The notes under the pieces: model-generated
What the model saw: the letters and a program-made list of their open reading frames with translations, nothing else
Told to the model about the DNA's origin: nothing
The model's database searches: none
Assembly (NCBI GenBank): GCA_016929595.1
Contig: JAFGIN010000086.1
Span: forward strand, 1-34,680
DNA: 34,680 nt
Direction: 5' to 3'
From: Chitinispirillaceae bacterium
Lineage (GTDB): Bacteria > Fibrobacterota > Chitinivibrionia > Chitinivibrionales > Chitinispirillaceae
Made by a program: the position numbers and the translations under genes
Shown here: positions 1 through 34,680 of the stretch, in pieces
How positions within the stretch are numbered: the stretch's first letter is position 1
How the letters are laid out: every line of letters starts with the position of its first letter

Positions 1-299
1 CATCGATTCGCATATCGCCTCACCCCACTTCGACTCAGCTCAGTGACCGCCTCGATCCCCCTCTCCATTGGAAAATGGAGAGGGGGATCGAGGCGGTGAG
101 GCGATTGCGTATTCTGCTGTATTTGAGTCATTTGTCAAAAATTTTGCTAACACCAACCAAATGCATACCCATAATTTCAAATTTGATCCTGCATATTCCA
201 GTGCAGGATTTTATTTAATCTGTAACTTTATTTCTCTTTTGGTATAAACTCTTCAGGGGTGCCCAATCGTTACCTTTTCGGTTACAGAATTCCAGCCAG
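1..299. other. non-coding stretch with hairpin, 3' side of the 1,727-aa gene
   Basis: No convincing coding sequence is seen. The stretch holds the strong inverted repeat at 47-96 (separate entry) and then AT-rich sequence up to the stop codon of the leftward gene. A second partial inverted match, 14-24 against 95-105, could form an alternative fold with the right arm. Confidence 0.6.
47..96. repeat. perfect 23-bp inverted repeat (hairpin)
   Basis: Arms 47-69 and 74-96 are exact reverse complements around a 4-base loop (GGAA). The arms are rich in C on the left and G on the right. There is no T-run directly after either arm, so a simple intrinsic terminator is not obvious. It lies about 200 bp beyond the stop of the leftward gene. 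It could be a REP/MITE-like palindrome or a transcript-end hairpin. Confidence 0.75.
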
Positions 300-3200
300 C
301 TATCTTACGTGTAAATACCTGCTCTGGACTCTATGGAGCCGTCGCTGAGCGGTATTATATGCTGATACCTGAATAATGTACGCTCCTGAAGCCAGCTTAC
401 CTGAAGTCCTCTGATTCCAGCTTGACCTGTTAACTTTCCCCGGTGTAAGATTACGATTGACTGTACTCCAGACACACTGCCCGAGCTGATTAATCACCAT
501 AACTTTTACAGCACTGACCCCGATATAGGGAACCGTATATTCAATGCCCAGAATATTCCCGGCAACAGATGAGATTTTTGTCACCCCGAACCGGACATTT
601 ACAAAGCTTTTTACCCACGAATTGAAATATGAAGTATCACCAACAAGCGCCCACCGATACGCACTCTCACGAGGGCCGAGCGTTAAGGAGAGACCTGATG
701 TCGTAACAGGCTCCAGTAGTCCATTTTCCGGATTGTAAAAGACACAACGCGAGGCACAATCAGATTTTGATGAAGTGACTGAATAGGAAATTGTTTTTGA
801 CTCAGTTCTGGAAGAATTTGAAAAATAAAGCGGAACGGAATATCCTGGTTCAGATCGATTAAAAACGTATGTCCCGTATGTTTTATTATCAGTAGAGTCA
901 AACAATCCCACCTTCAAATTACCGGGAACTGGCGGAGAAGGCAGTTTTGTTATACCTTCCCCATTTTGTCTGAATACACAATATACAGGCACAGTAATTT
1001 CATCTTTTGTCTGAGAATTGATTTTCAAATACCAGCTGTCATTCTGAGATTTTTTCTGAAGAGTGCCTTTCCCGGTTGAATAGGATACATCGATCGGGGG
1101 TATGATGAGTTCGATATTGTTACCCGATGCATTGTAAACAGTATAAGCACTTCCTTGTTTATTTTTCAATGTAATATCAGCAATTGACTGATCTGAACCC
1201 AAAACCGGATAATACACTGTCTGAAACTGGAGCGAAGTTGTATCAACAAATCTGAAAAACCAGAGGGAGTCCCGCATCTCATCTGCTATTCCGGAGGCAC
1301 TGAAAATATCAATCAATGGAACGTTTATCTTCTGGAATGGTATACCGAAATCTACCCATTGCCCTGCAGGTACCTTGATCCTGAACGGTTTTTTAATGGA
1401 GACCGTGTTTCCTGCACCCAGATCGAAAGGCTTGCCATTTCTCCTCTTCATCCAGAATACTTTCCCGGGGACGACATCGAAAATGTCTGCCTTATCTTTA
1501 CCATATTGAACATATCCGGCTTTACCGTCGTCATCATTATACCAGTTAAAGATTCTGAATCTGATGCTGTCATATTTCCATTCTTTGCCATCGCAAAGGT
1601 CCAGAAACGCATGCTCAGCTGATGAACTGTCCAGAATTGTGGTTGTTGTTATGGGAACCCACCTTTCATCAGAAAACGAAACCGGGTTTTTAGTGACTTT
1701 TACCGTGCGAGATAAATCCTTCGAAAGGGTATGCGTATAATCGGTTACTCTTAATATAACTCTGAAGCTGTTCGAATTATCATCAGTCCTGACGCTATGG
1801 ATTCGGCTGTATAATGGTGTATTCAGAGGAATTACTTCATAAGAAACCGGCGACTGATCTATTGGTCCACATTTTAGAGAACATAACGCATTGGAAATGT
1901 TATCTTTGACAACTATCTTGTAGATGAACTCTTTGCCAGCGGTAACAGGAGCATCATCGTATTCAATTTCGACTTCAGGCGCAACTGTATCGAGCATAAG
2001 TACATGAATATTCTTTCTGAAATCAGCACTTTCGTACGGAAAGCTCGAAAAAACCATCCTGGACTCAGAATCGACTTCAATCCGGGGAACTACATGCCAT
2101 CCCTTATTTTTGTACACATACAAATAGAGATCCTTACTGCTGTATCCATTGGGAATATTTCCATATCTGACTCCGATTTCAATATCTGAAGTCCTGTCAG
2201 CATTCCTGAATCTGAATGGAGTGCCGATTATTATAAAACCTTTTCCGCTATCGGCAATAGTATCCTGTAAAACCTGATCTTTGGAAACAATACTGGTTAG
2301 ATTCCAGTTATTTCCCTTTCTGACAAGAATCGTCCGATTCAGCACATATATACTGTCCTGGTCGGGATCAAAAAAAGCGATATCTTCCCACTTTGCAAAC
2401 GGGATAAGAATTTTCGATTTTGCGGCCTCAGATGATTCTGACCAGAGTGCATTTTCTTTTCTCAAAAACATCGAAACAAAATACGTTTTACCAAAAGATT
2501 TACTTTTATCCCATTTTATATTTGTCACGTTTTCACTGTTAAAATTAACGTTTTCAATAATTGTGTCTCCGACAGATGGACCATCTTCAGGATATTTGTC
2601 AACAGAAAAACAGATGGCTGCCTGAACAGGTCCGGATTCCATACTACTGCGATCGGCAGTCCACCGCACAACAAACATGTTTGTAGTGGTATCGAATTTT
2701 AATCCATTAATTTTAATCGTATTTGCAATTCTCTGTGTATCGATAGGTGCCAACGTTTTGGAACTGGTTGAAGATGTAACTGTAATGGATGACCAGAGGT
2801 CATCTTTTTTTATCTGAGCGGCAAAATAGTAAAGTGTGCCTGATTCCAGACTGGTAACACGATAGGTCCTTTCATCTCCCCCCAGTTTCACTCTCTGGTA
2901 TTGCAGCGTATCCGGATTATATTTCAAAGGAATCTGAGTTTTGCCATACCAGATACAAATACTGTCAATACTTTCAGTTGGCAAAAGTGTCCAGGCAAGT
3001 TTTACAGCGTTTGCATATGCTGTATCGACGTTGTGGCTGCTGATGCTATTCCCGGGCCGTTTAATACCAACCGTTAACGATTTTGTTACTGTATCGCTGA
3101 CATTTCCAAGTATTGCACGTAACCAGACACTAAAAGTAATTGCCTGAGGATCGTTAAGAAAATCACTATTGACATAAAGCTTTCCTGCCGAATCACCGGT

Positions 3201-5483
3201 TAAAAAGTTGTCTTTACGGATTGTATCATTAACAAATCCGATAGCTGCATTACCATACCTGACAATGAGATATTGGATGCTATCGCGTGCACTGCCAACG
3301 GGTATATTCGTAAAATTAACTTTTACAGTATCACTCAGTGGGACATAAGCGCATTCGAGTTTAATCGGATTGGCTATTTTTTTCTGACTGCACGAACTCA
3401 CGGCTGTACCGTTAGCTTTTTCTCCAACCAGAGTAGTGTCAGGATTCAACCAGGACAGTACCGGTACGAAATAATTGAAATAACAATTATCGGACAGTTT
3501 CTGCAATACCAGCAACGTATCGAAGGTATCCTGATCTTTCGTAAAGCGAGACATCGGGATTTCGAATTGTAATGAACTATTTGATTTCATGACTGGATAA
3601 TCGCTGGTATCACACCAGAGAAACACAGTGTTCACATTGGGATTGGGAATAACTCCTGTAATTGTCTTTAAATTTTTAATGCCGATTTTAACGTGTTCCC
3701 GATCAATAAATTCGCCAGTCAATTGAAGGCGGCATCTGAGCTGGGAAGGATCCATAATTTTAACTGTTACAGCAACTGTGGTATCCATCCCGAATCCATT
3801 ACTTGCTACACAACGATACATTCCGGAATCACCCAGCACCGATGATGTTTTGTTAAACACCATTCCTGAACCAACACTATCAGATGCTGCAAGTCCATCT
3901 TTATACCATACATATTTTATCTGACCGCTTCCGGTCGCTTCTGTGGAAAAGGAAAATGCATCCCCCATTGTAGCTGTCAAATACTCCTGAGGTTCAGTTA
4001 TTATTTTTGCGCCTTCATTATCCTTAACTGTCAAAAGTATTTTCTTACTGCTCACCGATGTTCCGAGAATATTTTGTACGACACAATGGATAGAATCACC
4101 GTTATTATCCAGACTAATGCTCTTAAAGGTCAGCGTATCCTGTATTGCTGCCGCAATCGCAGTACCATTTCGATACCACTGGTAAGAAATATTACTTCCG
4201 GATGCCTTTACATAAAGAAAAAATGAATCATTTACAGTAACTATAGTATCAGACAGATCCTTCGCTATTACGGGCTTCTTCAGAACATTGAGAATTGCAA
4301 TCTTACTGGAATCTGTACCGCCATCATTGGAAACAACACAAAAATAAGCGGCCCCGCTGTCAGCAGATGCAGCCTTGATAATGAGCTTCGAAGAATCGCT
4401 GAGACTTGAGCTCGATCCGGATTTATACCATGAATATTTAAGCTCCACACCTGTAACGGTTACACTGAAAAATACTGTGGAATCCTCATTTACAACAACG
4501 GTATCCGGTTCATCGGTAATCTCGGGCTTAACAGGAGGATCAGGAATCCAGCAACCGATATCATTTGATGCCGATAACCGGACTCTGTTTCCTATATCAA
4601 CAGTTGGTGCTCCGGTCACAATTCCATTCTTTGCAGCAGGAGAACCGGAAGGGATCTTCCAGTCTGAAGGCCTGACCCGACCGGTTGCAACCACAAACTG
4701 GGGTGATCCACTCTGACATCCTTCGCCATAACCTGTCAAGCTACTTTCGGATGTTAAACAGAAGGTGGCATTGCTTTTCATTTTTGCTGTTGTGAAATAG
4801 GTCGAATTACCCGAGAAAATAGTGTTTCTGAAAAAGATCGCTGAATCCTGATTGGTAGCTTCAGCATTAAAAACCCTGGCATTGTTATCAAACGTACAAT
4901 TAACAAAAGCAACCTTTTTCCCGGCTCCGTAGGAATTAAACTTAATTATACCGCTGGCATATTTATTGTTGACAAACAGACAATTCTCAAAGAGATTTTG
5001 AACAGGGCTGGAAGATTCCAGAGAGATGAAATACTGAGTATAATCTTTTATCACACACCTTCGAAACGTTACTACATTGGCAGTGCTGGCAGATTTGAAT
5101 GAAGTATTTCCAATAAAATGTATCTTCTCAAAAGATAATTTACCCATTAGAAAATTATAGTAGTCCTGTCCAGTATGCTTTATCACGGGGAACGAATCGG
5201 GATTATCACACTCACCAATAAACAGTATCCCTCCTGAAGGCGCCCGATTATTAATGTACGATGACATTTCAAATGTATCAATATCATTATGCTTAAATAA
5301 GACGGTATCCGGCATCGTAGCAGTATTTGAATTGTAATGTAAAAGAAACGAATTCAATGAGTTGAAAATATCTGTGGCAACTGTAGCTTCTGCATCAATG
5401 GTAACGTTGGAAGCAAAAACGACAACATTGCAGAACAGAAGAAATGCCACAACACTTCTGAACTTACTGCCAGAATAGTCCAT
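300..5483 (-). CDS. very large secreted multidomain protein (beta-helix-like, Ig-like, Fn3-like, C-terminal sorting-like module)
   Basis: The 1,727-aa product begins with a signal peptide (a hydrophobic stretch at about residues 9-24, then FASN). Residues of about 30-290 are rich in short beta repeats with phrases such as FENCLFVNN and FVNCTFDNN, typical of right-handed beta-helix surface proteins. Three Ig-like domains follow at about 319-400, 403-487 and 493-577, each with a core Trp and a YxC-like strand. Fn3-like modules are likely around 800-1010. The last 90 or so residues (VMVINQLGQ ... LASGAYIIQV) resemble the Por/FlgD-like beta-sandwich modules at the C-termini of secreted proteins in Fibrobacterota and Bacteroidota. 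The ATG at 5483 is preceded by a GAGG-containing ribosome site. No catalytic motif is recognised. Adhesion or surface binding is an inference. It stands alone, with about 400 bp of non-coding sequence upstream. Confidence 0.85.
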   Translation of the reverse strand: MDYSGSKFRSVVAFLLFCNVVVFASNVTIDAEATVATDIFNSLNSFLLHYNSNTATMPDTVLFKHNDIDTFEMSSYINNRAPSGGILFIGECDNPDSFPVIKHTGQDYYNFLMGKLSFEKIHFIGNTSFKSASTANVVTFRRCVIKDYTQYFISLESSSPVQNLFENCLFVNNKYASGIIKFNSYGAGKKVAFVNCTFDNNARVFNAEATNQDSAIFFRNTIFSGNSTYFTTAKMKSNATFCLTSESSLTGYGEGCQSGSPQFVVATGRVRPSDWKIPSGSPAAKNGIVTGAPTVDIGNRVRLSASNDIGCWIPDPPVKPEITDEPDTVVVNEDSTVFFSVTVTGVELKYSWYKSGSSSSLSDSSKLIIKAASADSGAAYFCVVSNDGGTDSSKIAILNVLKKPVIAKDLSDTIVTVNDSFFLYVKASGSNISYQWYRNGTAIAAAIQDTLTFKSISLDNNGDSIHCVVQNILGTSVSSKKILLTVKDNEGAKIITEPQEYLTATMGDAFSFSTEATGSGQIKYVWYKDGLAASDSVGSGMVFNKTSSVLGDSGMYRCVASNGFGMDTTVAVTVKIMDPSQLRCRLQLTGEFIDREHVKIGIKNLKTITGVIPNPNVNTVFLWCDTSDYPVMKSNSSLQFEIPMSRFTKDQDTFDTLLVLQKLSDNCYFNYFVPVLSWLNPDTTLVGEKANGTAVSSCSQKKIANPIKLECAYVPLSDTVKVNFTNIPVGSARDSIQYLIVRYGNAAIGFVNDTIRKDNFLTGDSAGKLYVNSDFLNDPQAITFSVWLRAILGNVSDTVTKSLTVGIKRPGNSISSHNVDTAYANAVKLAWTLLPTESIDSICIWYGKTQIPLKYNPDTLQYQRVKLGGDERTYRVTSLESGTLYYFAAQIKKDDLWSSITVTSSTSSKTLAPIDTQRIANTIKINGLKFDTTTNMFVVRWTADRSSMESGPVQAAICFSVDKYPEDGPSVGDTIIENVNFNSENVTNIKWDKSKSFGKTYFVSMFLRKENALWSESSEAAKSKILIPFAKWEDIAFFDPDQDSIYVLNRTILVRKGNNWNLTSIVSKDQVLQDTIADSGKGFIIIGTPFRFRNADRTSDIEIGVRYGNIPNGYSSKDLYLYVYKNKGWHVVPRIEVDSESRMVFSSFPYESADFRKNIHVLMLDTVAPEVEIEYDDAPVTAGKEFIYKIVVKDNISNALCSLKCGPIDQSPVSYEVIPLNTPLYSRIHSVRTDDNSNSFRVILRVTDYTHTLSKDLSRTVKVTKNPVSFSDERWVPITTTTILDSSSAEHAFLDLCDGKEWKYDSIRFRIFNWYNDDDGKAGYVQYGKDKADIFDVVPGKVFWMKRRNGKPFDLGAGNTVSIKKPFRIKVPAGQWVDFGIPFQKINVPLIDIFSASGIADEMRDSLWFFRFVDTTSLQFQTVYYPVLGSDQSIADITLKNKQGSAYTVYNASGNNIELIIPPIDVSYSTGKGTLQKKSQNDSWYLKINSQTKDEITVPVYCVFRQNGEGITKLPSPPVPGNLKVGLFDSTDNKTYGTYVFNRSEPGYSVPLYFSNSSRTESKTISYSVTSSKSDCASRCVFYNPENGLLEPVTTSGLSLTLGPRESAYRWALVGDTSYFNSWVKSFVNVRFGVTKISSVAGNILGIEYTVPYIGVSAVKVMVINQLGQCVWSTVNRNLTPGKVNRSSWNQRTSGKLASGAYIIQVSAYNTAQRRLHRVQSRYLHVR

Positions 5484-5882
5484 ATAGCCTCTACTTAAAC
5501 GTTTTATTTAGCTCTGATTTTCTAATATGACTGTTTATCCTAAAAACCGCAGTAGCTTGACGCGAATAACGCGCAATCTATTGCATATAAAGATTTTCAG
5601 CTATTTCGGTCTTATCACCAATCGATAAAACCTTCAATAACTTCAAATCTTTCTGCATCAATATCTTGCGGTTCTTCATCGTCACCTGCTGTGATTTTTA
5701 GGATTAATATAAATTTAATTAAATTCATTGAAAATAGTTTTCTAAAGAAGGAAATAACAAAAATTGCGTATTCATTTCGGATACACCACTTATAAGTGTT
5801 ATTGCCTGGACGCTTCCCCTTATTGTATCACCTATTTCGTCGCAGATCAATATCTTAGTCACTAAAAATGTAATAAATACAT
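5484..5882. other. non-coding stretch between the Ig-like gene and rluD
   Basis: This AT-rich interval carries the promoter side of the leftward 1,727-aa gene and the 3' side of the leftward pseudouridine synthase. I see no clear terminator and no tRNA. A possible 37-codon leftward reading frame at 5615-5728 is listed as a finding, not as a gene, because no ribosome-binding site precedes it. Confidence 0.5.
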
Positions 5883-6905
5883 CTAAAACCAATCAACCTG
5901 CTCAGTAAAAAGGGTTCTGTTACCAAAACGGATACAAGCGTCTTCGAAATCCGATGGAAGTGGCGCTGTAATTGACAATTCCTCACCTGTTACCGGATGC
6001 GTCAGGGATAAAGAATATGCGTGAAGTGCCTGCCGATTGAAACATTTGAAAATTGAGTACGCAAATGGACGATCCATTGGCTCAATTTTATTTACCCGCT
6101 CCTTTCCTCCACCATAGAGGGTATCAGAAATGATTGGAAACCCCATAGCACTGCAATGTACCCTGATCTGATGCGTCCTGCCTGTATGGAGCAAAAACTT
6201 TGCGGCCAGTATTCCGGCTCTACGATCAACAACAAAATACTCTGTTTTAGACGGCTTCCCGGTAACCGATGGTGCGCGTTTTACAGGCTCCCGCCTGCTG
6301 CGCTCAAGAGGCAGATCAATTGTTCCATGCTGTTGAGATGTCTTTCCAACACAAAAACCGATATATTCTTTTCTCACCTTTCTGTTCATAAACGCCAAAG
6401 CAAGCCGCTCGTGAACCTGATTGTTTTTTGCTGCAATGATAACTCCAGATGTATCCTTATCCAGTCGGTGAACGATTCCCGGCCTGTCGCAGGTAAAACC
6501 ATCAGAAAGATTTTTACAATGATACGCAAGCGCGTTAACCAGTGTCCCATCATGTACACCGGAACCAGGATGGACCACAAGACCACAACGCTTGTTTACC
6601 GCAATTAAAAATTCATCTTCAAAGAGAATATCAAGGGGCATCTCCTGAGCAACCGGTGCAATCCCGACAGGTTTAAAGCCACAAAAAGAGATCTCTACCA
6701 CATCATTAAATGCAACAGTTACCTTCTTCCTTACGGGCGTGCCATTTATTGTAACTTGCTCTGCGGCAATTATTTTCTGAATCTGTGCGCGTGAAATCTC
6801 CCGAAGCATTTCTGAGAGATACACATCCAGACGTTTTCCACTGTGTGATTCTGTTACCAGAAATGTATGATCACCGGAAATTGTATGAGTAATTTTTTCA
6901 GACAT
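5883..6905 (-). CDS. rluD: RluD-type 23S rRNA pseudouridine synthase (RluA family)
   Basis: The 340-aa protein converts uridines to pseudouridine in structured RNA. RluD enzymes act on helix 69 of 23S rRNA. The N-terminus (about residues 22-80) is an S4 RNA-binding domain. The catalytic domain has the RluA-family signature HRLDKDTSG at 146-154, in which Asp149 is the expected nucleophile, and the later motif TGRTHQIRVH. Length and order fit RluD/RluC-type enzymes. Without alignment, RluD cannot be separated with certainty from RluC or other RluA paralogues. The gene is divergent from the prenyltransferase gene, with 55 bp between the starts, so the two promoters must overlap. Confidence 0.9.
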   Translation of the reverse strand: MSEKITHTISGDHTFLVTESHSGKRLDVYLSEMLREISRAQIQKIIAAEQVTINGTPVRKKVTVAFNDVVEISFCGFKPVGIAPVAQEMPLDILFEDEFLIAVNKRCGLVVHPGSGVHDGTLVNALAYHCKNLSDGFTCDRPGIVHRLDKDTSGVIIAAKNNQVHERLALAFMNRKVRKEYIGFCVGKTSQQHGTIDLPLERSRREPVKRAPSVTGKPSKTEYFVVDRRAGILAAKFLLHTGRTHQIRVHCSAMGFPIISDTLYGGGKERVNKIEPMDRPFAYSIFKCFNRQALHAYSLSLTHPVTGEELSITAPLPSDFEDACIRFGNRTLFTEQVDWF

Positions 6906-6960
6906 AGTGTTAATCAGCCAAATAAAAAAGTGTCCAAGTGTTTAAAAATACTATATTGGA

Positions 6961-7848
6961 ATGAATTTAATGTATATCATAGACCACAAGCGCTATAAAA
7001 TGATAAAAACAATTTCCCCTTATTTGAAGATTATCAGGATCAAAAACGCCCTGATGGCCGCGAGTGCTGTTATGCTGGGGTTCTGGATATCCGGTGTACC
7101 TTTTCACCTCTACACCCTGCTGCTCCTGATAATGGCTGCGGTGGCTGCAATCGGTTTCGGTAATGTTATCAATGATATTCTTGATATAAAGACCGACCGT
7201 ATAAGCCATCCGGAGCGTCCTCTTCCAAAAGGCGAAATTTCATCCAGATCCGCAATCATATACGCAATATCCCTGTGCGGTATTGCAATCGCAAGTTCAT
7301 ACTTTGTTTCAAAGATTCATCTGATCGCTACACTCACCCCGATTCTACTCCTTGTTATTTACGCTTTTTTCCTTAAGGGTACTCCTCTTACAGGCAATAT
7401 TCTGGTGGGAATTCTTGTTGCGTATCCTCTGATCTATGGCGGATTCAACGGACCAGACTTTAATCACCTTATTATTCCTGCCCTGTCTGCATTTTTACTA
7501 AACCTTCCCAGAGAAATAATAAAGGATCTGCACGATAAAGAGGGTGATATGGCTTCAGGAATAGTCACCAGCGCTTCTTTACCAGGATGGCTGCTACACT
7601 TTTTCCTGATTTCAAGCAGTGTTCTATACCTTTCAATTATTTTTTTACCTGTGTGGCTACATCATTTTGGCAAAGTCTATCTTATTGTATGCCTCTTCTG
7701 TGCACTGCCAATTCATATCATACGATCTGTCAAATTGATCAAGTCGGACAGATCCACTAAAACATTTGCTGCTATTGCATCCCTTTACAAGGTAGAGATG
7801 TTTGCCGGTCTGATTGCAATGCTTCTTGATAAGCTTTACAAATTTTAA
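6961..7848 (+). CDS. UbiA-family prenyltransferase, DGGGP synthase-like
   Basis: The 295-aa product is a polytopic membrane protein of the UbiA superfamily. It shows both prenyl-diphosphate/Mg-binding motifs: NDxxDxxxD at residues 71-79, followed by RISHPERPLPKG, and DxxDxxxD at 189-196 (DLHDKEGD). The first motif with its HPERPLPKG tail is characteristic of geranylgeranylglycerol-phosphate geranylgeranyltransferases, which make the second ether bond of archaeal-type lipids and have bacterial homologues in Bacteroidota and relatives. The substrate in this organism is therefore inferred, not shown. Related UbiA enzymes act on quinone or chlorophyll precursors. The start is uncertain: the ATG at 7000 (residue 14) would also give a plausible N-terminus. 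The gene ends just before a bidirectional terminator shared with rpsA. Confidence 0.85.
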   Translation: MNLMYIIDHKRYKMIKTISPYLKIIRIKNALMAASAVMLGFWISGVPFHLYTLLLLIMAAVAAIGFGNVINDILDIKTDRISHPERPLPKGEISSRSAIIYAISLCGIAIASSYFVSKIHLIATLTPILLLVIYAFFLKGTPLTGNILVGILVAYPLIYGGFNGPDFNHLIIPALSAFLLNLPREIIKDLHDKEGDMASGIVTSASLPGWLLHFFLISSSVLYLSIIFLPVWLHHFGKVYLIVCLFCALPIHIIRSVKLIKSDRSTKTFAAIASLYKVEMFAGLIAMLLDKLYKF

Positions 7849-7862
7849 AACATATGAATAAA

Positions 7863-7893
7863 AAAAGTGTGACGTTTTTGACGTCACACTTTT
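7863..7893. terminator. bidirectional intrinsic terminator between the UbiA gene and rpsA
   Basis: Thirteen-base perfect arms (7863-7875 and 7881-7893) enclose a 5-base loop. The stem core GTGTGACGT is flanked by A-runs on the left and T-runs on the right, so a U-tract follows the hairpin on both strands. It lies between the convergent stop codons at 7848 and 7922. Confidence 0.9.
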
Positions 7894-7921
7894 ATATCTC
7901 AAACATTGTAAAGAACCTGAA

Positions 7922-9760
7922 TTATTCAGACTGTGCTTCAGATTCTTCTGAACCGGAAGCATCAGCGCCTTCAGCGCCTTCAGCACCAGCCTCACCATCT
8001 TCATCATTTTTCCTGGCTTTCGCCTTTGATGGTTTTGGATCTGCCGCTTTTACCGGAAACATCTGAACATATTCTTCCCAGAGACTCTCCTCTTTATCTT
8101 TGAAATATTCAGAGATACTGAGTACAATTTTTCTTCCTTCGAGATCAAACTCAACTACTTTTGCCGGAGTCTTATCCCCGACATTGTAGATTTTTGACGG
8201 TTGATTTACATCCTGTCCGAGCTGATTCAGAGGGATGAACCCTTCAATATTGTTTGATAAATTAACTACAACACCTCTGTCGAGGATACGTGCGATTTCA
8301 CAACCTTCAATTTCAGTCCCGACAAGGTATTCCTTTGCAAGATCATCCCACGGATCTTCAGTGAGCTGCTTGATTCCAAGAGAGATACGACGTTTTTCCT
8401 GATCGATATCCAGGATCTTGACTTCTACAGTGTCGCCTTTTTTCAGCATTTCTCCGGGATGATTGATCTTGCGGGTCCATGACATATCGGAAATATGAAT
8501 CAAACCATCAACACCTTCCTTGAGTTCGATGAACGCGCCAAAAGCTGCGATGTTACGAACTTTACCCTTAACAATCGTGTTAAGAGGGAATTCGTTGGGA
8601 ACTTTTTCCCACGGATCCGGTTCGAGCTGTTTGAATCCAAGAGAGATCTTCTGGTTTTCCTTGTCAATTTTAAGCACAACAGCCTCTACGATATCGCCGA
8701 TACCAACGATCTTTGAAGGATGTTTGATGTGCTGTGTCCATGACATTTCTGAAATATGAATAAGTCCCTCGATACCTTTTTCAAGTTCCATGAACGCACC
8801 GTAATCGGTGATCGAAACGATCTTTCCTCTGACCCGTGCACCTTCAGGAAATTTCTCCTCGATACCTTTCCAGGGATGTTCGGAGAGCTGCTTGAGACCA
8901 AGAGATATACGTTCCTTGTTTTCATTGAAATCGAGAACTTTAACATTGAGCTTGTCACCAATAGCAACAATTTCTGATGGATGGTTGACACGACCCCAAG
9001 ACATATCGGTAATATGAAGCAGGCCATCAACACCACCAAGATCGATAAATGCACCAAAATCGGTGATATTCTTGACAGTACCTTCACGTGTCTGTCCTTT
9101 TTCAAGTTCCGTAAGAATCTTCTCGCGCATCTGAGAACGATCTTCTTCAAGAATGACCCTGCGGGACACGACGATATTTCGACGTGCTTTATTTACTTTT
9201 ATAACGCGAAACCGGAATGACTGTCCAATGATAGCATCCATATCGGGGATCTGACGAAGATCGATCTGTGATCCCGGAAGGAACGCATCAACACCAAAAA
9301 GGTCAACAACAACTCCGCCTTTGATCCTGCGAAGAAGTCTTCCCTCAACGGTTTCAACGTCTTCGTATGCTTTATAAATACGATCCCATACTTTAAGAAA
9401 ATCCGCTCTTGATTTCGAAAGAATTATCTGTCCTTCACTGTCTTCGACCTGTTCGAGAAACACATCGATCTCATCACCGGGCTTGAACTCGTGAACATTT
9501 TTAAATTCTGAAATGGGGATAATACCTTCAGACTTGAAGTTAACATCGACAATAACTTCTTTATCATTGATTCGCAGAATCCTTCCGCGTACAACCTGAC
9601 CTTCTTCGATGCCTTCAAGAGATTTATTGTATTCCTTGAGAATCTCCTGCACCTGGCCTGGTTTGTAAAAACTTTCTTCAAAATCAGAAAGATCGATTTC
9701 ATTTCCTGTTGAATCATAACCTTTCGGGGCTATTTTTTGTTCGACCGATGAATCTGACAT
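7922..9760 (-). CDS. rpsA: 30S ribosomal protein S1
   Basis: The 612-aa product binds mRNA on the small ribosomal subunit and supports translation initiation. Six S1 (OB-fold) repeats are visible. The middle ones carry the classic phrases DFGAFIDL/DGLLHITDMSW, DYGAFMEL/GLIHISEMSW and AFGAFIEL/DGLIHISDMSW. The first two and the last are more divergent, as usual for S1. The last 35 or so residues form a low-complexity Lys-then-Glu/Ala/Gly-rich tail. The ATG at 9760 is preceded by AGGAGT, a good ribosome-binding site. The gene follows cmk on the same strand with a 182-bp gap, the widely conserved cmk-rpsA arrangement. Confidence 0.97.
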   Translation of the reverse strand: MSDSSVEQKIAPKGYDSTGNEIDLSDFEESFYKPGQVQEILKEYNKSLEGIEEGQVVRGRILRINDKEVIVDVNFKSEGIIPISEFKNVHEFKPGDEIDVFLEQVEDSEGQIILSKSRADFLKVWDRIYKAYEDVETVEGRLLRRIKGGVVVDLFGVDAFLPGSQIDLRQIPDMDAIIGQSFRFRVIKVNKARRNIVVSRRVILEEDRSQMREKILTELEKGQTREGTVKNITDFGAFIDLGGVDGLLHITDMSWGRVNHPSEIVAIGDKLNVKVLDFNENKERISLGLKQLSEHPWKGIEEKFPEGARVRGKIVSITDYGAFMELEKGIEGLIHISEMSWTQHIKHPSKIVGIGDIVEAVVLKIDKENQKISLGFKQLEPDPWEKVPNEFPLNTIVKGKVRNIAAFGAFIELKEGVDGLIHISDMSWTRKINHPGEMLKKGDTVEVKILDIDQEKRRISLGIKQLTEDPWDDLAKEYLVGTEIEGCEIARILDRGVVVNLSNNIEGFIPLNQLGQDVNQPSKIYNVGDKTPAKVVEFDLEGRKIVLSISEYFKDKEESLWEEYVQMFPVKAADPKPSKAKARKNDEDGEAGAEGAEGADASGSEESEAQSE

Positions 9761-9942
9761 AGTGTTAGGACTCCTGTAAATTGGGTTAAGGTTTAATACT
9801 TTTGTTTATAAATGTCCCATTATCATTAAAAGGACTGTTAATACCATTTATCTTAAAGCAATAATTGTACAAAACATTACCACCGCTCACCCTGATCCCG
9901 CGCCCGGGACAAAAGGCGTATAAAACACGAATTGTACCTTAT

Positions 9943-10602
9943 TTACTGCAATGCACGTGCTTTCTCAACAATCCACTCTATCTGCTGATCAAGCGTCATT
10001 CCGGTAGTATCCAGCATAATCGCATCATCAGCTTTCATAAGAGGACTGTTTTTCCGTGACGAATCTTTCTGATCCCGGATCTCAATCTCCCGCATCAGTT
10101 CTTCGACGTTTTTTTCAACACCCAGCTTCTTAAAATCTTCAAGACGACGCTTTGCACGCTCCTCAACTGATGCAATCATATAGATTTTAAGTTCGGCTTT
10201 CGGAAAAACGACCGTCGCGATATCGCGCCCCTCGCATATAATAGACCTACCCTCAGCGATCCTGCGCTGCTGATTGACAAGAGCTTCTCTTACAACCGTT
10301 GGAGCGCAGTAATCGGAAACGTTTTTCGTGACCTCATCACTGCGTATTGCACTGGAAACATCCTCCCCATCCATCCAGACGGAAACCTGGGGTGGAATTC
10401 CGGTGAATGCAATAATAGTACCGTTTGACACCTCAGAGAGGCGTTTCTCATCAGTGACAGGTATTCCAGCCCTAAGGCACTTCAGAGTAATTACCCGGTA
10501 CATCGCACCGGTATCGAGGTAGGTTATCCCAAGGTGTGCAGCAACAGCCTTCGCAGTGGAGCTTTTTCCAGAACCAGCAGGACCATCGATCGCAATTATC
10601 AC
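9943..10602 (-). CDS. cmk: cytidylate kinase
   Basis: The 219-aa protein phosphorylates CMP and dCMP with ATP in the cytoplasm. The N-terminus has the P-loop DGPAGSGKSS (about residues 6-15), followed by the YLDTGAMYR motif that typifies bacterial Cmk. Later come CEGRDIATVVFP and a RRLEDFKKLG segment in the lid/NMP-binding region. Length matches the family. The start codon is GTG at 10602, giving MIIAIDGPAG; no strong Shine-Dalgarno sequence is visible. It lies directly upstream of rpsA on the same strand. Confidence 0.96.
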   Translation of the reverse strand: MIIAIDGPAGSGKSSTAKAVAAHLGITYLDTGAMYRVITLKCLRAGIPVTDEKRLSEVSNGTIIAFTGIPPQVSVWMDGEDVSSAIRSDEVTKNVSDYCAPTVVREALVNQQRRIAEGRSIICEGRDIATVVFPKAELKIYMIASVEERAKRRLEDFKKLGVEKNVEELMREIEIRDQKDSSRKNSPLMKADDAIMLDTTGMTLDQQIEWIVEKARALQ

Positions 10603-10859
10603 GAAACAGCTTTCGTTTGAACGTTACTGAACCGATGGTTAAAACAGCTTTTTCGAATACTTTAAACTGGAAGGATCCAAAAATACCAATCACTTAACCT
10701 GATAACGATTCAGAGAAAGGAATATTCGCGTAAATATAATATTAATCCGTTACACTTACAATATGTTTTTCGGCTTTTAGATTTTTGACGAATTTGTAAG
10801 GTGCTGCTTCTTGTTTCAGCAGGGTTATGCACTGTTGAAGAGAATATGAAGTGAAGAGA

Positions 10860-10887
10860 AAATGAAGCACTAGTTAGTGCTTCATTT
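10860..10887 (-). terminator. intrinsic terminator of the InlB-repeat gene
   Basis: Perfect 13-base arms (10860-10872 and 10875-10887) around a 2-base loop lie immediately past the leftward stop codon at 10893. On the minus strand the stem ends in TTT and is followed by a pyrimidine-rich stretch. A tighter loop may form by opening the central pairs. Confidence 0.75.
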
Positions 10888-10892
10888 CGATT

Positions 10893-13800
10893 TTAGTTAA
10901 GCGCCAATTTCCAGATAATCCACTCTGAATTTGTTTTTATTATTGCATAGCAGGCATTTGAGGTAGGAACTAATTGTATACCACTCTCTTCAGGAACTGT
11001 AAATGCAGTTGCTCCTGATGTAGTATGCACATTTTGCCAAGTCGAACCGTTATATTTTTTTACTACAGCGCTTACTCCTTCTACATGCCCTGCAAATAAT
11101 TCACCGGATGGCGAAAAAGCCATACTGAACCCCCCCAAAGCTGTCGTTGAATTCGCCATTGATGGTAATTTAGTCCAGCTTCCACTTGACCACCTGTAGA
11201 TTGATGGATTGTCGGAATTTTGTTCTGTAAATCCGGCATATACATTGTTTCCATGAGCAATGACGTGAAGCCAACCCGCTGTAGTTGGACCATCAAGATC
11301 AACAAAGTTCCACACTGTCCCTGAAAGGTTGGCTATAGACGGACCAGTCTCTGAACTAAAATCCCGACCAATCGTGAATACCGCCTGAGTTGACGTAAGA
11401 CAGAACGCACTATTGGCAGCGGAACCTCCAGGATTTTGTGGAATATCCACATCACCTCCAACATCATCCCAATTACCATTGTTCAATCGTCGTATACGGA
11501 CTTTGAATTCTCCATCCATAGCCTTTACATACGGTCGATTCTGAGAACCGATTTTCATAGATAATCCACCGACAGAATTCCATTGCATATTATCAATTAC
11601 CAATGTCCACGAAGATCCGTTCCAGGAAACAATTTTATCAAGACAAGCTACAAATATTGTCTTTCCATCATTACCTAAATCCAAAGCAATTCCATTAATA
11701 GGAAAACCTGGATATGATGCCACATTCGTAACACTCCCGTTAGTAGTGATATTCTGAACAAAAAGCTCATCTGCAATTGCCTGAACAAAATAAATGTTTT
11801 CATTCTGATCTAATATTACATTTGATAGTGTTCCACCTGCGGAGAACCTGTCAGTCTCTGTCCAAACGGCTCTCCATTGTGCATACAAAGTCACATCCGC
11901 ATCACCCATTGTAAATGTAGCACCAGCAGCATACGATGTCCCGTTTCCACCGGCAGCAGTGTTCCATCCGGCAAAAGTCGATCCAGCATTCGTAAATGTA
12001 TTTGCTGCTAATGGTGCAGACAGACCAGATACAATCGACTGGGCTGCCATGGTGCCATTACCTCCATTTTTATCAAACGTTATTGTATATGAAGGATTCT
12101 GGGTCCAGAATGCATATAAGATCACATCATTTGCACCCATTGTATAAGGCGCTTTGTCTATATATTCAGCAGCTGTTCCTGTTTGTGAAGTTACCCAGCC
12201 GGCAAAGGTCGAGCCTGGTTTTATAAAAGTATTTGCTACCAGTGGCACAGTCATTCCAGATACTATCGGCTGATCTGCCATGGTACCAGTTCCGCCATTA
12301 CTGATAAAAGTAACCTTATACGAGGGATTCTGGCTCCAGAGAGCATATAAAATGATGTTATTGTTGCCCATAGAGTAAATTGACATATCAGCATATTCCA
12401 CTGTTGTTCCAGCTGGTGTGGTTACCCAGCCGGCAAAAACGGATCCGGATTTTGTGAACACATTCGCTGTTAACGGCGCCGACATGCCGGATACGATTGA
12501 TTGCGCAGCCATTGTTCCGCTTCCACCATTACTGTCAAAGGTTATCGTGTAACTCGGTGTGGTTGTCCATAGTGCGTACAAAATTACGTTCGCATCAGCC
12601 ATAGGGAATGTCACACCTGCAGCATAAAGAGTTCCGCTTCCATCGGCCGCAGTATTCCACCCTGTAAAGGTCGCTCCTGTTTTTTCCAACAAGCCGGTAT
12701 TTCCCTTCACAGTAACATTCGCTGCTGTTTGATAGCTATTTGCATCCACAGGAACAGTACCACCAGTGTTTCCATTACCATCATAAGTAATCGTATACGT
12801 TGGGCTGGATGTCCATTGTGCATACAGCATGACATTGACACTTCCCATCGGAAATGTTGCACCTGGTGCATACGAAGTTCCGCTCCCATCAGCTGCTGTA
12901 TTCCATCCGATAAACGTTACCTCCGCTTTTACTAAAGCTCCTGCATTTTCCATTGCAGTAACAACTGCACCTGTTATATAGTTGTTTGCATCTGAAGGAA
13001 CCGAGCCTCCGGTGTTGCCATTACCATGATATGTTACCGTAAATGTTGGCATTGTTGTCCATTGTGCATACAACGTGACATTTGCGATTCCCATCGGGAA
13101 TGTAACCCCTGATGCATAAGTTGTTCCACTGCCATCAGCTGCAGTATTCCATCCAGCAAAAGTAAATCCCACTTTTACCATATTTCCAGTATTGCCTTTG
13201 ACCGTAACCAGCGTTCCGGTTTCATACTGGTTATTATCAACAGGAGGTGCCCCCGCAGTATGTGCGTTGCCATTGTAGGTAACCTTAAATGGTGTTGGCA
13301 GTGTCCACTGGGCATAGAGAATTACATCTTTACTACCCATACTGAATACAGCCCCCGCAACGTAGCTTGTTCCGCTTCCATCAGCGGCAGTATTCCATCC
13401 GGCAAAGGTTGATCCTGTTTTCATTAAAAGTCCAGAGTTGTCTTTTACTATTACCGTAGAGGATGAAGTATACTTGTTTGTATCGGCAGGAACTGTTCCA
13501 TCGGTGTACCCATTTCCATCGTATACTACTCTATATTCCGGCTGAGGATCACCTGTACTGCTCAGAATAGTAATAACTACGGGTAGAGTGGAAGAAGTAT
13601 TTCCAACGGGGTCAGATGCAATAATCTGAGCAACCTGAACGCCAACATCCTGTTCAGTCGGAATAAACTGGTAAACAGTGTTAACGATTGTATCATTAGC
13701 CGGGGCTCCAGAAACGAGAGTAAAGGTAATTTCGTCCGATTCTCTATCCACACAAATCTCGGAAAGTGACTGGTAAAGCGGATTTCCGACCTTAACAGTC

Positions 13801-14267
13801 CTTCGTAGAGTATCTACTGACCATTGTGGTGCTGTATTTTGAGCACTACCCTCAATTACAATTCTGGAGGTAACGGGTGAACGTTCCGGACTGGCATAAG
13901 GGGTAATCGTAACATTTTTTAATCCGGGGTACATGAACGTATGCCTTATCCAAACTGTATCCTTGAAATAATCATCGTTAAATCTACGGACTGTAGAATT
14001 AATTACCGTGATCCCACTGTCGACAACTTCGATGGTGATTGAATCAAAATTGACAGGGAGATAAAGTGCCGCTCCAATACCAATCTCTTTACCTGCAGAA
14101 TCAACAAAATAGCCATCGTAAATTTTACCGTCAGAGCCTTCAAAAACTGCTGAAATTTCAGTTTTTTCCGGTGCAGCCACATCCTCAAATACATTACAAA
14201 AGAAAAACAACGATCCGAGAATGACTGATATTAAAACAGCCTTGTAATGACACACTCTCTTTTTCAT
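10893..14267 (-). CDS. secreted InlB B-repeat (Flg_new/Listeria-Bacteroides repeat) protein with propeller-like C-terminus
   Basis: The start is taken at the ATG at 14267, not the in-frame TTG at 14285, because GGAGG sits about 10 bases before the ATG and overlaps the TTG. The product is about 1,124 aa with a signal peptide (hydrophobic segment AVLISVILGSLFFF, then Cys, possibly but not typically lipidated). Counting from the TTG, residues 40-240 look like two beta-sandwich domains; the second, RESDEITFTLVSG onward, resembles cadherin-like folds. Seven tandem repeats occupy about 251-798 with the hallmark TFAGWNTAADGSG ... VTLYAQW. Four are 77-residue units and the last three are about 72 residues. 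The remaining 330 or so residues contain repeated blade-like phrases (LDQNENIYFV, FSPSGELFAGH), suggesting a beta-propeller. Function is probably binding or adhesion; no enzyme motif is seen. Confidence 0.88.
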   Translation of the reverse strand: MKKRVCHYKAVLISVILGSLFFFCNVFEDVAAPEKTEISAVFEGSDGKIYDGYFVDSAGKEIGIGAALYLPVNFDSITIEVVDSGITVINSTVRRFNDDYFKDTVWIRHTFMYPGLKNVTITPYASPERSPVTSRIVIEGSAQNTAPQWSVDTLRRTVKVGNPLYQSLSEICVDRESDEITFTLVSGAPANDTIVNTVYQFIPTEQDVGVQVAQIIASDPVGNTSSTLPVVITILSSTGDPQPEYRVVYDGNGYTDGTVPADTNKYTSSSTVIVKDNSGLLMKTGSTFAGWNTAADGSGTSYVAGAVFSMGSKDVILYAQWTLPTPFKVTYNGNAHTAGAPPVDNNQYETGTLVTVKGNTGNMVKVGFTFAGWNTAADGSGTTYASGVTFPMGIANVTLYAQWTTMPTFTVTYHGNGNTGGSVPSDANNYITGAVVTAMENAGALVKAEVTFIGWNTAADGSGTSYAPGATFPMGSVNVMLYAQWTSSPTYTITYDGNGNTGGTVPVDANSYQTAANVTVKGNTGLLEKTGATFTGWNTAADGSGTLYAAGVTFPMADANVILYALWTTTPSYTITFDSNGGSGTMAAQSIVSGMSAPLTANVFTKSGSVFAGWVTTPAGTTVEYADMSIYSMGNNNIILYALWSQNPSYKVTFISNGGTGTMADQPIVSGMTVPLVANTFIKPGSTFAGWVTSQTGTAAEYIDKAPYTMGANDVILYAFWTQNPSYTITFDKNGGNGTMAAQSIVSGLSAPLAANTFTNAGSTFAGWNTAAGGNGTSYAAGATFTMGDADVTLYAQWRAVWTETDRFSAGGTLSNVILDQNENIYFVQAIADELFVQNITTNGSVTNVASYPGFPINGIALDLGNDGKTIFVACLDKIVSWNGSSWTLVIDNMQWNSVGGLSMKIGSQNRPYVKAMDGEFKVRIRRLNNGNWDDVGGDVDIPQNPGGSAANSAFCLTSTQAVFTIGRDFSSETGPSIANLSGTVWNFVDLDGPTTAGWLHVIAHGNNVYAGFTEQNSDNPSIYRWSSGSWTKLPSMANSTTALGGFSMAFSPSGELFAGHVEGVSAVVKKYNGSTWQNVHTTSGATAFTVPEESGIQLVPTSNACYAIIKTNSEWIIWKLALN
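11890..13535 (-). repeat. seven tandem protein-coding repeats (InlB B-repeat type)
   Basis: This segment encodes the seven consecutive Flg_new units within the leftward gene. Units 1-4 share a Y/F-x-V/I-T-Y-D/N-G-N-G start, a xxVPxDxNxY segment and the AGWNTAADGSG core. Units 5-7 begin TFxxNGGxGTM and have a shorter A(Q/P)SIVSGM segment; units 5 and 6 replace the core with AGWVT. The DNA is similar between units but diverged, so these are old coding duplications, not a CRISPR or satellite. Confidence 0.85.
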
Positions 14268-14285
14268 AGAAACAGGTTCCTCCAA

Positions 14286-14576
14286 ATGATGAAATTAAGG
14301 GTTACAATAAAAATTAATTCTCAGTGCAATTCAAACAAACTGCACGAAAATACTGAGTGATACCCTGATGGATAAAGTTCACTACAATATAATTGTTAAT
14401 TTCTTCTGATAAAATAAATCCATTTATATGGTATGTCTGTGATCACCATCACAAATCTGCATTTTTGTAATGTTTTTTTAAAGCAACGCAGGGCAAATTT
14501 ATTCGTATAGAAGAAGCTGATAAATAGTTTTAATATTTCATGAATCTGCGCAAAAAAAAAGCTGAACCATTTCTGT
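14286..14576. other. non-coding stretch upstream of the InlB-repeat gene
   Basis: This AT-rich sequence separates two leftward genes. It must carry the promoter of the InlB-repeat gene, but no confident -35/-10 pair stands out. The left part contains long A/T runs and the right end is the terminator of the esterase gene. Confidence 0.4.
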
Positions 14577-14583
14577 TTCAGCT
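14560..14583 (-). terminator. intrinsic terminator of the CE15-like gene
   Basis: Read leftward, AGCTGAA at 14583-14577 pairs with TTCAGCT at 14566-14560 and is followed at once by a run of nine T (the A-run at 14552-14560). It lies about 27 bases past the stop codon at 14610, a standard position for a rho-independent terminator. Confidence 0.85.
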
Positions 14584-14609
14584 CTTAATGTTTTGTAATA
14601 TCGTTTGTT

Positions 14610-16421
14610 CTATTCGAGTTCTGTTTCCATATCCCAGTCAATCCACATATCTTTCCACTTATCGAATGAAAGCTGCAGATTTTCATCCTTAATTCCATCA
14701 CAAACATCAGTCTTTGCACTCTCATCTCCCTCGAAAACTCTTTTAAAGAATTCTCCTGCAAGGGAAGTTGCGGATCCAGGACTACCACAATGACCAGGTG
14801 CCGAACCTTCAGTATACATAAGGCAACCCATCCGCTCCGGAATACCGAGAGCCTTAAACACCGGTTTTGCAGCCCAACCAGACATTATTTCTGCTGTACC
14901 TGAAAGGTGACACCACTCATCCCTACCGTGCTGATTTGTAACACTGCACAAATACCGTGGAGCAAAAGAGGCCAGAAGCAGATGTGTATCAAATGGCAAC
15001 TTATTTACATTTTCATTCTTCTTTCGTACCCAATCAGCAGTTGAAGCGTACCACGGTCCACATGCACCGGAGTTTTCAAGGTCATCCATCGTCTGTGGCC
15101 AGTCGGTGTTCCCATTCCATTTACAATTATAGCTACTTTTTCCACCGCCATATGTCATCCAGTGAGTCATACGCATATTTGCAATACCCCCTCCACCCGA
15201 TTCAACTACAACGGTTAATGGAATGCGACTAAAAAGCCCGACTGTAAAAGCCGCTTTTCCACAACCAGAACACCCGGATACCATTAATTTTTTTGGATCA
15301 TGCCCACTGCTTGGGTTCAACTCCAGTACATCCATAACTCTATCCACCATCCAGGCATCCGCTAAAAGGTGATTTATTTCAGATATACCATATAGAGTTT
15401 TAATTTTATTCTCATTGCCACTTCCCAAAGTCAATGTCTTGTGGTTTTTAGGAAAAATACCACCAGTCAATTCAAGGCAGATTGGTAAATCACCGGAACC
15501 TTTGATAGAGGCCGAAAAACTCGCTGTCTTAGAACCTACCTTACAATTAATATTAACAGTCCCTCCACTGACTGTTCCGGTAACTTCATCCGGTTTATCC
15601 GGATGAGGCCCATACAGATACTTGGAAGCCATTGCCAGGATTTCCTTGCGCCGACAGTCCCATTGTGATTTTTTAGTCATTTTGGTTCCATCAAAGAAGG
15701 TAAAGGGATCCGGGAATTTTTCATTTATTGGCAAAGCTGATGGTTCCGGCAGCTTTGGTAGTTCGCATACGACAGGTCCGTTATCAAGCTCAAGAACAAT
15801 TGCTATACCACTCTTTTTGTAAGAATCAACCGGAACTTTTTTGGTAATATAACCGCTTTTTGTCGCTACAATTGTATCGACATTAGCGGAACTGGCCAGT
15901 CGCAAACCGCTTTCTGAACCATTTACAGATGATGCAACGTCACTGAAAATGAGCTGCTCGCCTGTAGTAATTATTTTTTGAACCAGCTGCTGCGAACCAG
16001 CTTTTAGCTTCAGTAAATATATGCCGGATTTAAGTTGAGGAATCTCGATATTACTCCGAATACTATTATCAATAGATGTTGCAAAAGCTTTCTGACCATT
16101 AGCAGAAATGATATCAAGTGATACATTTTTTGTTTGGGAAGGCAGCGAGAAATAAACCTTCTGCCCATTGATATTGAAACTAACCTTTTTTAAGTCAAGA
16201 TTGTGAACGGTTTTAATTGCGGTAGTAATATCGGTAATATTGAATTCACCCTTGGAGTCAGTGGTGTCTTTTATTTTATCTTTTGTTATGCCGACTATTA
16301 CACCCTCAATAGCTTTTCCACTGCCATCTTTTACTGTACCCTTTAATTCAACCTGACTCCACGCAGTACCAGCGATACAGCTCAGAGCAAGCACCATTAA
16401 TATCGGATGCTTTTTAACCAT
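14610..16421 (-). CDS. secreted CE15-like glucuronoyl esterase homologue with N-terminal CarboxypepD_reg and Por-like modules
   Basis: The start is the ATG at 16421 (two codons inside a GTG at 16427) because AGGGGG lies nine bases upstream. About 603 aa. Numbering from the GTG: signal peptide to about 24 (GTAWSQ), carboxypeptidase-regulatory-like domain 27-65, then at 83-155 a beta-sandwich with NGQK ... LKSGIYLLKL, like Por/T9SS-type sorting modules. The catalytic domain (about 238-565) resembles CE15 esterases, which cut the ester between lignin and glucuronoxylan. The nucleophile elbow is GCSGCGK (Ser387), the acid is in VVESGGGG (Glu409) and the base in APGHCG (His546). Two oddities: the Arg of the usual GCSRxGK is Gly388, and the segment before DAWMVDRVMDVLE is shorter than in fungal Cip2. 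Activity is therefore uncertain. Extracytoplasmic biomass degradation is the likely role. Confidence 0.8.
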   Translation of the reverse strand: MVKKHPILMVLALSCIAGTAWSQVELKGTVKDGSGKAIEGVIVGITKDKIKDTTDSKGEFNITDITTAIKTVHNLDLKKVSFNINGQKVYFSLPSQTKNVSLDIISANGQKAFATSIDNSIRSNIEIPQLKSGIYLLKLKAGSQQLVQKIITTGEQLIFSDVASSVNGSESGLRLASSANVDTIVATKSGYITKKVPVDSYKKSGIAIVLELDNGPVVCELPKLPEPSALPINEKFPDPFTFFDGTKMTKKSQWDCRRKEILAMASKYLYGPHPDKPDEVTGTVSGGTVNINCKVGSKTASFSASIKGSGDLPICLELTGGIFPKNHKTLTLGSGNENKIKTLYGISEINHLLADAWMVDRVMDVLELNPSSGHDPKKLMVSGCSGCGKAAFTVGLFSRIPLTVVVESGGGGIANMRMTHWMTYGGGKSSYNCKWNGNTDWPQTMDDLENSGACGPWYASTADWVRKKNENVNKLPFDTHLLLASFAPRYLCSVTNQHGRDEWCHLSGTAEIMSGWAAKPVFKALGIPERMGCLMYTEGSAPGHCGSPGSATSLAGEFFKRVFEGDESAKTDVCDGIKDENLQLSFDKWKDMWIDWDMETELE

Positions 16422-16427
16422 AATCAC

Positions 16428-16922
16428 AATCCCCCTTCAGTATAATTAAACTAAAAAAACAAATCCAATCCCTGATCGAAATGTTCGTGATAAAACTTCA
16501 CGCCAATCCCTAATATAACGACAGGCAATCCAGTTTGAATTTATTATAAAAGATGAAAATGCTTTTTTCGTACACAAGCCATGTACGAAATTCGGGTATC
16601 TTTCAATTACTTTATGTGGATTTGATATCTATATTGTGATGTAACAACGCCTTTTACACCCAATTATAACATATCTTTCATAACCAGATTCAGTTTCATT
16701 ATAGTAGTATTTTCAGCCATTGCACTCAGATTTGATATCGGTGTACCGAACATACTTCTTATCCTTGAACACGCGTTTCGAATATTCATTTTTAGCTTTG
16801 CACTTGTCTTGCACATCGATTATTTACACTGGTACCCGCAATCCTGGTGTTCGCAATTCTTCATGCCACTCACACAAAAATTGCACACGTCCAATCCCGG
16901 AAAGTATAATCTCATTACTACT
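16428..16922. other. non-coding stretch between the CE15-like gene and the EamA remnant
   Basis: About 495 bp between divergent genes. It includes the GGGGG ribosome site of the leftward esterase at its left edge. The rest is AT-rich with no RNA gene or strong repeat that I can see. The reading frame of the EamA remnant runs open upstream to about 16809, but that extension is not protein-like. Confidence 0.4.
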
Positions 16923-17457
16923 ATGTTAAATAAACAAGCGGGTATCCTTACCATGGTTGCGACTGCATTCCTCTGGAGTCTGGCAGGGTTATTTATCAAA
17001 GCTGTTGACTGGAACCCCATTACCATTGCGGGTTCACGCAGTCTTATAGCGTCAATTGTTATCGTTCTTTTTTTACGTACACCCAGGATAACCTGGTCTG
17101 CTCCCCAGATCACTGCCGCAATCGCAAACAGCGCAACAATGTTACTATTTCCTTATTGTCTGCATCTTCCTTCCGATGCCGGAAGTGACCTTGAGATCAA
17201 TCGGGGCAGTCGCGGCACTGGGAATTGTGCAGATTGGTATTGCGGCGATTCTCTTTTCAATTGCGATTAAACGGGTCACCGCAGTTCAGGCTAACCTCAT
17301 TGCGGTCATAGAACCGGTTTTTAATCCGATCTGGGTTTTTATCGTTTTAGGCGAAAAGCCCGGTATAAAAACAATCGCAGGCGGTACACTGGTTATTGCG
17401 GCTGTAACATTTTCATCTGTATCTGGTATTTTTCGAACACGGCAGAGAATAGAATAA
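16923..17457 (+). pseudogene. EamA/RhaT-type transporter remnant, middle deleted and frame shifted
   Basis: The first frame from the ATG at 16923 encodes the start of an EamA (DMT superfamily) transporter: MVATAFLWSLAGLFIKAVDW, AGSRSLIASIVIVLF and AIANSATMLLF. Around 17145-17155 similarity jumps to another frame, which reads LIVCIFLP and continues through IKRVTAVQANLIAVIEP and GGTLVIAAVTF to the stop at 17457. This is the C-terminal half of the second EamA repeat. Only about 170 of the usual 290 or so residues remain, and helices of both repeats are missing. A functional ten-helix transporter cannot be made. The natural reading is one internal deletion with a frame change. It ends at a strong terminator. 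Confidence 0.85.
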
Positions 17458-17462
17458 AAAAA

Positions 17463-17489
17463 GAGCGGAAGTTCTTTCAACCTCCGCTC
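17463..17489. terminator. bidirectional terminator downstream of the EamA remnant
   Basis: GAGCGGA at 17463-17469 pairs with TCCGCTC at 17483-17489, with additional GTT/AAC pairing inside. Seven A precede the stem, giving a U-tract for leftward transcripts, while A-rich sequence follows for rightward ones. It serves the leftward direction best and probably insulates the V-ATPase operon end from this locus. Confidence 0.7.
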
Positions 17490-17660
17490 AAAAATATCTC
17501 AAAATTACTGATGATTTATTAACTGTCTCATAATACAATGCATATGTTTTCATTTCGGGGTCGGTATTGAAAATCACTGTAATTTAGAATCGATCCCGAT
17601 TCCTATACCGACAGCGCCCCCGATAACTACTTTGCCGATAATTATGAGACCGTTACTATC

Positions 17661-18110
17661 TTAAATTCTCATCAATCCCTGCATAAGAATTGCCGCAACA
17701 AGCGAAAGAATCGCATAAAATTCCGGAAATGCAGCGAGGACCATCGTATTACCGAAAACATTGTGTCCCTGCCCTATCGCCGCAATACCATTGGCGCACA
17801 CTTTTCCCTGATAAATCGCAGAGATAAAACAAGCAAGTGCAACTGCAAGGCCGGCACCAAGAACAACACATCCCTGGAAAAGTGTAATTTGAGGGGTAAC
17901 AAGCCCGTTATACATGATAAATGCAACAAAACCATACAGACCCTGTGTGGCTGGCAACCCGGATAGCACAAGGCCACTTCCAAACGCCTCAGGTTTTTTC
18001 TTCATCATACCAAGCACCGATGAACCGCCGATAACAAGCCCGATTGCTGACCCCGCTCCCGACAATCCCACCATCAACCCCATTCCCAGCAATGCCAGAA
18101 AATAAGCCAT
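17661..18110 (-). CDS. atpK: V-type ATPase subunit K (membrane rotor c-ring), predicted Na+-binding
   Basis: The 149-aa proteolipid has four transmembrane helices arranged as two hairpins, as in bacterial V-ATPase K subunits, and forms the rotating membrane ring. The first hairpin has LPATQGLYGF with Leu52, Thr55, Gln56 and Tyr59. The second has YQGKV (Gln101) and AAFPEFYAI (Glu130). These match the residues that coordinate sodium in Enterococcus hirae NtpK (Leu61, Thr64, Gln65, Gln110, Glu139), so sodium translocation is inferred. Only one carboxylate per subunit is present, as usual for the duplicated form. It is the last gene of the operon, 151 bp after atpI. An open extension follows its stop codon (see findings). 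Confidence 0.95.
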   Translation of the reverse strand: MAYFLALLGMGLMVGLSGAGSAIGLVIGGSSVLGMMKKKPEAFGSGLVLSGLPATQGLYGFVAFIMYNGLVTPQITLFQGCVVLGAGLAVALACFISAIYQGKVCANGIAAIGQGHNVFGNTMVLAAFPEFYAILSLVAAILMQGLMRI

Positions 18111-18261
18111 TAAAAAACCTCCTGAAAATTTTGATTGTTATTAGTTTACCTGTGTTGACAAACAAACTCCCGACCGATCACGGTGTTTTGTGTTTAAATT
18201 GCAGTATAAACCACCTTTACCCGGTTGAGGTATATGCCCACACAAAATGTTAATTACAATG

Positions 18262-20172
18262 TCACTTCACCGTAGAAAATGGTAGAAAAGGTTTACTACC
18301 ACCTTTAAATCCGATATTTTTGTAGAACTCAACAAATGTCAGCCTCAAAGGATGCACAAAAGATCCAATTAATGAAAGTGCGATATTCAAAGTATGACCT
18401 ATCACCAGCACAGCCACGGTCCCGATAATCCCCGCAGACGCATAATTAACCGTCCCATCCGGACTAGTTACAAACATGAATGCAATCTGGTTGAACGCGG
18501 CTCCCAGAAGACCACCGGCAAGTCCAAGTGCAAACAACCTCAGATATGACAACACATCACCAAGAATACCTGTTACAAACTGATAAAATTCCCAGAGGCC
18601 TCTCGCAGGACGGATAAAAAACTTTTTATCGACATTATTAAAGAAAAAGAACAGAACTAATCCTCCCCAGGTTAACACCTTCGCGACGATCAGCGGTACT
18701 GCAAGAAGCATCCTGCCAACCAGAACAGGGCCGACAGTAAATTCTCCTATGCCAAGATTGAGAAAATTTGAATGTGCTGCAAGCACTAATGAACCAATTA
18801 TCATCATAATTGATGCAACCGGCTGTATCCCTGCTAACAGACCGCCATTTACTGCACGGATAAAAGCCTGCAGTACCATCCCGAAAATTATCTGTACAAA
18901 TCCAAGTACAAGAGCAAGCGACATTGCAGGAAAAACCTGACCTTTTTCGGAAACCGTTGATGCCAGGGGAGAGAAAATCTGAACACCTGAAGAGATAAAG
19001 GCGCTCTCAACTCCCGGCCCGCCAAATATTGCCTGTCCAAAAAAGCTGTTCAACAATACCCCACTAATAACCGTAGAACTTCCCAGTACCATCCCAAGCA
19101 TTGCAAATGGCTTCATCTTCGGACCCACTTTAAACAACAGCACTAATGAAGCAATCAGTACGATCAACCCATATCCAAGATCACCGAGACACAAGCCAAA
19201 GAAAATCGAGAAAAATGGAGCCATGAATGGTGTTGTATCAAGTTCTGTAAAATGTGGCAATGAATACAATCCGGTAATCGGTTCAAATAACTTCGCAAAA
19301 GCAGAGTTTTTCAATTTAACCGGCACATCTTCATCGGGCAGTGGATCACGAACAGTATAATATGCCGCATATTTGCTTGTAAATTGCTCGACAGCCTGTT
19401 TTTTCCCAGCCGGAAACCATCCGGAAAGATGCAATAACTTTCCTTCAGCATGAGCAGCCATCGATAAACGCGCACGCTCATAGCGTAACTCGTTTTCCTT
19501 TTCGTTGCGAAATGCCTCAAGCTGCGGAAGAACACTTACCATCGCAGCCTGCGTCTTCGCAATGACAATCTGCCGACCTTTAAGTTCAGTGATCCGGTTG
19601 TTCAACTGGTCAAGAGATTCCTGTGGAAGCCTTACTTCATCTACCGATATCGTTGACACCGCTCCATAGTCAATCACGACGAAATTAACGCCACTCTCTC
19701 TTTCGTTAATCTTTATCACGGTGAGCTTCGAGGTATCTAATTCTTCAAATTTCTTTTTTGACATTACATAGAAACGAACAGCGACACCAGAATCTCCGAG
19801 TTTTTTTATCACCGATGGATCAAATGATCCCCATGGTTCCAGTTGCGCATAATCCTTACTGAGTGTAAGTAATTCCTGAGACAGTTTTTCGTTCTCAGCT
19901 TCGAAAGCTTCGTACTCCTCAATTATCTCTTCAGGTACCTTTTGAGAAGCACCAGTATGAGAATCACCTTCAACAGCCGCGATCTTTCTGAGACCCGTAA
20001 TAACCTTTTCACATCTGCGAATCAGATTCTGGAGCTGCTGATTCTGATTGGTATCAGCCGATTCTTCACTCTGCACAATATGCACCACACCCAGAGACCG
20101 CAGCGAATCTAAAAACTGATCCCGTTCTTTATGATAGAGCAGAAGCTCCAGGCGTTTCATTGGAACAACCAT
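18262..20172 (-). CDS. atpI: V-type ATPase subunit I (membrane stator, a-subunit homologue)
   Basis: The 636-aa protein forms the ion half-channels and anchors the peripheral stalk. The N-terminal half (about 1-310) is soluble with long coiled-coil stretches (for example NEKLSQELLTLSKDYAQLEP). The C-terminal half has about seven to eight transmembrane helices. The essential arginine facing the c-ring is in SYLRLFALGLAGG (Arg545), and the second conserved arginine is in HPLRLTFVEFY (Arg610). Length and motifs match the bacterial and archaeal NtpI family. Its start lies 3 bp after the stop of atpD, indicating translational coupling. Confidence 0.96.
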   Translation of the reverse strand: MVVPMKRLELLLYHKERDQFLDSLRSLGVVHIVQSEESADTNQNQQLQNLIRRCEKVITGLRKIAAVEGDSHTGASQKVPEEIIEEYEAFEAENEKLSQELLTLSKDYAQLEPWGSFDPSVIKKLGDSGVAVRFYVMSKKKFEELDTSKLTVIKINERESGVNFVVIDYGAVSTISVDEVRLPQESLDQLNNRITELKGRQIVIAKTQAAMVSVLPQLEAFRNEKENELRYERARLSMAAHAEGKLLHLSGWFPAGKKQAVEQFTSKYAAYYTVRDPLPDEDVPVKLKNSAFAKLFEPITGLYSLPHFTELDTTPFMAPFFSIFFGLCLGDLGYGLIVLIASLVLLFKVGPKMKPFAMLGMVLGSSTVISGVLLNSFFGQAIFGGPGVESAFISSGVQIFSPLASTVSEKGQVFPAMSLALVLGFVQIIFGMVLQAFIRAVNGGLLAGIQPVASIMMIIGSLVLAAHSNFLNLGIGEFTVGPVLVGRMLLAVPLIVAKVLTWGGLVLFFFFNNVDKKFFIRPARGLWEFYQFVTGILGDVLSYLRLFALGLAGGLLGAAFNQIAFMFVTSPDGTVNYASAGIIGTVAVLVIGHTLNIALSLIGSFVHPLRLTFVEFYKNIGFKGGSKPFLPFSTVK

Positions 20173-20175
20173 AAC

Positions 20176-20775
20176 TTAACTCGCCTCCGCCATTGCTATT
20201 TTTGCCTTTAATATTTTCTGTGATGATTTGCTGAGGTTTTCCTCATCCTCGAGAAACCTTTTTATTTTCCGGAGCGCCTCTTTATATTCCGGGATCTGTA
20301 CTTTCTCGTACAGATTTACCTTCTGAGTTGTCTTTTTTCGGGCGTATTCCAGAATCTCCACCTTTTTCCTGGCAAGCTCAAGTTTGATCTTAAGACTTGC
20401 CAGAGCCTTTAATATTTCAACACCAGATGGAATCCATGCAGGCGAGGAAAAAAGGCTGTAGCGTTGCACAGCAAATGCAACATTCTCAAGTATGGGAGTT
20501 TTTACCCCAGCAATTTTTTTGATGGTGATATTGACATCAGAAACAGTAATCAACCCCGGTGGAATCTCACCCCACAAACGCTGCATATCGTTAAGAGCGG
20601 CAAATTGATTTTTGAGTTCCTGCTCTATAGCACCGGTCTGCTCACGTGCTTTCTTGACCTCTACCCGCAGGGCAGACTCTTTGGATATCAGTGTCGGCAG
20701 CGCGTTCTCACGCACTTTCAACCCTTTATTCAACTGCTGCATATAGGTCTTATTGTATTGAAAGTTAATTGCCAT
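20176..20775 (-). CDS. atpD: V-type ATPase subunit D (central shaft)
   Basis: The 199-aa protein is the central rotor shaft (gamma-like role). It is almost entirely helical, with N- and C-terminal coiled coils: residues 1-70 contain NKGLKVRENALPTLISKESALR, and the last 60 contain an EYARKKTTQKVNLYEKVQIPEYKEALRKI-type segment that is diagnostic of the D family. It lies between atpB and atpI. No separate subunit F gene, the usual partner of D, is found beside it. Confidence 0.93.
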   Translation of the reverse strand: MAINFQYNKTYMQQLNKGLKVRENALPTLISKESALRVEVKKAREQTGAIEQELKNQFAALNDMQRLWGEIPPGLITVSDVNITIKKIAGVKTPILENVAFAVQRYSLFSSPAWIPSGVEILKALASLKIKLELARKKVEILEYARKKTTQKVNLYEKVQIPEYKEALRKIKRFLEDEENLSKSSQKILKAKIAMAEAS

Positions 20776-20813
20776 GCATTACCTCATTAACTGGTACATT
20801 AAAATTACCACTA

Positions 20814-22145
20814 TTAACTAGCTTTACCAGCCCAGTACAAATCCATGATATCCTGCTTGATTCCGACCTCATCACGAGTGAAATATTTACCAAACAGCTT
20901 CCAGCCGGTGTCAAGCATCGTATCCACATCGATATTGATATCGATCGCAAGTAACTCACGTGAATATTCTTGAGCAAATTCGATCGTACGACGATCATAC
21001 TCAGTCAGATCGAATCCGTTGTCAAGTTTTGTTTTCGCACCGGCAGCATCAGCGTACAATCGGACCGCAGCGTTCATCACCTGCGGATGATCCTTACGGG
21101 TTTTCTTTCCAATCACAAGCTGCTTAAGTCGGGAGAGACTGCGGAATGGATCCACAATTACTTTTGCAATATCGGTATCACGACGCAGATACAACTGTCC
21201 CTCAGTAATGTACCCTGTGTTATCGGGAATCGCATGGGTGATATCTCCACCAGAAAGTGTTGTAACCGCAATGATCGTAATCGATCCACCCTCAGGGAAC
21301 TGCGCGGCTTTCTCGTAAATTTTCGCCAGATCACTGTAGAGCGATCCCGGCATCGAATCCTTTGATGGGATCTGATCCATACGGTTTGACACGATAGAGA
21401 GCGCATCGGCGTAGAGTGTCATGTCGGTGAGAAGACAGAGCACCTTCATTTTGTGTTCAACCGCAAAATATTCCGCAGTGGTCAGAGCCATATCCGGCAC
21501 CAGAAGACGCTCGACCGGAGGGTTTTCGGTAGTATTTACAAACGCTACAATACGATCTAACGCACCGGCGTTATCAAACAGTGTCTTGTAGTAAAGATAG
21601 TCATCATTGCTCATTCCCATACCACCAAGAACGATAACATCAGCTTTCGCACGAAGCGCCACCGTCGCCATAACCTGATTGAACGGCTGATCCGGATCAG
21701 CAAAGAACGGTATCTTCTGTCCGGTAACAAGCGTATTGTTAAGATCGATACCAGCAATACCAGTAGCAATTAGTTCTGATGGTTGTCTTCGTCGTACCGG
21801 GTTCACTGATGGTCCCCCGATCTCCACCTCTTTACCATCGACTTCCGGTCCGCCGTCAATCGGCTGACCATAAGCATTAAAAAACCGACCCTTAAGTTCT
21901 TCAGAAACCTTCAGTGTTGGCGGTTTACCCAGAAAAACAACTTCCGCGTCGGTTGCAATACCCTGTGTACCGGGGAAAATCTGTAATGTCACCATTTTCC
22001 CGGCGATCTTTACAACCTGGGCAGGACGATTGTCAACAATCGCCATCTCTTCATTGGTAACACCCTCTGCTTCAATGGTGCAGGTAGCTTTTGTAACATT
22101 TTCAATATGTGTATAAATCTTCTGAAATGCCTTGGTTTTCATCAA
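20814..22145 (-). CDS. atpB: V-type ATPase subunit B (non-catalytic nucleotide-binding)
   Basis: The 443-aa protein alternates with subunit A in the A3B3 head. It has the beta-barrel N-terminus (VTLQIFPGTQGIATDAEVVFLGK), then STGIAGID-like ATGIAGIDLNNTLVTGQKIPFF and the central fold, but no complete Walker A motif, as expected for B. The C-terminal segment includes SRLKQLVIGKKTRKDH and the arginine-rich DITHAIPDNTGYITEGQLYLRRD region that contacts nucleotide. It is slightly shorter than the usual 455-465 aa but complete. The gap to atpA is 9 bp. Confidence 0.96.
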   Translation of the reverse strand: MMKTKAFQKIYTHIENVTKATCTIEAEGVTNEEMAIVDNRPAQVVKIAGKMVTLQIFPGTQGIATDAEVVFLGKPPTLKVSEELKGRFFNAYGQPIDGGPEVDGKEVEIGGPSVNPVRRRQPSELIATGIAGIDLNNTLVTGQKIPFFADPDQPFNQVMATVALRAKADVIVLGGMGMSNDDYLYYKTLFDNAGALDRIVAFVNTTENPPVERLLVPDMALTTAEYFAVEHKMKVLCLLTDMTLYADALSIVSNRMDQIPSKDSMPGSLYSDLAKIYEKAAQFPEGGSITIIAVTTLSGGDITHAIPDNTGYITEGQLYLRRDTDIAKVIVDPFRSLSRLKQLVIGKKTRKDHPQVMNAAVRLYADAAGAKTKLDNGFDLTEYDRRTIEFAQEYSRELLAIDINIDVDTMLDTGWKLFGKYFTRDEVGIKQDIMDLYWAGKAS

Positions 22146-22154
22146 TGCAAACTC

Positions 22155-23936
22155 CTATACTGCGGCCAGAGGTTGAAGGTCCGAAACTCTTTTTTCTGCA
22201 ATGGAAAGCTCAAGTTCTTCTTCGATTTTCTTGAACTGTTCATTCTGGAACTGCTGATAATTCATCTGTTTCAGGAGGTTAATTACCCTCTTGAAATAAG
22301 CACCAATCTCCTGGAATCCCTCAAAGTTAAAATCGGCATTACATATATCAAGAACTTTATTGACCATATATTTTTGACGCTCCATAGGAGTTGATGCATC
22401 TACATGATCGAATGCGTCCTGCTGAAGGATAACAAAATCGATAATTTCAGCTTTATTAAAAAGGATATGATAAGAAACCGGAACACCATCATCACCAAGA
22501 ATATTGATCTGATCCCGCGCTTCTTTTCCACGCAGAAGCATATCCTTGAGTTTCATAATGTCAGCCACCCAGCCATCACCGATTGTTTTGTCCAGATACT
22601 CTGCGATCTCGGGATATTCCAGATATTTTGAATAACTGTCGATCGGATCAACAGCCGGATACCGTTTACTGTCAGCACGATTCTGCGAGAGGGCGTAAAA
22701 ACAGCGCGCTGATTTTTTGGTCGATTCGGTAACAGGTTCTTTGAGGTTTCCTCCCGCAGGGCTCACGGTACCGATGAAAGTGATGGAACCGGTCTTTCCG
22801 TTTCTGAGATTGACAAATCCAGACCGTGAATAAAAACTCGAAATAATTGCCGGAAGGTCCATCGGAAATGCATCCGGCCCGGGAAGCTCTTCCATACGGT
22901 TTGACATTTCACGCAATGCCTGTGCCCATCGTGATGTTGAATCTGCAAGCAGCAACACTTTGAGTCCCATTGTTCTGTAATATTCGGCAATGGTCATACC
23001 AGTGTAAACACTGGCTTCACGGGCAGCAACAGGCATGTTTGATGTATTACAGATAATAATTGTTCGTTCCATCAGTTTACGGCCGGTGCGTGGATCATCA
23101 AGTTCCGGGAACTCTGTAAAGATTTCCACGACCTCATTGGCACGCTCACCACAGGCAACAATAATAATGAGGTCCGCATCAGCATTTTTGGACAATGCAT
23201 GCTGCAACACTGTTTTTCCACAACCGAATGGCCCCGGTATAAATCCTGTTCCACCCTCGGCGATTGGATTCATTGTGTCAATAGTGCGAATTCCTGTTTC
23301 CATGATTTTGAAAGGACGGGGCTTGTTTTTATAACACTTGACATCCACCTTTACCGGCCACCGCATCATCATACTGCAGTTCCGTTCTGTTCCATCTGCA
23401 GATGTAATCACGGCGACGGTATCTTTAACTGTATAGTCCCCTTCAGACACAACGGATTTGATCGTACCAGTACCCTGAAAATCAAATGGCACCATTATTT
23501 TATGGTCAATCCACCCTTCTTTGACATTACCGATCCAGTCTCCGGCGACAACCTCACTTCCCGGTTTTGCCAGAGGAGTGAAATGCCACTTTTTATCTTC
23601 TTCAAGAGGAAAAGTATATTCACCCCGTTTGAGGAAAACACCCTCCATTTTATCCAGATCGTTCTGGAGTCCATCATAGTTTTTGGAAAGCATTCCGGGC
23701 CCGAGCGTTACCTCCAGGAGTCTTCCGGTAAACTCTGCTTCACATCCAACAAACAGTCCGCGGGTACTTTCAAAGACCTGAACATACGCGAATTTGCCGG
23801 TGATTTTGATCACCTCCGCCATCAGACGGGTACCTTTCAGTGTGATATAGCAAATCTCGTTCTGTGCCACCGGGCCGTCAACCTCGATCGTGACCAGATT
23901 GGCGACAACACCGACCACTTTACCCCTGGTGCTCAT
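22155..23936 (-). CDS. atpA: V-type ATPase catalytic subunit A
   Basis: The 593-aa catalytic subunit couples ATP hydrolysis or synthesis to ion movement. Walker A is GPFGCGKT at 235-242 (Lys241), with Cys in place of the Ala common in archaeal enzymes. The catalytic glutamate is in ACGERANEV (Glu264), and Walker B is in the LLLADSTSRWAQALREMSNR stretch. The non-homologous insertion characteristic of V/A-type A subunits lies between about 100 and 200. Length fits the family (580-600). The upstream gene is the DUF2764 subunit, about 100 bp away. Confidence 0.97.
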   Translation of the reverse strand: MSTRGKVVGVVANLVTIEVDGPVAQNEICYITLKGTRLMAEVIKITGKFAYVQVFESTRGLFVGCEAEFTGRLLEVTLGPGMLSKNYDGLQNDLDKMEGVFLKRGEYTFPLEEDKKWHFTPLAKPGSEVVAGDWIGNVKEGWIDHKIMVPFDFQGTGTIKSVVSEGDYTVKDTVAVITSADGTERNCSMMMRWPVKVDVKCYKNKPRPFKIMETGIRTIDTMNPIAEGGTGFIPGPFGCGKTVLQHALSKNADADLIIIVACGERANEVVEIFTEFPELDDPRTGRKLMERTIIICNTSNMPVAAREASVYTGMTIAEYYRTMGLKVLLLADSTSRWAQALREMSNRMEELPGPDAFPMDLPAIISSFYSRSGFVNLRNGKTGSITFIGTVSPAGGNLKEPVTESTKKSARCFYALSQNRADSKRYPAVDPIDSYSKYLEYPEIAEYLDKTIGDGWVADIMKLKDMLLRGKEARDQINILGDDGVPVSYHILFNKAEIIDFVILQQDAFDHVDASTPMERQKYMVNKVLDICNADFNFEGFQEIGAYFKRVINLLKQMNYQQFQNEQFKKIEEELELSIAEKRVSDLQPLAAV

Positions 23937-24038
23937 CTGTATTCCTCCACTATTTTATACTTTCAGTAAATCTGTTTTCTAAAAATTTCAGTCGAATACC
24001 CCTTATTTATTGGATATTCCTCCGGTTTCACCTTAGAA

Positions 24039-24887
24039 TCAAAAACCTTTCGGAATGGCAAATCCCGAACACAACTCTTTTACAAGAAGATCAAGACGCT
24101 CTTTACCGACTTCAGGATCAAGACTCTTCCACCGCTCGACCATTACGATTTTTACTACAAGCGCAAGTATCGTTTCGATAGAAAAATATGAGAAACAGGT
24201 AAGATCGTTGAGTATGTTCCACCGAAGGGTATCGATTGCTTTTTCAAAGTCGACAGATGAACCCTTTGATGCAGCAAGCACCTGATCCAGCCAGGGAATC
24301 GAACCGGCAAGCCCGAAATCCGGTGCATTTGACCGAAGAATCGCTTCTGCGACCTCATTTCGACCAATCACTATCGCATTGAGCGGCTTGTCGCGATCTG
24401 TGCCAAGCGCTTCCACATGCTCAAACTGCTTACGGTAGTTTATCCCCGCAATCACGTTTCTCAGATCCCGCTCAAACGTAAACCATTCAGCAATAAACTG
24501 GTTACCGTTTCCCAGTGCTTCATCATAAAACAACCAGGTCAGTTGATCTTCGTTGACAAGACCAGGATATACCGCCCTTCCTTCGTTGTACGCCTCAATA
24601 AACTCCTGCATATACCCGGGAAAGATATCGGGGTTTTTAATGCCCTCGACCAATTCTTCCCTGGAAAGACTTCCTTTTGTATCAAACCGACCCTCATTAT
24701 TCTCAAGGATACTCACCAGGTTTTTGTTATCAAAAGGATACCGCAGCAGGTTCAAAAGCTCATGATCTGATGAGTCAATCTGCTCACCGACTTCCTGAAC
24801 CAGCGCATCAAAGGTAACTGCAAGTTTTCCATCATCAAGGACTAAATCCGGAAGGCCTGCTACCAGATAGTAATAGTTCTGACCCAT
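24039..24887 (-). CDS. DUF2764 protein, V-ATPase operon subunit (probable C-like stalk component)
   Basis: The 282-aa product starts MGQNYYYLVAGLPDL, the typical opening of the DUF2764 family found only within bacterial V-ATPase operons (spirochaetes, Chlamydiae, Bacteroidota and relatives). It is largely helical with no catalytic motif. Its place between subunits E and A is where other lineages encode subunit C/d, the socket linking shaft and membrane ring, so a C/d-like role is inferred, not shown. The start is 2 bp after the atpE stop, indicating tight translational coupling. Confidence 0.85.
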   Translation of the reverse strand: MGQNYYYLVAGLPDLVLDDGKLAVTFDALVQEVGEQIDSSDHELLNLLRYPFDNKNLVSILENNEGRFDTKGSLSREELVEGIKNPDIFPGYMQEFIEAYNEGRAVYPGLVNEDQLTWLFYDEALGNGNQFIAEWFTFERDLRNVIAGINYRKQFEHVEALGTDRDKPLNAIVIGRNEVAEAILRSNAPDFGLAGSIPWLDQVLAASKGSSVDFEKAIDTLRWNILNDLTCFSYFSIETILALVVKIVMVERWKSLDPEVGKERLDLLVKELCSGFAIPKGF

Positions 24888-24889
24888 AA

Positions 24890-25504
24890 TTATTCACCAA
24901 AAAGATAGGAACGGGTTCTTGTACGTAAGTATTCCTTGAAAAACTCCTGAAAATCCTCATCGGTAAGACTGATCCGATAAGTACCATCAACCGGACCGAT
25001 TTTGAAACCCGCTTTTACATTATTGGAGAATGACAGCTGAACTCCTTTTTTAAGGAGATCCGATACGCCCCTTTTAAAAGCGTCATGAAGTTCATTCTGT
25101 TTTGAGGCGGGAAGAAGTGCCTCCAGTGATGGAACCTCTCCCGAGGATACTTTCCAGTTCTGTACAACTGTCGAGACAAGTTCTTTTATGGTAGAAGGAT
25201 CTGACAGGGATGATGTAATCGCCCCTTCAACAACTTTCGCAGTTATTGTATTGGTAATCTGCTGCTTGATCGCAGAGATAGCCTGAGTACCGGAGAGTTT
25301 CAATTCAGATTCAAGATTTCTTTTGATCTCACCGGCTTGTTTCTGTGCATCAGCAATGACCTTTTCAGCCTGAGCTTTCGCATCGACCATAATAGCAGCG
25401 GCTTTACTTTCCGCCTCCGCAATTATCTGACGAGCCCGCTCTTCACCTTTCTGCACACCTTCCTGATATATTTTCCCGGTAAGTTCCTGGATTTTTTGTT
25501 CCAT
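24890..25504 (-). CDS. atpE: V-type ATPase subunit E (peripheral stalk)
   Basis: The 204-aa protein is the first gene of the operon. Residues of about 1-75 form a long alanine- and charge-rich coiled coil (ERARQIIAEAESKAAAI), the stalk part. The C-terminal half is a globular alpha/beta domain that binds the head. The ATG is preceded by AGGGG. In most organisms E pairs with subunit G/H; no G/H gene is seen in the operon. Promoter elements must lie in the AT-rich sequence to the right. Confidence 0.92.
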   Translation of the reverse strand: MEQKIQELTGKIYQEGVQKGEERARQIIAEAESKAAAIMVDAKAQAEKVIADAQKQAGEIKRNLESELKLSGTQAISAIKQQITNTITAKVVEGAITSSLSDPSTIKELVSTVVQNWKVSSGEVPSLEALLPASKQNELHDAFKRGVSDLLKKGVQLSFSNNVKAGFKIGPVDGTYRISLTDEDFQEFFKEYLRTRTRSYLFGE

Positions 25505-26200
25505 CGGCTTTCCCCTGATCAGTTTGATATTACGTAAGTATTCCTTAATGTATACAGGATTGATTTTTTAATACATAGTATCCAGTGTACATTTCAGACA
25601 TTTAAATTAATATACTAAAATATATGTTTTAGACAAACTCTTACATTTTACTAATTTTTTATGAAAATGATCAACATCAAGCAATTGTATCAGGTTTTTA
25701 CCTGACTTACCAATTTTTTTTTCACATTCGACCAGCCTTCAGTCTGTTCACACTCACACAATGTTTAGAGTTGTGCATCCAGCAGCCTTTCAATCAAAAA
25801 TAAACGCTGGAGTTTATCCCGGATAATGTCCGTTTTAGCTACCAGTATATTTCTCAATAATATACTCCCTGGATCTTCAGAATTCCTTTAGCGCTTAAAT
25901 TGTATCACACCAGACAGTTTTTTTTCCCTATCTGCTGCAAAGAGGTGTGTTGATCAGCCAACCGCCCGGTATTTTGATTATCCGGTAAAACCTGATGGAG
26001 ATATTTTGTGGCCTTTAATGTTATACCTGTTCACTATTTTCTGTGTAACTTATTTAAAATAATCTTTATTGCGCCAAATTTCCATTTTTATTTAACCGGT
26101 TTTCACAATAATAACCGCGAAAGGGAATTTTTTTTAATATACATACAGATAATAGTAAACACAAAATTCTTGAATGGATCTTTTTGCTGTGAAGAGTTTA

Positions 26201-26228
26201 ATTATAAATTATAAATTATAAATTATGA
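26201..26228. repeat. four tandem copies of a 7-bp unit (ATTATAA)
   Basis: Four consecutive near-exact copies of ATTATAA are seen, the last one ending in a variant (ATTATGA). This is a simple AT microsatellite of unknown role directly before a C-rich segment. Confidence 0.8.
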
Positions 26229-26483
26229 ATGAGGAACTCAAACAGCTCGCACCCGCTATCCCTGGCCCTTCCCCCGATTACTAGGAAGGAAGCAAACGCG
26301 AGTTACCCATTTCCCTCCACCGTAAACCTGATCATAGAACACACTTGACACCGTCTTATTGTGGGAAAAAATTGAGGAGAATGTATTTTATTGTTACTAT
26401 TCAAATATTCTGGAGATATCTTGCAATATCCAATTCAGAGTGGATTGCAGGTTATTACGAAAATGGGCTGTTGGCCCTTTAAT

Positions 26484-26635
26484 TATTGTAGTAGAAAAAT
26501 GTTCCCAAAAACACTCTTGTACCCTCTTGTTACGCATTCCCCCATCCGCCTTCGGCACCTTCCCCCGTTAACGGGGAAAGGATGGGATAGGGGTACTAAT
26601 GTAACAGTACCCAGGGTTACTTTTTTACTACAATA
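26484..26635. mobile_element. candidate MITE with TA-flanked inverted ends
   Basis: The ends TATTGTAGTA (26484-26493) and TACTACAATA (26626-26635) are perfect inverted repeats. A weaker match continues inward through an A-run opposite a T-run to CCC opposite GGG. If the outer TA on each side is the duplicated target, the ends would be TTGTAGTA, a pattern like mariner/IS630 elements. The 150-bp interior has no gene and contains a perfect 14-bp palindrome CCCCGTTAACGGGG (26563-26576) nested in larger C-rich/G-rich arms. Confidence 0.55.
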
Positions 26636-27150
26636 GCACCTACCTAAAAATACTGATTCCTCACAATGCCGGAGTAAAGACCAGCTCTTACCAGAGAAGG
26701 GGAGTTTACAATAACCGACAAATTCCGCTAAAAACAGATTGTTTTCCCCCCGGCTACATCACATATTTAAATTCCATGAACTACAGGATCTCATTACATC
26801 ATGAATGTTTTCGAATTCCGTGACAGTCTAATCAGGGGTTATGAGCAGTTTTCTACAAGTTTTGTAATTTACAGTGCAGTAGATACCAATGTTTCGCACC
26901 TTTTTTCATTATTTGTTTGATTTTTCAACCACAATTCTCCAAAAACAGTAATAAAACTCTTCCAAAAAATCCAAAAACCTTTTATTTTGAAATTCTATAC
27001 TGATTTTCCCTTTTACACTCATCCAGACCACTCAAATCTGAGCGGATGCGGATTGGAAACGGGAAATACACAACAGTCTCAATTTCAATCACTCAGGGAT
27101 ACTATGCATTTCAGTTTTCACTACGTTCTTCATCTCACCGGGGGCTCCCG

Positions 27151-28539
27151 ATGAGCAGTACTATCGAAAAAAACGAACTTTCACAAAAGATAAAAGCGCT
27201 CGACAGTCTCACCGCCGATGAAAAATCCGCACTTATCGGCCTGCTCAACACCCGCAAGAAATATGGGCTTGTCTGGGAAGAGAAACAGGAGGATGTTGAG
27301 GAGTTGCTCAGAGAGAAACTGCCAGTATTTACTGAAGTAAAAGAGCGAAGAATTGATGCGAAGCCAGAGGAAAAAGACTCCGGTAAACTCGATCTTTTTG
27401 GTGATGATGAAAAGGACACCGCTCCCCCACCCGATCATATCAGTGATCTTATCCTTGCAAAAGAACACCTTAACACTCGCCCGGAGCGTATGCGTCTGCG
27501 CAGCACCGTTCTCAGAAGTGCTATCCGTGAAGCTGCAAAGCACGAAGGTCTCCTTGATTTCATTGATGAACCATCACAGGATGAACGGTTTGAAAAGAAT
27601 AAATTCACCTGGAGCATTCAGTTAACACTTCAGCCTCAAAAAATTGAGGTAGAAATTCCAAAGGATGTTTTGATTGATCAGGATATGGTTGTCGCCGGAA
27701 GGCAACTCATAGTACAGGAAAAAAACCGCATCCGTTATGCAAAAACGACACTGGAACTGACTACAATTGTTAATAAATTCACTCATACACTCTGTGGACC
27801 TTACGAAAAAGTTGATAGTGCTCCAATAATTAAACAGAATCTCATTTTGTTTCTTGAAGAGTACTTTGGTATTCCCGAAACTCCGGATGCCTTAAAAGTA
27901 ATCGGTTTTGAAGGCAACAAGCGGTTCTGGCAGGATTTCGTGCTTAACAAAGTGTTACACGAATATGAAAAAATTGTCAGAAAGAAGCGTGAAATCAGAC
28001 AGCCGGAAATAGAAACAGCCGAATGGAACTGGCCTCTGGAACGGGCATACAATGAAGAATTTTACAAAATTGAACCTGCGGAAGTGCACAGTCTCATTCC
28101 ATTCTGTAATGCCCGTGACGCAAGTACCCCGGAACGAAAGTTCATTGCATTTCTTGAAGAACACCGGCAATATATCAACCACTGGTATAAAAACGGCGAT
28201 TCCGGAATGGAACATTTTTCAATAGCCTATAAAAACGGCCAAGGCAAAGACAGGCTCTTTTATGTTGATTTTGTTATCCGTTTTGCAGATGATACCATCG
28301 GATTGTTTGATACAAAAACGCTCAATTCAGATCCTGAAATGGTGGCCAAGCATAATGCATTATTAGAGTATATAAGTGAGCAGCGTGAACGGTTTGGTGG
28401 CAAAATTACCGGTGGAGTAATAATCGAGCAGGGTGAAAACTGGGTCTACTCTGTGGCGCACTTAGATCCGAAACAACCATTTGACACCTATGGCTGGAAA
28501 GCATTAGTACCACAACAGTATGGGAAGATGGTAGCTTAA
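27151..28539 (+). CDS. in-frame chimera: type III Mod N-terminus joined to type III Res C-terminus
   Basis: The ATG at 27151 is chosen because the protein from there (462 aa) opens like type III DNA methyltransferase (Mod) subunits: IKALDSLTADEKSALIGLLN, KKYGLVWEEK, EVKERRI (residues 14-68). Mod proteins then continue with the methylase domain, but here an acidic linker and sequence typical of the C-terminal third of the restriction subunit (Res) follow. This includes the PD-(D/E)xK-type nuclease core FYVDF (Asp373) ... GLFDTK (Asp387, Lys389). The methylase motifs (FxGxG, DPPY) and all helicase motifs are absent. Mod and Res genes are normally adjacent, so one in-frame deletion of several kilobases explains it. 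The frame is undamaged. Whether a protein is made is unknown. Confidence 0.8.
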   Translation: MSSTIEKNELSQKIKALDSLTADEKSALIGLLNTRKKYGLVWEEKQEDVEELLREKLPVFTEVKERRIDAKPEEKDSGKLDLFGDDEKDTAPPPDHISDLILAKEHLNTRPERMRLRSTVLRSAIREAAKHEGLLDFIDEPSQDERFEKNKFTWSIQLTLQPQKIEVEIPKDVLIDQDMVVAGRQLIVQEKNRIRYAKTTLELTTIVNKFTHTLCGPYEKVDSAPIIKQNLILFLEEYFGIPETPDALKVIGFEGNKRFWQDFVLNKVLHEYEKIVRKKREIRQPEIETAEWNWPLERAYNEEFYKIEPAEVHSLIPFCNARDASTPERKFIAFLEEHRQYINHWYKNGDSGMEHFSIAYKNGQGKDRLFYVDFVIRFADDTIGLFDTKTLNSDPEMVAKHNALLEYISEQRERFGGKITGGVIIEQGENWVYSVAHLDPKQPFDTYGWKALVPQQYGKMVA

Positions 28540-28588
28540 AAACACAAGAACAGTGAAAGTTGCTCTAATTAATTCTCATTTTGTTAAT

Positions 28589-28659
28589 ATGTGTAAAAAA
28601 AAACCGTTTTTTTTTACACATTAGCTAGGAAATGTAAAAAAAAATCATTATTTTTTACA
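28589..28659. promoter_or_regulatory. two A/T-rich palindromes before the fic gene (candidate operators)
   Basis: The first palindrome has 15-base perfect arms (28589-28603 and 28607-28621) around CCG; each arm contains GTGTA followed by nine A, or the complement. The second has 9-base arms TGTAAAAAA and TTTTTTACA (28633-28641 and 28651-28659). The shared half-site is TGTAAAA/TTTTACA. The second ends 16 bases before the fic ATG. The first may also act as a terminator for the preceding gene. Confidence 0.65.
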
Positions 28660-28675
28660 CATCATTGGATAAACT

Positions 28676-29755
28676 ATGAGTAATATGCTCGAACCATTGC
28701 CACCAAAAGCAGACCTTGAAACTAAAGCGATTCTGAAAAAATGTGCTATTGCACACCGTTTTCTGGCAGAATTAAAAGGTATTAGTGAAACGATACCAAA
28801 CCAGGAAATACTTATTAATACCCTGGCGCTGCAGGAAGCTAAAGACAGTTCAGCGATTGAAAATATCATTACCACCCACGATGAGATTTTTCAACAGGAG
28901 TTGTTCCCTGAAAGTACCCTCAATTCTGCTGCAAAAGAAGTTCGTGATTATGCACAAGCACTTAAAACAGGATTTGGTTTAATCAAAACCAGCGGAATTC
29001 TTGCAACAGCACAAATACTTGCGATACAGGAAATTCTGGAGAAAAACAAAGCAGGTTTCAGAAAATTGCCGGGAACAGAACTTAAAAACCAGCAAACTGG
29101 AGAAACAATTTACACTCCTCCACAGAATAATGATGATATCGTAAGACTTATGGCGAACCTGGAAACGTTCATAAATGTTGACGATGTATATGATGCAGAT
29201 CCACTTGTAAAAATGGCCTTGATTCATTATCAATTTGAAAGCATTCATCCGTTTTATGATGGTAACGGCAGAACCGGAAGAATCATCAATGTTCTATACC
29301 TGACACTGAAACACCTGCTCAATATTCCAGTATTATACCTGAGCCGCCACATTGTGAATACAAAAACTGATTACTACCGGCTGCTCCAGAAGGTTCGTAC
29401 CGATAACGCATGGGAGGAGTGGACACTGTATATGCTGGAATGCATTGAGAGTACTGCAAAAAATACGATCGATATAGTCGGAAGAATTCGTAAAGCCCTT
29501 CTGGATTATAAGCATCAGATTCGGAATAATCATCCCACATTTTACAGTCAGGATCTCATCAACAATCTTTTTTGTCACCCATACACTAAAATTGAATACA
29601 TTGAGCGAGATTTGAATATCAGTAGACCCACAGCATCTAAATATCTTGAAACACTTGTAACTGATGGGCTCTTACAAAAAGAGAAGTACAAAACGTCAAA
29701 TTTTTATATTAACACAGCACTGTTGCAAATACTTTCAAATTCGACAACATCATAA
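28676..29755 (+). CDS. Fic family AMP-transferase with N-terminal inhibitory helix and winged-helix C-terminus
   Basis: The 359-aa protein is a complete Fic enzyme. The catalytic loop HPFYDGNGRTGR is at 191-202, with His191 as base and all signature residues present, so transfer of AMP from ATP to a hydroxyl side chain on a target protein is expected. The N-terminal autoinhibitory motif (S/T)xxxE(G/N) is present as SSAIEN (Ser58, Glu62, Asn63), making it a class II, self-restrained Fic with no separate antitoxin required. The last 65 or so residues (YIERDLNISRPTASKYLETLVTDGLL) form a winged helix-turn-helix. The combination matches widespread Fic_N-Fic-wHTH proteins. The DNA-binding domain together with the palindromes just upstream suggests autoregulation. 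Its target is unknown. Confidence 0.93.
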   Translation: MSNMLEPLPPKADLETKAILKKCAIAHRFLAELKGISETIPNQEILINTLALQEAKDSSAIENIITTHDEIFQQELFPESTLNSAAKEVRDYAQALKTGFGLIKTSGILATAQILAIQEILEKNKAGFRKLPGTELKNQQTGETIYTPPQNNDDIVRLMANLETFINVDDVYDADPLVKMALIHYQFESIHPFYDGNGRTGRIINVLYLTLKHLLNIPVLYLSRHIVNTKTDYYRLLQKVRTDNAWEEWTLYMLECIESTAKNTIDIVGRIRKALLDYKHQIRNNHPTFYSQDLINNLFCHPYTKIEYIERDLNISRPTASKYLETLVTDGLLQKEKYKTSNFYINTALLQILSNSTTS

Positions 29756-29822
29756 CTGTTGGATCATTTTTCGGACTGAGAACTATCAACCAAGTCCAAA
29801 AAAAACAAAAATTTGGAGATAG

Positions 29823-30711
29823 TTGATTTTTTTAGAGCTAACAGAAGTAGTATCATTACCGAAATTGGCGATAAAACATTGGATAAACAATATTGATGAG
29901 ACAAGTGCATTGGAGAACCTGCTACGTACAACGCGCACTAACCCATTTACTGCTATTGATATATTCAGAAATGAGCTGATTGTAGCAGTTCCGCATGTTG
30001 CAAAGATTAATCAGCAAATTGATGATATCAACAGTCAGATTGCGGGTAAGGATTTTTCATCTCTCAAACGATATGAAGAACTCGAACAGCAACTTAACAA
30101 AACAAAAGTCGAGATTGAAAATCTCGAATCGGTAATTCGTGAAAAGGAACGCAAAATCCAGCGGTTTGATATTCAGATCCAGGAGGAACCAGACCCGAAA
30201 TATGAAGCACTCTGCCGACTTGTAAAATATTTTGAAGAGGCAGCAGACGCGCTTCTCAAAGCTAAAAAACAGCGACTTGAGGAACTCATGCGCAATGACC
30301 TCAACATTAACCTTGCCGCATACAGAGGAATGTGTCCAACTCAGGCATTTTACCATTATCGACGAAGCACATTACATGCTTGATTTCGACAACAGACCAC
30401 TTCGTAATCTTATTGCAGTAGGCCGTAATAAAGGTTTGTCAATTATTCTTGCGACTCAGAATATGGATCACTTCAAATCAAAACATTTTGATTATTACGC
30501 AAACGCACAATACCCGCTCATTATGAAACAGCAAACAATGGCAGATAGTGTTATCAAAGACCTGTTTGGCGTAAGTGGTCACGATTTCCACGAAATTAAA
30601 GATGCGATATCATCACTTAAAAAAGGTGAACTTATCATAAAAGACAGTTCTGCAGCGGTACTTGGTGTAGGTAGAAAATTCAAGAAAGTTCTGGTACGAC
30701 ATCTTATTTGA
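29823..30711 (+). pseudogene. broken P-loop ATPase (HerA/FtsK-like C-terminus) with coiled-coil front, frame shifted
   Basis: The first frame (from a TTG at 29823, about 180 codons) has a helical, coiled-coil-rich stretch (residues of about 60-110, EELEQQLNKTKVEIENLESVIREKE without any nucleotide-binding motif). At about 30340 similarity passes to another frame that gives FTIIDEAHYMLDF, a Walker B strand, then IILATQN, a sensor motif, ending at 30711. No Walker A motif is present in either part. The second part looks like the C-terminal end of an AAA/HerA-like ATPase of the type found in defence and conjugation clusters. The first part may be from the same gene or a neighbour. The family is not firmly recognised. 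Confidence 0.6.
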
Positions 30712-30712
30712 G

Positions 30713-30967
30713 ATGTTCCAATATGAATTGTTTTTATTCACAGGGAAAGAGCACACATACCAAGCACAACAATACGGTCTAACCCGTGATGAGCTGCGTT
30801 ACATTCTCGACCCCGCAGATCTTCTCGGTGAAGATTATCCATCAGAGAAGTTCAGAGTGCTTAAGAATAAGGAGATGGCGGAGTTTGGGGAGTTTCGGAC
30901 GCGGAGATTGGTGCTGGAGGCGTGGGATCGGTTGGAGACAAGAGAGAAAGAAGAAGGTAGAGGATAG
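30713..30967 (+). pseudogene. C-terminal fragment of a large DNA methylase/restriction enzyme
   Basis: The 84-codon frame starts one base after the previous stop. From about residue 20, YGLTRDELRYILDPADLLG followed by FRVLKNKE and the FRTRRLVLEAWDRL end resemble the extreme C-terminus of large Eco57I/PglX-like SAM-dependent methylases, which place this phrase after the target-recognition region. The catalytic methylase (NPPY) and everything before it are missing. The first 16 residues do not match and may come from the deletion junction. Recognition is from memory of the family only, so the exact system is uncertain. Confidence 0.55.
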
Positions 30968-30971
30968 AGGG

Positions 30972-31016
30972 TAGAAGATGGAAGGTGGAGATCTTCTATC
31001 TTCTATCTTCTTTTTT
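30972..31016 (+). terminator. purine/pyrimidine hairpin with T-run
   Basis: TAGAAGAT (30972-30979) pairs with ATCTTCTA (30991-30998). Further TCTTCTA copies and a run of six T end at about 31016. It follows a long all-purine stretch (about 30930-30990). It could end transcription before the RhuM gene or simply be a low-complexity repeat. Confidence 0.5.
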
Positions 31017-31050
31017 AAAAAGTACATAGATTAACAGGAAACACATTTAA

Positions 31051-31463
31051 ATGAGTATGGATGAAAATATTGAGCCTTCAAAAGGGCAGTTTTTGATATA
31101 CGAAGCAGAAGACGACACACTTAAATTAGACGTTCGGCTTGAAAATGAAACTGTCTGGTTAACCCAGAAACTGATGGCTCAGCTATTTCAAAAAGATGTG
31201 AAAACTATTAACCACCACATTCTGGCTATTTTTGATGAGGGAGAGTTGGATCCGGTTTCAACTATCCGAAAATTTCGGATAGTTCAAACTGAAGGAACAA
31301 GGTCAATATCCCGCATGCACGTAAAATTTCTCATGAGATAGCTATGGAACTCGCAGAAAATGAGTATAATAAATTCCGTAAACTGCAAATAGAACAAAGT
31401 TCCAAAATCTTCAGCGATTTTGATAAAGTTGTAAAGCAGATACCATTGAAGAAAAAGGAATAA
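31051..31463 (+). pseudogene. RhuM-family gene with deleted middle
   Basis: From the ATG at 31051 (AGGAAA ribosome site about 10 bases upstream) the first 88 or so codons encode the N-terminus of RhuM-type virulence/phage-associated proteins: VRLENETVWLTQKLMAQLF, KTINHHILAIFDEGELD, and TEGTRSISR. Normally a YNLDxIIxVGYRV segment follows, but here the frame ends at 31341. In the other frame at about 31322 the C-terminal tail resumes (KISHEIAMELAENEYNKFRK ... DFDKVVKQI) and stops at 31463. About 200 codons of the roughly 340-codon family length are lost and the halves are out of frame. RhuM's biochemical role is not known. Confidence 0.85.
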
Positions 31464-31472
31464 AAAAGATGG

Positions 31473-31526
31473 ACGCCCTTTAGACCGGGCGTTAGGGTCA
31501 CCTCAAGCTACACACTGGTAGTTGAG
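31473..31526. repeat. two adjacent small hairpins, possible insertion-sequence end
   Basis: ACGCCC (31473-31478) pairs with GGGCGT (31487-31492). Nine bases on, CTCAA-CTA (31502-31510, one bulged G) pairs with TAG-TTGAG (31519-31526). Such paired short hairpins recall IS200/IS605-type ends or their non-coding RNA 3' region. No transposase or TnpB is in the window, so this is at most a remnant. Confidence 0.35.
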
Positions 31527-31559
31527 AATTTAAAAAAATACAACTAATCGTAAAAGAAT

Positions 31560-32246
31560 TCAAGATTGTTTTTTCATATGTTCAATACAAGCTGCAATTT
31601 GCTCTTTAGTAAATTCAAAAATCTTTTTTCCTAAAAGATGAACCTCTGTTGAATAAAGTTTTGGCTGCCCATTCTCAATTTCAAAATTTGTTTCAGAATT
31701 GCAAATCGCAGATTGTATCCACACAGGCATTTTTCGACTATCGAATCCACCGGAAATTTTGGAATTAGTGTAATCTTTAAAACTATCGTGTTTTGACACA
31801 TGCTCTGGATCAGGTTTTTCCGGATGAAAGTGATAATAGAGCCAGATTTCAAATGACGGGTTACTTTGTGCAACAAACCAGCATTCGAAATAGTTATTCC
31901 GTTCTCTGACATAATCCCTCAGGATATTGATTTTATTGCCAATATTCCACAAGTCGGTATCGATTACGAACCATACTTCATCATTATATTCCTTACTTAG
32001 CTGGTAGATCGGCCTTGTACTTTCATCCCCCAAAAAATGTTTAATCGCACTATTCTTTAGTTTTACAGGTTCAGTATTCCCATTGTCACTTGGAATAGGG
32101 ATTATGTCGATATTTGAAGAAAATCCTCGAAAAAAATTAAAATAATCTATTTCTCTTTTATCTCCTTCGCAAAAGATATAGATCTTCCTGGCATCTTTGA
32201 AGGGCTCACGCTTTTCATACAATTTGTTGCGACTTAAGTACTTCAT
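31560..32246 (-). CDS. rloB: RloB-family protein (TOPRIM-like), second gene of a two-gene defence pair
   Basis: The 228-aa protein has the RloB-type order of acidic motifs: CEGDKRE (Glu27 region), VIDTDLW (Asp96, Asp98) and the family hallmark SNPSFEIWLYYHF (128-140). The acidic E ... DxD pattern resembles a TOPRIM nuclease fold. RloB is found with the ATPase RloA in restriction loci and as the AbiLii component of lactococcal AbiL phage-abortive systems. Anti-phage function here is inferred from the pair. The ATG is 4 bases from the preceding ATPase stop, so the two are translationally coupled. No damage is seen. Confidence 0.85.
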   Translation of the reverse strand: MKYLSRNKLYEKREPFKDARKIYIFCEGDKREIDYFNFFRGFSSNIDIIPIPSDNGNTEPVKLKNSAIKHFLGDESTRPIYQLSKEYNDEVWFVIDTDLWNIGNKINILRDYVRERNNYFECWFVAQSNPSFEIWLYYHFHPEKPDPEHVSKHDSFKDYTNSKISGGFDSRKMPVWIQSAICNSETNFEIENGQPKLYSTEVHLLGKKIFEFTKEQIAACIEHMKKQS

Positions 32247-32249
32247 ATA

Positions 32250-33587
32250 TTACCAGCTTAAGTCTTTCAAATTTCCTAAGAACGGGATTCCACCATATCT
32301 ACCATTCAGATAGCCGTTCTCAATATCAATAGTATTGTGTATCTTGTAATCACTTAATGAATACATTTTTGTGGAACCATCACAATCTTTCTGGGTTAGC
32401 CAGATCTCGTCTGGTCTTAAAATATTTTGATCAAGTAGATTTGACTCGTGTGTTGTAAAAATGAGCTGGCCCCTGGCATTAGTATCTAATAAAATTTTGC
32501 CAAGTATTTCCTTAATTAGAAGTGGATGAATACTCCTTTCAACTTCATCAATCAAAAAAACAAGATCATTGTTGACAATCGCTTGTATAGCTGGAATATA
32601 CTCTATTAATCTTCTAGTACCATCAGATTCCTGCCCCGTATAAAACTTTATTTTTTTATTATCAGAATTTAAATGCGTTGTAACCAATCTTTTGGCAACG
32701 AGTTCATTATTCTCATTAACAACTGTTATTTCTTCACCGGTTTCACTATTGGTAAATACGGAAAAATGATCTGGTTCATTTTTCAAATCACCAATTAATT
32801 CATTTACATCAATTTTGTCATTTGCATCAAAAAAATCCTCAAATTTCTTTTTTTCTACTTCAATTTTTGTAATCCCGGTATTTAAACTTGAAATGAACTT
32901 GTTCCCAAAGTTTTCGGTTTCAATGTTTTTATCCAAAATATCCGCAATACCCCCTGGCTTTGTTTCTGGCCTAATGATAAATAAAGTAACGGAAAACCAA
33001 TTAAAAACTGTTTTAATAGATCTAAAATCACCAGGAAATTTTTTATTTAAAAAAGTTAACAATAATTCATTTTTTGGAAGCAATTTTTCAGTGAGGACTT
33101 CAGCAAATAATTTTTTCTTTTCATCGCTGTAATATTCACTATAGAAACTGATTTTTTGTAATCCATTTTCTAAGGTCCTTTCATAAACCAGTGCATCTTC
33201 ATTCCTTGAACTTTCGGACAAATATTCATGTAAGATTTCGCCTTGATCAAATGTTATAGTGAAGTAATACACTTTACCATCTGCAACAAATTCAATTGCG
33301 AGGGAAACTGGGAGTTTTTCATTTTCACTTGTAAGTTTGAATTTGAGATCGTTAACTTCTTTTTTGATTTTTCCGTCCTCAACCATTCTCTGAAGCAAAG
33401 ATATTGACTTTACCAAGTTAGATTTTCCAGAGCCATTAGCTCCATAAATCGCACTATATCTCAAAAATTCAAAATCCCCTACGGAAACTCTATGATGTTG
33501 TAGCCTCTGGGTTTTATTGGGGAACAGGTTAAACTCAGTCTCGTCTTTAAATGAATAAATATTTTTTGCAACAAATCTAATAATCAT
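32250..33587 (-). CDS. RloA/AbiLi-like AAA (AAA15/ABC-type) ATPase
   Basis: The start is taken at the ATG at 33587, not 33629, because the protein then begins MIIRFVAKNIYSFKDETEF, the usual opening of this family (strand, then F-rich loop), and AGGATGG lies about ten bases upstream. About 445 aa. Walker A is YGANGSGKS (48-56), the ABC-like signature is in SDGTRRLIEYIP, and Walker B is LVFLIDEVERSIHP (from 342), followed by FTTHESNLLD. The architecture is that of the SMC-like AAA15 ATPases that partner TOPRIM or RloB effectors in AbiL- and PARIS-like systems. In such systems the ATPase is thought to sense phage activity and release the effector. Apparently intact. Confidence 0.85.
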   Translation of the reverse strand: MIIRFVAKNIYSFKDETEFNLFPNKTQRLQHHRVSVGDFEFLRYSAIYGANGSGKSNLVKSISLLQRMVEDGKIKKEVNDLKFKLTSENEKLPVSLAIEFVADGKVYYFTITFDQGEILHEYLSESSRNEDALVYERTLENGLQKISFYSEYYSDEKKKLFAEVLTEKLLPKNELLLTFLNKKFPGDFRSIKTVFNWFSVTLFIIRPETKPGGIADILDKNIETENFGNKFISSLNTGITKIEVEKKKFEDFFDANDKIDVNELIGDLKNEPDHFSVFTNSETGEEITVVNENNELVAKRLVTTHLNSDNKKIKFYTGQESDGTRRLIEYIPAIQAIVNNDLVFLIDEVERSIHPLLIKEILGKILLDTNARGQLIFTTHESNLLDQNILRPDEIWLTQKDCDGSTKMYSLSDYKIHNTIDIENGYLNGRYGGIPFLGNLKDLSW

Positions 33588-33911
33588 AACAATCCATCCT
33601 GTGAATAATTCACACAAAACTCTACACAATATACAATACTACATAACTCCAAGCAAAAAAACAACCACCAAACGTGAAAACCACACGTTTGGTGCAACTT
33701 TAATACCAAATTTGACTGGAATAATTCCGAATTAATTGTACTCTGGTTTTTACTATCTCCACGCATGCTTATAATCGAACAAAAACAGTCCCGACTTTCC
33801 CCTATCTTAAATCTGTTACCATGTAATATTTTAAAAGTGTTGTTACATAACAGCTTAGTAAATAAGGATACCATTAATTTTGTAGATGTTAAAAAAAGAG
33901 GACTTCAAAAA
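33588..33911. other. non-coding stretch between the RloA-like gene and the KilA-N gene
   Basis: About 324 bp between divergent genes, AT-rich, probably holding both promoters. It contains the inverted repeat at 33666-33694. No small RNA or gene could be recognised. Open frames extending into it from both sides are not protein-like. Confidence 0.5.
33666..33694. promoter_or_regulatory. 11-bp inverted repeat upstream of the RloA/RloB pair
   Basis: CACCAAACGTG (33666-33676) and CACGTTTGGTG (33684-33694) are perfect inverted repeats with a 7-base spacer, 79 bp before the ATPase start codon on the minus strand. Position and symmetry fit a dimeric repressor's operator. A transcript hairpin is the alternative. 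No regulator gene is adjacent apart from the broken KilA-N gene. Confidence 0.45.
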
Positions 33912-34604
33912 ATGGTAACCATCAACGTATTAGGAAAAACTATCACAGTTCAATCTTTAGAAACACAGGATTTTTCGTTAACCGACATGGCAAAACACAA
34001 AAACCCGAATGAAACAAGTCTGGTGATCTCACATTGGCTGAGAACTCGTTATACTGTGGAGTTTCTGGGCACCTGGGAACGGCTCAACAATCCTGATTTT
34101 AATACTACGGAATTCAGTAGTATTAAAAATGAAAGTGGAAGTAACGGTTTCGTACTCTCACAACAAAATATTGGGCTGAGAAAACAAATGCAATCGGTAT
34201 CTATTCTAAAACTGGTCGCTATAACAGTGGCACCTTCGCTCACAAAGACATCGCATTTGAATTCGCATCCTGGATTTCAGTTGAATTCAAACTTTATCTC
34301 ATAAAAGAATTCCAGCGACTTAAAGACGAGGAACTCAAACAATTGGGTTGGGATATCCGTCGCAATCTCGCTAAAATTAATTATCGTATTCATACCGACG
34401 CCATAAAACAACACCTCGTTCCTCCGGAACTTACAAAAATTGAAATGAATATTGTGTATGCGACCGAAGCGGATGTTCTTAATATGGCTCTCTTTGGCAA
34501 AACAGCAAAACAATGGCGTGATGAAAACCCGGAACAAAGATGGTAATATCCGTGATTACGCAGACATTTTACAACTGGTATGTCTTTCCAACCTCAGAAC
34601 TCAC
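33912..34604 (+). pseudogene. KilA-N domain protein with two frameshifts
   Basis: The ATG at 33912 has GAGGA about ten bases upstream. The first frame encodes the KilA-N DNA-binding start (residues 1-80, FSLTDMAKHKNPNETSLVIS, WLRTRYTVEFLGTWE). After LSQQ at about 34158 the frame must drop to continue KYWAEKTNAIGIYSKTGRY and FASWISVEFKLYLIKEFQRL. At about 34536-34542 it must shift again to read KDGNIRDYADILQLVCLSNL, after which it ends. Both shifts equal the loss of one A in a short A-run. KilA-N proteins are common in phages and mobile islands. Without the shifts the protein would be nearly full length. Similarity is fading by about 34600. Confidence 0.8.
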
Positions 34605-34680
34605 TAAAAACGCTCAAAACGTAACTATCCCATCGCAAGTTTAAATCCTTCAGGAGATGCCAATTGCAGTGTGAATGTTC

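What the first reader, a model, noticed from the sequence alone, without database searches (positions are those of the whole stretch)
28589..28675. Double A/T palindrome in front of a Fic-winged-helix gene
Two inverted repeats share the half-site TGTAAAA/TTTTACA, and the second overlaps the ribosome-binding zone of fic. The Fic protein carries its own C-terminal winged helix. A self-repressing Fic switch is a direct prediction, in which the AMPylator state could feed back on its own synthesis.
Basis: partly seen in the sequence, partly recalled or inferred. Interest (0 to 1): 0.55.

Follow-up and report, generated by a model that had tools for sequence, protein, structure and literature searches.

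The report
Self-repressing Fic toxin's own operator
In front of a bacterial anti-phage-type toxin gene lie paired mirror-image DNA sites that the toxin itself probably binds to switch off its own gene, and the same layout with different letters recurs in front of many related genes in other bacteria.

Summary
Confirmed and extended. Two 27-bp palindromes (TGTAAA-N15-TTTACA) lie 41 bp apart just upstream of a SoFic-like fic gene; no shuffle of the region matches the 16-bp perfect arms (0 of 2000).

The layout recurs. In 220 non-redundant family loci, the window's included, inverted 6-mers peak 21 bp apart (89 of 220; shuffles 10.3) and direct repeats at 30, 40-42 and 70 bp, near whole helical turns. 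Same-word TGTxyA pairs lie upstream of 77 of 164 and, in a later set, 18 of 56 genes; in-gene 0 of 164 and 0 of 56; upstream of other ORFs with free space 4 of 98.

The half-site letters follow the Fic protein's winged helix: residue 318, in the recognition helix, ranks first of 321 columns, and a code fixed on the first set predicted 15 of 18 new operators. Tree-based tests were not significant.

Best reading: autorepression by the toxin's own winged helix. Fic-HTH autoregulation was suggested in 2009 and shown for CccR in 2022; I found no paper on the phased SoFic array or the code. Feedback from AMPylation state is untested.

The parts
28589..28621 (.). Palindrome P1 (operator 1): 16-nt arms ATGTGTAAAAAAAAAC / GTTTTTTTTTACACAT with one base between; core TGTAAA-N15-TTTACA at 28592-28618
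28633..28662 (.). Palindrome P2 (operator 2), 30-nt copy of P1 41 bp downstream; core TGTAAA-N15-TTTACA at 28633-28659
28592..28597 (+). half-site 1, TGTAAA
28613..28618 (-). half-site 2, TGTAAA on the minus strand, 21 bp from half-site 1
28633..28638 (+). half-site 3, TGTAAA
28654..28659 (-). half-site 4, TGTAAA on the minus strand, 21 bp from half-site 3
28667..28669 (+). weak Shine-Dalgarno-like GGA, 6 nt before the start codon
   Evidence: sequence
28676..29755 (+). fic gene, 359 aa, SoFic-like (class II) protein adenylyltransferase with C-terminal winged helix
28847..28861 (+). residues 58-62 SSAIE of the inhibitory helix motif SxxxE; S58 and E62 invariant in the 47-row alignment
   Evidence: motif recalled, the matching glutamates E70/E73 named
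29246..29272 (+). Fic motif HPFYDGNGR, residues 191-199
29507..29722 (+). SoFic-like C-terminal winged-helix domain, residues 278-349
29624..29662 (+). recognition helix, residues 317-329 (R317-P318-T319-A320...)
29627..29629 (+). codon of Pro318, the column that varies most closely with the operator word

Best explanation
The two palindromes are the operator of the fic gene, read by the winged helix of the Fic protein itself. A Fic dimer places its two winged helices on two inverted TGTAAA half-sites two helical turns (21 bp) apart. A second dimer binds the copy four turns (41 bp) on, on the same face of the DNA, probably cooperatively. Bound protein blocks the promoter and start region, so the toxic AMPylator keeps its own level low. 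Shown here: the array, its recurring geometry, the covariation with residue 318, and half-sites inside promoter-like sequences of some relatives. Inferred: binding by this protein, cooperativity, repression rather than activation, and any release on phage infection.
For: Geometry: inverted 6-mer pairs are most frequent at 21 bp, 89 of 220 loci (shuffle mean 10.3), with a shoulder from 17 to 29 bp as long arms give; direct repeats at 30 bp (42), 40 (69), 41 (58), 42 (25) and 70 (26) of 220, shuffle means at 30 and 40-42 bp 5.3-7.0, and 4 of 220 observed at 35 bp. Exact same-word TGTxyA pairs: 77 of 164 upstream, 0 of 164 in-gene (its spacings were chosen after on the same loci); 18 of 56 against 0 of 56 in later loci; upstream of other ORFs of 150 aa or more in the same loci 4 of 212, or 4 of the 98 with at least 60 nt of free space, against 75 of 163 for fic. 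Specificity: column 318 ranks first of 316 and of 321 columns after removing overall Fic-body similarity (r 0.417 and 0.44, next 0.27), and first at all four clustering thresholds on cluster representatives. A rule fixed on the first set got 15 of 18 new operators right; the majority class would give 8. The model puts residues 317-329 in the recognition helix and 333-338 and 341-346 in the wing; 9 of the 30 best-covarying columns lie in 314-329 or 333-346, which hold 29 of 321 columns (p 0.0004). Promoter-like TTGACN-N16..18-TAnnnT occurs upstream in 18 of 220 and in-gene in 0 of 220; 4 of the 18 have a called TGTxyA word, and in 2 of these (L271, L283) the word lies between -35 and -10; by eye the same holds for more, such as L265, L266, L268 and L279. 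The own-genome paralogue has a different word at the same 41-bp spacing. Precedent: CccR, a Fic protein with C-terminal HTH, represses its own promoter through palindromes (PMC9755527, part 1 of 2 of one section read).
Against: No binding or expression data for this protein. 42 of 164 loci have neither a TGTxyA pair nor another palindrome at p<=0.05, and 13 more sit tight behind an upstream ORF without one. Tree-based tests are not significant: 14 class changes, 3 or fewer supported independent pairs per test, on average none opposed; 318 ranks only 23 of 295 in a branch co-change test. The next best covarying columns, N3 and I103, lie outside the winged helix, and on representatives body columns such as R241 and S189 also score high, so part of the signal is shared ancestry. 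At moderate divergence the whole Fic body predicts the operator class about as well as the recognition residues do. TGTAAA also occurs with L or I at 318 (4 of 11), and one P318 protein (L150) has TGTATA tied with TGTAAA. No good sigma-70 promoter is visible just upstream of fic in the window.
Confidence: 0.82

Rival explanations
1. The palindromes are the operator of a different regulator, of the host or of the defence island, and Fic does not bind them.
For: The island encodes other candidate DNA-binding proteins (a KilA-N ORF, and a RhuM-like fragment, PDC-S05; the RhuM name is recalled), and no binding was measured.
Against: The same layout precedes fic in many other genomes, and its letters follow the Fic recognition helix. 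The own-genome paralogue has its own, different palindrome pair at the same 41-bp spacing.
Confidence: 0.07
2. The inverted repeats act as RNA: hairpins that attenuate or block translation of fic, or end transcription from upstream.
For: The transcript folds better than shuffles (z -3.86, 1 of 200 at least as good), and P2 lies beside the ribosome-binding zone.
Against: Direct-repeat spacings fall near multiples of the DNA helical turn and everted pairs also occur. The words follow a protein helix. The palindrome centre lies anywhere from 16 to about 120 nt before the start codon in different loci. The palindromes' stems are almost wholly A-U and the terminator scan did not score them.
Confidence: 0.06
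3. Fic binds the array but activates its own transcription, or the array only serves to hold the enzyme in an inactive or active DNA-bound state.
For: In the Coxiella Fic enzyme CbFic2, DNA binding stimulates (de)AMPylation (PMC10628234, passages). In EcSofic the C-terminal domain controls toxicity (PMC12249575, parts 1-2 of 4).
Against: Half-sites sit between -35 and -10 in some relatives, the usual place of repressor sites, and CccR represses.
Confidence: 0.1
4. A/T-rich noise or a copied mobile repeat with no regulatory role.
For: The region is 76% A+T.
Against: 0 of 2000 shuffles; the pattern has only one further place in the genome, between convergent ORFs; recurring layout with changing letters, rare upstream of other ORFs.
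Confidence: 0.01

Closest known systems
CccR of Yersinia pseudotuberculosis (Fic + C-terminal HTH; PMC9755527)
   Same: A Fic toxin whose own C-terminal HTH represses its promoter through palindromes; dimer needed; S59 and E63 block ATP binding.
   Different: Its footprint is two 10-bp arms with a 26-bp spacer. Here half-sites are 21 bp apart and operators repeat at 30 or 40-42 bp. CccR is also a secreted T6SS effector. Its sequence was not compared here.
SoFic (SO_4266) and EcSofic, the Sofic anti-phage system
   Same: Full-length fold: TM 0.92 to 3zcn, about 40% identity. Same domains (Fic_N, Fic, SoFic-like_C). PADLOC SoFic 386 bits.
   Different: Below NCBIfam's equivalog cut-off (381 against 550 bits). 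The EcSofic paper assigns the C-terminal domain to toxicity control and describes a 47-aa antitoxin AS1; the words DNA-binding, HTH and winged do not occur in its main text. A downstream AS1-like gene was not looked for in the window.
CbFic2 of Coxiella burnetii (PMC10628234)
   Same: Fic with C-terminal winged HTH that binds DNA and dimerises.
   Different: In the passages seen, DNA binding changes enzyme activity; gene autoregulation did not come up.
Phd-Doc and other autorepressed toxin-antitoxin operons
   Same: A toxin kept low by a repressor on palindromic sites at its own promoter.
   Different: There the antitoxin carries the DNA-binding domain; here toxin and repressor are one protein (from general knowledge).

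Membership tests
SoFic family (Sofic defence protein) | Fic_N, Fic and SoFic-like_C domains in order | tested here: met
   All three above Pfam gathering scores; Foldseek TM 0.92 to 3zcn
SoFic family (Sofic defence protein) | NCBIfam equivalog NF046030 cut-off | tested here: not met
   381.3 bits against 550; so described as SoFic-like, not as an NCBIfam equivalog
SoFic family (Sofic defence protein) | Protection against phage | not testable with these tools
   Needs a plaque assay; only the defence-island setting was seen
Class II Fic AMP transferases | Catalytic motif HPFx[D/E]GN[G/K]R | tested here: met
   HPFYDGNGR, residues 191-199; motif as in the abstract of PMC2686095
Class II Fic AMP transferases | N-terminal inhibitory helix with SxxxE | tested here: met
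   S58-E62, both invariant in 47 rows; motif recalled
Class II Fic AMP transferases | AMP transfer activity | not testable with these tools
   No assay
Fic-HTH autorepressors (CccR type) | Palindromic sites just upstream of the gene, at its promoter | tested here: inconclusive
   Palindromes present; the promoter itself was not located in the window
Fic-HTH autorepressors (CccR type) | Sites read by the protein's own HTH | tested here: inconclusive
   Covariation and out-of-sample prediction support it; tree tests underpowered; no binding test
Fic-HTH autorepressors (CccR type) | Operator geometry of two arms with 26-bp spacer | tested here: not met
   Here TGTAAA-N15-TTTACA twice, 41 bp apart

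The most novel reading that the evidence does not exclude
SoFic proteins are one-gene toxin-antitoxin-like switches. The enzyme is its own repressor, bound as a stack of dimers on a helically phased half-site array. A short recognition-helix code, with residue 318 as the main switch, has diversified into many operator words, so that several copies can live in one cell without repressing each other. The C-terminal domain that binds the array also controls toxicity, so a change of nucleotide or AMPylation state on infection could release the DNA and raise synthesis and activity together.
Probability: 0.3. Interest if true: 0.8.

Novelty: new variant of a known kind. Interest (0 to 1): 0.62.

Why it matters
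The 2025 Sofic paper calls the regulation and activation of this anti-phage toxin elusive (PMC12249575, parts 1-2 of 4). A family-wide operator with a readable protein-DNA code would give a direct, testable layer of that control. It gives a likely role to the winged helix seen in the SoFic structure released in 2008, and it predicts operators from protein sequence. If coexisting copies must use different words, it also gives a reason for the diversification.

Tried and rejected
Noise and mobile-repeat readings were rejected. A regulon beyond fic was looked for: TGTAAA-N14..16-TTTACA has 9 places in the genome against 6 for the reversed control pattern, so no regulon is visible. A sigma-70 promoter was sought and not convincingly found upstream of fic in the window. 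One covariation statistic, mutual information on representatives, was spoiled by undefined values in the sort; its rank for 318 (241) is void and was redone. The other lines stand. Tree-based tests did not reach significance and are reported as such. Recognition residues clearly beat the Fic body as predictor only when relatives at 50% body identity or more are left out (0.30 against 0.09, random 0.05); with cut-offs of 55-70% the two are nearly equal, and without exclusion the body is slightly better, 0.89 against 0.86. That coexisting copies carry different operators was only looked at by eye: in five genomes with two readable operators (G000, G201, G765, G287, G749) they differ, but such copies are usually distant from each other. 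The upstream 497-aa ORF was searched in plasmids without a match at 1e-5.

Rows dropped before counts: of 229 loci, 3 were pattern loci, 10 matched only from beyond residue 30, 3 gave proteins under 330 aa and 1 had no start, leaving 212, of which 164 were non-redundant at 85%. In one search, of 73 new loci 3 were short, 5 matched late and 2 had no start; 63 remained, 56 non-redundant. The one TGTCCA locus was left out (predictor part), 58 and 59 and kept. In one search, 102 of the 110 loci were usable. The sets hold the window's own locus (L004) once. The in-gene controls are one stretch per fic gene; one search adds a control upstream of other ORFs. Searches that gave homologues were samples: 156 of 200 genomes (E <= 0.001), 43 of 369, 67 of 296, 6 of 198, 24 of 398 at 1e-55, and 17 of 295 and 14 of 207 at 1e-45; one search kept the best 80 of 131 relatives; of the 264 plasmid records five were fetched, and of the 5 phage records one.

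Full report
What is there. The intergenic stretch before the fic gene (28676-29755) holds two palindromes. P1 (28589-28621) has 16-nt arms with one base between. P2 (28633-28662) is a 90%-identical 30-nt copy 41 bp further on. Both share the core TGTAAA-N15-TTTACA, 27 bp long. None of 2000 shuffles of the 136-nt region gives perfect arms of 16. A longer form of the core, TGTAAAAA-N4..16-TTTTTACA, occurs at three places in the 6.6-Mb genome, two of them here; the third lies between convergent ORFs. P2 ends 5 nt before a weak GGA and 14 nt before the ATG.

The gene. The 359-aa protein has Fic_N, Fic and SoFic-like_C domains, scores 386 bits against PADLOC SoFic, and its model (mean pLDDT 89.9) matches Shewanella SoFic 3zcn with TM 0.92. 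It stays below NCBIfam's equivalog cut-off, 381 against 550 bits, so I call it SoFic-like. The catalytic motif HPFYDGNGR and the S58/E62 pair of the inhibitory helix are intact. The C-terminal part is a winged helix with recognition helix 317-329 and wing strands 333-338 and 341-346.

Conservation of the layout. I gathered homologues from genome collections and a few from plasmids and one phage scaffold. In a first set of 102 loci a best inverted repeat at p<=0.01 lay upstream in 40, against 1 of 102 for in-gene controls. In 164 non-redundant loci a palindrome scan gave 61 against 2 at p<=0.01, and 89 against 8 at p<=0.05. Pooled over 220 loci, the window's included, inverted 6-mers are most frequent at 21 bp (89 of 220, shuffles 10.3; shoulder 17-29 bp) and direct repeats at 30 (42), 40 (69), 41 (58), 42 (25) and 70 bp (26), with 4 of 220 at 35 bp. 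These spacings are about two, three, four and seven turns of B-DNA. Exact same-word TGTxyA pairs at such spacings occur upstream in 77 of 164 and in-gene in 0 of 164; the spacings were taken from then on the same loci, but the 56 later loci, 18 against 0, are free of that. Upstream of other ORFs in the same loci the rule fires in 4 of 212 stretches, all 4 among the 98 with free space, against 75 of 163 upstream of fic.

Words and code. The half-site word differs between loci: TGTATA 30, TGTCGA 19, TGTAAA 11, TGTTAA 11, TGTTCA 5, TGTCCA 1. Others outside this form were seen by eye, such as AACGAGGGCAAA, TGATAAGAAA and CATACATTAAAA. In the 76 loci compared, residue 318 is L, I or V in 29 of 30 TGTATA proteins, Q in 11 of 11 TGTTAA, Q or E in 19 of 19 TGTCGA, and P in 7 of 11 TGTAAA. 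The window protein has P318 and TGTAAA. After removing overall Fic-body similarity, column 318 ranks first (r 0.417 of 316 columns; 0.44 of 321 when pooled; next 0.27), and first at four clustering thresholds on cluster representatives. A rule fixed on the first set was tried on 56 new loci: 18 had TGTxyA arrays and 15 of 18 were predicted correctly; the three misses carry words not seen before, TGTGCA twice and TGTCTA.

Limits of that evidence. The operator class changes about 14 times on the Fic-body tree. Independent-pair tests give three or fewer supported pairs, on average none opposed, and cannot reach significance. A branch co-change test ranks 318 only 23rd of 295. The runner-up columns N3 and I103 lie outside the winged helix, and some body columns also score high on representatives. 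Except among distant pairs the Fic body predicts the class about as well as the recognition residues do. 42 of the first 164 loci show neither kind of site, and 13 more are tight behind an upstream ORF.

Mechanism. Promoter-like TTGACN-N16..18-TAnnnT occurs upstream in 18 of 220 loci and in-gene in none. Four of the 18 have a called word; in two of them it lies between the two boxes, for example TTGACGTGTCGATGCCATCGACGTATGCT in L283, and by eye several of the other 14 (L265, L266, L268, L279) look alike. In L199, L208 and L210, and in the Agrobacterium locus L228, the last half-site runs into the start codon (TCGAC-ATG). This fits blocking of transcription or early translation. In the window itself no clear promoter was found. 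The transcript could also fold (z -3.86), so an RNA role for this one sequence is not excluded, but helical spacing and a protein-side code are not expected of RNA.

What is known. Kinch and co-workers suggested in 2009 that HTH domains fused to fic may regulate fic expression, and named the C-terminal domain of the Shewanella structure a winged helix (PMC2686095, passages; author name recalled). CccR was shown in 2022 to repress its own promoter through palindromes read by its C-terminal HTH (PMC9755527, part 1 of 2 of one section), with another geometry. The 2025 EcSofic paper (PMC12249575, parts 1-2 of 4 and a term search) treats the C-terminal domain as a toxicity control; the terms DNA-binding, HTH and winged are absent from its main text. 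The 2013 SoFic paper (PMC3667792, term search) has none of the terms winged, DNA-binding, HTH, operator or promoter. The searches listed no paper whose title or abstract start tells of a SoFic operator array or code; listings were capped, and preprints and most subscription papers are not in that library. Further PDB entries of SoFic (9tb0, 9tc4, 9tch, 9tcl) may belong to work that I could not see.

Own-genome control. A second Fic protein in the same genome (28% identical, L203) has a different palindrome pair, with ATTTTAGG half-sites exactly 41 bp apart.

Verdict. The kind of system is known; the phased array and the residue-318 code make it a new variant worth testing.

Noticed in passing
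window 27046-28539: 497-aa ORF whose residues 69-110 match the N-terminal part of type III methyltransferases (PADLOC MTase_III); the rest has no family match, and its end resembles, from memory only, a type III restriction subunit. Possibly the fused remnant of a mod-res pair.
   Followed up: partly
window 29823-30711: Two overlapping ORFs with weak matches to PbeC/LmuB and to the C-terminus of DndH: possibly decayed pieces of a larger ATPase of a defence system.
   Followed up: partly
window 31560-33629, minus strand: AbiLi/AbiLii-like pair (AAA ATPase and RloB-like protein), so the fic gene sits near other defence genes.
   Followed up: partly
window 31051-31341 and 33765-34304: A PDC-S05 fragment (RhuM-like, name recalled) and a KilA-N ORF (PDC-S22), candidate defence genes.
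   Followed up: no
L203 (own genome, G000:C70:5531-6610): Second, distant Fic protein with its own palindrome pair of different sequence at the same 41-bp spacing.
   Followed up: partly
L224 1-4050: On an Azotobacter plasmid a SoFic-like gene lies between a DNA methyltransferase gene and a restriction subunit S gene, with another Fic gene behind. 13 of 164 homologues sit tight behind an upstream ORF without a recognised operator.
   Followed up: no
L199, L208, L210, L228 upstream of fic: The last TGTCGA-type half-site runs into the start codon (TCGAC then ATG), so operator and initiation codon abut.
   Followed up: no
L263, L265, L268 upstream of fic: Proteins with P318 from the search around a Bacilli genome have GAGGAAAG-like half-sites by eye, sharing AAAG with the TGTAAAG class although outside the TGTxyA form.
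   Followed up: no
L134 near 2734, L095 near 4227, L124 near 395, L019 minus strand near 2767: The only four non-fic ORFs with a TGTxyA pair upstream in the control; L134 and L095 have three pairs each, perhaps further genes under such operators.
   Followed up: no
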